A stretch of 64,000 nt of DNA from Acidimicrobiaceae bacterium (GTDB lineage Bacteria > Actinomycetota > Acidimicrobiia > Acidimicrobiales > RAAP-2). The stretch is from contig PMLV01000090.1 in the NCBI GenBank assembly GCA_003160635.1, forward strand, positions 35,698 through 99,697, written 5' to 3'. Positions 1 through 64,000 of the stretch are shown here, piece by piece. Position 1 is the first letter of the stretch; each line of letters opens with the position of its first letter. The translations under genes and the position numbers were made by a program. The notes below the pieces were generated by a model. The model searched no databases. It was not told the origin of the DNA and was given only the letters and a program-made list of their open reading frames with translations.

Positions 1-876
1 GTCGTGACTGCGACGCTCAACCTCGACACGTCGGTGGTGTTCCTCACGCCCGTGCTCGTCGCCGCCGCCCGCCACCGGGGAGCGGGTGAGCGCCCGCTTC
101 TGTACGGATCCATCCTGCTGGCCAACGCCAGTTCCCTTTTTCTTCCCGGATCGAACCTGACGAACCTGATCGTGGTCGGCCACATGCCGCTCTCGGGAGG
201 CGCCTTCTTGGCGCTCATGTGGCCCGCGGCCCTCGTGGCCTGCGTCGTGACGTCGGTGTCTATCGCCGTCTGGGCCCGACACGACCTCATGGCGAGCGCG
301 GCGCCTGTCACCGAGGTGGAGCGGCCGGTCGTCGGGGTGGGCGTCCTGGCCGTACTGCTCGCCGTGATCCTCGTGGTGAGCCTGCGGTCTCCCGCGCTGC
401 CCGTGCTCGTCGTAGGGGTGGTGGCGGTCGCGGTGCGGGTGGCACAACGCCACATGGGGGTCGATCAAGTGGCGGGCATCGTCGGTGCGCCTGTACTTGT
501 GGGCCTGTTCGGCATCACCATCGGACTTGGCGCGTTGGGACGCGTGTGGAGTGGTCCGGCGACGCTCCTGTCGCACGCCGACGGCGTCGGCGTGGCGGCC
601 ATTGCCGCACTGACCTCGGTCCTGGTGAACAACCTGCCGGCGGCAGCCCTCCTGGCCGCCCGCAACCCTCATCACTCCGCCCAACTCCTGGTTGGTCTCA
701 ACCTCGGGCCGAATCTCTTTGTGACGGGGTCGTTGGCCTGGTTCCTGTGGCTCAGGGTGGCCCGGGCGACCGGCCTCAACCCGTCACTCTGGCAGGCCAG
801 CCGGCTCGGGTTGGTGGTCGTGCCGCTCTCGATTGCGGCCGCGCTCGGTGCATTGGCCCTGGCGGGATCAGGCTGA
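1..876 (+). CDS. ArsB/SLC13-type anion transporter, 5'-truncated by window edge
   Basis: Multi-TM hydrophobic protein with SNLTNLIV and LVNNLPAA motifs typical of arsenite/anion permeases; ORF 4..876. Confidence 0.7.
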   Translation, partial: VVTATLNLDTSVVFLTPVLVAAARHRGAGERPLLYGSILLANASSLFLPGSNLTNLIVVGHMPLSGGAFLALMWPAALVACVVTSVSIAVWARHDLMASAAPVTEVERPVVGVGVLAVLLAVILVVSLRSPALPVLVVGVVAVAVRVAQRHMGVDQVAGIVGAPVLVGLFGITIGLGALGRVWSGPATLLSHADGVGVAAIAALTSVLVNNLPAAALLAARNPHHSAQLLVGLNLGPNLFVTGSLAWFLWLRVARATGLNPSLWQASRLGLVVVPLSIAAALGALALAGSG

Positions 877-1314
877 CGGCGTGGTACGGCCGGGCGGCCT
901 GAGCTCGAGGAGTCGCTCGGGGATGGGCGTCGTGAACCCGAACTTGCGATAGAGCTCGTGGGCGTCCTTTGTCCCCAGAAGAAGGCGGAGATCACGCACC
1001 TCGGGATGGGCAACCGCCGTCTCGACCAGGAACACCCCCAGACCGCGCCCCCTATGGCCCGGTTCGACGAAGACATCGCAGAGCCAGGCGAAGGTGGCGC
1101 CATCGGTCACCCAGCGGCAGTATCCCACCTGGCCGCCCGTGTCGTCGTAGACGCCAAGATTGAGGGATCGGGCGATCGCCTTCTCCATGATCGGGCGCGG
1201 GCGGTCCCGGGCCCAATAACTCAGGGTCGAGAGCCACTCGTGCACCAGATCGACATTGAGCAAGGTGGGGTCGTCACTGATCCAGTACCCACCTGGCCCC
1301 GCCCAGTCGGTCAC
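868..1314 (-). CDS. GNAT family N-acetyltransferase
   Basis: VFVEPGHRGRGLGVFLVETAV acetyl-CoA binding motif; convergent overlap with the upstream transporter. Confidence 0.8.
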   Translation of the reverse strand: MTDWAGPGGYWISDDPTLLNVDLVHEWLSTLSYWARDRPRPIMEKAIARSLNLGVYDDTGGQVGYCRWVTDGATFAWLCDVFVEPGHRGRGLGVFLVETAVAHPEVRDLRLLLGTKDAHELYRKFGFTTPIPERLLELRPPGRTTPSA

Positions 1315-1832
1315 TGCTCGGTGGTGCCGTACAGCTCGACGCGGACCGCCACTTCTGGGTACACCTTGAGCATCAGCATGCTGGGCGGTTTCATTCTGAA
1401 CTCGCGAATGTCGAACACCCGCTCACCTTTCAAGGCGATTGAGGACCCGTCGAACGTCTCGATCGTCATTTCGTGTTGGAACGAACGCGTTTCGCCGTGA
1501 AAGGAGAGATCCCCGCTCACCCGGTACCGGCGCGGCACCTCCGTCGTGAAGACCCCCGTGATCTGGCCCACGATCGAGGGGTAGCGCCGTGCGTCAATGC
1601 GCCGCTTCAGTTCTCGGTCATAGAGCTGGTTACCCGAGGAGAAGCGGTCCACGGCCACCTCAAGGCGCCCATCGACCGGGTGGTGCAGGTCGACGGTACC
1701 GTCCGGCCGCAGGGTGAGCTCGACCCATCCGTGAAGGCCACGTGTCTGCGTGGTGATCGGGTGCAGGCTTGAACGAGCATCCACCCAGATGCCCGATCGA
1801 ACCGAATCGAGAGTGAATCGAAGGGGTGTCAT
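1311..1832 (-). CDS. YceI-like domain protein
   Basis: FTLDSVRSGIWVDARSSLHP...; YceI-like beta-barrel pattern; internal ATG at 1832 preferred. Confidence 0.6.
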   Translation of the reverse strand: MTPLRFTLDSVRSGIWVDARSSLHPITTQTRGLHGWVELTLRPDGTVDLHHPVDGRLEVAVDRFSSGNQLYDRELKRRIDARRYPSIVGQITGVFTTEVPRRYRVSGDLSFHGETRSFQHEMTIETFDGSSIALKGERVFDIREFRMKPPSMLMLKVYPEVAVRVELYGTTEQ

Positions 1833-1931
1833 TGGCCCAGGTGCTCGTTGAGGAGTGAGGCAGGCCGGCGGCCCGTCGTATCTCACCCTACGCGCCAGCC
1901 GTTGATCCTCTCGCACGCACGTGCGACGACA

Positions 1932-2786
1932 TCATCGATCAGGGGGTGGCGTGGGGCGATCGGGAGGGCGAAACCCGTCATCCCTCTCCCGCACCGCATC
2001 GCGCAGGCCGATCTGTCGGATCCTCTCCGAGAACGCCAATGCCTCCGGTGCCCGGTGGCCGACCGCATCGCTCATGGCGGCGAATGTCTGCAGTTGCGAT
2101 CGGCCCATGAGCTCGACGCCCATGTTGACGACGCGTTTGTTGCCGATGAGGAGGTCCCGTCCGATCAGGGCCATCCGCGACGCCAGGTCCAAGACGACCT
2201 GATCGAGCTCTTCCGCCGGCGCGGTGGCGACCACCAGCCCGATGTCCCTGGCTTCCCGGCCGGTCACGGTGTCACCGGTGAGGAGGAGGCGTTTCGCCCA
2301 TTGTGGCCCCACGTTGTAGATCCACATGTTCGTCGGCGGGACGCCCATCGATCGCACGGGAGGGAAGCCGATGCGCGCATCTTCTGCCGCCACCACGACG
2401 TCGCAGTGCAGGGCCAGGTCGGTCCCGCCAGCCAGGCAGTTCCCATGAACCTGCGCGATGACAGGGATCAGGCAGTCCCATATCCGGCCCCATCCTGATC
2501 CGAGTCGGATCATGGCGGTCACGTCGTCCTCTATGGATCCGTTCTGGGCGAAGTCGCCCTCCTCCACGTCTTCGGCCACGTAGCCGTAGCCCGACGAAAA
2601 AGAGCGGCCGCTGCTCCTGATGACCACCACGCTGACCTGCTCGTCGGCCTCCGCCAATTCCACCGCCCGGAGGATCTCGCGCATCGAGCGCGGGGTGAGG
2701 GGGTTGTGGTGTTCGGGCCGGTTCAGCGTGATGCGCCGGACGTGGCCTATCTGCTCGACGACGAGCGTGGCGTAGTCCGGCGTCAC
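1932..2786 (-). CDS. Enoyl-CoA hydratase/isomerase family protein
   Basis: ITLNRPEHHNPLT and QVHGNCLAGGTDLALHCD crotonase motifs. Confidence 0.9.
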   Translation of the reverse strand: MTPDYATLVVEQIGHVRRITLNRPEHHNPLTPRSMREILRAVELAEADEQVSVVVIRSSGRSFSSGYGYVAEDVEEGDFAQNGSIEDDVTAMIRLGSGWGRIWDCLIPVIAQVHGNCLAGGTDLALHCDVVVAAEDARIGFPPVRSMGVPPTNMWIYNVGPQWAKRLLLTGDTVTGREARDIGLVVATAPAEELDQVVLDLASRMALIGRDLLIGNKRVVNMGVELMGRSQLQTFAAMSDAVGHRAPEALAFSERIRQIGLRDAVRERDDGFRPPDRPTPPPDR

Positions 2787-4342
2787 GACCCGCCCCCGGG
2801 CTGGTCGTCCAGCACCAGCTGGGACTTGACCACCTTGCCGCCCTCATTGCGTGGCAGGGCTTCGACGAACGTGTACCGGCGGGGCACCTTGTAGTCGGCT
2901 AAGCGCTCGAGGAGGAAGGCACGCAGGGCCTCGGCAGACACGGCGGCGTCACTGCGCAGCACGATCCACGCCGCCACGTCCTCGCCCAAGACGGGATGGG
3001 GGATTGCGGCGACGGCCGCTTCGGCGACTGCGGGGTGAGTGAAGAGTTCTGCTTCGACCTCGCCCGGCATGATGTTGTTGCCGCCTCGAATGATCATCTC
3101 CTTGGATCTACCCACGATCCACAAGAACCCGTCGTCGTCGAGGTAGCCGAGATCGCCGCTCTTGAGCCATCCCTCTTTCCAGGTGCGCTCCGACTCCTCG
3201 GGTTGATTGAAGTATTCCCGCCGGGGTCGCTCGCCGGTGATGAGGACTTCGCCCACCTCGCCCGTCGACAGTTCGTTCCCGTCGTCATCGGCAATGCGCA
3301 AGGTGACGCCCGGCAGCGGCACTCCTACCGAGCCCAGGTGCTCCCCGGCGTCGCCCAAGGGCAGCGCCGTCGCCGCACCGAACTCGGTCATGCCGTAGCC
3401 GATCGTGATTTCGACGCCGGGGATACGGGCTCCGAACCGGCGTAACGTTTCCGGAGACGTCGGCGCACTCCCGACACTGACCACGGCCAAGCTCGAAAGA
3501 TCCGCCTGCTCGAAGTAGGGGTTCGCCACGACGAGTTGCATCATGGCCGGCACCAGCATCGCCACCGCCGGCCGCTCGGTCTCCACCAACCGGAGCCAGG
3601 CCTCGGGGTCGAACTTGGGGAAGAACCATCCACTCATCCCGCCGCGCATGGGGCCGCACACGAGAAGGGACCCCGTCGTCGTGGAAAAGGGTGACCCCAT
3701 GATGAAGCCGAGGCCGCTCCATTCCGTCGGGACGCGTTCGTTCGAGGAGAGACCGCCGTGCCGGACGACGACGCCCTTGGGCGTGCCGGTGGTGCCCGAG
3801 GTGTACATGATGTCGGCGAGGTCGTCCGCCGCCAGCCGGTGGCCGATGTCGGACGGGTCCGGGTCGAGGAGATCGCTCCAGGCCAGGCCGGGCGCTCCGC
3901 CTGCGCCCGTGGTGGCGACCAGGGCTCCCAGTTGGGCCGTGCTGGCGGGATCGTCCAGAAGTCCGGGACTGGCCAGGATGATCTTCACGGCAGCAAGCGC
4001 CAGGATGCGCAGGTGCTCGTGTCGGCTCAGGCGCGTGTTGAGGGGGACGGCCACCGCCCCGGCCTTGTGGATGGCCATATACGAGATGAGCCATTCGAGA
4101 GGTTCATTCGGTCTGATGGCCAGCGCCACGCGCTCTCCGGGCTTGAGACCCCGGGCCGCCATGCCGCGGGCCAGCTGGTTGGATCGCGCGTGCCACTCGC
4201 GTAGGCGAAGCTCGCGGCCGTCGCCCAGGTTCTTCCAGGCGACGCCCTCGGGAAACAGGTCGGCGAGGTCGGCGAGCAGATCGACTTGGATGAGGCTCAT
4301 GGTGCGATGGAGGAGTCGCGGGTGTTGTTCAGTATGGCTCAC
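2783..4342 (-). CDS. Acyl-CoA synthetase (AMP-dependent ligase)
   Basis: YTSGTTGTPKGVVV, GYGMTE and SGDLGYLDDDGFLWIVGRSKEMIIRGGNNI motifs; overlaps ECH by 4 nt. Confidence 0.92.
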   Translation of the reverse strand: MSHTEQHPRLLHRTMSLIQVDLLADLADLFPEGVAWKNLGDGRELRLREWHARSNQLARGMAARGLKPGERVALAIRPNEPLEWLISYMAIHKAGAVAVPLNTRLSRHEHLRILALAAVKIILASPGLLDDPASTAQLGALVATTGAGGAPGLAWSDLLDPDPSDIGHRLAADDLADIMYTSGTTGTPKGVVVRHGGLSSNERVPTEWSGLGFIMGSPFSTTTGSLLVCGPMRGGMSGWFFPKFDPEAWLRLVETERPAVAMLVPAMMQLVVANPYFEQADLSSLAVVSVGSAPTSPETLRRFGARIPGVEITIGYGMTEFGAATALPLGDAGEHLGSVGVPLPGVTLRIADDDGNELSTGEVGEVLITGERPRREYFNQPEESERTWKEGWLKSGDLGYLDDDGFLWIVGRSKEMIIRGGNNIMPGEVEAELFTHPAVAEAAVAAIPHPVLGEDVAAWIVLRSDAAVSAEALRAFLLERLADYKVPRRYTFVEALPRNEGGKVVKSQLVLDDQPGGGS

Positions 4343-5300
4343 CGCCTTCGAGGATGGTGCGTGGATTCTTCACCAGCATGCGCTCAATATCAGACTCGCT
4401 CACGCCGCGCTCTCGCATGACCGGCAGCACGTCGGTTGAGATATAGGTCCAGCGCCAATCCCGGAGGGCCGCCATCATGGAGCGGGGGAACCAGTCGACG
4501 AAGCACATGGCGTCGTGGGAGAGCACGATGCGCTCCGCGTAACCCCGGTCGCACAGACGGACCACGGCGTCGACGCGATCTTCGAGGGTGATGCCGGACA
4601 TGCCGAAGTGATCGAATCCGATGAAGGATCCGTTCTCGATCAGCTCGAGGTGGTAGTCGGTGTTGACGGTCCCTCCGCTGTGACCGATGACGACTCGTGA
4701 AAGATCCACCCCCTCCTCTTTGAAGATGCGCTGCTGCTCCAGTCCCCAGGGCTCGGGCGGCCGTGGCGTGTGTGTGGTGATGGGCAGGCCCGTGGCCCGG
4801 TGCGCCTGCGCGACAGCGCGCAGCACGCGCTCGACGCCCGGTGTCACGCCGGGCTGATCGGTGGCACATTTGAGGATGCCGGCCCGCACGCCGGTGTCGG
4901 CGATGCCCTCCCGGATCTCCCTGATGGACATCTCCACCATGGGCTCGGATCCACCCATGACCGTGCCCGGCCCCCGGAAGTGGAAGAACATGGGAATCTC
5001 GTTGTACGTGTAGACCCCGGTGGCAACCACAATGTTGATGTCGGGGACCAGATCGGCGATCGCCTTGATGCGAGGAATGTAACGGCCCAGCCCGATCACG
5101 GTGAGGTCGACCAGCGTGTCGATTCCCTGCCGTTTGAGCTCCTGAAGCTTGGCCACGGCCCCGGCCTGCTCGGCCTCTTCGTCCCACTCCTCCGCGGTCT
5201 TCTCGATCTCCGGGCTCAAGACGAAGATGTGCTCGTGCATCAGGGTCGCTCCGAGTGCAGATCCATCCACTGGCCCTCGCACGGTGTTGACCTGTGTCAT
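4329..5300 (-). CDS. Phosphotriesterase-related metal hydrolase
   Basis: ATLMHEHIFV, THTPRPPEPWGLEQQRIFKEEGVDLSRVVIGHSG, LSHDAMCFVDW; start chosen at internal ATG. Confidence 0.82.
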   Translation of the reverse strand: MTQVNTVRGPVDGSALGATLMHEHIFVLSPEIEKTAEEWDEEAEQAGAVAKLQELKRQGIDTLVDLTVIGLGRYIPRIKAIADLVPDINIVVATGVYTYNEIPMFFHFRGPGTVMGGSEPMVEMSIREIREGIADTGVRAGILKCATDQPGVTPGVERVLRAVAQAHRATGLPITTHTPRPPEPWGLEQQRIFKEEGVDLSRVVIGHSGGTVNTDYHLELIENGSFIGFDHFGMSGITLEDRVDAVVRLCDRGYAERIVLSHDAMCFVDWFPRSMMAALRDWRWTYISTDVLPVMRERGVSESDIERMLVKNPRTILEGGEPY

Positions 5301-5452
5301 CACTGCCTTCCCCTCATCCTGTGCGCCCGACCGCAGCGGCGGAGCGATCGTACCGGCGGCGGCCTGCCTCTGCCGAGCTGACGAACCGCCTATCGGCCGG
5401 CCACTCACGACGGGAGACGGCGTCGGGACGCCGCCGGCGGCACAATGGCGTC

Positions 5453-5956
5453 ATGGAACCGTGCGCTGCATGCGGCTTCGTCTACGGCGTCCTACCCCAC
5501 CGGGAGCTCCCTCCCGCTCTGCGTGCGTGCGCCGAGGCATGTGGCACGCGGCTGAACGCACCGCCGGACCAGCTTCGTCGCCACCGTGTGCCAGGGGAGT
5601 GGTCAGTGCTGGAGTACTCCTGCCATGTACGCGATGTGGCGCTCATGCAACGAGACAGGCTCTATGTGGCCTTGGTGGAGGACGAGCCTTCGTTCAAGCC
5701 GATGTACAGGAACGAGCGTGTGGCCTTCGATCGTTACGACGCCCAGGCCCCTGACGTGGTCGCTCGCCAGATCGTGATGGCGGCAGACTTGTTGGCGCAC
5801 GCCTTCGACGGCCTCGACGATGCGCAGTGGATCCGCCCGCTCGTGTACGGCTTTCCCGATCCCGCCCGTCGCGACGTGGAGTGGATGGCGCACCACACCG
5901 TGCACGAATTGCAGCATCACCTGATGGACATCGACCGCATCCTGGGCCAGTCGTGA
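5453..5956 (+). CDS. DinB-like damage-inducible/maturation family protein
   Basis: EWSVLEYSCHVRDVALMQRDRL and HHTVHELQHHLMDIDRI metal-binding His pattern. Confidence 0.75.
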   Translation: MEPCAACGFVYGVLPHRELPPALRACAEACGTRLNAPPDQLRRHRVPGEWSVLEYSCHVRDVALMQRDRLYVALVEDEPSFKPMYRNERVAFDRYDAQAPDVVARQIVMAADLLAHAFDGLDDAQWIRPLVYGFPDPARRDVEWMAHHTVHELQHHLMDIDRILGQS

Positions 5957-6424
5957 GCCGGCCCGACCACTCTGCACACGTGACGGTGCGCGTCGCGGCA
6001 GCGTTGGACATCCCGCGGATCGTGGAGCTCTTCGAGCACGGGTCGCTGGTAGATGGAAAGGAGGATCCGGGCGATCTGGCGCCGTATGACGCAGCATTGA
6101 CCGAGATCACGCGGGGTCCCGGCGCCGTGCTGGTGGCCGAAGCGGACGGCGAGGTGGTGGGCGTGAGCCAGCTCATCGTGTTCCGGCATCTCCAGTCCAA
6201 GGGCGGACTCTGCGCCGAGGTCGAGTCCGTCCACGTCCACCCGGACTGGCGGGGTCAGGGGATCGGCCGTGTCCTGATGGGGCGCGGTCGTTGCCCGTGC
6301 CCGGGCGCTCGGGTGTTACCGGGTGCAGCTCACGTCCGACAACGCACGGCCCGACGCACATCGTTTCTATGCCGCGCTGGGTTTCGAGGCGTCTCACCAG
6401 GGCTTCAAGCTCGACTTGGACTGA
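5953..6424 (+). pseudogene. GNAT acetyltransferase with single-base frameshift
   Basis: VHPDWRGQGIGRVLM in frame 1, continues as AVVARARALGCYRVQLTSDNARPDAHRFYAALGFEASHQGFKLDLD* in another frame after GGGG at 6279-6282. Confidence 0.8.
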
Positions 6425-6473
6425 CGTTGGGTACGGGTATCCACGGGCTTTGTAATTGTGTAATCTAGTAATC

Positions 6474-7088
6474 ATGAACTCACAGAGCGAAGCAACTTCA
6501 GGAGCGCCATGGTCGAGGCCGCGGGGCGGCCGTCGCCGTGCGGGAGGTGCGCCACCGTCCGGGCCCGAGCAGGAGCGGCTGATCGCCGCCTGGTTCGCCG
6601 GCCGCATCCCCGACGGGTGGTTCGAAGGGCCCGTGACCATCGAGGTCGATCAGGACGAGCTGCAGGTCGTCGGCCTGTTGCCTTCACCACAGCTCCCCGA
6701 GGGCGCGAGCGAGGACGAGGTGCGGGTGGCCGAGCAGGCTCGGATCAGCGGCTATCGGGAGGACTCGCGGGCGGCACGCATGCGTATCGCCGAGGAGGCC
6801 CAGCCGGCGTTCCGGCGTGCCGTCTCATGGGGTGCGCAATGCGGCGGCTCGCGGGTGCTCTTCACGACGGCCGGGGTGCCGGTGATGACCAGGCTGCGGT
6901 TGTCCGACCGTCGGGTGCTCGACACGCTGATCGACGCCGGCGTGGCCCGCAGCCGAAGCGAGGCGCTGGCCTGGTGCGTGCGCCTGGTGGCACAGCACGA
7001 ATCCGATTGGATCCAGGAGTTGCGCCAGGCCATGTCGGCCGTCGAGGAAGTGCGCGAGCGCGGGCCCCGGGGTGCCGCCACGGACTGA
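6474..7088 (+). CDS. Hypothetical protein with C-terminal ribbon-helix-helix-like segment
   Basis: VMTRLRLSDRRVLDTLIDAGVARSRSEALAWCVRLVAQ resembles RHH DNA-binding fold; start ATG 6474. Confidence 0.6.
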   Translation: MNSQSEATSGAPWSRPRGGRRRAGGAPPSGPEQERLIAAWFAGRIPDGWFEGPVTIEVDQDELQVVGLLPSPQLPEGASEDEVRVAEQARISGYREDSRAARMRIAEEAQPAFRRAVSWGAQCGGSRVLFTTAGVPVMTRLRLSDRRVLDTLIDAGVARSRSEALAWCVRLVAQHESDWIQELRQAMSAVEEVRERGPRGAATD

Positions 7089-7165
7089 ACGGTCACAGGT
7101 CGCGTAGGCACCGGCCGCGTGGGCACCGGTGAGGACGTGCCCGCACCGACGTGTCAGCATGCGGC

Positions 7166-7513
7166 ATGGAACATTTTCATCAGGTCACCGAGGACCTCCG
7201 CGCGCCGTACCGCGAGCTGGTGGAGGCCATACCCGACGTCATGGCCGGCTATGGGGCGCTGCAGAAGGCCGCGATGGTGGAGGGCGCGCTGTCGACGCGC
7301 ATGAAAGAGCTCATCGCGCTGGCCATTGCGATCACGCGGGAGTGTGACGGGTGTATCTCGGCCCATGCACGTGGCGCGGCACATCGCGGGGCCACCCTGG
7401 CCGAAGTAACCGAGATGATCGGCGTCGCCGTCGTCATGAACGGGGGACCGGCCGTCGTATGGGGTCCGCGGGCTCTCGCCGCGTATCACGAGTTCGCCGA
7501 TACACCGTCCTGA
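7166..7513 (+). CDS. Carboxymuconolactone decarboxylase/AhpD-like protein
   Basis: KELIALAIAITRECDGCISAHARGAAHRGAT with CxxC. Confidence 0.9.
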   Translation: MEHFHQVTEDLRAPYRELVEAIPDVMAGYGALQKAAMVEGALSTRMKELIALAIAITRECDGCISAHARGAAHRGATLAEVTEMIGVAVVMNGGPAVVWGPRALAAYHEFADTPS

Positions 7514-7517
7514 GCCG

Positions 7518-8807
7518 TCAGCGGCCGACGGGCGCCGGCGTGAACGTGCAGTCGAGGTGCTTGATCCCGTTGATGAACGACGAGCGGAGCCGGTCCGGCT
7601 CACCCGAGGCGGCGATGTCGGGCAGCCGCTCGAAGAGCTGGCGGAACATGACGTTGATCTCCTGGCGGGCCAAGTGCGCGCCCAGGCAGAAATGGGGCCC
7701 GGCCGCGCCGAACCCGACTTGTGGGTTGGGGCTGCGCCGCACGTCGAACCGAAAAGGTTCGTCGAACACATCCTCGTCCCGATTGGCCGAGTTGTAGAAC
7801 AGGATGAGCTTGTCTCCGGGGTGCAACTCCTCGTCGCCCAGGACGGTCTCTTCGGCCACGGTGCGCCGCATCCAGGTGACGGGGGAGCCCCAGCGGACGA
7901 TCTCGTCTGCGCCGGTGGCGCCGATCGCCACGGGATCGGCCTGCCACAGTGCTCGCTGATCAGGGTGCTCGGTAAGGGCCAGCAACCCGTGGCTGATGGC
8001 GGTGCGGGTGGTCTCGTTTCCAGCCACCACCAGGAGAATGAAGAAGGACGCCACCTCGGAGGTGGTAAGTGACTCACCGTCGATGTTGGTGGTGATGAGG
8101 GCCGGGGTCACATCATCGGTGGCGTTGACCCGTCGCGCCTCGGCCAGCTCGGACATGAGGAGGGTGAGCTGCTGCCCGGCCTCCATGAACGCCGCCAGAG
8201 GGTCGGCGCCCCCGGGGACGTACTCGGGGTCGCCTGCGCTGAGGATCACATTGGACGCGGTGAAGACGGTGTCGTAGTCGGCCGGGCCGATGCCCATCAT
8301 CTGGCAGATGATCTCGAGAGGGAGCCGGGCCGCCACGTCGACGACGAAGTCGCACCCACCCTGCCCGGCCACCCGATCGATGACCTGGTCGGCCACGAAC
8401 TCGATGTGGTCTTCGATGCGCCTGATCATGCGCGGGTTGAAGGCGGCCGACACGATACGACGCAAGCGGGCATGGCGGGGGTTGTCCATGCTGATCATGG
8501 AGCCGAAGAACTCGAGCATCTCCTCGGGCATGTCCAAGATACTGGTGGCACCCTGGCCCGACCGGTAGATCTCCGGGTGCCGGCTGACCTCGGTGACATG
8601 GGCGTGGCGCGTCACGGCCCGATAGCCCGGGCCCCTCGGCAAGAGATGCGCCAATTTCCCGGGGACGGCGGGCTCTTCGAAGAATGCCAACGGATGCTCG
8701 CGGCGCAAGAGTTGGAATGCGCCCTCGCGTTCGTCCCACGGCCGGGTCCAGAACGCGATGTCCGACAGGTCGATCTGGTCGAACGTCAGCGCGTGACGAG
8801 GGTCCAC
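7518..8807 (-). CDS. Cytochrome P450
   Basis: AGNETTRTAI I-helix and FGAAGPHFCLGAHLARQEI heme motif; GTG start at 8807; upstream extension of the listed ORF is antisense to the C69 gene. Confidence 0.92.
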   Translation of the reverse strand: MDPRHALTFDQIDLSDIAFWTRPWDEREGAFQLLRREHPLAFFEEPAVPGKLAHLLPRGPGYRAVTRHAHVTEVSRHPEIYRSGQGATSILDMPEEMLEFFGSMISMDNPRHARLRRIVSAAFNPRMIRRIEDHIEFVADQVIDRVAGQGGCDFVVDVAARLPLEIICQMMGIGPADYDTVFTASNVILSAGDPEYVPGGADPLAAFMEAGQQLTLLMSELAEARRVNATDDVTPALITTNIDGESLTTSEVASFFILLVVAGNETTRTAISHGLLALTEHPDQRALWQADPVAIGATGADEIVRWGSPVTWMRRTVAEETVLGDEELHPGDKLILFYNSANRDEDVFDEPFRFDVRRSPNPQVGFGAAGPHFCLGAHLARQEINVMFRQLFERLPDIAASGEPDRLRSSFINGIKHLDCTFTPAPVGR

Positions 8808-8843
8808 CAACAAGACCCTACTCAGCCTCCATATGCTCGAGGC

Positions 8844-10058
8844 ATGTGTGACACCCTGTGTGCCCCGGGCGCGGGCGGGATGGTCTTCGCCAAGAATTCG
8901 GATCGGCCCGTCGGTGAGGTCCAGCTGGCGGTGCCCTTCGGGCGCCGCCCGACGGCCGGTTGCTCCCTGCGCACGCAATACCTCTCCATCGGCGACACCG
9001 GCGCGCATGCCACGCTGCTTTCGTGCCCCACCTGGCTGTGGGGGGCCGAGCACGGCGTCAATGAATTCGGCGTGGCCATCGGGAACGAAAGGGTCGGCAC
9101 CGTGCACGACACGGCGCGGGCCCGGCCCGCGTTGATCGGCATGGATCTGGTCCGCCTCGGGCTCGAGCGGGCGCGCACCGCGACAGAGGCCCTCGAGATC
9201 CTGATCGATCTGCTCACGATCTACGGCCAGGGGGGGATCGCCGACGCGGCGCACGGGGAGGCGTACGACTCCTCCTTCCTCATCGCTGACCCCAGGAACG
9301 CCTTCGTGCTCGATACGTCAGGCACCGAGTACGCGGCCGTCCCCGTCGCACACGGGACGGCCATCAGCAACCGGCTCAGCGTGGGGACGAAATGGACACT
9401 GGCTTCACCCGAGCTGGTTCCGGGCGACGACTTCGACCGCTTCCGCGACCCCGGTGCGGCCACCGACTCCGCCGACGTCCGGCGAGCGGCGGGCCTCGCC
9501 TTCCTCCGTGCTCAGCGGGCAGGCGGCCCCGGGCTGACCGCGGCCGCCACGGCAGCCCACCTCCGTGACCACGGCCGCGGTCCATGGGGCGCGCCGGGCG
9601 GCGACGGCCCGACGGACCCCCCGCCGAGCGGGCGCACGGATCCGACCGCGGCCAGCGTCTGCATGCACGTGCCACAGCGGAGCGTCACCGCAGCGTCGTT
9701 CATCGCCGTGCTGCCGGCCGACCTGGCCGACGGGGCGCCCCTGCGGACCTACGTGGCCCTGGGCGGCCCGTGCGTCAGTATCTACGTCCCGGCCTTCCCC
9801 AAGACGGTGGCGGGGCGAACCCCTTTCGTGCCGTTCGAGATCTCGACCGAGGCCATGTGGCGCGCCGCCGACGCCGTGCGCCAACGTGTCGACGCCGACC
9901 CCGAATCCATCGGCGCCATCAGATCGGTCCTGGATCCGGTCGAGGCCCAACTGTGGGCGGAGGCCGATGAAGTGGTCGACCGCCCGCACGACTGGTCCCG
10001 TGTGGCGACGTCGTGGGGTGGCCGGGCGCTCAGCGCGCTGCAGTCGTGCGTGCCGTGA
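8844..10058 (+). CDS. Peptidase C69/secernin-like Ntn hydrolase
   Basis: MCDTLCAPGAGGMVFAKNSDRP: N-terminal nucleophile Cys; ATG 8844. Confidence 0.85.
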   Translation: MCDTLCAPGAGGMVFAKNSDRPVGEVQLAVPFGRRPTAGCSLRTQYLSIGDTGAHATLLSCPTWLWGAEHGVNEFGVAIGNERVGTVHDTARARPALIGMDLVRLGLERARTATEALEILIDLLTIYGQGGIADAAHGEAYDSSFLIADPRNAFVLDTSGTEYAAVPVAHGTAISNRLSVGTKWTLASPELVPGDDFDRFRDPGAATDSADVRRAAGLAFLRAQRAGGPGLTAAATAAHLRDHGRGPWGAPGGDGPTDPPPSGRTDPTAASVCMHVPQRSVTAASFIAVLPADLADGAPLRTYVALGGPCVSIYVPAFPKTVAGRTPFVPFEISTEAMWRAADAVRQRVDADPESIGAIRSVLDPVEAQLWAEADEVVDRPHDWSRVATSWGGRALSALQSCVP

Positions 10059-10099
10059 TCGCCTCGCTCGGTACCCCGCGCCTCCCCTACCGTTAGCCC

Positions 10100-10993
10100 A
10101 TGCGCCTGCTCAGCTTCTCCCCCCACGCCGCGTCACCCGGCACTCCGCGTCCCGGCCTCGTTGTCGACGACGAGATCGTCGACCTCAGCGACCCCGCCGT
10201 CGGCCTGCCGGGCGACATGGCTGATTTGCTCTCGCTCGGCCCCGACGGCCTGGACCGCGCCCGTCAGGCCCCTTTGGGACGGGCCGCCCGCTACCCCATC
10301 GACTCGGTGCGGCGGCACGCACCGGTTCCCCATCCACCCAGCATCTTGGCCATCGGCATGAACTACCGGGCCCATGTGGCCGAGATGGGTCGTGAGCCTC
10401 CCGAGTACCAGTACTGGTTCAACAAGCAACGGACGTCGATCGCCGGCCCGGGCGACCCCATCGTTCTCCCCACGGTCTCCACCATGGTCGACTACGAGGG
10501 CGAGCTGGCCATGGTCATCGGACCGCGCTGCCAGCACATCCCGGCGGCGCGTGCGATGGACGTCGTGGCCGGGTTCACCATCATCAACGACGTCAGCGCC
10601 CGGGACTGGCAGTGGCGGACACCCACCTTCACGCTGGGCAAGTCGTTCGACACCCACGCGCCGTGTGGCCCCTGGCTGGTCACCACCGATGAGCTGACCG
10701 ACCCCGGCAACCTGGCCCTCCGCACCTGGGTCAACGATGACCTGCGGCAGGACTCCACGACGGCCGATCTGATCTTCGGCTGCTCCGCCCTCATCGAGTA
10801 CCTGACCACGGCCATTCCCCTGGAGCCCGGCACGGTCATCGCCACGGGCACGCCGGCCGGCGTGGGTGCCGGGTTCGACCCGCCGCGCTTCCTGGCCGAC
10901 GGCGACGTGGTGCGCATCGAGATCGAGGGGATCGGGGAGCTCACCAACCCCGTGGTGCAGGGTGCGGCGCCCGTCCCCATCGGCCTCACCTGA
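10100..10993 (+). CDS. Fumarylacetoacetate hydrolase family protein
   Basis: VDYEGELAMVIG, NDVSARDWQ, GKSFDTHAPCGPW, ATGTPAGVGAG. Confidence 0.92.
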   Translation: MRLLSFSPHAASPGTPRPGLVVDDEIVDLSDPAVGLPGDMADLLSLGPDGLDRARQAPLGRAARYPIDSVRRHAPVPHPPSILAIGMNYRAHVAEMGREPPEYQYWFNKQRTSIAGPGDPIVLPTVSTMVDYEGELAMVIGPRCQHIPAARAMDVVAGFTIINDVSARDWQWRTPTFTLGKSFDTHAPCGPWLVTTDELTDPGNLALRTWVNDDLRQDSTTADLIFGCSALIEYLTTAIPLEPGTVIATGTPAGVGAGFDPPRFLADGDVVRIEIEGIGELTNPVVQGAAPVPIGLT

Positions 10994-11047
10994 GGCCGGG
11001 ACGCCCTTTCGGTCACAACGGGCTCCCGGCACGGCAGAATGGGGGGC

Positions 11048-11383
11048 GTGCCCGATATCGAGACAGAGTTGAGTGATGCCGAGCGTGCCGATCGCCTGAG
11101 CAAGCTGCAGGGGATCATCGACCTCATGCGGCCGGCTGTGCAGGCCGATGGGGGAGACCTCGTCCTGGTCCGGGCGGATGTGGCCGCGGGCGTCGTCGAG
11201 GTGCAACTCCAGGGAGCCTGCAGCTCCTGCGCGGTGAGCTCGGCCACCCTTTCGGGGGGCGTCGAGCGGATCCTGCGGGAGCGGCTGTCGTGGGTCACCG
11301 AGGTCGTGGGCGGGTTGGACGATTCCCTGAGCCTGGACGAGAGCTCGTCCCTCGGCAGCGGGGGCTACGTCCCGAACTTCTGA
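11048..11383 (+). CDS. NifU C-terminal-like Fe-S scaffold domain protein
   Basis: MRPAVQADGGDLVLV...LQGACSSCAVSSATL; CxxC motif. Confidence 0.85.
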   Translation: MPDIETELSDAERADRLSKLQGIIDLMRPAVQADGGDLVLVRADVAAGVVEVQLQGACSSCAVSSATLSGGVERILRERLSWVTEVVGGLDDSLSLDESSSLGSGGYVPNF

Positions 11384-11403
11384 GGCCGGCCGGGCCGGCT
11401 CGT

Positions 11404-11422
11404 TAGTTAGCAAAACTAACTA
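11404..11422 (+). promoter_or_regulatory. Perfect 7-bp inverted repeat TAGTTAG-N5-CTAACTA overlapping a TATACT -10, candidate MarR operator
   Basis: tagttag caaaa ctaacta followed by tatact (11421-11426) and ATG at 11432. Confidence 0.7.
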
Positions 11423-11431
11423 TACTGGGGC

Positions 11432-11893
11432 ATGCCCGCGCCGCTGGAGTCCGCCACCCGGCCGTCCCCGGCCGACCTGGAGTCGGAGGAGTTGGTCAGT
11501 CGGCTTCGCCTCTCCATCAACCGGTTGCACCGGCTGCTGCGCCAGGAGTCGTTGGCCGGCCTTTCGCCGGCGCAGGCGTCGGCGCTGGGCGCCGTCAACC
11601 GCCTCGGCAGCCCCACGCTGGGGGAGCTGGCCTCCATCGAGCAGGTGCAGCCCCCCACCATGACCAAGATCGTGGCCGGGTTGGCGGACGCCGGCATGGT
11701 GACGCGCGTCACCGATGCCTCGGACCGCCGCAGCGCGCGCGTGCGCATCACGCCGCCCGGCAAGCGATCCCTCGAGAGCATCCGCACGCTCAAGAACGCC
11801 TTCCTCACCCGGCGCCTGGCCGAGCTCAGCCCGGAGCAGCAGGCCGGAGCGGCCGACCTGGTGGACCTGCTGGAACACCTGGTGGGCCGATGA
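11432..11893 (+). CDS. MarR family transcriptional regulator
   Basis: winged-helix ...TLGELASIEQVQPPTMTKIVAGLADAGMVTRVTDASDRRSARVRITP. Confidence 0.92.
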   Translation: MPAPLESATRPSPADLESEELVSRLRLSINRLHRLLRQESLAGLSPAQASALGAVNRLGSPTLGELASIEQVQPPTMTKIVAGLADAGMVTRVTDASDRRSARVRITPPGKRSLESIRTLKNAFLTRRLAELSPEQQAGAADLVDLLEHLVGR

Positions 11894-13224
11894 GACGCCT
11901 GGCCGACGCCGGCCACCGCACCTTTCGTGCGCTGTCGGTCCGGAATTACCGCCTCTTCTTCACCGGCCAGGTCATCTCGGTCTCCGGAACCTGGATGCAG
12001 ACCGTGGCCCAGACCTACCTCATCCTCTTTCGCCTCCACGGGACCGGTGTCGACGTGGCGATCGCCACCGGGCTGCAGTTCGTACCCCTCCTGCTCTTCG
12101 GGCCGTTCGGGGGGTTGATCGCCGACCGCCTGGACAAGCGCAAGGTCCTCTACGCCACACAGTCCTCGGCCGCCGTCCTGGCGCTCGCCCTGGGCCTGCT
12201 GGTCATCACCCACTCGGTGCACCTCGGGGACGTGTTCGCGCTGGCGTCGCTGCTCGGTGTGGTCAACCTGTTCGACAATCCGGCGCGCCAGACCTTCGTC
12301 TCCGAAATGGTGGGACGGGACCTCCTGCCCAATGCCGTCAGCCTCAACAGCGTCGTCATGAACGGGGCTCGGGTCATCGGACCGGCCATCGGCGGTGTGC
12401 TCATTCTCACCCTCGGGGTGTCGACGTGTTTCATCGTCAATGCCGCCTCGTACGTGGCGGTCATCGTGGCGCTCTCCAGAATGCGCAGCGCCGAGCTGTA
12501 CTCGAGTCCCGGCGTGGGCCGGAAGAAGGGTCAGGTGCGTGAAGGGTTGCGCTACGCGTGGTCCACCGTCGATCTGCGCTCACCGCTCATCTCCATGGCC
12601 ATCGTCGGCATCTTCGCCTTCAACTTCACGGTCACCCTTCCGCTGCTGGCCAAGGTCACGTTTCACGGTGGGGCCGGCCTCTACAGCTCCTTTCTGGCTG
12701 CCATGGGCGCAGGTGCGGTGGCGGGTGGGCTCTTCACGGCGCACCGAAGCAGTCCGTCGACGCGACTGCTGGCCATGATCGGCCTGTTCTTCGGTGGCTC
12801 GATCCTGGCCGTGTCGGTGGCGCCCACCAGACTGGTGGCCATCCTGCTCCTGGTACTGATGGGAGCCGGCAGCATCTCGTTCGTGGCCACCAACAACGCC
12901 ACCCTCCAACTGCGGTCCGATCCGGCCATGCGGGGCCGTGTCATGTCCCTCAATGCCATCGCATTCTTGGGCAGTACCCCGATCGGTGCACCGCTGGTCG
13001 GCTACATCAGCGATATCAGCAATCCTCGGATTGCCCTTCTGGTCGGTGGTGTCGCCACACTGTTGGCCAGCGTGCCACTCTTCTTCGTCGCCACCCGGCA
13101 GCGCGCTGACCGCGCGGCGGCTCTTTCCGATGCCATGGTCGTCGTGTCCGACGAGGATTCCAACGTGGTATCCCTGCCCCTGGGCGACAACGAGACAGCG
13201 CCGGCGCAACGCCGGACGAGCTAG
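11890..13224 (+). CDS. MFS transporter (enterobactin-exporter-like/DHA3 type)
   Basis: FRALSVRNYRLFFTGQVISVSGTWMQTVAQ, GPFGGLIADRLDKRK; 4-nt overlap with MarR. Confidence 0.9.
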   Translation: MRRLADAGHRTFRALSVRNYRLFFTGQVISVSGTWMQTVAQTYLILFRLHGTGVDVAIATGLQFVPLLLFGPFGGLIADRLDKRKVLYATQSSAAVLALALGLLVITHSVHLGDVFALASLLGVVNLFDNPARQTFVSEMVGRDLLPNAVSLNSVVMNGARVIGPAIGGVLILTLGVSTCFIVNAASYVAVIVALSRMRSAELYSSPGVGRKKGQVREGLRYAWSTVDLRSPLISMAIVGIFAFNFTVTLPLLAKVTFHGGAGLYSSFLAAMGAGAVAGGLFTAHRSSPSTRLLAMIGLFFGGSILAVSVAPTRLVAILLLVLMGAGSISFVATNNATLQLRSDPAMRGRVMSLNAIAFLGSTPIGAPLVGYISDISNPRIALLVGGVATLLASVPLFFVATRQRADRAAALSDAMVVVSDEDSNVVSLPLGDNETAPAQRRTS

Positions 13225-13233
13225 CGCACGCCC

Positions 13234-14013
13234 ATGACCGGACACTGGACATTGCACACTGATCGGCGCCGGGCGAGCTCGTTCGGTGACGATGCGGAGC
13301 AGTACGACCGGGTCCGCCCCCGGTATCCGGCCACCCTGATCGACCGGCTCATGGGGGAGCGACCCCACGACGTCCTCGATGTGGGCTGCGGCACCGGGAT
13401 CGTGGCGCGCCTGTTGACCGACCGGGGCTGTGAGGTGCTCGGACTCGAACCAGACCCTCGCATGGCCGAGGTTGCCCGCCGCCACGGCGTGCACGTCGAA
13501 GCCGGGACGTTCGAAGAGTGGGACCCGGCCGGCCGGCGCTTCGATCTGTTGACGGCGGGCCAGGCCTGGCATTGGGTCGATCCCCACCAGGGAGCGGCTA
13601 AGGCGGCGCAGGTGCTCCGCCCGGGCGGGCGCATCGGCCTGTTTTGGAACCAGGCCCATCCGGATGCGTCGGTACGCCCCGCCCTCGACGCCGCCTACGG
13701 CCGCCATGCACCAGAGCTGGCAAAGCGATCCGTGCTCCTGGGGCAGCGGGAGACGTCGCTGTACGAGTCGGTGGCCGAGACCCTCCGGCATACCGACGCC
13801 TTCGAGATGGTCTCGGTGGAGATGTTCCATCACGAGATCGTCTACTCGTGCGCGGAGTGGATAGATCTGGCCGCCACGCATAGTGACCATCACACGCTTC
13901 CCCCGGCGCAGCTGGCCGCGCTGCTGGCCGATGTCCGGGTGGAGGTCGACCGGGTAGGTGGCCAGGTTCCCGTGCAGTACGAGGCTGCGCTGGTGACGGG
14001 GAGGCGACGCTAG
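13234..14013 (+). CDS. Class I SAM-dependent methyltransferase
   Basis: VLDVGCGTGIVARLLTDRG, VLRPGGRIGLFW. Confidence 0.88.
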   Translation: MTGHWTLHTDRRRASSFGDDAEQYDRVRPRYPATLIDRLMGERPHDVLDVGCGTGIVARLLTDRGCEVLGLEPDPRMAEVARRHGVHVEAGTFEEWDPAGRRFDLLTAGQAWHWVDPHQGAAKAAQVLRPGGRIGLFWNQAHPDASVRPALDAAYGRHAPELAKRSVLLGQRETSLYESVAETLRHTDAFEMVSVEMFHHEIVYSCAEWIDLAATHSDHHTLPPAQLAALLADVRVEVDRVGGQVPVQYEAALVTGRRR

Positions 14014-15233
14014 GGCCGCGGCTCCTTGGGCAGGCCGAGCACGCGCTCGCCGACGATGTTGCGCTGGATCTCCGCCGTCCCACCCCAGATGGTCTCTGAG
14101 CGGGAGAAGAAGAAGAGAGACTGCAGGTTGTCGACCGGGTAGTTGGCCCAGGCCCGGCGTGCCCCGGGGAGCAGCGTGTCCTGCCCCCCTTGTCCCAACA
14201 GCGTCTGGCCCTGCATGCCCAGGATGTCCATGGCGAGCAGCAGCGTCTCTTGATGGGTCTCGGACCAGAACATCTTGTTGCACGCACTGAGTGCAGCCGT
14301 CGTGTGCGTGCCACGCACGGCGTCGGTCAACGTGCGGTAGCCATTGATCTCCATGATCTTGATCTTCGACCACGACCGCGCCAACCGCTGCCGGATGAGC
14401 GGATCGCTGCTGGCGCCGGACTCCTGGGCCAGCTGGAGAATCTCGTTGAACTCCTTGCGGAACCGCCGGTAGCTGGTGGTGGCTGACGTCCCCCGCTCGA
14501 AACCGAGCGTCGTCATCGCCACCTTCCATCCGTTGTTCAAGCCACCGATGACGTTCTCTTTGGGGCAGCGCGCGTTGGTGAGGAAGACCTCGTTGAATTC
14601 GGCCGACCCGTCGATCTGCTGGATGGGGCGCACCTCGATGCCCGGCTGCCTCATGGGTACGAGCAGATAGGAGATGCCGGCGTGCTTGGGTGCGTTGGGA
14701 TCGGTGCGCGCCAGCAAGAAGATGTAGTCGGCATACTGCGCCTGCGTGGTCCACACCTTCTGGCCGTTGATCACCCATTCGTCCCCGTCGGGCTCGGCCT
14801 TGGTCTTGAGACTGGCCAGGTCGGAGCCGGCGTCGGGTTCGCTGAATCCCTGGCACCACGAGATCCCTCCCTTGAGGATGCTCGGGATGAACTGCTGCTT
14901 CTGCTCTTCGGTGCCCCACTGCAGGATTGTCGGTCCCACCAAGGTGTCGCCGAAGAAGTCGCCCCGCAGCGGGGCCCCGGCGCGTGCGAACTCCTCGTTC
15001 AGCACCACCTGCTGGAGAAGCGTCAGACCCTTGCCGCCGTAGGCCACCGGCCAGCCGGCGCAGATCCATCCGCCCCCGTAGAGCGTGGCCGTCCACTCGT
15101 TGTTGAACGTCGCCCGTTCCTCGGGTGTCAAGGAGAACTCGGCGGTACCCCAACCGGCCGGCAGATGTTCCGCCAACCAGGCGCTGATGACGCCGCGGAA
15201 CTCTTCTGCTTCGGGAGGATAGGTGAGGTCCAT
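14010..15233 (-). CDS. Acyl-CoA dehydrogenase
   Basis: WCQGFSEPDAGSDLASLKTKA, LFFFSRSETIWGGTAEIQRNIVGERVLGLPKEPRP; ATG 15233. Confidence 0.93.
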   Translation of the reverse strand: MDLTYPPEAEEFRGVISAWLAEHLPAGWGTAEFSLTPEERATFNNEWTATLYGGGWICAGWPVAYGGKGLTLLQQVVLNEEFARAGAPLRGDFFGDTLVGPTILQWGTEEQKQQFIPSILKGGISWCQGFSEPDAGSDLASLKTKAEPDGDEWVINGQKVWTTQAQYADYIFLLARTDPNAPKHAGISYLLVPMRQPGIEVRPIQQIDGSAEFNEVFLTNARCPKENVIGGLNNGWKVAMTTLGFERGTSATTSYRRFRKEFNEILQLAQESGASSDPLIRQRLARSWSKIKIMEINGYRTLTDAVRGTHTTAALSACNKMFWSETHQETLLLAMDILGMQGQTLLGQGGQDTLLPGARRAWANYPVDNLQSLFFFSRSETIWGGTAEIQRNIVGERVLGLPKEPRP

Positions 15234-15308
15234 TCCACGGCACGGTACCCGCCCGGCCATCGACGGGGAAACCGGCCGGCCCCGCCGGGATGCCCCTACC
15301 TCGGGCGG

Positions 15309-15314
15309 TACAAT
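15309..15314 (+). promoter_or_regulatory. Candidate -10 (TACAAT) for the leader-ORF/MgtE/NRAMP operon
   Basis: TACAAT in GC-rich intergenic region; no clear -35. Confidence 0.45.
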
Positions 15315-15381
15315 GGACGCGCGACCGATCCGTGGTCCGTGACGCCCCCGGTACGGGGCACGAGTGGAAGGAGGTGTGGCC

Positions 15382-15444
15382 ATGCGTAGGGACGAACCTC
15401 CCAGTAGCACTACCGGCACACCTCGCCACATCTGCGCCGGCTGA
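15382..15444 (+). CDS. Putative regulatory leader peptide MRRDEPPSSTTGTPRHICAG
   Basis: ATG preceded by AAGGAGGT (15368-15375) with 6-nt spacing; 20 codons, stop TGA; absent from ORF track because of length. Confidence 0.6.
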   Translation: MRRDEPPSSTTGTPRHICAG

Positions 15445-15597
15445 GCTGCTGGTTTCTCCAGCCTGCCCGGTCGTCACCGCAGGTGTCGGGATAGAGAAGG
15501 TGCTGGTCTCAGCCTCTTTCGGTCGCCTCCACATCGCAGGCGCCGCTCTGTTCATTCCGACCTGACCGCCTTGTGGCGCCGCACAGGAGGTAGCACC

Positions 15598-17007
15598 TTG
15601 GCCTCAACGCCGCCGGCAGGATCACCTGCTCGTTCCACGCATTCCCTACCCCGCCGACGGGAGACCCCCGATCGCCCGGCGCACCAGCGCCGCCGCCGCA
15701 CCCGCCGCATTCTGGCGTCCGAGGGCGTCTTCGACTCCATCGTCTCCCTGGCGGGCATCCTTGGTCGGCCGGTCACGAATCAGACCGGTCAGGAGATCGG
15801 CCGACTCGACGACATCGTGGCCCGTTGGTCAGATGGACAGACCTACCCGCCCGTGACCGGGCTCGTCATACGGGTGGGGCGCCGTTTGGCCTTCGTCCCC
15901 GCGTCGGCCATCGATCGCATCGCCCACGCCGAGGTGCTGCTGCGCTCGGCCCGACTCGACCTGCGCGACGTCGTACGCCGCCCCGGCGAGGTGCTCCTGG
16001 CCAAAGACGTCCTCGACCATCAGCTGGTCGACGTCGACGGCGTGCAGGTCATTCGGGCCGCCGACCTCTACCTGGCCGAGGTGCTCGGGCGCATACGCCT
16101 CGTCGGCGCCGACGTGTCGACGTCGACGCTGCTGCGCCGGCTGGGGCCACGCCGTTGGCGCCCGTCGCCCACACCCGATCGCGTCATCGACTGGGCCGCC
16201 ATCCAGCCCTTCGGCGAGTCCACCGATTCCGTGGACGGGGCCACCCAGGTCCGCCTCCGGACCACCCACGAGGGACTGCACCGCTTGCGCCCCGGCGAGT
16301 TGGCCGACCTGTTGGAGGACCTTCGCCGGGACGAGCGCAGGGAGCTGCTGGCGGCGCTGAGCCCCGACGAAGCGGCCGACGCGCTCGAAGAGATGCAGGC
16401 TGACGACCTCGAGCAGCTCCTGCGGGAAGCCGATCCCGACGAGGCGGCACGACTTCTCGTGGCCATGGAGCCCGACGAAGCGGTCGATGCCCTCCGCGAC
16501 CTTCCGGCGGCGACGCGGGGCGAGTTGTTGCGACGCATGGCGCCCAGCGCGGCAGCCGCGTTGCGCGAGCTGCTCGGATATCCCGAGGACGAGGCGGGCG
16601 GCATCATGACGTCCACGCTCGTCGTGGCCATCACCGACGACACCGTGACCGAGGTGGTCGATCAACTGGCCGATGCCCGCGGTCACGACGTCGATCTCGA
16701 CGCGGTGGCCGTGGTGAACAAGGAGGGATCGTTCGTCGGGGACGTCACGCTGCTCAAGATCCTCTTGACCATGCAGACCTCACCCGATTCGCGCATCTCC
16801 TCCCTCCTGGTCGATGAAGATGTCGTCACGGTGCGGCCGCGCGCGTCGGCCGACGAGGTGGCCCGGCAGCTGGTCGAGGCCCGCAGGCTCTCACTGGTCG
16901 TCGTCGACGACGATGGGCGACCCATGGGGCGGATCCTGGCCGACGACGTGCTCGACGCGCTCGTACCCACGAAGGGTCGGTTCCATTTTCCCAAGCTTCT
17001 GACGTGA
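15598..17007 (+). CDS. PRC-barrel + MgtE N-terminal + CBS domain protein, without MgtE transmembrane domain
   Basis: ILGRPVTNQTGQEIGRLDDIV (PRC), repeated DEAADALEEM/DEAARLLVAMEPDEAVDALRDLP (MgtE_N), DEAGGIMTSTLVVA...(CBS); ends after CBS; AGGAGGT 6 nt before TTG 15598. Confidence 0.85.
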   Translation: MASTPPAGSPARSTHSLPRRRETPDRPAHQRRRRTRRILASEGVFDSIVSLAGILGRPVTNQTGQEIGRLDDIVARWSDGQTYPPVTGLVIRVGRRLAFVPASAIDRIAHAEVLLRSARLDLRDVVRRPGEVLLAKDVLDHQLVDVDGVQVIRAADLYLAEVLGRIRLVGADVSTSTLLRRLGPRRWRPSPTPDRVIDWAAIQPFGESTDSVDGATQVRLRTTHEGLHRLRPGELADLLEDLRRDERRELLAALSPDEAADALEEMQADDLEQLLREADPDEAARLLVAMEPDEAVDALRDLPAATRGELLRRMAPSAAAALRELLGYPEDEAGGIMTSTLVVAITDDTVTEVVDQLADARGHDVDLDAVAVVNKEGSFVGDVTLLKILLTMQTSPDSRISSLLVDEDVVTVRPRASADEVARQLVEARRLSLVVVDDDGRPMGRILADDVLDALVPTKGRFHFPKLLT

Positions 17008-18245
17008 AGGCCCCGATTCACCGGAGAGGCCTCGTCTACCTCGCCGCCGCCGGGCCCGGACTGATCGCCGCCGCCGCCGGCAACGATGCGGGTGGCGTCG
17101 TCACCTACTCCTCGGCCGGCTCGGACTTCATCTACCGCACGCTCTTTCTGATGGTGCTGATCACCATCGCCTATGTCGTCGTGCAGGAGATGGTGGCGCG
17201 GCTGGCCGTGTACACCGGTAAGGGCTTGGCCGCACTCATCCGCGAGGAGTTCCCGCTGCGCATGACGGCCTTCGCCGTGACGGCCTTCGCCATCGCCAAC
17301 ATCGGGCTCATGGTCACCGAATTCGGCGGCATCGCGACGGCGTTCGACCTCTTCGGCGTCTCGCGCTATCTCTCGGTGCCCATCGCCGCGCTGGCCATCT
17401 GGAGCCTGGTCCTGTTCGGGTCGTACCGCTACGCCGAGCGGGTCTTCCTGTTGTTGACACTCGTCTTCGTGGCCTACCCGATCGCCGCTGTGCTCGGCCA
17501 TCCCAATTGGCACCATGTCGCCAGCAACACCTTGTGGCCCCACTTCATTGCCAACAAGTCCTTCCTCCTGCTCGCAGTGGCACTCATCGGGACCACCATC
17601 ACCCCCTACATCCAGTTGTACGAGGCCGGTGCCGTGGTGGACAAGGGTGTCAAGCCCGAGGACTACCGGTTCCAACGGGTCGACGCCATCGTCGGGGCGG
17701 TCCTGGCTGCGTTCGTCGCCATGTCGATCATCGTGGCCACCGGCGCCACCATTGGAGGGTCGGGTCCGCTGACCTCGGCCGCACACGCCGCCCATGCACT
17801 ACGCCCGGTGGCGGGTCCAGCCGCGGAGGTGTTGTTCGGACTCGGGCTCCTGGGCGCCTCAGCCCTGGCGGCGGCCGTGGTGCCACTTTCCACGTCCTAT
17901 GCGGTGGCCGAGGCGGTCGGAGTGGAACGGTCCGTCTCCTCCAGCTTTCGCCAGGCTCCGCTCTTCCTGGGGCTCTTCACGGCCCAGATCCTCCTCGGCG
18001 CGGCCGTGGTGCTGGTGCCGGGCAACCTGATCACCTTGATTTTGAACACGCAGGTCCTCGAAGGCGTAATCACGCCGATGACCCTGGTGCTGATCCTGGT
18101 GCTCGCCAACCGGCGTTCCCTGCTGGGCCCGGCCGCGAACGGGCCATGGGCCCGCTGGCTGGGTGGGGTGTCGATTCTCTCGGTCGCCGCCGTGGCCTCG
18201 GTCTTCGTGGTCCTTACGGTCCTGGGGTGGTTCGGCCTCAATTGA
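17004..18245 (+). CDS. NRAMP-family divalent metal transporter (non-canonical, NRMT-like)
   Basis: GPGLIAAAAGNDAGGVVTYSSAGSDF; TM6 region GTTITPYIQLYEAG lacks the canonical MPH; GTGA overlap with upstream gene. Confidence 0.85.
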   Translation: MKAPIHRRGLVYLAAAGPGLIAAAAGNDAGGVVTYSSAGSDFIYRTLFLMVLITIAYVVVQEMVARLAVYTGKGLAALIREEFPLRMTAFAVTAFAIANIGLMVTEFGGIATAFDLFGVSRYLSVPIAALAIWSLVLFGSYRYAERVFLLLTLVFVAYPIAAVLGHPNWHHVASNTLWPHFIANKSFLLLAVALIGTTITPYIQLYEAGAVVDKGVKPEDYRFQRVDAIVGAVLAAFVAMSIIVATGATIGGSGPLTSAAHAAHALRPVAGPAAEVLFGLGLLGASALAAAVVPLSTSYAVAEAVGVERSVSSSFRQAPLFLGLFTAQILLGAAVVLVPGNLITLILNTQVLEGVITPMTLVLILVLANRRSLLGPAANGPWARWLGGVSILSVAAVASVFVVLTVLGWFGLN

Positions 18246-19751
18246 GTGACCTCGGAGGCACGGAAATGGCCGAGGTTTGCGTCGGGCAAGGGGTTCGGGG
18301 AGGCTATGCGGCCATGGTTGGATGTGGCGGAATACCTTGTGCCTAAAACGCCCCGTCAGAAGTGGATCGAGATCAGAGAGTCCTGGGAGCGCTCCCGGCA
18401 CATTGCCATTCCGGCATGCGTGCCCGCCGCACCGCCCGGACCTGGGGGTTTGCGGATCGCCTTCCTGATCTACCGTGGGAATCCCCGCTGCGGCGGCCAG
18501 GGGGTCTACACCCGGCATCTGACACGCGAACTCCTTGCCCTGGGGCACTCCGTCGAAGTGTTCGCCGGGCCGCCGTGGCCCGAGCTCGACCCCGGGGTCG
18601 GCTTCACGCCCGTGCCGGGACTTGATCTCTACCGGGACCCCGATCCTTTCCGCGTGCCGCATCCGCGCGAGTTCACCAGTCGCGAGGACTGGGTGGAGTT
18701 CGCCATCATGTGCAGCGCCGGGTTCGGGGAGCCGCTGGCCTTCTCCAAGCGGGCGCGCAAGCTCCTGGCCGGACGACACGGCGATTTCGACGTGGTCCAC
18801 GACAACCAGTGCCTTGGCACGGGCATGTTGGGAATGGTCGAGGACGGCTGGCCGCTCCTGACCACGCTGCACCACCCGATCACCGTCGACCGCGAGTTGG
18901 CGTTGTCCCACACGACGAACCCGTGGCAGCGTTTCACCACCCGCCGCTGGTTCGGCTTTCTGCGGATGCAGGTCAAGGTGGCGCGTGCGCTACCGGCGGT
19001 CGTCACCGTGTCCAAGTCCTCGAGCAGGGACATCACAGCGCAGATGCAGGTGCGCCCCGAGCGGATGACCGTGGTGCCCGTCGGCGTCGATCACACCGTG
19101 TTCCGCCCGCGCGACGAGGTGACGCCGAGGCCGGGCCGGATCATGGTGACGTCGTCGAGCGACGTCCCCATGAAGGGTCTGGTGCCTCTCCTCGAGGCGG
19201 TCGCTAAAATGCGCACCGAACGCGAGATCGAGCTGACCGTCATCGGACGTCCGCGCGAGGGCGGCAGGGTGGACAGGGCCATCGCCCGGCTCGGGCTCTC
19301 CGATGTGGTGCGCTGCGTGAGCGGCATCAGTGACGACGAGCTCTCGGCCCTCTACGGGGAAGCCGAGGTCGCCGTGGTGCCCTCGTTGTACGAGGGGTTC
19401 TCCTTGCCGGCGGTCGAGGCGATGGCCTGTGGCGTGGCCGTGGTGGCGACGACCGGAGGTGCGTTGCCCGAAGTCGTGGGAGCCGATGGGGAGACGGGCC
19501 TCCTCGTGGCTCCCGACGACCCGGGGGCGTTGGCCGCCGCCATCTCCCGCCTCCTCGACGACCCTGCGCTTCGGGCGCGCTTGGGGGCGGCCGGACGCGA
19601 GCGCGTGATCAACCGCTTCACCTGGGAGGTGACGGCGGAGGGCACCGCGGCCTGTTACGACGCACTGCTTGCCGGAAAGCCGTTGCCGGGGGCGCCCGGC
19701 GTCGAACCGATCGCGGTGGTGGCGTCGTCAGGGGGGGATGTCGGATGTTGA
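18246..19751 (+). CDS. Glycosyltransferase family 4
   Basis: VPSLYEGFSLPAVEAMACGVAVVATTGGALPEVVG. Confidence 0.9.
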   Translation: MTSEARKWPRFASGKGFGEAMRPWLDVAEYLVPKTPRQKWIEIRESWERSRHIAIPACVPAAPPGPGGLRIAFLIYRGNPRCGGQGVYTRHLTRELLALGHSVEVFAGPPWPELDPGVGFTPVPGLDLYRDPDPFRVPHPREFTSREDWVEFAIMCSAGFGEPLAFSKRARKLLAGRHGDFDVVHDNQCLGTGMLGMVEDGWPLLTTLHHPITVDRELALSHTTNPWQRFTTRRWFGFLRMQVKVARALPAVVTVSKSSSRDITAQMQVRPERMTVVPVGVDHTVFRPRDEVTPRPGRIMVTSSSDVPMKGLVPLLEAVAKMRTEREIELTVIGRPREGGRVDRAIARLGLSDVVRCVSGISDDELSALYGEAEVAVVPSLYEGFSLPAVEAMACGVAVVATTGGALPEVVGADGETGLLVAPDDPGALAAAISRLLDDPALRARLGAAGRERVINRFTWEVTAEGTAACYDALLAGKPLPGAPGVEPIAVVASSGGDVGC

Positions 19752-20554
19752 CGGTGAATTACGACAAGCTCGGCGTCCGCCCCGGTGATCGCCTCTTGGA
19801 CCTCGGTTGCGGATTCGGACGGCATGCGTTCGAGGCGGCGCGCCGCGGTGCGGCCGTCGTCGCGCTCGACGCCGGGCCCGAAGAGGTGGCCCAGGTGCGA
19901 GGCACGTTGGGGGCCATGGTGGAAGCGGGCGAGTTGGCGGCCGACTACCCGGCCACCGCAGTGCAGGGGAATGCGCTGTCCCTGCCCTTTCCCGACGCGA
20001 CCTTCGACCGCGTGATCGCTTCGGAGGTCCTCGAGCACATACCCGACGACGTGGCGGCCATGAAGGAACTGGCACGCGTGCTCCGCCCGGGGGGAACCAT
20101 GGCCGTGACGGTGCCCCGCTGTGGCCCCGAGGCCATCAACTGGGTCCTCTCCGACGAGTATCACGACAACCCCGGAGGCCACGTGCGCATCTACCGGCGC
20201 TCGACCCTCGCGCGTCGGCTCACGTCCGCCGGCTTGCGGCCGACGGGGTTCCACCACGCCCATGGGCTGCACTCGCCGTACTGGTGGCTGCGCTGCGTCG
20301 TCGGTCCCAGCAACGACACCAATCCCGCGGTCGAGGCCTACCACAAGGTGCTGGTGTGGGACATCGTCAAGGCTCCGTTCGTGACGCGCGCGGCCGACCG
20401 CGTCCTGAGCCCACTCATCGGCAAGAGCCTGGTGCTCTACCTGACCAAGCCGTTGCGGGGTGTGGCCGGCGTGCCCGAGACGAAGCCCAACGTGCCACGG
20501 GGAGTCCCCGGGCGTCGAGGGGCGGCTCCCCGCAAGCAAGGGGCCGCCGCATGA
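19745..20554 (+). CDS. Class I SAM-dependent methyltransferase
   Basis: LLDLGCGFGRHAFEAARRGA, VLRPGGTMAVTVPR. Confidence 0.88.
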   Translation: MLTVNYDKLGVRPGDRLLDLGCGFGRHAFEAARRGAAVVALDAGPEEVAQVRGTLGAMVEAGELAADYPATAVQGNALSLPFPDATFDRVIASEVLEHIPDDVAAMKELARVLRPGGTMAVTVPRCGPEAINWVLSDEYHDNPGGHVRIYRRSTLARRLTSAGLRPTGFHHAHGLHSPYWWLRCVVGPSNDTNPAVEAYHKVLVWDIVKAPFVTRAADRVLSPLIGKSLVLYLTKPLRGVAGVPETKPNVPRGVPGRRGAAPRKQGAAA

Positions 20555-21663
20555 CGACGGAGCACCTGCGGTCCGACGAGGGCACCGTTCCCGAGGTGCC
20601 CGGCGTCCTCACGTGCTCCGACGTGTTGTCCACGGCACACGCCATCGCGAACGTGCAGCGGTCGGACGGGATGATCCCCTGGTTCGAGGGCGGTCACTGT
20701 GATCCGTGGAACCATGTCGAGGCCGCGATGGCCCTGACCGTGTGCGGTCTGAGCGCCGAGGCCAAGGCGGCGTACCGTTGGCTCGCCGACCGCCAGCTCC
20801 CCGACGGCAGCTGGTTCAACTACTACCAGGGTGCCGGGGTGAAGGATCAGCGACTCGATACCAACGTCTGTGCCTACCTGGCTGCCGGCGCCTGGCACCA
20901 CCATCTGATCACCGGCGATGTCGAGTTCCTCGGCGAGTTGTGGCCCACCATCCAACGCAGCATCGATTTCATCTTGCGCTGGCAGCAGCCCGATGGCTCG
21001 GTGTTGTGGTCGCTCGATCCTTCCGGGCGTCCCGAGGGCTACGCCCTCTTGACGGGATCCTCCTCCATCTACCATTCGATGCGGTGCGCCGTCGCCGTGG
21101 CCGAATGCCTGGCCAAGGACCGACCGGACTGGGAGTTGGCGGCCGGCCGGCTGGGTCACGCCGTGGCGCACCACCCCACCGCATTCGCGCCCAAGGTCGA
21201 GTTCGCCATGGACTGGTACTACCCCGTGCTCTCGGGTGCACTCGAAGGTGAGGCCGGGCGTCGTCGTCTCGCCGAGGGCTGGACGACGTTCGTCATGGAG
21301 GGCTTGGGCGTGCGGTGCGTCTCGTCGGGTGACTGGGTCACGGCGGCCGAGACGGCCGAATGCGTCCTGGCTCTCGACGCGCTCGGTATGAGCGGGCACG
21401 CCCGCGACCTCTTCGTCGCCGGTCAGAACCTGCGACTGCCTGATGGCTCCTACTGGACGGGGATGGTCTATCCGGAAGAGGTGACCTTCCCCGACAACGA
21501 GCGCACGACGTACACGTTCGGCGCCATGGTGCTGGCGGCCGACGCACTGTCGAACACGTCGCCCGCCGCCGGCCTGTTCCGCGGTGAGTGCCTCCCCGAG
21601 GCACTCGATCTGGCCGAGCCGCACTGCACGGGGCCCGCCGTCAAGGACTGCACGGCCAGCTGA
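20551..21663 (+). CDS. (alpha/alpha)6-barrel protein, prenyltransferase/terpene-cyclase-like or glycosidase-like
   Basis: LADRQLPDGSWFNYY, WQQPDGSVLW, LRLPDGSYWTGM repeats; ATGA overlap with upstream MTase. Confidence 0.65.
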   Translation: MTTEHLRSDEGTVPEVPGVLTCSDVLSTAHAIANVQRSDGMIPWFEGGHCDPWNHVEAAMALTVCGLSAEAKAAYRWLADRQLPDGSWFNYYQGAGVKDQRLDTNVCAYLAAGAWHHHLITGDVEFLGELWPTIQRSIDFILRWQQPDGSVLWSLDPSGRPEGYALLTGSSSIYHSMRCAVAVAECLAKDRPDWELAAGRLGHAVAHHPTAFAPKVEFAMDWYYPVLSGALEGEAGRRRLAEGWTTFVMEGLGVRCVSSGDWVTAAETAECVLALDALGMSGHARDLFVAGQNLRLPDGSYWTGMVYPEEVTFPDNERTTYTFGAMVLAADALSNTSPAAGLFRGECLPEALDLAEPHCTGPAVKDCTAS

Positions 21664-21670
21664 TCCGCCG

Positions 21671-22354
21671 TTATGCGGCGGGCAACACCACGCGCCTCAG
21701 GACGCGCAGGCTGCCGCACGCGCCGTCCTCGACGAACTCGCCCGACGCCAATGCGGCACAGAACAACTCGTAGGGGGGCCGGCCACCGTCCGCGGGGTCG
21801 GGGAACACGTCATGGATGGCCAGCCAGCCGCCGAGAACCACCTGGGGCGCCCAACCTCGATAGTCGGCCCACGCGGGTTCCGCCCCGTGACCACCGTCAA
21901 TGAAGCAGAAGGCCAGCGGGTGCCTCCAGCGGGCGGCCACGGTGGATGAGTCGCCCACCACGCCCACCACCGATCCTTCGAGCTCGGCGCCGCTGATCGC
22001 CCGGCGCCAGTGCAGCAGCGTATCGATCTGCCCCCGCGCCCGGTCGACCAGATCCGGTTCGTGATAATCCCATCCCGGTTGATTCTCCTCGGAGCCCCGG
22101 TGGTGGTCGATGGAGAACAGGACGGCGCCCGTTGCCTCAGCCGCCGCCCCGACGTAGAGCGAAGACTTGCCACACCAGGCTCCGATCTCGACGAACGTCG
22201 TCGGGGAGCCCCCGGGCAGGGCGGCACGGCCTGCCCGCAGCGCGGCCCGCAGCAGCGCCTCGCCTTCGTCGTCTGGCATGAAGCCGCGCGTCTGGCGGGC
22301 CGCGCCGACCACCGCCTGCAGGCGGTGGCCCTCCGGAGCGGGTGCGTCGTTCAT
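21671..22354 (-). CDS. Class I SAM methyltransferase (CmcI/TylF/MT24-like)
   Basis: TFVEIGAWCGKSSLYVGAAAEATGAVLFSIDHHRGSEENQPGW, FIDGGH. Confidence 0.8.
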   Translation of the reverse strand: MNDAPAPEGHRLQAVVGAARQTRGFMPDDEGEALLRAALRAGRAALPGGSPTTFVEIGAWCGKSSLYVGAAAEATGAVLFSIDHHRGSEENQPGWDYHEPDLVDRARGQIDTLLHWRRAISGAELEGSVVGVVGDSSTVAARWRHPLAFCFIDGGHGAEPAWADYRGWAPQVVLGGWLAIHDVFPDPADGGRPPYELFCAALASGEFVEDGACGSLRVLRRVVLPAA

Positions 22355-22379
22355 CGGGTGTGGATTCCCCCCGTCGCCC

Positions 22380-24995
22380 TCACGGCGTTGTGGCTGCTGC
22401 TGTCGCGGCACGGAAGCTGTCGCCCAACTGCGTGCGCTCGCGCGCTGCGAAGGCCACGTTGACGTTGAGGCGTTCCACCGACTGGGCGACACGGCGGGGA
22501 CCCGACGCCAAGGGATGATCGGCGAGGAATTGCACCACCGATCGGGCGAAGTCCGCATCGCCGCAGAGCGAGGGTATGGCCTCGGCTATGCGCGCGTGCG
22601 CGTTCTTCGGGAACCGTTCGAGGATCGCGTCCCACGCCTCGGTGATGCGGAGCCAGATCGCCTGCCCGGCCACCGGATTGGCCAGCAGGGCAGAAATGAC
22701 GATCCACCCGTTCTGGCTCCGTACCTCGCTCATGGCCAGATCGAACGTGCGTTCGGCCAGGTCGACGCTCGGGAAGGCCGAAAGGGCATTGAGCGACCGC
22801 ATTTCCTCCTGCGGCGTCGTCGCCGTCCGATAGCGCTCGAGCAGGGCGTCGTAGTCGCCGGGCCGGAGGAGCTGGGCTACGACGGCGAGGGTGGCGGCCT
22901 CGACGTCCGCTGGGATCGGCTCTCCGGTGCCGCCGCCAAGGGGTGATGCGTCGAAGCGGCCTTCCGCTTGTGCCCGCACCTCGGAATCAGCACCGACCGT
23001 CCCCATGAGGTTGATGGCGAGTGACCGGAGCGTCGGCGTGCGATCGCCTTCGCCCGGATGCGACTCGAAGCCGAGGTGCCGGTATTGCGGGCCCACGAGC
23101 GCCGCCACCGCGTCGTGGAGCGATGGGAGGTCGGTCTCGCTCACGAGCCGCCGCGCCAGGTGCAGCGCGGCGGAGACCGGAGCCCAGGGAGTCGGATCCG
23201 GCTCCAGCCCGAGCTTCGCCGCCACGATGAGGAACTCCTCGAGGCTCGAATGTCCGGCCAACGTGGTGGCCCAGGTGTCAGCCAGCAGGTTTGCCCGCTC
23301 GAGGGGTGTCAGTTCGGAGAGGCGGGCGGCCAGAGCCAGCCGGTGCTCTGCTTCGTACCCCACCCGGAACACGCCCCATCCGCCGGCGTTGACGATCGCC
23401 AACCCGCGCGAGGCTTCGTCGAGTCGGCGAGGGGCCGTGCCGAGGACGAACTTGATCGTGGGTGCCCCCGGTTTCCCGTCGACGGGCAGGGCGCGCACGG
23501 CCACAGGCACGTTCCACGTGTCCCCGATCGCCGAATCGATGCTGTCGGGTGCCTCGCCATAGGAGAACGGCTGTTGTTCCAGGGTGTCGCCATGCAACGA
23601 GACGAGGGGATGGCCACCCTGGAGGATGAACGTGTTCATGACGTCGCGCACCGGTTCGCCGCTTGCTTCCTCGAGCGCGTTCCAAAGGTCGGTGGTCACC
23701 GTGTTGGCATAGGCGTGTGTCGTCAGGTATTTGCGCACACCGTCGCGGAAGACGTCGGGCCCGATGTACTGCTCCAACATGCGCAGCACGGCCGCACCCT
23801 TTTCGTAGGTCAGGAGGTCGAACATGCCCTCCGCCTCCTTTGGCGGCCCGACCGGGTATTCAATCGGTCGGGTGGCATGGACGCCGTCGATCGTCAGGGC
23901 GGCCTCGCGCGAAGGGGCGAATCCCACCCAGCGATCCCACGACGGTCGGAACGCGTCGACGCACAGCATCTCCATGAACGTGGCGAACGCCTCGTTCAGC
24001 CATATGCCTTCCCACCATCCCATGGTCACCAGGTCGCCGAACCACATGTGCGCCATTTCGTGCGCGACCACGTCGGCCACCCGTTCGAGTTCGGCGCGGG
24101 CGGCACTCGAGGGATCGATCAGGAGGGCGGTGTCACGGAAGGTGATGCACCCGAGGTTCTCCATGGCCCCGGCGGCGAAGTCGGGAATGGCGACCAGGTC
24201 CACCTTGTCCCCGGGATAGGGGATGTCGAAGTACTCGCTGAAGAAGCGGAGCGAAAATGCGCCGATGGCCAGTGCGAAGTCGGCCAGGTGGCGTTTGCCG
24301 GGGGGGAAGACGACACGCAAGGGCACCCCGTCGACATCGATCGTCTCTGTCGTCTCGAGCTGACCGACGATGAAGGCGACCAGGTAGGTCGACATCTTCA
24401 TCGTCGGTGCGAAGCGCACGACGTTCTTGTCGCCCACGCGTCGCACGTCGACGATGGGCGAATTGGAGAAGGCGTCGACATCGCGATCGATGGTCAGCGT
24501 CACGTCGAAGATGGCCTTGCGGTCGGGCTCGTCCCAGCACGGAAAGGCCCGGCGGGCATCGACCGATTCGAGCTGCGTCGTGGCAATGGTGTGTGTCTCA
24601 CCGGCGTCATCGGTATAGGTGGACCGGTAGAAACCCCGCAACTTGTCATTGAGAGTGCCGGTGAAGCGACAGGTCACGGTGCATGCGCCGGCGGTGAGCG
24701 GGGTAGACGGGTGGAAGATGGCCTGCTCCAGCTCGTCTTCGAACGAGACGGTGCACGCGATGAGGTCTCCGGCCTCAGTGCGGACCTCCGCGTCGCTGAC
24801 GGCGAGCTCGGCTGCATTGAGGACGATCCGATCGACCGTCTCGTGCACGGTGACGTCGATCGCCACCGTCCCCGAAAACGTGGCCGCCCCGATGTCGGGT
24901 TCGATCTCAATGCGGTAGAGGAGAGGCTCCACGCTCCGGGGTAGGCGAAACGCGTCCTCGAGGGAGGCAGTCGGGGTGGACGGGGGAGATGACAT
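22380..24995 (-). CDS. M1 family aminopeptidase
   Basis: GAMENLG, VAHEMAHMWFGDLVTMGWWEGIWLNEAFATF zinc site. Confidence 0.95.
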   Translation of the reverse strand: MSSPPSTPTASLEDAFRLPRSVEPLLYRIEIEPDIGAATFSGTVAIDVTVHETVDRIVLNAAELAVSDAEVRTEAGDLIACTVSFEDELEQAIFHPSTPLTAGACTVTCRFTGTLNDKLRGFYRSTYTDDAGETHTIATTQLESVDARRAFPCWDEPDRKAIFDVTLTIDRDVDAFSNSPIVDVRRVGDKNVVRFAPTMKMSTYLVAFIVGQLETTETIDVDGVPLRVVFPPGKRHLADFALAIGAFSLRFFSEYFDIPYPGDKVDLVAIPDFAAGAMENLGCITFRDTALLIDPSSAARAELERVADVVAHEMAHMWFGDLVTMGWWEGIWLNEAFATFMEMLCVDAFRPSWDRWVGFAPSREAALTIDGVHATRPIEYPVGPPKEAEGMFDLLTYEKGAAVLRMLEQYIGPDVFRDGVRKYLTTHAYANTVTTDLWNALEEASGEPVRDVMNTFILQGGHPLVSLHGDTLEQQPFSYGEAPDSIDSAIGDTWNVPVAVRALPVDGKPGAPTIKFVLGTAPRRLDEASRGLAIVNAGGWGVFRVGYEAEHRLALAARLSELTPLERANLLADTWATTLAGHSSLEEFLIVAAKLGLEPDPTPWAPVSAALHLARRLVSETDLPSLHDAVAALVGPQYRHLGFESHPGEGDRTPTLRSLAINLMGTVGADSEVRAQAEGRFDASPLGGGTGEPIPADVEAATLAVVAQLLRPGDYDALLERYRTATTPQEEMRSLNALSAFPSVDLAERTFDLAMSEVRSQNGWIVISALLANPVAGQAIWLRITEAWDAILERFPKNAHARIAEAIPSLCGDADFARSVVQFLADHPLASGPRRVAQSVERLNVNVAFAARERTQLGDSFRAATAAATTP

Positions 24996-25039
24996 TGCCG
25001 GGAAGGCTACCCGTCTCGGTCCGACTAGGTTCTCGCTGC

Positions 25040-26095
25040 GTGCATGCCAACGAATCGGACCAAACCCCGGTGATCGACGAGGAGACCGGTTCTGACCTGG
25101 ACCTGGTGGCGATCGGATCCCCCCTGCTCGATGTCTTCGAGACGACGGACGACGAACTGCTCGAACGGGTTGGCTTGGTCAAGGGGTCCATGACGCTGAT
25201 CGACCTGGACCAGGCCCGGGCCCTTCAGGACCTCATGCGGGCCCCGCGGTTCGTCTCGGGTGGCTCGGTGGCCAACACGGCGGTCGGACTGGCTGAGCTC
25301 GGGGGGCGGGCCGGCTATGTCGGGGCCGTGGCCGATGACGAGGTCGGGCACACCTATGTGGAGAACCTCCGTCATGCCGGGGTGACGTTCGAGCCCGTCT
25401 TCGGCCTCTCGTCCCAGGCGGATGCTCTGGGAACCGGCCGTTGCATGGTGCTCATCTCCCACGACGCCGAGCGCACAATGGGAACGTACCTGGGCGCGGC
25501 ATCCACCCTGAGCGTGGCCGGGGTGTCGACGGCCTTCGTCGAGCGGGCCTCGGTCGTGTTGCTCGAGGGGTATCTGTGGGACGTTCCGGTGGCCAAGGAG
25601 GCCATGCGTCATGCGGCCGCCATCGCCCACGAGGCCGACGGCTCCGTCGCCCTGTCGTTGTCGGATCCCTTCTGTGTCGCTCGACATCGGCGCGAATTCC
25701 TCGACCTCATTGTGGATGACATCGACATCCTGCTGGGGAACGAAGAGGAGATCACCATGCTGTTCGGCGTGGCCTCGCGCACGGCTGCGCTGGAGGCGGC
25801 GGAGGAGACCGGGCTGCTCGTCGTCATGACGCGCGGCGCCGCGGGTTGCATCGTCCTGACCGCGCACGGCCCACAGGAGGTGGCGGCGGCCCCGGTCGAT
25901 CAGGTGATCGATACGACCGGCGCGGGCGATCTCTTCGCGGCCGGGATGCTCTACGGGCTGACGCACGGAATGGACCCGGTGCAGAGCGCTCACCTGGGCG
26001 GCATCTGCGCCGCCGAGATCATCTCCCACACCGGTGCCCGACCCGAGTCCGACCTGCGAGCCCTCGCTGCGGCGGCCGGCTTGCTGGTCCCGTAG
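25040..26095 (+). CDS. PfkB family carbohydrate/adenosine kinase
   Basis: GSVANTAVGLAELGG, DTTGAGDLFAAGMLYGL. Confidence 0.9.
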   Translation: MHANESDQTPVIDEETGSDLDLVAIGSPLLDVFETTDDELLERVGLVKGSMTLIDLDQARALQDLMRAPRFVSGGSVANTAVGLAELGGRAGYVGAVADDEVGHTYVENLRHAGVTFEPVFGLSSQADALGTGRCMVLISHDAERTMGTYLGAASTLSVAGVSTAFVERASVVLLEGYLWDVPVAKEAMRHAAAIAHEADGSVALSLSDPFCVARHRREFLDLIVDDIDILLGNEEEITMLFGVASRTAALEAAEETGLLVVMTRGAAGCIVLTAHGPQEVAAAPVDQVIDTTGAGDLFAAGMLYGLTHGMDPVQSAHLGGICAAEIISHTGARPESDLRALAAAAGLLVP

Positions 26096-26104
26096 GCCGG
26101 CGAG

Positions 26105-27190
26105 ATGTCCCTCTCCATCGGCATCGTCGGACTCCCCAACGTCGGCAAGTCCACGCTCTTCAACGCACTGACGAACAACGAGGTTCTGGCGGCCAATTAT
26201 CCCTTTGCCACCATCGATCCGAACGTGGGTGTCGTCGCCGTGCCGGACAGCCGGTTGGAGAAGCTGTCCGCGCTCTATGGCGACGCGCCGATCGTGCCTG
26301 CTTCGGTGACGTTCGTCGACATCGCCGGCATCGTGCGCGGAGCCTCACAAGGCGAGGGTTTGGGCAACAAGTTCCTGGCCGCGATCCGGGAAAGTGACGC
26401 CATCTGCCAGGTCGTCCGCGTCTTCCACGACGACGACGTGATCCACGTCGACGGTCGGGTCGATCCGGAGTCCGACATTGCCACCGTGAACACGGAGCTG
26501 ATCCTGGCCGATTTGCAGACGGTGGAGAACCGACTCCCGAGGCTGGCCAAGGAAGCGAGGGCTCATCCCGAGCTGAGAGCTGCGGCCGACGCGGTCGGCG
26601 TGGCGCAGGGCATTCTCAACGAAGGACGGACCATCTCGAGCGCGGCGGCCCTGGGCGAGGTGGACGTCGATCTGTTGTACGACCTCCATCTGCTCACCGC
26701 GAAGCCGTTCATTTACGTCTTCAACGTCGACGAGGCCGCACTGAGCGACACCGCACTGGCGGAGCGGTTGGCGCGAAGTGTCGCGCCGGCGAGCTCGATC
26801 GTGCTGTGCGCCCAGATCGAGGCGGAATTGGCCCGGATGTCACCCGCCGATTCCAAGGAGCTCCTCCAGAGCTATGGGCTCCATGAGTCCGGCTTGGAGC
26901 GGCTGGTGCATGTGGGCTTTGCCACCCTCGGTCTGCAGACGTTCCTGACAGCCGGCCCAAAGGAGGCGCGGGCCTGGACCATCCATATCGGCGACACCGC
27001 GCCCAAGGCCGCCGGTGTGATCCATACCGACTTCGAGAAGGGGTTCATCAAGGCCGAGGTGGTGAGTTTCGAGGATCTCGTCGAGATGAAGTCGGTGGTC
27101 GCGGCGCGGGCGGCCGGAAGGGCGCGCATGGAAGGCAAGGACTACGTCATGCGCGACGGCGACGTGGTGGAATTCCGCTTCAACAACTAG
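26105..27190 (+). CDS. ychF: Redox-regulated ATPase/GTPase YchF
   Basis: [33 protein letters not shown]-terminal TGS ...[16 protein letters not shown]. Confidence 0.97.
27169..27186 (+). repeat. Left copy of 18-bp direct repeat (candidate attL core, inside ychF 3' end)
   Basis: GGAATTCCGCTTCAACAA identical to 28513-28530. Confidence 0.88.
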
Positions 27191-27217
27191 AAACCCGCGT
27201 TTAGGCAGTTAGATGGC

Positions 27218-27433
27218 CTACTTGGTGCCCGTAGTCCGCACAGAGTCCGCGAGATTCTGACTTTCCTCACCGGCCAGCGCCTCGAGGAGCATGTCTTCGG
27301 CCGCCTGGCGTGTCCGGTCCTCGGCCGTGGGCCACAGATGCGTCGGCGCCATGGGCAATGGGCGACCGGCATAGAAATGGCGGCAGTCGTGCATCCTCAG
27401 GCCCTCCAGGCCGGCCGCCGTGCGGGTCTTCAT
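27218..27433 (-). pseudogene. Tyrosine recombinase C-terminal remnant
   Basis: GLRMHDCRHFYAG...THLWPTAEDRTRQAAEDML...ADSVRTTGTK; central part of catalytic domain missing. Confidence 0.75.
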
Positions 27434-27670
27434 CGACCGGTGTGCTGCGCCGTACGAACGGGGTCACGGGTGGGTTCCTGCGGCGATTGCTGAAGTAGCG
27501 AGGGAAGCCGGGACCGGCTGGATCCGTATGAGGAAAAGGGGATTTGCGATCCACCCAACGGATCCAGCTTGCCCGACTCAGGTTTTTTGCCATGGTCCCT
27601 GAACCCAGAAGAACAATGTATCTGCGCTATATGTACGAGACGTCGGCGAACTAGTTACAAGTCGATTTCA

Positions 27671-27949
27671 ATGGCGACTTTCGTCAACATGCAGGGCGCG
27701 GAGGTGGTCAATTTGCTGCGACCTCGCGAGCTGGTATCCGTTGATCCAGAAACGCAGGGGGGCTACCCCGTGATCGCGGGTACGAGGATCCAGTTTGATC
27801 TGGTCGCCGCCTTGGTGAACGACGGCGTCGACCCAGAGGAAGTGAGCGACTTCTACCCGTCGGTGACCGCTGCCGCAGCCCGGGATGCCGTTTCCTTTGC
27901 GGGCATTGCGGCGGACTATCGCGACGGAAGGATGCCCTCTGCCGCGTGA
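27671..27949 (+). CDS. DUF433 family antitoxin-like protein
   Basis: LVSVDPETQGGYPVIAGTRIQFDLVAALVNDGVDPEEVSDFYPSVT. Confidence 0.8.
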   Translation: MATFVNMQGAEVVNLLRPRELVSVDPETQGGYPVIAGTRIQFDLVAALVNDGVDPEEVSDFYPSVTAAAARDAVSFAGIAADYRDGRMPSAA

Positions 27950-28332
27950 GAATCCTTCTCGACGAGAATGTTCCGATACAGGCTCTCGAGGTCCTTCGTA
28001 AGACGCTTCGAGGGCATGAGGTCGACCACGTTGAGGGTATCGGATGGAAGGGCAAGAAGGATCCTCAATTATTGCCAGACACCAAAGCAGCGGGGTACGA
28101 GGCATTTGTCACGAAGGACGCGAATCAGCTCAACGATCCTGTAGAGACCAAACTGATCAAGAAATCAAGACTTCGCCACATTCGGTTTGGCCAGGACGAA
28201 GGAGTCGCAGGATTCGCTCGAGCGGTCGGAGCAGTTGTCGCAGCGATGCCCGATATCGTCGAAGACCTTGATCCAGCGAACGGGCAACGCCCAGTGGGAG
28301 ATCACGAAGCTGGACCGTCGCAAGCGTCATAA
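27946..28332 (+). CDS. DUF5615 PIN-like toxin
   Basis: MRILLDENVPIQALEVLRKTLRGHEV...AFVTKDANQL; GTGA overlap with DUF433 gene. Confidence 0.75.
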   Translation: MRILLDENVPIQALEVLRKTLRGHEVDHVEGIGWKGKKDPQLLPDTKAAGYEAFVTKDANQLNDPVETKLIKKSRLRHIRFGQDEGVAGFARAVGAVVAAMPDIVEDLDPANGQRPVGDHEAGPSQAS

Positions 28333-28512
28333 GTTGGTAGATCCGAAGAAGAACCCACCTGCGTATTGGCGAAGTTCGAGATAGGCCGCTTAGTCCGCAG
28401 AAAGTCCGCAGGACGTTACACAACTACCGCAAACAGTCAGCATCAACCGCAGCTGTTATCCCAGGTCAATCCGTACAACCAAAAACTGTACAAAACTGTT
28501 GCCTACGCCTGA

Positions 28513-28530
28513 GGAATTCCGCTTCAACAA
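28513..28530 (+). repeat. Right copy of 18-bp direct repeat (candidate attR core)
   Basis: GGAATTCCGCTTCAACAA; still encodes EEFRFNN* in phase, like the ychF C-terminus. Confidence 0.88.
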
Positions 28531-28583
28531 TTGAGACGGGTACTGAGGCATCGACGGTGAAGAGGGAAGGGGCAGACCATTCC

Positions 28584-30170
28584 ATGTCAGGTTCGTGGTG
28601 GCGGGGCACCACCGTCGTGCGTCTCTGCGCCGTCCTCGCCGTGGCGGCTTGCGCCACGGTGGTGGTGGTGCGCCATCCCGTCGCGGCGACGGCGACCCGG
28701 AGCACGGCGACAGCGTTGTCGAGCAACCCGGGAGCTCTGATCGGGCCGACGCACGTCAGGTCGGTGTCCTTCATTGTGCTGCTGCGCTCCAGCTCACCCC
28801 CGAGCTGCCTCGTCCGGTGGGCTGAGTCGGCCCGGCTGTCCGTGAGGTGGTCGGCCGGTCAGAGGTGGGCCAGTATCTCCGGGCCGCCCCGCGCCGTCGA
28901 TCGTGGCTTCCGTGTCGTCATCGACGACTACCGCTCCGGGAACGGGAAGGTGTTCTATGCAGCCAACCATCCGGCGATCGTTCCTTTGGGCACGTGCGGC
29001 GAGGTGGTGGGTACCGGGATCATCCACTCGTTTTCTGCGCCCACATTTCTCGATGTCCAAAAGGGTGGCATCAGCGGTGTCGGCCTGATGCGGGCGTACG
29101 ACGCCCTCCCCCTGGCGGACAACGGCTTCAAGGGCCAAGGGGAAACGGTGGTCTTCATGGAATTGGGCGGCTTCTCGGCGAGTGACTTCTCGAAGTTCGC
29201 GTCCGACGAGAATCTGCCTGGGTTCGACGTCTCATCGATAGGGAAGAACCCGGGGTTCGACGATGAGACGACGATGGACATGGAGACGGTGCACGAGCTT
29301 GCGCCCCAGGCCCACCTCGTCCTGTTCAACCTGCATTCCCTCTCCCAGGCGACGTCCGACGCCGATCTCTTCGCGCTGGCGATCACGCAGGCGGCCAAGC
29401 AGTATCCGGCTTCGATCATGAGCTTCAGCCTCGGCATCTGCGAAGACGATGCGCAGGCCTTCAACCACTCCGACCTGGTGGCCTTGAACGCGGCGGTCGC
29501 ATCGGTCGAGGAAAAGGGCTCGACCGTCTTCGCATCGAGCGGTGATTCCGGTGGTCTCGATTGCACCCCTTCAGCGGACGACGGCCTGCCACCGGAGAGT
29601 TCCTTCGCCGGCGTCTCGGCGCCCGCTTCCCTGCCGGCGGTGACGGGAACCGGAGGCACGGCGTTGACGACCGATGCGGCCGGGAACTACGTCGGCGAGA
29701 CGACGTGGTCCGAACCACTCCTGTCGCAAGGTTCGGGCGGGGGTGTCTCGACGCAGGCCACGAGGCCTTCGTGGCAGACCGGGATAGGTACGGGGGGTCA
29801 GATCGACGCCGGCAACGGACGGGAGGTGCCCGACGTGAGCGCCGACGCGGACCCCAGCACGGGTAACTTCATCGTTGAGAATGGCAGCGACGCACAAGGT
29901 GGTGGGACATCCTTGGCCGCCCCGATCTGGGCGGGCATGACCGCGGTGATCGATCAGTATCTAGCGGCCGGTCATGATCCTCCCGTTGGATTTTTCAACC
30001 CGAAGCTTTACCACCTGGCCAATTCCCCGGTCCCGTATCCGCCGTTCCACGACATCACAGTGGGCGGCAACGACTTCTTCACCGCCACTCCGGGGTACGA
30101 CATGGTGACCGGTTTGGGTTCGCCCGACGTCTACAACCTGGCCCGGGATCTCAAGGCCGGAAAGTTCTGA
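28584..30170 (+). CDS. S53 family (sedolisin/kumamolisin-like) peptidase, secreted
   Basis: signal peptide MSGSWWRGTTVVRLCAVLAVAAC; DDETTMDMETVHELAP and GGGTSLAAPIWAGMTAV active-site blocks. Confidence 0.85.
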   Translation: MSGSWWRGTTVVRLCAVLAVAACATVVVVRHPVAATATRSTATALSSNPGALIGPTHVRSVSFIVLLRSSSPPSCLVRWAESARLSVRWSAGQRWASISGPPRAVDRGFRVVIDDYRSGNGKVFYAANHPAIVPLGTCGEVVGTGIIHSFSAPTFLDVQKGGISGVGLMRAYDALPLADNGFKGQGETVVFMELGGFSASDFSKFASDENLPGFDVSSIGKNPGFDDETTMDMETVHELAPQAHLVLFNLHSLSQATSDADLFALAITQAAKQYPASIMSFSLGICEDDAQAFNHSDLVALNAAVASVEEKGSTVFASSGDSGGLDCTPSADDGLPPESSFAGVSAPASLPAVTGTGGTALTTDAAGNYVGETTWSEPLLSQGSGGGVSTQATRPSWQTGIGTGGQIDAGNGREVPDVSADADPSTGNFIVENGSDAQGGGTSLAAPIWAGMTAVIDQYLAAGHDPPVGFFNPKLYHLANSPVPYPPFHDITVGGNDFFTATPGYDMVTGLGSPDVYNLARDLKAGKF

Positions 30171-30171
30171 C

Positions 30172-32175
30172 ATGAGCGACATGACCTCCTCTCCGGCGGA
30201 TCTCCCCGTTCTGGCCACGGTCGAATGTCCCTCTTGCGGCGTCGTGGTCCCCGACGCGCGTTTTTGTGGCGCCTGCGGCGCCGATCTGGTCCACCGTGGA
30301 GTGATGGCGTCGCAGCGGCTGCACTGCTATGCGCCTTTCCCCGATGAGCCGGTCGTCCGGGTCTCGGTGGTGACGTCGCTCTTCCCACACCTCTCGCATC
30401 GCGCCAAGGCGCCCTTCCGGATCGGCTTCGGGTTCTTCCTTGTTCTCCTGCTGGTCTTTTCGGCGGCCGGCACGAGCGCGCCCCTGATCGCCGTCAGTGC
30501 CCTCAGCGTGCCCCTCCTCTTCTTGATCTACATCTGGGAAGTAGATCCCTACGAGGGCAGCTTCCTGCCGCCGACCTTCCTCTGCCTGCTTCTGGGTGCC
30601 GGTCTGGGCGCCGGGTGGGCCATCGTCGGCGGTAGCTACGTCGACAAGGCGCTCGCACCATCCCTGACCAGCAGCCTTACGAGCAATGCGTCCATCGTGG
30701 CCGCCATAGCCGTTCCGGCGATCGGGCAGTTGCTCATGAGCGTGCCCATGGTCATCGTCCGCCGATTGCAACGCGGGCCGATCGAGGCGCTCGACGGCTT
30801 CGTCGCCGGTGCGACCGGGGCACTCGGCTTCACCCTGGCCGCCACCATCGACCTGATGTCGCCCTGGCTCAGCAACGGCCAGCTGACCCATGCGTCGTTT
30901 CTCGCCAACGTCACCCAAGTGATCTTGAGGGGAGTGACCCTCCCCCTGATCAGCGCCCTGGCGACGGGTTTCATCGGCATGTCCTATTGGAACAAGCTTG
31001 GTTCACGTCCCACCGCGGCCAAGGGTCGTTGGCTCACCTCGCCGCTGTGCGCACTCGGGCTGGCCCTCCTCGTGCAGGTGGGCCTGGGATTCACGGACAT
31101 CGCCGCATTGTCCGACGCCGTGCTGATCGGCATTCACGTCGCCGCCCTGGTCGTGCTGATCGTGGCGATGAGGGTGGGCCTGCACTACGCGCTTCTTCAC
31201 GAGGCTGTCGACGTGAGGATCGGCCCGCCGAGGGTGTGCGCGAACTGCTCCCATCTCGTGCCGGCGATGGCTTTTTGCCCCCAGTGCGGGGTGGCCGAGC
31301 GGGCGACGTCCCGCCCCCACCGTCGGCGGGCGACGTGGCCACGGAGCCAAGGGGTCACCAGCGACCCTCGGACTCAGGGTGCGATAACCGTCGATGCAGT
31401 GGCCGACGCACCATGGCCGACCGCACCACCGGGAACCCCCGGCGTCATGGTCGGCTTTCCCGGGGCGCACGCCGTGGCGGGCCCTTCACACGGGCTCAGT
31501 CACCCGGTGAAAGTCCTGCTCGTCCTGGCGGGCCTCGGCCTCCTCACGCTCACGCTTGTCGTCGTTGCGCTCGTCGCCACTCCCGGACCGCCCCCGCCCT
31601 GCAAACCCCTCCAGTGTCAAGGACCTCCGATCGGACATCCGGGCGAGTCATTCACCGACGTCGCCCATGGAGCCCCCGAGGTCGACGGGAGTCTCTACCG
31701 GAATGCCAAGGGATTCACCGTCCGTTATCCCCCGGGGGCCACCATCGGGACGGATCCCGATGGGATCGAGTTGACCTACGACTACACCAATGGCGGCCCC
31801 TCCCACATCGAAATTCTCGGAACGAAAGCAAGTGGAGCCACGCCCCAGACCGCCGTTGAACAGTTCGCGGGCAACGAGTTCCCCGGTGCGCAAGCGGTCT
31901 ACCAACTGACCGACCCGTTTATCGGCTACCAACCGGGCTACGGCGAAGCATTTGACGTGCAGCCGGCCAGCGCCGCTGGAAGCACCGGCACGGATCAGGT
32001 TGTCGTGGCGGCCGCGGTCCACAACGGGTTCGTCATCATTGTGCAGGTGGAAGGGTCGCTCCTCCCCACGGTGACTGCCAACTCGATGTATTTCGATGGC
32101 CATCCCTCGCCCGCCGGCACCAATTTGGCGTATTTCGACGGTGACTTCATCATCAACAGGATCGGCTTCCCCTAA
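30172..32175 (+). CDS. Membrane protein with two zinc ribbons and PrsW-like TM region
   Basis: CPSCGVVVPDARFCGACGADL, IWEVDPYE, EALDGFVAGATGALGFT, CANCSHLVPAMAFCPQCG. Confidence 0.6.
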   Translation: MSDMTSSPADLPVLATVECPSCGVVVPDARFCGACGADLVHRGVMASQRLHCYAPFPDEPVVRVSVVTSLFPHLSHRAKAPFRIGFGFFLVLLLVFSAAGTSAPLIAVSALSVPLLFLIYIWEVDPYEGSFLPPTFLCLLLGAGLGAGWAIVGGSYVDKALAPSLTSSLTSNASIVAAIAVPAIGQLLMSVPMVIVRRLQRGPIEALDGFVAGATGALGFTLAATIDLMSPWLSNGQLTHASFLANVTQVILRGVTLPLISALATGFIGMSYWNKLGSRPTAAKGRWLTSPLCALGLALLVQVGLGFTDIAALSDAVLIGIHVAALVVLIVAMRVGLHYALLHEAVDVRIGPPRVCANCSHLVPAMAFCPQCGVAERATSRPHRRRATWPRSQGVTSDPRTQGAITVDAVADAPWPTAPPGTPGVMVGFPGAHAVAGPSHGLSHPVKVLLVLAGLGLLTLTLVVVALVATPGPPPPCKPLQCQGPPIGHPGESFTDVAHGAPEVDGSLYRNAKGFTVRYPPGATIGTDPDGIELTYDYTNGGPSHIEILGTKASGATPQTAVEQFAGNEFPGAQAVYQLTDPFIGYQPGYGEAFDVQPASAAGSTGTDQVVVAAAVHNGFVIIVQVEGSLLPTVTANSMYFDGHPSPAGTNLAYFDGDFIINRIGFP

Positions 32176-32186
32176 GGCTAAGGGGA
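32168..32186. terminator. Hairpin between convergent genes (TCCCCT-N7-AGGGGA)
   Basis: tcccctaaggctaagggga; no U-tract. Confidence 0.35.
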
Positions 32187-32199
32187 GCGCGCACCCCGC

Positions 32200-32796
32200 T
32201 CAGTCATGGTCCTCGTCGGGGGGCAGGAATGAAAAGGGCAGGTCGGCCAATTGGATCAAGGTCGATGAGATCCATCGCGTGAGCCCGGCGATCACGGGCC
32301 CGATCTCGCCCGGGTCCTCGAGTTGCGCTTCACTGAAGCGGACCGACCCCTCGTACGTCGCCTCGACGGCCCAGCGCACGCCGCCGTCCGCATGAACTTG
32401 CTCGATGGTCGTCGCTGTACGGACCAACGGGTCCACGCCGAGCAGCGGGTTGGTGTCGGGCAGGGCGCGCAGCACCATTTGGGTGTCGGGAGCCTCGGCC
32501 AGGCGCTGCACCCGCAAGGCCACCTCGACCACGATCTCGGGCAGCTCGTCCGGGGGTTCACCGATGGACCAGCTCCGGTAGGAGGTCTGGCTCCACGTGG
32601 GCCAGTCCACCGAGACGTCGGCCCGGACCCGGGGAGGCTGCTCCTCGCCGGGCAGGCTGTAGGACGTCTCCCATGAGACGTCACCCAGGAACACGTCGAC
32701 TTGGAAGCGCTCTTCGACGGCCTGGCGTTGCAAGAGGGCCTGGTCGAATGACCGGCGGATGGTGCTGATGATGTCGACGAGGATGTGATCGAGCAC
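32200..32796 (-). CDS. Hypothetical protein
   Basis: Intact 198-aa ORF, GTG start, no family recognised. Confidence 0.55.
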   Translation of the reverse strand: MLDHILVDIISTIRRSFDQALLQRQAVEERFQVDVFLGDVSWETSYSLPGEEQPPRVRADVSVDWPTWSQTSYRSWSIGEPPDELPEIVVEVALRVQRLAEAPDTQMVLRALPDTNPLLGVDPLVRTATTIEQVHADGGVRWAVEATYEGSVRFSEAQLEDPGEIGPVIAGLTRWISSTLIQLADLPFSFLPPDEDHD

Positions 32797-32839
32797 GCCG
32801 GGCAGAGGCTAGTAGCGATCCACCGTTACCATCATGTCG

Positions 32840-33706
32840 GTGAACGATGCATCGGTCTGGTTGGAGCGTCGACTGATTGCCTATGCCCACCAGGGAGGTG
32901 CGTGGGAGTCACCGTCCTCGACGATGTTCGCCATCGCACGGGCTCTGTCGGCCGGCGCCACCGGGATCGAGCTCGATGTGCATGCGACCCTGGACGGCGA
33001 GCTGGTCGTCTGTCACGACGCCACCGTCGATCGCACGACGCCGGCGAAGGGGAACATCGCCAGTTTCACCTTGGACCAACTACGGCAACTCGACTTCTCG
33101 TACTGGTTCATCCCCGGAGCCGATGTCACGCCCGATCGTCCCGACGACGAGTATCCCTACCGGGGCCGGGCGCCCGACGACCCGCGTTTCGGGATCGCCA
33201 CGCTGCGCCAGGTGCTCGAGCAATTCCCTGGAGTCGTCCTCAACCTCGACATCAAGCAGACCGGACCGGTGGTGGCGCCGTACGAGGAGTCATTGGCCCG
33301 GTTGCTGGCCGAATTCGAGCGCCACGATGACGTGATGGTGGCCTCATTCCTCGACCCGGCCACGGACGCCTTCCGGAAATTTGCGCCGGGGGTTCCGACC
33401 TCGGCCGGGACGGTCGAGGTGGCCGAATTCTGGCGGGCGGTGCGAGACGGTGCAGCAATCCCCGACAGCCCGGTGGCGGCCTACCAGGTGCCGGAACGGA
33501 TGGGTGACCTCGTCGTGGTCGACGAGGCCTTCGTCGAGGCGGCCCATCGCGGTGGAAAGGCGGTCCATGTGTGGACCATCAATGATGCGGCGGCCATGGA
33601 GCGACTGGTGGGAATGGGGGTCGACGGCATCATCTCCGACGTGCCCACCGTGCTCGCCGGTGTCCTGCGTGACCTCGGTGTGGCCTGGGACGGGAGACCG
33701 CGCTGA
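32840..33706 (+). CDS. Glycerophosphodiester phosphodiesterase
   Basis: AYAHQGGAWESPSSTMFAIARALSAGATGIELDVHATLDGELVVCHDATVDRTT. Confidence 0.92.
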   Translation: MNDASVWLERRLIAYAHQGGAWESPSSTMFAIARALSAGATGIELDVHATLDGELVVCHDATVDRTTPAKGNIASFTLDQLRQLDFSYWFIPGADVTPDRPDDEYPYRGRAPDDPRFGIATLRQVLEQFPGVVLNLDIKQTGPVVAPYEESLARLLAEFERHDDVMVASFLDPATDAFRKFAPGVPTSAGTVEVAEFWRAVRDGAAIPDSPVAAYQVPERMGDLVVVDEAFVEAAHRGGKAVHVWTINDAAAMERLVGMGVDGIISDVPTVLAGVLRDLGVAWDGRPR

Positions 33707-33732
33707 GCGCCGCCCTTTGACAGATGTGGACC

Positions 33733-33816
33733 CTAACCCCGCCCGCAGTTGGGCTTCTTGCCGTGGTTTGCCTTCTTCTTGGCTCTGAGCTTGCGCTTCA
33801 CCGTCCGCTTCGACAT
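33733..33816 (-). CDS. Small ribosomal-type protein, bL37-like: MSKRTVKRKLRAKKKANHGKKPNCGRG
   Basis: 27-aa Lys/Arg-rich ORF with KKKANHGKKPN core resembling mycobacterial bL37; TAGCAT -10 8 nt upstream of ATG. Confidence 0.7.
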   Translation of the reverse strand: MSKRTVKRKLRAKKKANHGKKPNCGRG

Positions 33817-33944
33817 ATGCCTACATGCTAGTTCGCTCGGGAAGAGGACTTTTCCAGGGCGACGTGAGGGCGATCTGCCTGGGGATGCGATCCACCGAGG
33901 TCCTTGCCAGGATCCCCCGGCCGACCCATTAGCCTCAGACGCCT

Positions 33945-34286
33945 ATGCGGTCCGGATGGCTGCTGCGCGACGGCGACGTGGTATGCGCGCTTGAGATGAC
34001 CGACTCGTTCGCGGAACGGGCCAAAGGCCTGCTGGGTCGTGAGGGCTGTGAGGGTGCGCTCCACCTCACCGGAGCGCGCGCGGTGCACACGGCGGGCATG
34101 AAGTTCGAACTCGATGTGGCCTTTCTCTCGGCCGACCTGATCGTCGTGCGCATGATCCGCGTGCCGCCATGGCGGGTTGCCCTGCCGCGAAAAGGGACGC
34201 GAAGCGTGCTGCAGGCCGAGGCGGGAGCATTGGAGAGATGGGGCGTGCGGGTGGCGGACCAACTGGAAATCCGCGAGGTGCCGTGA
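33945..34286 (+). CDS. DUF192 family protein
   Basis: ERAKGLLGREGCEGALHLTGARAVHTAGMKFELDVAFL. Confidence 0.85.
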   Translation: MRSGWLLRDGDVVCALEMTDSFAERAKGLLGREGCEGALHLTGARAVHTAGMKFELDVAFLSADLIVVRMIRVPPWRVALPRKGTRSVLQAEAGALERWGVRVADQLEIREVP

Positions 34287-35179
34287 CCGGAGGGGAGGGA
34301 GCCGGGCCCGGCCAGTTGGTCCTCGTGGCCACACCCATCGGCAACTTGGGCGATCTCTCTCCTCGAGCCCGTGATGTACTGGCCGCCGCTGACGTGGTCT
34401 GCTGTGAAGACACGCGTCGAACCAGGGCGCTTCTTTCGGCGATGGGGATCGCTGCCGGCGGAGCCCACGGAGATCGATTGCTGTCGTTGCACGGGCACAA
34501 CGAGGAATCTCGTGTCGAGCGGGTCCTTTCCTGTCTCGCCGGCGGTGGCACGGTGGCCGTGGTCAGCGACGCCGGCACCCCGGGCATCAGCGACCCCGGA
34601 GCGCTGCTGGTGTCCCGGGCCATTGCAGCCGGTGAGGCGGTCAGTGTGGTGCCCGGACCCACCTCGGTCGTCGCGGCATTGGTCGTCAGCGGGCTTCCCG
34701 TCGATCGCTTCTGCATGGAGGGATTCCTCCCCCGCAAAGGTGGGGAACGGCGGGACCGCGTCGCCGCTCTGATGGCCGACCAACGGACGTCGGTGGTCCT
34801 CGAGGCCCCGGGACGGGTCGCCGCCACACTGGCGGAAATGGCCGCCGTCGACGTGGGGCGCCGGGTCGCTGTCGTGCGGGAGCTGACCAAGGTGCACGAG
34901 GAGGTGTGGCGGGGAACGATGGCCGAGGCTGCCGCCGCGTTCGCCGAGCGCCCGGTTCGGGGCGAGGTCGTCCTCGTGATCGCGGGGGCGCCTGCTGCCG
35001 GGCCGGTGAGCGACGAGGCCATCGACGACGCCGTGCGCCAACACCTGGGCCGTGGTGTGGGTGACGGGCCCCGGCAGATCGCAGACATCGTGGCGGGCGA
35101 GTTGGGCGTCCCCCGCCGTAAGGTCTACGAGGCGGTGCTACGCCTGAGGGGGGAGCGGGGGCGCCGTTCGGACCCGTGA
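34283..35179 (+). CDS. rsmI: 16S rRNA (cytidine(1402)-2'-O)-methyltransferase
   Basis: LVLVATPIGNLGDLSPRARDVLAAADVVCCEDTRRT, VSDAGTPGISDPG. Confidence 0.95.
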   Translation: MTGGEGAGPGQLVLVATPIGNLGDLSPRARDVLAAADVVCCEDTRRTRALLSAMGIAAGGAHGDRLLSLHGHNEESRVERVLSCLAGGGTVAVVSDAGTPGISDPGALLVSRAIAAGEAVSVVPGPTSVVAALVVSGLPVDRFCMEGFLPRKGGERRDRVAALMADQRTSVVLEAPGRVAATLAEMAAVDVGRRVAVVRELTKVHEEVWRGTMAEAAAAFAERPVRGEVVLVIAGAPAAGPVSDEAIDDAVRQHLGRGVGDGPRQIADIVAGELGVPRRKVYEAVLRLRGERGRRSDP

Positions 35180-35214
35180 GTTTGGTGGACCGGTGCCGCC
35201 GGTACGCTACCTCG

Positions 35215-36768
35215 GTGGCGCCCTACTACCTCACGACACCCATCTACTACGTCAACGACGCCCCCCATGTGGGAACCGCGTACACGACGGTGAACGCCGA
35301 TGCCTTGGCCCGCTGGCACCGTCTCCTGGGAGACGACGTCTATTTCATGACGGGTACGGACGAACACGGGGCCAAGATCGTTGAAGCAGCGGAGGCCCAC
35401 GACACCTCTCCGCTGGAGTGGACCAACCGCACCTCGGCCCGCTTCGTGGAGGCGTGGAAGCGTCTCGACATCAGCAACGACGACTTCATTCGCACGACCG
35501 AGCCGCGGCACCATGCGGTGGTGCAGGAGTTCCTCCAGCGGATCTACGACAACGGCTTCATCGAGCTCGGCACCTACACCGGCCTGTACTGCGTGTCGTG
35601 TGAGGACTACTACACGGCCGACCAACTTGTTGACGGGAGATGCCCGGTGCATGACCGCCCCGTGGTCGAGATGCAAGAGGACAATTACTTCTTCCGCTTG
35701 AGCGCATTCGAGCAACGACTCCTTGACTACTACGAGAGCCACCTGAACTTCGTTCGCCCCACCTCCAAGCGAAACGAGGCGCTGGGATTCATCCGCGGCG
35801 GCCTCAACGACGTCTCGATCACCCGCACGTCGTTTCGGTGGGGGGTGCCCGTTCCGTGGGACGACGCTCATGTCTTCTACGTCTGGTATGACGCGCTGAT
35901 CAACTACCTCACGGTTGCGTCCTACGGTAGCGATCCACAACGGTTCGCGACGCTCTGGGGATCAGCGCACCATCTGATCGGCAAGGACATCTTGAAGTTC
36001 CACTGCGTGTGGTGGCCCGCCATGTGCATGGCGGCCGGCATCGACCCACCACAGGAGATCTTCGTCCACGGGTACCTCCTCATGGGCGGGCAGAAGCTCG
36101 GGAAGACGATGATCCAGTCCGGTGTCACCGGGCAGGGTGATGAGGCGCAGACGCTCAAGATCACCGAAGTCTCCCCCTTGGCCCTCGCCGACGAGTTCGG
36201 GGTCGACCCTTTGCGCTACCACCTGCTGCGCGAGGTGCCGTTGGGAGGCGACGGCGACTTCTCCTACGAGGGCATCGTGGCGCGTTACAACGCCGACCTG
36301 GCCAACAATCTGGGCAACCTCGTGTCGCGGGTGGCCACCGTGGTCCATTCCAAGTGCAACGGCGTCGGGCCGGCCCCGAGTCCCGACAGCTCCCTGTCGG
36401 CGAGCTCCGCCGAGGTGCTGCGCGCCACCAGTGATGCCTGGGCCCGCTGGGCTCCCCACGAGGCACTCGAGGCCACCTGGCGGCTCATTGGGGCGACGAA
36501 TGCAGAGTTGGAGGCCAGCGAGCCCTGGAAGATGGATCCGGGACCCGTGGTCGACACCGTGCTCGGCAACGCCCTCGAGGTGCTGCGGATCGTCGCCATT
36601 CTGATCTCTCCCGCTATGCCGAGCACCGCAGCGGAGATCTGGCGCCGGATCGGCGTCGAGGGTGATCCGTCGGCGGTCCGGCTGCCCGAAGCCGCCGGTT
36701 GGGGGGCGTACCCCGGCGGGGTGCCCGTCGTGAAGGGAGATCCACTCTTCCCACGGCGCAAGGGATGA
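35215..36768 (+). CDS. metG: Methionyl-tRNA synthetase
   Basis: YYLTTPIYYVNDAPHVGTAYTTVNADALARW, FMTGTDEHGAKI; GTG 35215 gives canonical N-terminus with TACGCT -10 just upstream. Confidence 0.95.
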   Translation: MAPYYLTTPIYYVNDAPHVGTAYTTVNADALARWHRLLGDDVYFMTGTDEHGAKIVEAAEAHDTSPLEWTNRTSARFVEAWKRLDISNDDFIRTTEPRHHAVVQEFLQRIYDNGFIELGTYTGLYCVSCEDYYTADQLVDGRCPVHDRPVVEMQEDNYFFRLSAFEQRLLDYYESHLNFVRPTSKRNEALGFIRGGLNDVSITRTSFRWGVPVPWDDAHVFYVWYDALINYLTVASYGSDPQRFATLWGSAHHLIGKDILKFHCVWWPAMCMAAGIDPPQEIFVHGYLLMGGQKLGKTMIQSGVTGQGDEAQTLKITEVSPLALADEFGVDPLRYHLLREVPLGGDGDFSYEGIVARYNADLANNLGNLVSRVATVVHSKCNGVGPAPSPDSSLSASSAEVLRATSDAWARWAPHEALEATWRLIGATNAELEASEPWKMDPGPVVDTVLGNALEVLRIVAILISPAMPSTAAEIWRRIGVEGDPSAVRLPEAAGWGAYPGGVPVVKGDPLFPRRKG

Positions 36769-37586
36769 GCGGCTGGTTCGACTCCCATTGCCATGTGCAA
36801 GAGGAGTACCTCGGTGGTGGGGACAAGGGGAACGGCGACAGGGACCTCACGCTCGTCCTCGAGAGGGCCAGGGCGGCCGGCGTCGATCGCCTCGTCTGCA
36901 TCGGCACCGATGTCTCGACGTCGTCGCAGGCCGTGGCCCTGGCCCGGGACGCGTCCCGTGAAGGCGCCGAACGTTGTGCGTGGGCGTCGGTGGGACTGCA
37001 CCCGCACGAGGCGATCGCCGGAGTCGACGACGTGGCCGCGCTGTTGGCGCGAGAGATCGCAGTCGGCGACGGCATCGTCGTGGCGGTCGGCGAGTGCGGA
37101 TTGGATTACTACTACGAGCACTCACCGCGAGATGTGCAGCGCACCGCATTCGCCGAACAGATTGCACTGGCACATGCGCGCGACCTGACGTTGGTGATTC
37201 ACGCGCGCGACGCGTGGGACGATCTCTTCGATGTCTTGGCCGTCGAGGGAGTTCCCGAGCGAACGATTCTTCACTGCTTCACCGGTGGGCCCGATGAACT
37301 GGAGCGTTGCGTGCGCGCCGGCATGTTCGTGTCGTTCAGCGGCATCATCACGTTCAAGAGTGCGTCCGCCATCCGGGAGGCCGCGGCGCGCTGCCCGCTT
37401 GACCGATTGTTGGTGGAGACCGACAGTCCGTTTCTTGCGCCGGTGCCGCACCGGGGACGTGCCAACGAACCAGCCCTGTTGCCGTTGGTCGGGGCGACAG
37501 TGGCCGCGGTGAAGGGATCCGCCGTGGAGGCAATCGCCGCCAGTACGGCGGCGGCAGCCGTCGACGCCTTTGCCATCCCGGCCTGA
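36765..37586 (+). CDS. tatD: TatD family hydrolase
   Basis: WFDSHCHV, VAVGECGLDYYYE, HCFTG, LVETDSPFLAP. Confidence 0.93.
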   Translation: MSGWFDSHCHVQEEYLGGGDKGNGDRDLTLVLERARAAGVDRLVCIGTDVSTSSQAVALARDASREGAERCAWASVGLHPHEAIAGVDDVAALLAREIAVGDGIVVAVGECGLDYYYEHSPRDVQRTAFAEQIALAHARDLTLVIHARDAWDDLFDVLAVEGVPERTILHCFTGGPDELERCVRAGMFVSFSGIITFKSASAIREAAARCPLDRLLVETDSPFLAPVPHRGRANEPALLPLVGATVAAVKGSAVEAIAASTAAAAVDAFAIPA

Positions 37587-37620
37587 GGCGCGCCGTGTTG
37601 GGGGGAATTCGAGACCCCGC

Positions 37621-37718
37621 TGACCTGGGAATATAGGGATAAATCCCCACAGATATCGCCTGTGACCAGGGAATTCATGGAAATGACACACGAGAGGTGT
37701 GCTCTGACCTGGGGAAAT
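37621..37718 (+). repeat. Three direct repeats TGACC(T/A)GGG(G)AA at exact 42-bp spacing
   Basis: TGACCTGGGAAT 37621, TGACCAGGGAAT 37663, TGACCTGGGGAAAT 37705. Confidence 0.75.
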
Positions 37719-38481
37719 GAAATCTCGATTGCGCTGTCCGCAATTTTCATTTGCACAGGCCCCGGTCGAGTACGTATGTTCTCCCCGTCCCCCCCGCCGG
37801 CCTGGTGTCGGCGCGGGTGCACTGTCCCCGGAGAAGGGTGGAGCCCTGCGGAAACAGAGCACTCAGGGGAGGCGCCTCGGCGTCGCCGCAGTCCTCTGCG
37901 GTGTCGTGTTCGCAGCGCCTCTTCTCTTGCTGCAACATGGATCGGCACACGCACCACGCGTGGCGACCGGGGGCAGTCGCGTGGCATCACGCGCCGCGCG
38001 CAGTGACGTGTCGTTCTACAGCGTCGTCTTGCCGTCGCAAATGGTGACGTACGAAGCGGCCGCGGGCGATGCCACCGCGCCGACAACGGTGGCACCCACG
38101 ACGACCACCACTGCACCTGCCGTCACTGCCGCGCCGGAACAGACCTCGAGGGTGGAGGAGACTTCGGCTCCGGTGGCGCCACCGACCGTCGCGCCAAGGG
38201 TGGTGCCGGTAACGGCGTCGCGGCCTACAACGTCTGGAACCTCCGAGCGAGGTCAGGCAACGTGGTACGCCGCGGCTCCTCCCGGAAGATGTGCCAGCCC
38301 GACACTTCCGTTCGGAACGGTCTTGACGGTGACCAACGTCGCCACGGGAGCGACCACGACATGCACGGTCGATGATCGAGAGCAAGCCGGGTACCCGCGG
38401 GTCGTCGACATGTCCCCGTCGGGTTTCGCGCAGTTGGCCGATCCCAGCCAGGGAGTGGTGGACGTCACAATCTCTTGGTGA
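37717..38481 (+). CDS. RlpA-like double-psi beta-barrel secreted protein (start codon uncertain)
   Basis: TM/signal LGVAAVLCGVVFAAPLLLL, Thr/Pro/Ala-rich linker, ATWYAAAPPGRCASPTLPFGTVLTVTNVATGATTTCTVDDREQAGYPRVVDMSPSGFAQLA. Confidence 0.8.
   Translation: MKSRLRCPQFSFAQAPVEYVCSPRPPRRPGVGAGALSPEKGGALRKQSTQGRRLGVAAVLCGVVFAAPLLLLQHGSAHAPRVATGGSRVASRAARSDVSFYSVVLPSQMVTYEAAAGDATAPTTVAPTTTTTAPAVTAAPEQTSRVEETSAPVAPPTVAPRVVPVTASRPTTSGTSERGQATWYAAAPPGRCASPTLPFGTVLTVTNVATGATTTCTVDDREQAGYPRVVDMSPSGFAQLADPSQGVVDVTISW
37751..37780 (+). promoter_or_regulatory. Candidate promoter TTGCAC-N18-TATGTT for RlpA-like gene
   Basis: ttgcac 37751-37756, tatgtt 37775-37780, directly downstream of the 42-bp phased repeats. 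Confidence 0.45.
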
Positions 38482-39296
38482 CCCACTCCGGAGCTGGCAT
38501 CGCGTCGTTGCTGGCGGAGCACGGACTGCGTCCGAGCCGGGCACTCGGTCAGAACTTCGTCGCTGATCCGAATACGGTGCGGCGCATCGCCCGCCTGGCC
38601 GGCATCGGGCCCGGGTCTTCGGTGGTTGAATTCGGGGCCGGTTTGGGCTCTCTGACCTTGGCGCTGGCCGAAACCGGAGCCAGGGTGGTGGCGGTCGAGT
38701 TGGATCGCCACCTACTGCCCGTCCTGCGCAGTGTCGTCGAACCGGTTGGCGTCGAGGTGGTCGAGGCGGATGCCATGGTGCTGGACGTGGCCGGGCTCCT
38801 CGGCGATCGCGGGGGAGGTTCGTGGTCCCTCGTGGCCAATCTGCCCTACAACCTGGCTACCCCCCTTGTGCTCCGGACCCTGGTCGAGGTGCCGGCGATC
38901 GACCGCCTGCTCTTCATGGTGCAGCGCGAAGTAGGCGAGCGGATGGCGGCCAAAGTGGGGGACGCCGCCTACGGTTCGGTGTCCGTGCGCGTGGCCTACT
39001 TCGCCCGATCATCGGTCGTGGGCAAGGTCCCGGCTTCGGTCTTCATCCCTCGCCCGAGGGTGGAGTCTGTGCTCGTACGCATGGAGCGGCGGGACGAGCC
39101 GGCAGTTCCGCTCGATCTGGTCTCGTACGAGCGCCTGGCCGCGGTGGTGAAGGCGGGCTTCGGGCAACGCCGCAAGATGCTGCGAAGCTCGTTGGCCGGG
39201 GTTGTCGGCCCCGAGGCCTTTGCCCGCGCCGGCATACGGCCCGAGGCGCGCGCGGAGGAGCTTACCGTCGAAGAATGGGGAAGATTGGCGCAATGA
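38475..39296 (+). CDS. rsmA: 16S rRNA (adenine(1518)-N6/adenine(1519)-N6)-dimethyltransferase
   Basis: RALGQNFVADPNTVRRIARLA, VVEFGAGLGSLTLALAE, NLPYN. Confidence 0.96.
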   Translation: MVTHSGAGIASLLAEHGLRPSRALGQNFVADPNTVRRIARLAGIGPGSSVVEFGAGLGSLTLALAETGARVVAVELDRHLLPVLRSVVEPVGVEVVEADAMVLDVAGLLGDRGGGSWSLVANLPYNLATPLVLRTLVEVPAIDRLLFMVQREVGERMAAKVGDAAYGSVSVRVAYFARSSVVGKVPASVFIPRPRVESVLVRMERRDEPAVPLDLVSYERLAAVVKAGFGQRRKMLRSSLAGVVGPEAFARAGIRPEARAEELTVEEWGRLAQ

Positions 39297-40072
39297 TCCG
39301 TGTCATGGCTCCGGCCAAACTCACGCGTTCCCTGGCCGTGACCGGAGTTCGGGCTGATGGCTATCACGAGCTTCGATCCGAGATGCTCAGCTTGAGCCTG
39401 AGCGACGAGCTCACGTTCACCGAGGGGGGGCAGGGGCTGACGCTGGAGGCCGAGCCGGGGACGCGGGCCGAGACACTGGCAGGGGACGAGGATCGCAACC
39501 TCATCACGCGGGCGCTGGCCGCCGTGGGACGACAGGCCGCCGTGCGTGTGGTCAAGCGGATACCCCTGGGCGGCGGGTTGGGTGGGGGCTCGACGGACGC
39601 CGCGGCGGTGCTGCGCTGGGCCGGATGCAGTGATCCCGACATCGCCCGTTCACTTGGATCCGACGTGCCCTTCAGCGTGGTCGGCGGGCGGGCCCTGGTG
39701 GAGGGAACCGGCGAGAAGGTCACGCCGTTGCCGTTCGAAGCGCGAGAGTTCCTGCTCTTGATCCCCCCTTTCGGGGTCGACACGGCACTGGTCTACGCCG
39801 CCTGGGACGAGTTGGGCCAGGCGGAAGCGGTCGACGGGGTCAATGCGCTGACCGAAGCGGCGCTCGTGGTCGAGCCGCGACTGGTCCGGTGGGGTGACGC
39901 TCTGCGCGACCTGACGGGCCGGCGACCGACGTTGGCCGGGAGCGGGTCGACCTGGTTCGTCGAAGTCAGCCCCCCTACCGGCACCGATGCGCCCCCCTGG
40001 TTGGACCAGGGCGACGAGCGGGCACGCCTCATCCGGGCACGAGCCGTGCCTAGCGGATGGGACGGCGATTGA
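39293..40072 (+). CDS. ispE: 4-diphosphocytidyl-2-C-methyl-D-erythritol kinase
   Basis: PAKLTRSLAVTGVRADGYHELRSEM, IPLGGGLGGGSTDAAAVL, LAGSGST. Confidence 0.93.
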   Translation: MIRVMAPAKLTRSLAVTGVRADGYHELRSEMLSLSLSDELTFTEGGQGLTLEAEPGTRAETLAGDEDRNLITRALAAVGRQAAVRVVKRIPLGGGLGGGSTDAAAVLRWAGCSDPDIARSLGSDVPFSVVGGRALVEGTGEKVTPLPFEAREFLLLIPPFGVDTALVYAAWDELGQAEAVDGVNALTEAALVVEPRLVRWGDALRDLTGRRPTLAGSGSTWFVEVSPPTGTDAPPWLDQGDERARLIRARAVPSGWDGD

Positions 40073-40081
40073 GTCCGGAGG

Positions 40082-40180
40082 CTACTTGCCCGCCCGGCGT
40101 TGCCAACGGGTGGCCTTGAGCATTTTCTTGTGCTTCTTCTTGCGCATGCGCTTGCGGCGCTTCTTGATCAGTGATCCCAT
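40082..40180 (-). CDS. Small ribosomal-type protein, bS22/AURKAIP1-COX24-like: MGSLIKKRRKRMRKKKHKKMLKATRWQRRAGK
   Basis: 32-aa ORF matching the MGSVIKKRRKRMxKKKHRKxL pattern of actinobacterial bS22; missing from ORF track (<60 aa). Confidence 0.88.
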   Translation of the reverse strand: MGSLIKKRRKRMRKKKHKKMLKATRWQRRAGK

Positions 40181-40245
40181 GTCGTGCGGCAGGCTAGCGG
40201 TCCGGTGAGCACACTGCCAGGTCGGCCTCTTGAGAAGGGAGGAGC

Positions 40246-40650
40246 GTGATCATGGGGTTTGCGGTAATAGGCCTCGACCACGTGCAGCTGGCCATGCCTC
40301 CAGGGGGCGAGGCCGCGGCGGAGACCTTCTACTCGGGGGTCCTCGGATTGGCGCGCCTTCCCAAGCCTGAGCCCATGGCCAGCCGGGGCGGATGCTGGTT
40401 CGGGTCGGGCTCCGTCGCGCTCCATCTGGGCGTGGAGGATGAGTTTCGCGCGGCCAGGAAGGCGCACCCGGCCCTGCTCGTCCGGAATCTGGGCGCGCTC
40501 ACGACCCTGATGGCGGAGGCGGCGATCGAGGTGCGCCCGAACCCGGACCAGCCCCCGGGGACGGGGTGCTACGTCGATGACCCATTCGGGAACCGCATCG
40601 AGCTGATCGACGCCGACTGGGCCGGAGCGGGATCGGCTACGAGAGGGTGA
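40246..40650 (+). CDS. VOC/glyoxalase family protein
   Basis: VIGLDHVQLAMPPGGEAAAETFYSGVLGLARLPKPE, DPFGNRIELID. Confidence 0.88.
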   Translation: MIMGFAVIGLDHVQLAMPPGGEAAAETFYSGVLGLARLPKPEPMASRGGCWFGSGSVALHLGVEDEFRAARKAHPALLVRNLGALTTLMAEAAIEVRPNPDQPPGTGCYVDDPFGNRIELIDADWAGAGSATRG

Positions 40651-41995
40651 ACGGCGCCTCGTCAGGCGCGTCGGCAGGGGGAGGAATCGTCGGCAGCTGC
40701 ATGGACATGCGGGTGCCACCTCCGGGCTCGACCTCGGCCCGGATGGTGCCTCCCTCCGCCTTGACGACCTGGGCCACAATGGCGAGTCCCAAACCCGAAC
40801 CCGGCAGGCCGCGGGCCGAAGGAGCCCGGTAGAAGCGATCGAAGACGTGCGGGAGATCCTCCGGGGCGATGCCCGGACCGACGTCCCGCACGACCACGCC
40901 GCCATCGTGGCAGAGCACCGAGACCACTCCCGCCGGGGGGCTCCACTTGCGGGCGTTGTCGAGCAAGTTGCCGACGGCACGGGACAGGCGGTCCCCGTCG
41001 GCCGAGACCCAGCACTCCTCTGCGGTCAGGTCGAACGTCACGCCCTGGGTCCGCCCGTGGGTGGCAGCCACGGCGACCGCATCCCGCACCAGCAGGTCCA
41101 GCCGGAGGGGCTCCTTGCGGACGGGCATCTGGTCGCCGCGCGCCAGTTCGGCCAGGTCACCGACGAGATCGGTGAGCTCCTGGAGCTGGACCAGCACATC
41201 ATCGACCAGGATCGAGCGATCGGCCTCCGAGAGCTCATCGACCCGGCGTATGACCTCGAGATTCGTGCGCAGGCTCGTGAGGGGGGTGCGGAGTTCGTGC
41301 GATGCGTCCACGACGAGTTGACTCTGGGCCCTCCGGGAGAATTCGAGTGCCTCGAGGAGACGGTTGAAGGTGCGCCGCAGGCGCCCCAGTTCGTCCGGCC
41401 CGCCAGGCGAGAGGCGCCGGGTGACGTCGGTGGTCTCCGCCAGGTCCTCCACCGTCGCGGTGAGCGCATTGAGGGGCACCAGTGCGGTCTGGGCCACCAG
41501 CCAGCCCAGCACGACGGCCAGCAAGACGCCGGTCAATGCCACCGCGCCCAGGACGATCCCCAGTCGGGCCAGCACGGACCCGACGTTGAGCAAGGTGGCG
41601 ATTTGCAGCGCGCCGCCCTCGGCCAGGATCCCCGTTTCGACGGCGGTCCCCGCCGGGAGAGGTTCGACGAATTCGCGCAGTTGATCGCCTCCCACGGTGA
41701 CCGTGGTGAAGAAGGACGGAGCCAACCCGGCGGCCACCAGGCGCACCTGGGGAGTCACCGGCAGCGCACCTCCTGACACGACGGCGCCCGCCGAATCGAT
41801 GACCTGGCCCAGCGTGGCGGTGGTCGCGCTGATCTGCTGGCCGGCCGTGATCTTCTTGGCCGCTGCCGTCAATGAGTTGTCGGCCGCGCCGAACAATGAA
41901 TTGCGGGCCGCGAGGAATGATGCGGTCGAGGCCACGAGCACGGCGGCCACCACGGCCACCGTGGTGGCCAAGACCAATCGTGTGCGAAAGGTCAC
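40637..41995 (-). CDS. Sensor histidine kinase (HAMP, HisKA, HATPase)
   Basis: [38 protein letters not shown] 41995 chosen, overlaps RR by 4 nt. Confidence 0.92.
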
Positions 41996-42663
41996 GTGTC
42001 CCGGAGCACGTATCCCACGCCGCGCACGGTGTGGATGCAGCGCGGCTCTCCACCAGCCTCGGTCTTGCGCCGCAGGTAGCCCACGTACACCGCCAGCGAA
42101 TTGGTTCCCGAATCGAAGTCGAAGCCCCACACGCGGTTGAGCAGCACCTCCCGGGTGAGCACCTGGCGGGGGTGGCGGAGGAACAGCTCCAGCAGATCGA
42201 ACTCGATCCGGGTCAGGACGAAGGAGCGTTGGCCCCGGTGCGCCTCCCGGGTGGCGAGGTCCAAGGTCAGCTCCCCGAAGCGGAGAAGCCCGCCCTCGCC
42301 TTCGAAGCGTCGCCGCATCAGGGCGCGGAGCCGCGCCAACAGTTCTTCCAGGGCAAAGGGCTTGACCAGGTAGTCGTCCGCCCCGGCGTCGAGCCCCTGG
42401 ACCCGGTCGTCGATGCCGTGGCGCGCCGTCAACATGAGAATCGGCGTGTCGTTCCCGGCCTCGCGGATGCGCCGGCACACCTGGAGCCCGTCCAGGTCGG
42501 GAAGCTGCAGGTCGAGCACGAGGGCGTCGGGGGAGCCCTGTGCCACCGCTTCCAACGCGTCGTGTCCGGTCGCGACCGTGACCACCTCATAGCCTTCCAG
42601 GCGCAAAGCTCTATCGATGGATCGGCAGACCGCGAGATCGTCGTCCACCACCAAGATGCGCAC
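41992..42663 (-). CDS. OmpR-family response regulator (MprA/TcrA-like)
   Basis: [53 protein letters not shown]. Confidence 0.95.
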
Positions 42664-42762
42664 GGGGAATTGAGCCTACCGCGGCGACTTCGCCCGACGA
42701 GGGGACGTCGGGCCTCTAACCTCTACCTGGCACCGGTCCTCGAAGGAGCGACGCGGCAGCGA

Positions 42763-42835
42763 TCCGGGGTAGTTCAATCGGCAGAACGTCGGCCTTTGGA
42801 GCCGGATGTTGGAGGTTCGAGCCCTCCCCCCGGAG
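42763..42835 (+). tRNA. tRNA-Gln (anticodon TTG)
   Basis: TCCGGGG/CCCCGGA acceptor, TCGGC-CTTTGGA-GCCGG anticodon arm, GGAGG-TTCGAGC-CCTCC T arm; CCA not encoded. Confidence 0.93.
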
Positions 42836-42842
42836 CTCTCAC

Positions 42843-43241
42843 TCATCGCCATTGCTTCCGCCTGCCCCGTGTGGCCAGCGCGGAGAGGTACTCGTTGTAC
42901 GCCGCGCGCTCCGTCGCCTCGGCGTCGGGTGCCCCCCCGTCGGGTGCCCCCCCATCGGGTGCCCCCCCATCGGGTGCCCCCCCATCGGGCCCGCGGGACA
43001 TGGTGGCATCGCTCGGTTGGTCTTGTCGGGCCGCCCCCGGCGCCTCGTGCAGGAACCGCCACCACATGTAGATGGCGTAGCCGGCGAAGAACGGCCACTC
43101 GAAGACATAGGCCCAACTCAATTGATTGCCGTCCAGGGCACGACGTACCTGCCACGCGCACAGCCCGGCGAACGTGGGGACCACGATGATGATCACCACG
43201 TGGAGACCGATGGCTCGACGCGACCACCACGTCTGCCTCAC
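42843..43241 (-). CDS. Small two-TM membrane protein with GGAPD minisatellite
   Basis: MRQTWWSRRAIGLHVVIIIVVPTFAGLCAWQVRRAL...YNEYLSALATRGRRKQWR. Confidence 0.7.
   Translation of the reverse strand: MRQTWWSRRAIGLHVVIIIVVPTFAGLCAWQVRRALDGNQLSWAYVFEWPFFAGYAIYMWWRFLHEAPGAARQDQPSDATMSRGPDGGAPDGGAPDGGAPDGGAPDAEATERAAYNEYLSALATRGRRKQWR
42924..42983 (+). repeat. 15-bp minisatellite, 4 copies of (G/A)TCGGGTGCCCCCCC
   Basis: Direct reading; encodes (DGGAP)n on the minus strand. Confidence 0.9.
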
Positions 43242-43250
43242 GACGTCACG

Positions 43251-44144
43251 CTACCCAGCTTTCGGGAAGAGGAAGTCCGACAGAATGGAGGCCAACTCCA
43301 CCGGTCGGTCTCCCTGGATGCTGTGGCCGGCCCCCTCGACGCCGACCACCTTGCAGGTCGGTTGCCGCCGCAGCAGTTCGGCGACATCGGCGTCGTCGAC
43401 GACCGACCACGCCAGTCCTCGAACGAGCATCATGGGCATGGTCAGATCCGAGACGGCACTCCACAGATCGCCGAACTGGGCGGCGCGGTCCTTCTCGTCT
43501 GAACGGAAGCGCGCGTAACGCCAGACCCAACTTCCGTCTTCGCGCTGCTCCGCATTGTGCAGGATGCCGCGCCGCAGGGACGACTCCGAACGCGTCGGAT
43601 TGTGCTCCATGGTGCGTGCCAGTAGCTCGTCAAAATTGGCGAAGCTGGCCGGCCCGTCGACGAACGCGGTGATAGGAGCAGACTTCTCCGGATTCACTCC
43701 GGGTGTCACATCGACCAGGACCAGGGCGCGGACCAGTTCGGGGGCATGCGCGGCCAGCGCAATGGAGGAGAGGCCGCCAAGCGACATCCCGACGACGCCG
43801 ACGGCTTCGGGAGCCAGCACGGCTATCGCGGCCGCGAGGTCCTTCCCGTTGCTCGCGATGGAAAGCGACCCGTCGGGGCCGCCGTCGGAGTGCCCGTGCC
43901 CGGGGAGATCGATGGCCACGAGGGGCCGATCGAGCGCCATGGCGACGGTGTCCCACGTGTGGGCGTTCTGGGCCCCGCCATGGATCAGGACGAGCTCGGG
44001 GGCCGTTGTCCCCCAGACAAGGCTGCTCACCTTGCGTCCCGGGGAGACTTCGACCTCGACCCGCCGCACGGCCGGAGGTCCTGCGTAGGGGAGGCCGTAC
44101 TCGGCTGCGTTCTCCGAGAAGAGGCCGAACTCGTCGTAGGGCAT
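43251..44144 (-). CDS. Alpha/beta hydrolase
   Basis: LVLIHGGAQNAHTWDTVA, LPGHGHSDGG, GVVGMSLGGLSS; ATG 44144; the N-terminal part of the 679-aa ORF is antisense to glmU. Confidence 0.9.
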   Translation of the reverse strand: MPYDEFGLFSENAAEYGLPYAGPPAVRRVEVEVSPGRKVSSLVWGTTAPELVLIHGGAQNAHTWDTVAMALDRPLVAIDLPGHGHSDGGPDGSLSIASNGKDLAAAIAVLAPEAVGVVGMSLGGLSSIALAAHAPELVRALVLVDVTPGVNPEKSAPITAFVDGPASFANFDELLARTMEHNPTRSESSLRRGILHNAEQREDGSWVWRYARFRSDEKDRAAQFGDLWSAVSDLTMPMMLVRGLAWSVVDDADVAELLRRQPTCKVVGVEGAGHSIQGDRPVELASILSDFLFPKAG

Positions 44145-44213
44145 CACACCCCTGCACAGTAATCGGACCTCGTGTCCCCCCGGCGACCCCCCGGAGGCGT
44201 TAAGAATGGCCGC

Positions 44214-45317
44214 ATGGAACAACGCCGGCTTTCTGCCGTGGTGCTCGCCGCCGGAGAGGGCACCCGCATGCGCTCGGAGCGGCCGAAACCATTGCATCTC
44301 CTGTGTGGCCGCCCCATGATCCTGCACGTTCTCGACGCCATGGCCGAGGTGGCCGTGACGCGGGTGGTCGTCGTGGTGGGGCACCGGGCGGAGTGGGTCA
44401 CCAAGACGCTGGTGCAGCACGCCCCGTCCACGATGCAGATCGAATTCGTCGAGCAGGAGACGCAGTCGGGCACGGGCGACGCCCTGGCGGTCGGACTGAC
44501 CGGCTTGCCCGACGACGACGACGACGAAGAAGAAGACGTCGTCGTGCTGCCGGGCGATACCCCACTCCTGCGCCCGCAGACGCTCGCCGCGCTGGTGCGG
44601 TTCCACCGGGCCGGGGATGCCGGGGCGACGCTCCTTACGGCCGAGGTCCGGGACCCTCGTGGCTACGGACGCGTGGTGCACGGCAAGGACGAGGTGGTGT
44701 GCCGGGTGGTCGAGGAAGCCGATGCCACCGATGAAGAACGAGCCATCACCGAGGTCAATACGTCCATCTACTGCTTTCGCCGGAGCATTCTGGCACCCGC
44801 CCTCCGCCGACTGACACCGGCCAACGCACAAGGCGAGTACTACCTCACCGACGCCGTGAGCGTGCTCTTCAGTGCGGGGTACCGCGTCCAGTCGCTGGTC
44901 CTGGCCGACCCGATGGAGGCGGCCGGTGTGAACGATCGGGCACAGCTGGCGGTGGCCGAAGCCGAGCTGAGGGATCGGATCAACGAGCGATGGATGCGTC
45001 GCGGCGTGACGATGTGGGACCCCGAGCGCACGTACGTGGACGCCGAAGTCAGGCTGGCTCCTGATGTCTCCCTCCTTCCGGGCGTGATCCTGCGCGGTCG
45101 TTGTGTCATCGGAGAGGGAAGCGAGATCGGCCCGAACTGCATCTTGACGGACACCTCCGTGGGCCGCCGGGCGACTGTGTCGGAGAGCACCTGTGACCGG
45201 GCGATCATCGGCCACGGTGCCCACGTCGGCCCCTTTTGCGTGGTGCGACCAGGCGCCGAGGTGCCCGACGGGGCCGTGCTGCCGCCGCATGCGGTGATCG
45301 ACGCGCCCGAGTCGTAA
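44214..45317 (+). CDS. glmU: GlmU-type UTP-sugar-1-phosphate uridylyltransferase with truncated left-handed beta-helix
   Basis: AVVLAAGEGTRMRSERPKPLHLLCGRPMI, QSGTGDAL, VNTSIYCF; LbH ends at GPFCVVRPGAEVPDGAVLPPHAVIDAPES. Confidence 0.85.
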   Translation: MEQRRLSAVVLAAGEGTRMRSERPKPLHLLCGRPMILHVLDAMAEVAVTRVVVVVGHRAEWVTKTLVQHAPSTMQIEFVEQETQSGTGDALAVGLTGLPDDDDDEEEDVVVLPGDTPLLRPQTLAALVRFHRAGDAGATLLTAEVRDPRGYGRVVHGKDEVVCRVVEEADATDEERAITEVNTSIYCFRRSILAPALRRLTPANAQGEYYLTDAVSVLFSAGYRVQSLVLADPMEAAGVNDRAQLAVAEAELRDRINERWMRRGVTMWDPERTYVDAEVRLAPDVSLLPGVILRGRCVIGEGSEIGPNCILTDTSVGRRATVSESTCDRAIIGHGAHVGPFCVVRPGAEVPDGAVLPPHAVIDAPES

Positions 45318-45362
45318 CCGGCCTCGAGACGGCGCCGCTCAGGACGCAGTAGCGTTGGATCC

Positions 45363-46334
45363 GTGGAGCTCATCCCGCATCGCCGGCTCGAGCTGATTTC
45401 CGGCCGTTCCCACCCGAAATTGGCGCAAGACATCGCCCGGCATCTCGGCGTCGAGCTGGGGGAGGCGAACCTGCGCGAGTTCGCCAACGGCGAGATCCAC
45501 TGCAAGTACGACATCTCCATCAGGGGATGTGACGTCTTCATCATCCAGACCCACAGCGGCCCCGTGAACGACTCCCTCATGGAGCACCTGATCATGATCG
45601 ACGCCGCCAAGCGCGCCTCGGCCAAGCGCATCACCGCCGTCTGCCCGTACTACGGATATTCCCGGCAGGACCGCAAGACGACGGGGCGGGAACCGATCAC
45701 CGCCAAGTTGGTGGCGGACATGCTCTCCGCCGCCGGCGCCGACCGCGTGGTCAGCGTCGATCTCCACTCCGGGCAGATCCAGGGATTCTTCAACACGCCG
45801 TTCGATCATCTCGTGGCGTTTCCCGTGCTCGAGGCGTATATGAAGGAGCACCTCGGGGGGGACGTCGTCGTGGTCGCTCCCGATGCCGGACGGGTGAAGG
45901 TGGCGGAGCGCTACAGCCAGCATCTGGGCGTGGACCTGGCACTGGTGCACAAGACGCGTCCTCGTGGGTCGCACAACGAGGTCAAAGCGCTTCACGTCGT
46001 CGGTGACGTCCAGGGCCGGCATTGCGTGTTGATCGACGACATGATCGACACGGCCGGCACCATCTGCGCCGCGGCCGAGCTCCTGGCCGACGCCGGGGCG
46101 GCCGAAATCTCGGTCATGGCCACCCACGCCCTTCTCTCGGACCCGGCCGTGGATCGGCTCAAGGCGGCCCCGATCTCCCGGGTCGTGGTGACCGACACTC
46201 TTCCGGTGGCCGAAGATCGCTACTTCGACAAGCTCGAAGTCCTCTCGGTGGCCAAGATCATCGCCGACGCCATCGATGCCGTCTTCGAGGACACCTCGGT
46301 ATCCGAGCTCTTCGGGGGAGACAACCTGGTCTGA
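45363..46334 (+). CDS. prs: Ribose-phosphate pyrophosphokinase
   Basis: GRSHPKLAQDIARHLGVELG, FANGEIHCKYDISIRGCDVFIIQ, VLIDDMIDTAGTI. Confidence 0.97.
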   Translation: MELIPHRRLELISGRSHPKLAQDIARHLGVELGEANLREFANGEIHCKYDISIRGCDVFIIQTHSGPVNDSLMEHLIMIDAAKRASAKRITAVCPYYGYSRQDRKTTGREPITAKLVADMLSAAGADRVVSVDLHSGQIQGFFNTPFDHLVAFPVLEAYMKEHLGGDVVVVAPDAGRVKVAERYSQHLGVDLALVHKTRPRGSHNEVKALHVVGDVQGRHCVLIDDMIDTAGTICAAAELLADAGAAEISVMATHALLSDPAVDRLKAAPISRVVVTDTLPVAEDRYFDKLEVLSVAKIIADAIDAVFEDTSVSELFGGDNLV

Positions 46335-46452
46335 GGCCTACCGGGCCCCGCTGGTGGCGGACCCGAATGGGCGGCTACGCTGGTGGGCCGTTCGCCGGAG
46401 GCCTTCGGGTGTCCGCGCGCCATCGTTCTGCACCATCTTGAGGAGATCCGTT

Positions 46453-47106
46453 ATGGCCGATGTCACCCTTGCCGCCGAAGTGGGGCGAAACCTTGGTTCG
46501 CGCGCCACTCGCCGCCTACGCCGTGAGGGGAAGATCCCGGGCGTGATCTACGGGCACGGGACCGAGCCGGTCGCGGTGGCGGTCCCGGCGCGGGAGCTCC
46601 GCGTTGCCCTCAACGGCGAGGCGGGAGCCAACCAGCTGCTCTCGCTCGAGACCGGGACGACGACGTATCTCGCCCTGGCCCGGGAGATGCAGCGCCACCC
46701 GATAGCGCAGACGGTCACGCATGTCGATTTTCAGATCGTCCGGAGGGACGAGGTCATCGCGGCGGACGTGCCCATCGTCCTGGTGGGTGAAGCGCTCGAG
46801 GTGCACCACGGTGATGGTCTCGTCGACCAGCAGATGTTCACCCTGGCCATCAAGGCTCGGCCGGCCGACATCCCGACGTCGTTGGAGGTCGACATCAGTG
46901 AGCTGACCATCGGTGCGCAGCTGCGCATCTCCGACCTCACGATGCCGCCCGGCGTCACGACCGAAATCGATCCCGAGACCGCGATCGCCATCGGGCAACC
47001 GCCGCGCGTCGTCACGCTCGAGGCGGAAGGGGAAGAGGGCGACGAGGGTGCCGGGGCGGCCGTGGCGTCGGCTCCGGCTGCCGAAGCGCCAGCCGACGAG
47101 GGCTAA
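46453..47106 (+). CDS. rplY: 50S ribosomal protein L25/general stress protein Ctc
   Basis: GSRATRRLRREGKIPGVIYGHGTEP, HVDFQIVRRDE, acidic C-terminal tail. Confidence 0.92.
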   Translation: MADVTLAAEVGRNLGSRATRRLRREGKIPGVIYGHGTEPVAVAVPARELRVALNGEAGANQLLSLETGTTTYLALAREMQRHPIAQTVTHVDFQIVRRDEVIAADVPIVLVGEALEVHHGDGLVDQQMFTLAIKARPADIPTSLEVDISELTIGAQLRISDLTMPPGVTTEIDPETAIAIGQPPRVVTLEAEGEEGDEGAGAAVASAPAAEAPADEG

Positions 47107-47164
47107 AGCCCTGCGCGGCATCTTTCCCCGGTCCGAGCGCCGGGGCACCGCGGCCGACCTGCTC

Positions 47165-47728
47165 GTGGTCGGGCTTGGAAATCCGGGACGCGAATTCGTC
47201 GGGACGCTCCACAACGTCGGCGCCGAAGCGGTCGATCTACTCGCCACCAGGGCCGGTACCACGTTGCGCGCCGAAAAGGGCGTCCAGGCCCGTGTGGCGC
47301 TGACCTCCCTGGGCGACAAGTTGGTGGCGCTCGCGATACCCACCACCTACATGAACGAGTCCGGTCAGGCTGTGCGCGGTCTGGCCAAGCGGTTCGGGAT
47401 CGACGATCCGACCTCGATCGTCATCGTGCACGACGAGCTCGACCTGCCGCCCGGCACGGTCAGGGTGAAAGCAGGCGGGGGATTGGCCGGCCACAACGGA
47501 CTGCGGTCTCTGCACGCGCACCTGCACACCACGGACTTCGTGCGGGTACGGATCGGCGTGGGCAAGCCGCCCAGTGCCGAGCTTGGGGCGGCTCACGTGC
47601 TGAATCGACCCCCCAAGGACGTCAGAGCCATCCTGGAGTCCTCGGTGACCATGGCAGCGGACACCGTGGAACGCATCGCTCGCGACGGGGTCGACGCCGC
47701 CATGCAATGGTGTCACTCCTCGCCCTGA
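47165..47728 (+). CDS. pth: Peptidyl-tRNA hydrolase (start uncertain)
   Basis: VVGLGNPGREFVGTLHNVGAEAV, TYMNESGQAV, HDELDLPPGTVRVKAGGGLAGHNGLRS. Confidence 0.94.
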   Translation: MVGLGNPGREFVGTLHNVGAEAVDLLATRAGTTLRAEKGVQARVALTSLGDKLVALAIPTTYMNESGQAVRGLAKRFGIDDPTSIVIVHDELDLPPGTVRVKAGGGLAGHNGLRSLHAHLHTTDFVRVRIGVGKPPSAELGAAHVLNRPPKDVRAILESSVTMAADTVERIARDGVDAAMQWCHSSP

Positions 47729-47762
47729 AGGGCCCGATGGGCGCGCCGGTAGTGTGGAACGC

Positions 47763-47819
47763 GTGAGCGGCGACTTCGACTCCTCCGCTACCTTGCGCCC
47801 GGAATTCGTCCTGCCTTGA
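47763..47819 (+). CDS. Putative leaderless u[21 protein letters not shown] coupled to mfd
   Basis: TAGTGT -10 at 47750-47755, GTG 47763; stop TGA overlaps mfd start TTG. Confidence 0.4.
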   Translation: MSGDFDSSATLRPEFVLP

Positions 47820-50800
47820 CCGGACCACGCCCCGGTGCGCTCAGCGCCGTCTCCGCGCTGCTGCGCGCCGACCCGGTACTACCCTCCCTCTTGGGCTCTG
47901 CCGACGCCACGTTGGCCGTTGCCCTCCCGGCCCAGGCCGTGCTCATGGCCGCGCTGGCGCATTTCACCGAGAGGGCGCCGATCGTCGTCGTGACCGCCAC
48001 CGGTGTCGACGCCGATCGGGTGGCGGACGACCTGGCGTGCCTTCTCCCGCCGGGCGGAGATGACGGTGCTGACGCCACCGTCGTGGGTGCAGTGGGGGGA
48101 CCTGTGTCGGTGTTGCCGGCCTGGGAGACGCTCCCCTTCGAGCGGGTCAGCCCCGAGGTCGAGACAATGGGCCGGCGTCTCGCGCTGCTCTGGGGCCTCA
48201 GGCACCCCGTCGACGACCCATTGTTCCTCCCACCGCGCGTGATCGTGGCCCCGATCCGCGCTCTGCTCCAAAGGCTGGGGCCAACTCCTCCCGATGCGCC
48301 CACGACCGTGCGACCCGGCCAGCAGCTCTCGGCGGACGAACTCCTCTTCCGCCTGGTCGCCGCCGGATATCGGCGCGAACACCAGGTCGAGCACAGAGGA
48401 GAGATCGCGGTGCGTGGCGGCATCATCGACGTGTTCCCGTCCACGGCGGACGTGCCGGTGCGCATCGACCTGTGGGGCGACGAAGTGGATCGTCTGACGG
48501 CCTTTGCCGTCAACGATCAGCGTTCGCAGACCGATCTGGATGCCGCGGTGTTCTTCGGCTGCCGGGAGCTCGTCCCCACCGCCGACGTCCGGGCCGTCGC
48601 AGCTTCGTTGGTCCTCACTCAGCCCTGGGGGTCACGCCAGTGGGAGCGACTGGCCGAGGGCGAGAGCTTTGACGGCATGGAGCCGTGGTTGCCCTACGTG
48701 CACCCACACGAGGACCTGCTCCCAGACCTCCTTCCCGCCGGCTCGCAGGTGGTGCTCGTCGAACCTCGGCGCATCCGTGACCGTGCCGTCCAGCTCCTCG
48801 ACGAGGAGGCGGCACTGGCCGAGACGCTGGCACTGACCTGGGGCGTCGCCGACGAGGCGCACGGTGCGTTCCCCCGCCTGCATCTGCCCTTTGACCGCCT
48901 GCTGCAAGACAGCAAGGCCGGGGTGCTCGCCCTCCCGTCCGTTCCCGAGGGCCCGGGCACGCGTGCGTTGACGGTGCGCGGTTTCGCCCCCGTCGCCGGA
49001 GACCCGGCCCGGCTGGCGGCCCAGGTGACGCAGCTCGTCGGGGACGGCTACGCCCTCACGCTGTGCGCGGCCACGACCGGCGGGGCAACGCGCCTGGCCG
49101 CGGTGCTGGCCGAAGAGGGCGTCCACGCCCCTGTGGCCGACGTCCGCGGCACGGCGCCCGGTGCGGTCATCGTGACAGCGCCCCTGTCGAGCGGTTTCAT
49201 CCTTCCTGATTGCAAGGTCGCCGTGTTGTCCGAATCCGACATCACGGGCCGGCGTCTGCCGCATCGCCGGGCGCGACCGCGCGCCCGCGCCACCGACGGC
49301 TTCTTCGACGACCTCGCCGTCGGCAGCTTCGTGGTCCATCGCCAGCACGGGGTGGCCCGGTTCGACGGGGTGACCTCCCGAACGATGGGTGGGACCACCC
49401 GTGACTATTTGATCCTGCAGTACCGCGGCAGCGATCGGCTGTACCTTCCCGTGGACCAGATCGAGGCCATTACCGCGTACAGCGGGGGCGAGACGCCCAC
49501 CCTCTCGAAAATGGGGGGAGCGGATTGGCAACGCACCCGGGCCAAGGCACGCGCCGCAGCCGGTGAGGTGGCCGAGGAGCTGGTCGAGCTCTACCGCCGC
49601 CGCCTGGCGGTGGAGGGTCATGCCTTCGGCCCGGACACGCCGTGGCAGACCGAGATGGAGGCTTCGTTCGAATTCGTCGAGACCGAAGACCAGTTGAAGG
49701 CCATCGCCGACGTCAAGGCGGACATGGAGGAGCCCCGGCCGATGGACCGTCTCATCTGCGGGGATGTGGGCTTCGGGAAGACCGAGGTGTCGTTGCGGGC
49801 GGTCTTCAAGGCGGTGCAGGACGGGACGCAGGCGGCGGTGCTGGCCCCGACGACACTGCTCGCCAGCCAACACGCACAGACGTTCGCCGACCGATTCGCC
49901 CCCTATCCGGTGCGCGTCGAGCTCCTGAGCCGATTCCTGTCCACGGCGCAGCAGAAGAAGGTCGTCGAGGGACTGGCCGACGGCAGCATCGATGTCGTCA
50001 TCGGCACGCACCGACTGTTGGGTCAGGACGTGGTCTTCAAGCGCCTCGGGCTTCTCGTCGTCGACGAGGAGCAGCGCTTCGGTGTCACCCATAAGGAGGC
50101 GGTGAAGCGGTTGGCCGAGGGTGTCGATGTGCTCACCCTGACGGCCAGCCCCATCCCGCGCACCCTCGAGATGGCGCTGACCGGGATACGCGATCTCTCC
50201 ATGGTCAATACCCCTCCCGCCGACCGACGGCCGATCCTGACCTATGTGGGCGAACATGATCCGGCCGCAATCAGCGAAGCCCTGCGGCGAGAGCTCCTTC
50301 GTGAGGGTCAGGCCTTCTACGTGCACAACCGGGTCTCCGACATCGACGCCGTGGCGCGCCGGGTGCACAGCCTGGTGCCCGAGGCCCGCGTGGCGATTGC
50401 GCATGGACAGATGGACGAAGGCAGCCTCGAGACCGTGGTCCTCGACTTCTCGGAACGTCGCTACGACGTGTTGGTCTGTACGACCATCATCGAGTCGGGC
50501 ATCGACATGCCGTCGGTCAACACGCTGATCGTCGACCGCGCCGATCTGTTGGGGCTCGGTCAGCTGCATCAGATCAGGGGGCGGGTCGGCCGGGGGGGAC
50601 AACGCGCCTACGCCTACCTCTTCCATCCGGCCGATCGGGTCCTCAGCGAACAGGCCTACGAGAGGCTGCGTACGATCGGCGAGCACACCGAGCTCGGATC
50701 GGGATTCAAGATCGCCATGCGTGACCTGGAGATTCGTGGGTCAGGCAACCTCCTAGGAGCCGATCAGTCCGGGCACATCGCCGCCGTCGGCTACGACCTC

Positions 50801-51340
50801 TACGTCCAGCTCGTGGCCGAAGCGGTGGCCGAAGCGCGGGGCGAACCCCGCCCGACGCCTCCCACCGTGGCCCTCGACGTCCCTGGCGATGCGCACCTGC
50901 CCAAGGACTACGTCGCGGCGGAAGATGCCAGGCTCGAGGCCTACCGGCGCCTGGCCTCGGTGTCGTCCGACGCCGACGTCGAGGACATCGGAGCCGAGTG
51001 GGCAGACCGTTACGGGCCCTTGCCCGCGCCGGCCCTCGGGCTCCTGGCCCTCGCCCGCTTGCGGGTGGCTGCCATGGCGCGAGGCATTCGCGAGGTCACC
51101 ATGAGCAGCGTTCGTCCGGGTGGTTCGACGCAACCCGTGGCTCGAGTGTTGCCGGTGCACCTCGCCGCCAGCGCGGAAGTGCGATTGCGGCGCCTCGTGC
51201 CCGGAGCGGTCTATCGAGAAGACCTGGCCCAGCTTCTCATCCCGATCCGCTCCGGTGAGCTTCCCGCCGACGTGCTGCGTCAGCTTCTCGAAGAATTAAT
51301 ACCTCCTCTTGATACCGGGTCTCGACCGGACACCTTGTAA
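47816..51340 (+). CDS. mfd: Transcription-repair coupling factor
   Basis: [22 protein letters not shown]-type [45 protein letters not shown]. Confidence 0.97.
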
Positions 51341-51352
51341 CATGCGCGGCGC

Positions 51353-52471
51353 GTGAAGCGACTCATCGTTCTCCTCATTGTTCTGGCCGGTGGCCTGGCG
51401 GCAGCTGCATTCGCCGTGGCGTCGAATGCAGCGACGGTCAACGGCGTTGCCATCAGCCAAGACCAGGTGAGCTCCGACCTCACGGCGATTGCACGCAGTT
51501 CCGATTACCAGTGCTTCCTCAATGCCGAGGAATTGGTCGGAACCGGCGGGAAGACGGGCCTGCCGCCCATCGACGGCGTGGGCCAGCCCATCGGGAGCGG
51601 AGCGCATCCCACGGTGACCGCGTCATTCGCGTCCAACTATCTCGACACGCTGATCGGGCACCAGCTCGTGCTCGAGCTGGCAGCGAAGCAGCACTTACAC
51701 GTCAACCCGTCCGACCTGACGGCGGCGCACACCGAGCTCCTCGGACAGATGACGGCCATCCTGCAGGATGTGGCGGGGACCAAGTACGCCTGTGGCACGG
51801 GATCCCTCGCCCTCACGGCCGCCAACGTCCTCGCCACCATGCCCACCTCGTTCGTCGACCGGACCCTGCAGTTCGATGCCACGGTGAGTATGTTCGAGGA
51901 ACAAGAGGCCGGTGTCGGCTCCAGCGCAGCTGACCTGGAGAACTACTTCACGGCGCATAGCTCCAGCTTCGATACCACGTGTTTCACGGTGGCCGAGTAC
52001 ACCAGCGAGAGCGCAGCCCAAGCCGCCGCCGCCGCGGTGTCGTCGGGCACACCCTTCGCGCAGGTGGCGGCACAAGTCGCGGGCGGTGGGCCACAGGGTT
52101 GCGACATCCTCTATGGCATCTCCTCGTCGCTGCCGGCCGGTTCGAACATTCAGAACCTGCCGTTGGGAACCGTCTCGAGCCCCATCGCGGTGAACAGCAA
52201 CTACCTCCTGATCCAGATCACGAAGCGGACGCCCACCCCGTTCGCCCAGGCCAAGTCCGAAGTCCAAGCCGCCGTGCAGAATGCGGGAGCGAACAAGGCG
52301 CGGTCGGTGATCAACGCAGCGGAGAAGACGGCTGCGATCTCGGTGGACCAGCGCTACGGCCAGTGGACGCCTGCCAAGGCCCAGGTCATCCCGCCTTCCT
52401 CACCGCTGCCGGGTGACGTGCTGAATGCGGTGGTCGACAGCCCCGGTACGGGGACCGGACAGACCCCGTAA
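51353..52471 (+). CDS. SurA-N/peptidylprolyl isomerase-like lipoprotein/secreted protein
   Basis: N-terminal TM, ATVNGVAISQDQVSSDL, AQVAAQVAGGGPQGCDILYG; between mfd and mazG. Confidence 0.75.
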   Translation: MKRLIVLLIVLAGGLAAAAFAVASNAATVNGVAISQDQVSSDLTAIARSSDYQCFLNAEELVGTGGKTGLPPIDGVGQPIGSGAHPTVTASFASNYLDTLIGHQLVLELAAKQHLHVNPSDLTAAHTELLGQMTAILQDVAGTKYACGTGSLALTAANVLATMPTSFVDRTLQFDATVSMFEEQEAGVGSSAADLENYFTAHSSSFDTTCFTVAEYTSESAAQAAAAAVSSGTPFAQVAAQVAGGGPQGCDILYGISSSLPAGSNIQNLPLGTVSSPIAVNSNYLLIQITKRTPTPFAQAKSEVQAAVQNAGANKARSVINAAEKTAAISVDQRYGQWTPAKAQVIPPSSPLPGDVLNAVVDSPGTGTGQTP

Positions 52472-52474
52472 GCG

Positions 52475-53938
52475 GTGGGACGTTCCCGTCCCCGCGTCAC
52501 GGTGGTGGGTCTCGGGCCCGCCGGGTCGGCGTATCTGACCAGCGACGTGCGGGCCCTGATGGCTGATGCAGGGCACACATTCCTGCGAACGGCGCGCCAT
52601 CCCGCGGTGGAAAGCCTGTCGGGCTTCGTCGCGCTCGATTATCTCTACGAGTCCGCCGCTACCTTCGCCGAGGTGTACAGCGCCATCGTGGAAGTGCTCG
52701 TTGCCGCGGCCACCGCCCACGCCCCCGACATGATCGTCTACGCGGTTCCGGGCTCACCCCTGGTGGCCGAACGTACCGTCGAGCTGTTGCGCCACGACCC
52801 GCGGGTGGATCTGACCATCATCCCCAGCCTGTCGTTTCTCGACTTGGCGTGGGAGCGACTCGGCATCGATCCTCTTGCCCGGGGCGTTCGATTGCTCGAT
52901 GCCGAACAGTTCGCACTGCAGGTGTCGAGCGACCATGGCCCTTTCCTGGTGGCCCAATGCTGGTCCCAGTCGTTGCTCTCCGACATCAAGCTGTCGCATC
53001 TCTACGACGGAGACGGCCCCGAGCCCGACGTGGTGCTCTTGCATCATCTCGGGCTCGAGGACGAACAGGTGAGGCAGGTCGGATGGTGGGACCTGGATCG
53101 CACGCTCGAGCCCGACCACTTGACCTCCCTCTACATTTCCGAAATCTCTGGCCGAGCCGAACCCGAGCACGAGATGGCGCGCCTGGCGCGCCTGGTGGAG
53201 ACCCTGCGCGAGCAGTGTCCGTGGGACAACGCACAAACGCACGGGTCCCTCATGCCCCACCTGCTGGAGGAGTCCTACGAGGTCCTCGACGCGTTGCGAG
53301 AGGTCGATATGGCCCCTGCCGGGGCCACCGCGACGGTACCCGGCGAACATCTGCAAGAGGAGTTGGGAGACCTTCTCTTCCAGATCGTCTTTCATGCCAG
53401 GCTGGCCCAGGAAGAGGGTCTCTTCACCCTGGCCGACGTGGCCCGGGGTGTGCACGACAAACTCGTCCACCGCCATCCTCACGTCTTTGCAGGTGTCATC
53501 GCGGGGAGCGCACAGCAGGTGGTCGCCAATTGGGAAGAGATCAAGAAGGAGGAGAAGGGTCGCTCCAGCGTGACCGAGGGCATACCCACTGACCTACCCG
53601 CCCTCTTGTTGTCCACCAAGCTGCAACGCAAAGCCCTTTCCGTCGGTCTGACCGGGCTCGGCGCCACCCCGACGGACCTCACGGCGCGTCTCGACGCTCT
53701 GGCGCGTCTCGAGACGGACCCCGTTGTGGGTGCCGCCGAGGCGACGCTGCCCGGGGGCCGCGACGCAATTGCGCAACGTGTCGGCGACGTGCTCTTTGAC
53801 GTGGCCAATCTGGCCCGCCGCCTCGGGGTGGACCCTGAGCTGGCATTGCGGTGGCGCGCCTTGACGCTTCAAGACGAGGTGGTCGCGCGCGAAGGAGCGT
53901 CAGCCGCCCTCCCCATCCCCGACAGGCGCACCCACTAG
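52475..53938 (+). CDS. mazG: MazG nucleotide pyrophosphohydrolase with N-terminal tetrapyrrole-methylase-like (YabN) domain
   Basis: VTVVGLGPAGSAYLT; LREQCPWDNAQTHGSLMPHLLEESYEVLDAL, EELGDLLFQIVFHARLAQE. Confidence 0.92.
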   Translation: MGRSRPRVTVVGLGPAGSAYLTSDVRALMADAGHTFLRTARHPAVESLSGFVALDYLYESAATFAEVYSAIVEVLVAAATAHAPDMIVYAVPGSPLVAERTVELLRHDPRVDLTIIPSLSFLDLAWERLGIDPLARGVRLLDAEQFALQVSSDHGPFLVAQCWSQSLLSDIKLSHLYDGDGPEPDVVLLHHLGLEDEQVRQVGWWDLDRTLEPDHLTSLYISEISGRAEPEHEMARLARLVETLREQCPWDNAQTHGSLMPHLLEESYEVLDALREVDMAPAGATATVPGEHLQEELGDLLFQIVFHARLAQEEGLFTLADVARGVHDKLVHRHPHVFAGVIAGSAQQVVANWEEIKKEEKGRSSVTEGIPTDLPALLLSTKLQRKALSVGLTGLGATPTDLTARLDALARLETDPVVGAAEATLPGGRDAIAQRVGDVLFDVANLARRLGVDPELALRWRALTLQDEVVAREGASAALPIPDRRTH

Positions 53939-55828
<1,890 letters not shown>

Positions 55829-55832
<4 letters not shown>

Positions 55833-56329
55833 CGACCGACCGCCGAGCCCACGACGCCCCGGTCCCGCCACCATCCGATCTCGAGAGCGTCGCAGGGTTT
55901 CTCGGTCGGGTGCCCAACGGGTCGTTCGCCGTGGTGGTGCGCCGGAGGGGTGGCCAGCCTGCAGTGATCGCCAACGATCCGCACTTGCGCGACGGCGAGC
56001 CGATGCCGACCCGGTACTGGCTGGTGGACCCCGAGATACGCTCCGCGGTGGGACGACTGGAGTCGCACGGCGGCGTGCGCAGGGCCGAGAGCGAAGTGGA
56101 CGCCGAGTTGTTGCGGTTGGCCCACGCTCGCTATGCCGCAGAGCGCGACGCACTGATCCCCGCCGATTGGCACGGGCCGCGGCCCCAAGGTGGAGTGGGA
56201 GGAACGCGCAACGGCGTCAAGTGCCTGCATGCCCACGTGGCGTGGTGGCTCGCCGGGGGCGACGACCCGGTAGGCCGGTGGGTCAGCGAGCAGGTGGAGA
56301 TCCCTGTGGCGGATCTCGTCGTCTCGTGA
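55829..56329 (+). CDS. DUF501 domain protein
   Basis: FLGRVPNGSFAVVVRRRGGQPAVIANDP, PTRYWLVDPEIRSAVGRLES, GVKCLHAHVAWWLAGGDDPVG. Confidence 0.92.
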
Positions 56330-57246
56330 CGACATCGGCCGTCGCGGCGATTGACTGTGGGACCAATTCGACCCGCCTTCTGGTGGCCGACGACACGGGA
56401 CGCGAACTGGTGCGCCTCATGCGCATCACCAGGTTGGGCCAGGGTGTGGACCGGACGAACGTGCTCGCACCCGAAGCCATCGCCCGGACGGTCAGCGTGC
56501 TCGAGGAGTACCGCCGTTCCATCGACAGCTTCGGTGCCGGACGCATTCGCATGGTGGCCACGTCTGCGGTCAGGGACGCGGAGAACGGGGCGGCCTTCAC
56601 CGAAGCCGCGAAGGCTGCCGTAGGGGCCGACCCGGAAGTCCTGAGCGGCACCGAGGAAGGAGCCCTGGCGTATCGAGGGGCCAGCGCCGACCTGGATTCC
56701 TTCGACGGGGACACCCTTGTCGTCGACATCGGCGGCGGTTCCACCGAGATCACCCTGGGGAGAGCGGGCTCGGTGTCCTCCGTGTCGCTCCAGCTCGGAT
56801 GCGTGCGGCTGACGGAGCGCTTCTTCAAAGGCGATCCCCCGACGGTCGCGGAAGTGTCGGCGGCACGCTTGGCGATCACCGATGCGCTCATCGGGGGGGA
56901 AGCAGCGTTGCCAGCGCTGGTGAACCTCGACCGCGCGCGGCGCTTGGTCGGTCTGGCCGGAACGGTCTCCACGCTGGCCTCGCTCAAACTCGGCGTCGCG
57001 GAGTACGACCTGGAGAAGTTGCATCATGCCACGTTGACCCTGGAGGAAATCCGGGGTATGTGCGACATGCTGGCTTCGCTGTCGGTCCGCGATCGCCGCG
57101 GGCTCGTGGGCATGGTGCCGGGCCGAGAGGACGTGCTCCTCGCCGGCGCGCTGGTCCTTGAGGCAGTGGCCGACCGTTATCGGTGCGACGAGGTGATCGC
57201 CTCGGAAAAGGACATCCTCGACGGCATCGTCCTCAGCATTCTTTGA
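56326..57246 (+). CDS. Ppx/GppA family phosphatase
   Basis: AAIDCGTNSTRLLVAD, VVDIGGGSTEITLG; GTG overlap with DUF501 stop. Confidence 0.95.
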   Translation: MTTSAVAAIDCGTNSTRLLVADDTGRELVRLMRITRLGQGVDRTNVLAPEAIARTVSVLEEYRRSIDSFGAGRIRMVATSAVRDAENGAAFTEAAKAAVGADPEVLSGTEEGALAYRGASADLDSFDGDTLVVDIGGGSTEITLGRAGSVSSVSLQLGCVRLTERFFKGDPPTVAEVSAARLAITDALIGGEAALPALVNLDRARRLVGLAGTVSTLASLKLGVAEYDLEKLHHATLTLEEIRGMCDMLASLSVRDRRGLVGMVPGREDVLLAGALVLEAVADRYRCDEVIASEKDILDGIVLSIL

Positions 57247-57346
57247 ACGCCTGAAGCACCCCGGAGCAGGGAGAACGCCTTGGAGGTGTTGAGCTGGACG
57301 ACACATCGCTCTTCCGTGAGGTCGATGTGGACATAATGCACGTGCG

Positions 57347-59419
57347 ATGCCAATGAGTGATCCGACCGGCGCGGGAGCCATCTCCGACCCTCCGCCCGAC
57401 GCGCAGGAGACCTTCGAGCGCCTACGGCGGACCGAGGCCACCGTCGAATCACTGCTGGACGCACTGCGCCACCAGGAGAAGTTGGTCGACGACCTGACTG
57501 CGGCGACGGGCGCCTGGGCCGAGACACGCGAGGAATTGGCGAGGGTCCAGGAGGAGTTGACCGCCGCACGTCGCGCCGCCGGGTGGCGTGGCATCGCACG
57601 TGCGGGAAAGCATCGAGTTCGTCGACTGTTCCTTCGGAATCGGCCCGTCGCGGCGCAGGTCGTCGATGTGGCGTCGCCCGAACTCGACGAAGAGTTCGTG
57701 TGGGAGGACACGCGCTACGCACGGTGGATCGAGCTCTACGACACGATCGACCCTGCCCGCCGGGGCGCGTTGCTCGCTCGGCTGGCGCAGGTCGACGAAC
57801 AGCCCCTGGTCTCCATCATCCTCCCGGTCTATAACCCACCGGAGGAGTTCCTGCGGCAAGCCATCGACTCGGTGCGTGCACAGATCTATACGAAATGGGA
57901 GCTCTGCGTCGCCGACGACTGCTCGACGCTGCCCTATGTGGCCAAGGTGCTCGATGAATACGCCGCGCTCGATGAGCGCATTCTGGTGCACCGAAGAGAG
58001 GTCAACGGGCACATCTCGGAGTGCTCGAACTCAGCGATCGACCTGGCGCGCGGCACGTGGCTCTGCCTCATGGATCATGACGACCTGCTGGCTGAGCACG
58101 CTCTCGCCATCGCCGTCCTGGCCATCGACCAGTCTCCCGCAGCAGCCATTGTGTACAGCGACGAGGATCACATCGATACGCACGGGAACAGGCGCGAGCC
58201 TTACTTCAAACCTGATTTCGATCCACTTCTCATACTGGGGCAGAACTATTTCTCGCATCTCTGCATGCTGCGCACGGATCTGGTGGAACAGGTCGGCCGC
58301 TTTCGGGTCGGCTACGAGGGCAGCCAGGACTGGGACCTTGTTCTCAGGGTCCTCGAACACGTCGGGCCGGATCAGGTCGTTCATCTCCCGCACGTCCTGT
58401 ACCACTGGAGGGTGCACGCCGAATCGACCGCTTCTTCGGTGTCGGCCAAACCGTACGTGGTCGAAGCCTCGCGCCTCGTGGTCCAAGAGCACCTGGAGCG
58501 GGTCGGGGTTGACGCCGAGATCACCACGATGTGGGGCACGAGCTACAACCGGATCCGCTGGGCGCTTCCGAAGGTCCCGCCCAAGGTCAGCGTGATCGTC
58601 CTTCCCCGTACCGGTGAACGGCTTCGTCGCTGCGTCGAGAGCATCCGGATTTTGACCCCGTATCCCGACATGGAGATCATCGTCGTCGACGATGGTGCCT
58701 TTCGTCCCCCCATGCGACAGATGTTCGTCGAGCGCACGGGGTGGCTGACCGTCATGGAGAATTCCCAAGACCTCAGCGATTCGGCCCAACGCAACGCGGC
58801 CGCCAAGGCGGCGACCGGGGACGTGCTGTGTTTCGTGGCCGACGACATCGAAGTGCTCAGTGATTCGTGGCTGCACGAGATCGTCGGTGCCCTCACGTAT
58901 CCCGGGATCGGCTGTGTCGGAGTCAAGCTCTTGTATCCGGACCTCTTGGTGCACCACGCGGGATTTGTCATCGGACTCGGGGGCACCGTCGGCAATCCCT
59001 ACCGCCGGGGCGACCACCGCCTGGGGCACGGGTATGCGGGGCTGTTGCGCCTGGCGCGCTGCCCGTCCGCCGTCAGCTGGGCCTGCCTCGCCGTCACGCG
59101 GGAGGCGTTCGACCAGGTCGGTGGGTTCTCCGAGGAGCATTTCACCGGGGTTTTCGGTGACGTCGATCTCTGCCTGCGTCTGCGCGAGGCCGGTTGGCGT
59201 ACAGCGTGGATACCGCACGCCGAATTGATCCGCCATGTCAATCCCGATGATTGTGGGCCGCTCATGGGCGCAGACGCCGTACGTTTTGACCGCGACATTC
59301 GCTACCTCCATCAACGCTGGGGAGCATGGGTCGTGAACGACCCCGCGTACAACCCCAACCTCTCGTTGGCACACGAGTCGCTCTCTTTGGCCTGGCCTCC
59401 CCGGACATCGCTTGACTGA
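57347..59419 (+). CDS. Glycosyltransferase family 2, two GT-A domains, N-terminal coiled coil
   Basis: SIILPVYNPPEEFLRQAIDSVRAQIYTKWELCVADDCST, LMDHDDLL; second domain IIVVDDGAFRP... Confidence 0.92.
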   Translation: MPMSDPTGAGAISDPPPDAQETFERLRRTEATVESLLDALRHQEKLVDDLTAATGAWAETREELARVQEELTAARRAAGWRGIARAGKHRVRRLFLRNRPVAAQVVDVASPELDEEFVWEDTRYARWIELYDTIDPARRGALLARLAQVDEQPLVSIILPVYNPPEEFLRQAIDSVRAQIYTKWELCVADDCSTLPYVAKVLDEYAALDERILVHRREVNGHISECSNSAIDLARGTWLCLMDHDDLLAEHALAIAVLAIDQSPAAAIVYSDEDHIDTHGNRREPYFKPDFDPLLILGQNYFSHLCMLRTDLVEQVGRFRVGYEGSQDWDLVLRVLEHVGPDQVVHLPHVLYHWRVHAESTASSVSAKPYVVEASRLVVQEHLERVGVDAEITTMWGTSYNRIRWALPKVPPKVSVIVLPRTGERLRRCVESIRILTPYPDMEIIVVDDGAFRPPMRQMFVERTGWLTVMENSQDLSDSAQRNAAAKAATGDVLCFVADDIEVLSDSWLHEIVGALTYPGIGCVGVKLLYPDLLVHHAGFVIGLGGTVGNPYRRGDHRLGHGYAGLLRLARCPSAVSWACLAVTREAFDQVGGFSEEHFTGVFGDVDLCLRLREAGWRTAWIPHAELIRHVNPDDCGPLMGADAVRFDRDIRYLHQRWGAWVVNDPAYNPNLSLAHESLSLAWPPRTSLD

Positions 59420-60338
59420 GGTGGAATCGCCCGCTCCGGCACTTGCCGTGCACGTGGTCCTGTATCGACACACGGCGGACGGCGTTGCGACCTTGCTGCG
59501 CAGCGTCGACCGTGCTGTGGCCGAGGCGCAGGATCAGGGCTCTCTCGGGTCTGCGACGCTCCTGATTGGGGATAGTTCGCCCGTTCCCGTGTTGAGCCCT
59601 GCCCAGGTGGCGGGACTTGCGAGCACCGTGTCTCGCTGCGGCGGGGAGAGGTTGGCGTACCACTACTTCGATCGGAATCGGGGATCAGCGGGCGGCAACA
59701 ACGATCTGTTCCGCTGCTCGGGCAGTGAGCTTGTCCTTATCATCAATCCCGATTGCTACGCCAGCCCCGGCCTCGTGCGCATGCTCTGCGCCGCAATGGA
59801 TGTCCCCGATGCCGGCATCGTCGAGGCCAGGCAGGTTCCACTCGAGCATCCGAAGGAGTTTTGCCGTCGCACGGGTGACACAAGTTGGGCTTCAGGCTCG
59901 TGCATGCTCATCCGCCGCCAGGTGGTCGAGGTCCTTGGTGGCTTTGATGAGGAGAGCTTCTTCATGTATTGCGATGACGTCGACTTCAGTTGGCGGGCCC
60001 GCCTCGAGGGGTATCGCGTGATCTATGAGCCCGCGGCGAGCGTGTTCCATGACAAAAGGCTGGATGCGCAGGGGCAGATCGTGGCCGGGGAGGCGGAGGT
60101 GTACTACTCGGCCGAAGCGTCGCTCATGATGGCGTGGAAGTGGTCGCACCCCGAATTGCTCGAGATGGGGCGGCACGCGCTGTTGGCGTCCGGGTCCGAA
60201 CCTCAGCGTCGGGCCGTGGAGGCATTTGACGAACGTCGAGCCGGCAATCGGCTCCCGACTCCACTCGACCCTGACGGACGCGTGTCGCAGTTCATCGGCC
60301 ACGACTACGCGCGCCACAGGTTCGGTTACGATGACTGA
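59412..60338 (+). CDS. Glycosyltransferase family 2 (rhamnosyltransferase-like)
   Basis: YHYFDRNRGSAGGNNDLFRCSGSELVLIINPD, GGFDEESFFMYCDDVDFSWRARLEGYRVIYEP. Confidence 0.88.
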   Translation: MTEVESPAPALAVHVVLYRHTADGVATLLRSVDRAVAEAQDQGSLGSATLLIGDSSPVPVLSPAQVAGLASTVSRCGGERLAYHYFDRNRGSAGGNNDLFRCSGSELVLIINPDCYASPGLVRMLCAAMDVPDAGIVEARQVPLEHPKEFCRRTGDTSWASGSCMLIRRQVVEVLGGFDEESFFMYCDDVDFSWRARLEGYRVIYEPAASVFHDKRLDAQGQIVAGEAEVYYSAEASLMMAWKWSHPELLEMGRHALLASGSEPQRRAVEAFDERRAGNRLPTPLDPDGRVSQFIGHDYARHRFGYDD

Positions 60339-61338
60339 CGAGGCCTTCAGCCTGGCTGCGCTCGTGCTCTGCCGGGTGTCCGACGCACCGCGGATCGCCG
60401 ACACCCTCCTGTCACTGGCGGCACAAACCCATCGGGACTTTGAGATCCACGTCATCGTGGCCGACGGTGAACCGTCAGGGATGCAGGAAGTGAGAGAGCT
60501 GGTCGGAACATTCGATACGGAATTCTCGACCAGGGTCAACGTGGTCGATCGCACGCAGATCGGTTCGGGTACGCCCTTCGGATCGGGTGTGGCCCGGGCT
60601 CGCTCCTCGTATGTGGCGGCCCTCTATCCCGACGACGTGGTGTTCGCACACTGGGCCGAGACATTTGCCGGCCACGGCCGGCGTTCCGGGGGGCGAGCCC
60701 TGTCCTCTCTGGTGGCTGCCCAGGTGGTCGAGGCGGCCTTCACGGGCGACGGTCGGTTCGTGACCAGCGTCGAGCGACCGAAGGTCTCCGCGCCCATGCC
60801 GTTCGACCTGATCGAGCACCTGGCCTCGCCTCCTCTTCAGTTGCGGGGCCTGGCACTGCCCCGTCTCGCCGTGCAGCGAGTGATCGTGCAGCAGATACCT
60901 CCGGCCGCGGAGGGGTGGACCGTTCGGCTTGCGGTCGGTCTCAGTTGCGGCATTGTGGACACGGGAGAGGTCACGTACCTCCATCGCCTGAGGCCATCGC
61001 CCGCGGACGGCGCATCGTTCGACGAGGTGCAATGGGTCAGCGATCGCCGCACCGCGCTGGAAGTATTGGGCCGGTGCGGCCTGACCATCGGGCCAGACTT
61101 CCTCTCGTCCTTGGATCCTTCCACCCCGTCACGGCGTGAGCCCCACGCGGAGGTGGATCTTCTGCGCGCGCAGCTACGCCAGGCCCAAGACGCTGGCCGC
61201 GCCCACGCCGAGGCGGAACGGCGCGCGCTCGACCGGGTCGCAGAACTCCTGTCCTCCACCAGCTGGCGCGTGTCGGCACCGTTGCGTGCCCTGGGCGACG
61301 CAGCCCGGCGACGCGGGGGGAAGCCGCACACGCCCTGA
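60331..61338 (+). CDS. GT2-like protein with C-terminal coiled coil and SWRVSAPLR tail
   Basis: SLAAQTHRDFEIHVIVADGEPS; STSWRVSAPLRALGDAARRRGGK. Confidence 0.7.
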   Translation: MTDEAFSLAALVLCRVSDAPRIADTLLSLAAQTHRDFEIHVIVADGEPSGMQEVRELVGTFDTEFSTRVNVVDRTQIGSGTPFGSGVARARSSYVAALYPDDVVFAHWAETFAGHGRRSGGRALSSLVAAQVVEAAFTGDGRFVTSVERPKVSAPMPFDLIEHLASPPLQLRGLALPRLAVQRVIVQQIPPAAEGWTVRLAVGLSCGIVDTGEVTYLHRLRPSPADGASFDEVQWVSDRRTALEVLGRCGLTIGPDFLSSLDPSTPSRREPHAEVDLLRAQLRQAQDAGRAHAEAERRALDRVAELLSSTSWRVSAPLRALGDAARRRGGKPHTP

Positions 61339-61382
61339 CCATACGGCCGAGGCTCTCCGGGCCGCGGCTACGATCGTCCCCG

Positions 61383-62156
61383 GTGACCTGGGAGAAGGCG
61401 AGTCGACACATCTCCCTCTCCCTCCCGGCCGAGGAGTGGGCCAAGTTCCTCGGGGAGATCGATCAACGCGAGCCCGAAGATCGATTCCGGTGCTCGTTCT
61501 CGGACCAGGCGGAGAACCCACTCGCCACGGCACGGCTGGGGGAGCTGATCGCCAGAGGCTACTCATGGGGGGAACGCGGTACAGGGTTGGTGCCGCGCCC
61601 AGCCGGCGTGCTGTACATCGTCTCCTCGCTCGCCGCCGATGAGGACCTCGCGACCTGGATTTCGCACATTCCAGCCCAGAGTTTTCGTCAACATGTCGTC
61701 GCGGTCGACATCGGTGGTGAGGCATTCGCCCGGTTTTCTCCCGCGTCTGGCGGTGAGAGCTGGCACCTCAGCACGCTCATGCACCGCGGCGGGTGGGCCG
61801 AGTTCATCATCGAATTCATCGCCAGCCGGGAGATCGATGTGGTCCAGATCGTCGGGGCGTGCTTCGGGGCCGATCTGGTGCCGGCTCTCCGGGCCGCCTA
61901 TCCATCCATCCAGGTCGTGGTCGACACGGGCGGCGAGGGTGTGCCGGATCAGGCATGGCTGACCTATGTCACCTCGCGCTACGGCAACGTGATCGATGCC
62001 TTCTGCACGCCGCAGCCCGCTGTCGCGGCGACGCTCCGGTCGTCAGGCGTGTCCGCGTCGAGGGTCCATGTGTGGCGCGCCGACCACGGGGACGAGGCGG
62101 CGGCGGCGTGCCACACGGAAGCGTACAAGCAACTTCTGGCTGGCTTGGTCGGGTAA
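61383..62156 (+). CDS. Hypothetical, GT4 N-terminal-like
   Basis: REIDVVQIVGACFGADLVPALRAAYPSIQVVVDTGG within glycosyltransferase cluster. Confidence 0.5.
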   Translation: MTWEKASRHISLSLPAEEWAKFLGEIDQREPEDRFRCSFSDQAENPLATARLGELIARGYSWGERGTGLVPRPAGVLYIVSSLAADEDLATWISHIPAQSFRQHVVAVDIGGEAFARFSPASGGESWHLSTLMHRGGWAEFIIEFIASREIDVVQIVGACFGADLVPALRAAYPSIQVVVDTGGEGVPDQAWLTYVTSRYGNVIDAFCTPQPAVAATLRSSGVSASRVHVWRADHGDEAAAACHTEAYKQLLAGLVG

Positions 62157-62165
62157 CGGACTGTC

Positions 62166-64000
62166 GTGATCCGTCGAGTGAAGGCCGGGGCCGACGTGAA
62201 GGTGAGCGCGGTCATCCCGTTCTTCAATGACGGCGCAATCATCGAAGAGGCCGTGCGGTCCATCCGGCGACAGTCCCGACCGGTTGAAGAGATCGTCGTC
62301 ATCGACGACGGATCCACCGATCCTTTCAGTCTGTCCGTGCTGGATCGTCTGAAGGAAGACGTGACGGACGTCGTCCGTCAGCAGAACCGGGGCCCGGGGT
62401 CGGCAAGGAATCTCGGGGTGGCCCACACCGATGGTGAGGCTCTTCTCTTTCTCGACAGTGATGACACCGTGGGGGACAACCATGTCGAGCTCGCGTTGGC
62501 CGCCCTGGCCGACGCCCCAGAAGATGTCGGGTTCGTCTATCCGGATCTGCAGTTCACGGGCAATGAGAGCCGCCTCTTGGTCATGCCCCCGTACAACTTG
62601 TATCTCTTGTTGCACCGAAACTACTGCGGCATGGGGGGGCTGGTCGACCGCGCCGTCTTCGACGCCGGGTTCTCGTTCCGATCGGAGCAATCGGTGGGCC
62701 ACGAGGACTGGGATTTCTTCGTCCGGCTCGGGGTGAACGGGATATTCGGCCGACCCCTGCACAGCTCGCCGCTCCACTATCGCCGCTGGGGCTACTCCCG
62801 GTCCGACGGTGTCCACCAGAGCGGACTGTCCGCGGCCAGGCATCTCCATCCCGAGCTGGATGTGGGTGGCCGCCTGGTCCAGATCAAGAGAGTGTGGGCG
62901 CCGGCACTGAGTGTCGTCGTGCCCATGTCCGCAATGCTCTCGGTGGCCGACCAGAGTTGCGACGACTTCGAAATCGTCGTCCGCGGGGAGACGGGCGTTC
63001 CCCGCACGAGGGGGCGATGGGTGCTCATGCTCGAGGGGGACGGTCTCCACGCGTTGCGCGACGGCACGTTCGTCGAACGCGTGGTGCGGCTGGCGAGCGA
63101 CCGATCGCCGTCTGTGCCCATTGCGCTTCATGCGGGGAGCGCGGGCTGGCACCCCTTGGTGGAGCCGGGAGCGGAGCCATTCGGGGTCGTCGCCGAGGGA
63201 CACTATTACCTTGACTGGAGGAGAGGGCTCGACGCCGTGGCGACCGACGTCGCCGCCTTCTGTGCCTACCTCACCGTGACTGCCGGATCCCCAGACCGGT
63301 GGGCGTACGCCAATGGGACGCCCCCGGCAGCCCTCGTTCCCCTGGCTCAGTTCCGGCCGCCGCTCCCTCCTCCCGAGCCCCCGAACGGGCCATTGGAGAC
63401 CACGGCGAGCGAGGTGGAGCGAGGCTTCCGGCATCACGAGGCGTTGCCCCTCTTCATGCCCGCCACCGGTATCGGGCGCCTTCCCAATCCCCCCGGTCCG
63501 TCGCAGGACGGCCTGGGCGCGATCGTGGAGCGGGCCTGGTCAGATTGGATGCCTCCACGGTCGCTCGAACTCCACCTGCTGGTCGACGTCTTCGGTCGGG
63601 CCACATTGGAGACAGCGGGGAGCCCACGAGCAGCGTCGGTGCGCGCCACGGCCGGAGGCCCGGCACGCCTCTGTGTCGGGCAGATATGGGAGCTGCCGTT
63701 TCCCGGGACCGCGTGCCTCTCGTCAGCCGTGGATCCCTCGACGGACGACATCACCTACAAGGTCACTCGGGAGTTGCCGTCAGATGCGGGCGACACGGTG
63801 CTCGGCTATGTCCCGGTCGATTTTCTTCCGGGCCGCGTCGAGCTGGCCCGGTCGGTCGAGGAGTGGGCCGCGGTGGTGCGAGGGCCCCAGCACGTGACGC
63901 TGCCCCGACTGCTGGACCTCTCGCCTGGGGCCTATGTGGAACCTTCCCGTGCCCCGTCGTACGTCGAGACCTCGGACTCGCCGGCGGCACCGTCGCCGGG
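62166..64000 (+). CDS. Glycosyltransferase family 2, open at window end (not in ORF track)
   Basis: Reading from GTG 62166: VSAVIPFFNDGAIIEEAVRSIRRQSRPVEEIVVIDDGSTDPF...LLFLDSDDTVGDNHVELAL; no stop to 64000. Confidence 0.88.
   Translation, partial: MIRRVKAGADVKVSAVIPFFNDGAIIEEAVRSIRRQSRPVEEIVVIDDGSTDPFSLSVLDRLKEDVTDVVRQQNRGPGSARNLGVAHTDGEALLFLDSDDTVGDNHVELALAALADAPEDVGFVYPDLQFTGNESRLLVMPPYNLYLLLHRNYCGMGGLVDRAVFDAGFSFRSEQSVGHEDWDFFVRLGVNGIFGRPLHSSPLHYRRWGYSRSDGVHQSGLSAARHLHPELDVGGRLVQIKRVWAPALSVVVPMSAMLSVADQSCDDFEIVVRGETGVPRTRGRWVLMLEGDGLHALRDGTFVERVVRLASDRSPSVPIALHAGSAGWHPLVEPGAEPFGVVAEGHYYLDWRRGLDAVATDVAAFCAYLTVTAGSPDRWAYANGTPPAALVPLAQFRPPLPPPEPPNGPLETTASEVERGFRHHEALPLFMPATGIGRLPNPPGPSQDGLGAIVERAWSDWMPPRSLELHLLVDVFGRATLETAGSPRAASVRATAGGPARLCVGQIWELPFPGTACLSSAVDPSTDDITYKVTRELPSDAGDTVLGYVPVDFLPGRVELARSVEEWAAVVRGPQHVTLPRLLDLSPGAYVEPSRAPSYVETSDSPAAPSP

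Follow-up and report, generated by a model that had tools for sequence, protein, structure and literature searches.

The window analyzed here, a stretch of 64,000 nucleotides from an Acidimicrobiaceae bacterium, carries a putative Mg2+-transporter operon with a short ORF upstream of it (Table 1). The order of the genes, one for MgtE N and CBS domains and then one for an NRAMP transporter, had been proposed in a first-pass annotation and is borne out by Pfam (PF03448 and PF00571, then PF01566). The start of the first of them is placed at the TTG at 15598 since a relative (L003) has ATG there behind the same Shine-Dalgarno sequence (SD). As read from the sequence, the leader ORF, MRRDEPPSSTTGTPRHICAG, occupies 20 codons of the + strand from the ATG at 15382 to a TGA at 15442-15444 and is preceded by a strong SD, AAGGAGGT (15368-15375). 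Its codons 4-7 are GAC GAA CCT CCC (D-E-P-P), the next is AGT, and ACCTCC spans 15396-15401. To the base, the first-pass annotation had correctly placed the ORF, its SD, these codons and the segments complementary to each other.

Table 1. Features of the leader and of the transporter operon in the window
Feature	Position	Strand	Basis
TACAAT, -10-like box of the promoter predicted for the leader transcript	15309..15314	+	sequence; TANNNT enrichment upstream of leader SDs
Leader Shine-Dalgarno AAGGAGGTG (SD1)	15368..15376	+	sequence; GG-GG SD also in other EPPS leaders
5' arm of the SD1-sequestering hairpin (GAGGTGTGGCC)	15371..15381	+	fold; swap test SD1:distal uORF
Leader ORF MRRDEPPSSTTGTPRHICAG, then stop; EPPS family	15382..15444	+	conserved family
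Invariant core Glu-Pro-Pro-Ser, here GAA CCT CCC AGT, with CCY as first Pro codon and AGU as Ser codon	15394..15405	+	leader comparison
3' arm of the hairpin (GGCACACCTC), within leader codons 12-15	15415..15424	+	fold; swap test
AGGAGGT, Shine-Dalgarno of the operon's first gene (SD2)	15585..15591	+	sequence; SD and ATG aligned in L003
MgtE_N/CBS-domain gene, whose product is a putative cytosolic Mg2+ sensor for the NRMT operon	15598..17007	+	Pfam PF03448, PF00571; orthologs
NRAMP-family transporter, NRMT-type binding site (NDAGG ... GTTITP)	17004..18245	+	Pfam PF01566; DxxG-TxxA/T signature (PMC8806188)

With N-D-A-G-G in TM1 and G-T-T-I-T-P in TM6, the NRAMP protein of the window matches the combination of DxxG (TM1) and TxxA/T (TM6) that is the signature of NRAMP-related Mg2+ transporters, NRMT (PMC8806188). 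Its binding site predicts an NRMT of Mg2+ type, the substrate being less than certain because an Acidobacterium member is reported to have carried mainly Mn2+ (PMC4072509). Operons in which an MgtE fragment accompanies nrmT are found under an M-box riboswitch in Clostridia and Deltaproteobacteria (Shin 2014, PMC4072509). At the leader, no known riboswitch was found by Rfam in the window, its relatives or the other EPPS leaders tested, the M-box covariance model (RF00380) had no match in the window or the other EPPS leaders tested, and no intrinsic terminator was found in the leader. In a set of 102 leaders, TANNNT -10-like boxes are enriched 30-60 nt ahead of the leader SD. A promoter is accordingly predicted upstream of the uORF, and a transcription start downstream of 15444 is unlikely; no full sigma-70 consensus was found for the leader transcript.

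Leaders of orthologous operons include MSRGEPPSSDAG.., MSRGEPPSRTAG.., MRGDEPPSTAG.., MRRDEPPSRWLV.., MEQGEPPSARG.., VTRGEPPSSMD.., MKRGEPPSRTG.. and others, with MSRGEPPS also among their early motifs, and their C-termini are unrelated to each other. The expectation of a conserved short ORF with a proline-containing N-terminus is thus realized, as the ORF and its E-P-P codons are kept in relatives and the same leader is present before genes for NRMT, CorA and MgtE. However, of the Asp-Glu-Pro-Pro highlighted in the first-pass annotation only part is kept: Pro-Pro is retained, but the Asp4 position varies (D/G/S/T/others) and one clade has Lys in place of Glu, with Pro(CCY)-Pro-Ser(AGU) being invariant. 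That this clade (g9) has a non-coding hairpin instead was considered and rejected; with a CTG start and K for E it reads CTG AAA CCC CCN AGT ACC, i.e. KPPS, and one member has ATG (MKPPSTT).

A pattern search of 150 family genomes yielded further copies directly upstream of NRAMP genes; among these is VKSEPPSTWRPPSRPRC (G000:C167), a second EPPS leader of the genome from which the window comes. A class-wide survey of 58 NRAMP upstream regions found the leader in 23, and all 23 NRAMP genes with leader have the NRMT-type D-A/S-G-G motif, none of those with leader among the 58 loci being of canonical type. There are also several NRMTs that share this binding motif and lack both the leader and any Rfam riboswitch, and a CBS gene of the window's genus (L005) is without a leader; in the genome of the latter (G045), VNLDEPPSTTC.. 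is before a separate NRMT gene (L035). In another leaderless case, an NRMT of the same order, an M-box (RF00380, 139.9 bits; L104 1975-2143, G206:C132) is in the leader's place, i.e. the leader position is filled by a known Mg2+ sensor. The window's genome itself has five NRAMP genes (loci G000:C167:89376-89408, G000:C74 and G000:C126), two with an EPPS leader, two of NRMT type for which no leader was found (L119, L120) and one canonical. Its assembly, at 6.9 Mb with 8% contamination, compares with 3.4-4.8 Mb for genus-mates and may combine sequence from two or more genomes.

More widely, 85,462 species genomes were scanned with the pattern GGAGGTG-N(3-9)-RTG-N(6-9)-GAR-CCN-CCN-AGTA, of which neighboring genes are no part, and at least 118 stretches were recovered. 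Among the matches listed, the leader is in actinobacterial records only, bar two suspect labels, the taxa being Acidimicrobiia, Promicromonospora, Isoptericola, Cellulomonas, Geodermatophilus, Klenkia, Blastococcus, Micromonospora, Pseudonocardia, Nakamurella and other actinobacteria. The suspect records, MAGs labeled Acidobacteria and Bifidobacterium breve (L167, L218, L219), carry typical acidimicrobial EPPS-CBS-NRMT loci and are probably misbinned or mislabeled. Where enough downstream sequence makes a locus evaluable, as it does for 77 of the 80 listed, a Mg2+ transporter is downstream in 76 (41 CBS/NRMT, 8 NRMT, 26 CorA and 1 MgtE), the lone exception, L187, being a rearranged locus at the site also numbered L015. 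The CorA and MgtE identities were confirmed by Pfam for the three proteins tested. In the de-duplicated full set the sole unassigned target (L238) is a corA start cut by a contig end, and a phylum scan gave two more MgtE targets (L264, L265). The phylum scan left the Ser codon free, and the nine hits that lack the EPPS(AGU) core have no transporter of these kinds in their vicinity. At the rearranged site (G033:C47, L015/L187), an intact MKRGEPPS leader faces the 3' end of an opposite-strand CBS gene, as if the operon had been rearranged, and an NRAMP homolog is 1.9 kb farther along.

Given its recurrence in orthologous operons and in many actinobacterial genera before Mg2+ transporter genes, the leader of the window is far beyond chance. 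EPPS leaders constitute a previously unrecognized family, present before at least three unrelated kinds of Mg2+ transporter across Actinobacteria; searches of the open-access literature turned up no previous account of them, and a report elsewhere is possible.

Selection on reading frame and codons is pronounced. The start is in frame with the core in 110 of 110 distinct sites, though spacings of 7 and 8 were equally allowed by the pattern, and ATG, GTG and CTG interchange as start codons. A stop closes frame 0 a median of 12 codons further on, as against 27-28 in the other frames. In 144 leaders the core is [E/K/D]-Pro-Pro-Ser, with Glu in 123, Lys in 18 and Asp in 3. For the first Pro codon, 122 of 130 leaders use CCC or CCU, compared to 61 +- 5.4 expected from codon usage of the downstream genes, the other eight having CCG or CCA; the second is unconstrained (CCY in 68 of the 130). 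The Ser codon of the core is always AGU, the sole Ser codon encountered when all were allowed, and AGT accounts for 3% of Ser codons in the genes downstream of leaders. EPPS leaders are accordingly ORFs of translated type, under strong codon-level selection and with a C-terminus free to vary, and it is almost certain that they represent real translated leaders of Mg2+ transporter genes. The idea of +1 frameshifting to yield a conserved product was entertained and rejected, frames +1 and +2 being without constraint on stop position.

The fixation at base level of AGU and CCYCC, together with stable leader folds in several clades, is what might be expected were CCYCCNAGU a motif of a riboswitch-like RNA element in which the ORF is incidental. 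However, the unfailing frame relationship of core and start, the constant presence of an SD and a start whose identity is exchangeable, the wobble of both the P2 and Glu codons and an early stop in frame 0 only, along with the absence of an Rfam match and a whole window leader that is not unusually stable (z -0.44), make it very unlikely. Action in trans of the product on the transporter, in the manner of small membrane regulators, is scarcely credible: while the N-terminus is conserved, lengths range from ~11 to 36 amino acids, C-termini are unrelated, no hydrophobic segment is present in the listed sequences, and selection at synonymous level on Pro and Ser codons would be needless for a trans-acting peptide. 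The combination of free C-termini and synonymous-level selection speaks for a cis-acting leader, and the leaders very probably regulate the Mg2+ transporter genes in cis via translation of EPPS.

The signal is a separate issue. Invariance of Pro-Pro-Ser and dispensability of the acidic residue (K in one clade) would suit a polyproline or EF-P stress sensor, with a stall at EPP-S reporting translation capacity (supply of EF-P, Pro-tRNA or Ser-tRNA) instead of Mg2+ and the importers being merely its targets. This is unlikely, though, as such a sensor should also turn up ahead of genes of other kinds and all targets are Mg2+ transporters, from three families; moreover, restriction of the first Pro codon to CCY is no requirement of EF-P. 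That the targets belong to three unrelated families of Mg2+ importer points to Mg2+ as the signal, and it is probably sensed, whether directly or by way of tRNA modification or the stability of ribosomes. Co2+ or Mn2+ are also possible substrates of CorA and NRMT.

Sensing through tRNA modification would have the leader gauge Mg2+ by way of m1G37. TrmD needs Mg2+ to form m1G37-tRNAPro, and in its absence CC[C/U]-C stalls or slips +1; a CC[C/U] codon with C after it is the shift-prone site, dependent on m1G37, that has been invoked for mgtL (PMC6335274). In 122 of 130 leaders P1 is CCY and is followed by C, with P2 free, which is the m1G37-dependent CC[C/U]-[C/U] site of mgtL (PMC6335274). Against it are the eight of 130 with CCG or CCA, and it leaves AGU unexplained; it is possible but rather less than probable. 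It is a sub-mechanism of Mg2+-responsive leader translation, the best explanation, and not an exclusive alternative to it. For the AGU requirement itself no published model was found, and no known Mg2+ mechanism explains its invariance.

With regard to RNA structure, GAGGTGTGGCC (15371-15381) is complementary to GGC/ACACCTC (15415-15424), and the resulting hairpin is in both the MFE and the centroid fold. For its assessment across the family, duplex energies of native pairs were compared with those of pairs swapped between divergent leaders, a test that only partly removes shared ancestry. The proposed pairing of the leader SD with the distal uORF held up in two classes, native pairs being better in the CBS class (p 0.004 with 29 representatives, p < 0.0001 with 36) and in the NRMT class (p 0.002 or less). 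It had no support by the swap test in the CorA class, so that either the classes do not share one RNA switch or the hairpin at SD1 is dispensable. The further proposal, that a uORF segment pairs with the SD of the downstream gene, was rejected (p 0.68); instead, a match between that SD and the spacer is supported (p 0.0003, all classes combined). The flat negative for gene SD with distal uORF suggests that the swap test is not inflated by composition.

Two additional pairings were considered as general features and rejected. For SD1 with the leader's own Pro codons (GGAGG:CCUCC), the commonest first Pro codon, CCC, gives A-C mismatches. A long-range stem between uORF end and spacer is clear by eye in Promicromonosporaceae corA leaders, has p 0.02 in the CorA class and is absent elsewhere. 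In those corA leaders (L142, L165, L188, L140), the uORF end, CCGCGACTG, pairs with CAGTCGCGG ~100 nt on, near the gene start, and Promicromonospora has a compensatory change (CCGCAGC/GCTGCGG) in this stem, a possible attenuator stem.

The most likely reading, by analogy, is of a cis-acting, Mg2+-responsive leader peptide that would work like MgtL or CorL while being unrelated to them in sequence. The leader quite probably couples progress of ribosomes over Glu-Pro(CCY)-Pro-Ser(AGU) to expression of the Mg2+ importer. When cellular Mg2+ is low, ribosomes would slow or drop off at EPP-S, and when it is ample they would reach the uORF stop. The leader RNA would alternate between SD1 paired with the distal uORF and SD1 open, and between the gene SD paired with the spacer and open. 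In the direction and with the signal that we infer, low Mg2+ would turn the transporter genes on, with an output that may lie in translation, in Rho-dependent attenuation or in both; poor leader translation at low Mg2+ turning the importer on is the logic of MgtL (PMC11282234; PMC11552253). The MgtL-like, Mg2+-linked leader originally envisaged for the window thus survives in its conservation and its Mg2+-transporter targets, but Asp4 is non-conserved and pairing of the uORF with the gene SD is not supported. Tentatively, and with considerable reservation, codon identity may be a phylum-wide actinobacterial Mg2+ sensor, CCY-CCN-AGU making leader translation Mg2+-dependent (by m1G37-tRNAPro and/or ribosome stability) and the same cassette serving before three unrelated families of Mg2+ importer, independently of MgtL.

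Ribosome-based sensing of Mg2+ by leader peptides is known from enterobacteria, with MgtL, CorL and MgtQ. If the present reading is true, sensing of this sort either evolved anew or was retained in a second phylum, around a core that differs, is simpler and depends on specific codons, and Actinobacteria without an M-box have a candidate Mg2+ regulator. One regulatory logic would then link genes for NRMT, CorA and MgtE, predicting Mg2+ as the substrate of the window NRAMP, and ~140 natural leader sequences would be at hand to decide among the models for MgtL, namely acidic ribosome destabilization, polyproline stalling and m1G37 of tRNAPro.

Among systems known to act on comparable genes, the M-box (ykoK) places the same operon type, mgtE-fragment/nrmT, under a Mg2+ sensor (PMC4072509), but it is a direct RNA aptamer. 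The mycobacterial M-box-linked uORF2 (Rv1805A) is likewise a conserved actinobacterial small ORF in a Mg2+-linked leader and has a conserved Pro; however, it is downstream of an M-box and is described as mycobacteria-specific (PMC12810186). MgtQ, of Salmonella mgtCBRU, is also a very short uORF, whose destabilizing acidic codons alter the stem-loops that mask a Mg2+ transporter's RBS (PMC8092293), but it has 8 codons, is between mgtC and mgtB, does not need its Pro codon and lacks EPPS. A further parallel is MgtL of Salmonella and E. coli mgtA, with CorL of corA, a short uORF before a Mg2+ importer with early Glu/Pro (EPDP in MgtL). In E. coli mgtA and corA the uORF SD is in a stem in one of two folds (PMC11552253, PMC11282234), to which the SD1 stem supported in the CBS and NRMT classes, but not in CorA, may correspond. 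The motif EPDP is absent from all leaders listed, their core being EPPS, and common ancestry with MgtL is not detectable; MgtL is enterobacterial and controls MgtA, whereas the EPPS leader is actinobacterial, has EPP-S(AGU) with one conserved Pro-Pro, and would control NRMT, CorA or MgtE.
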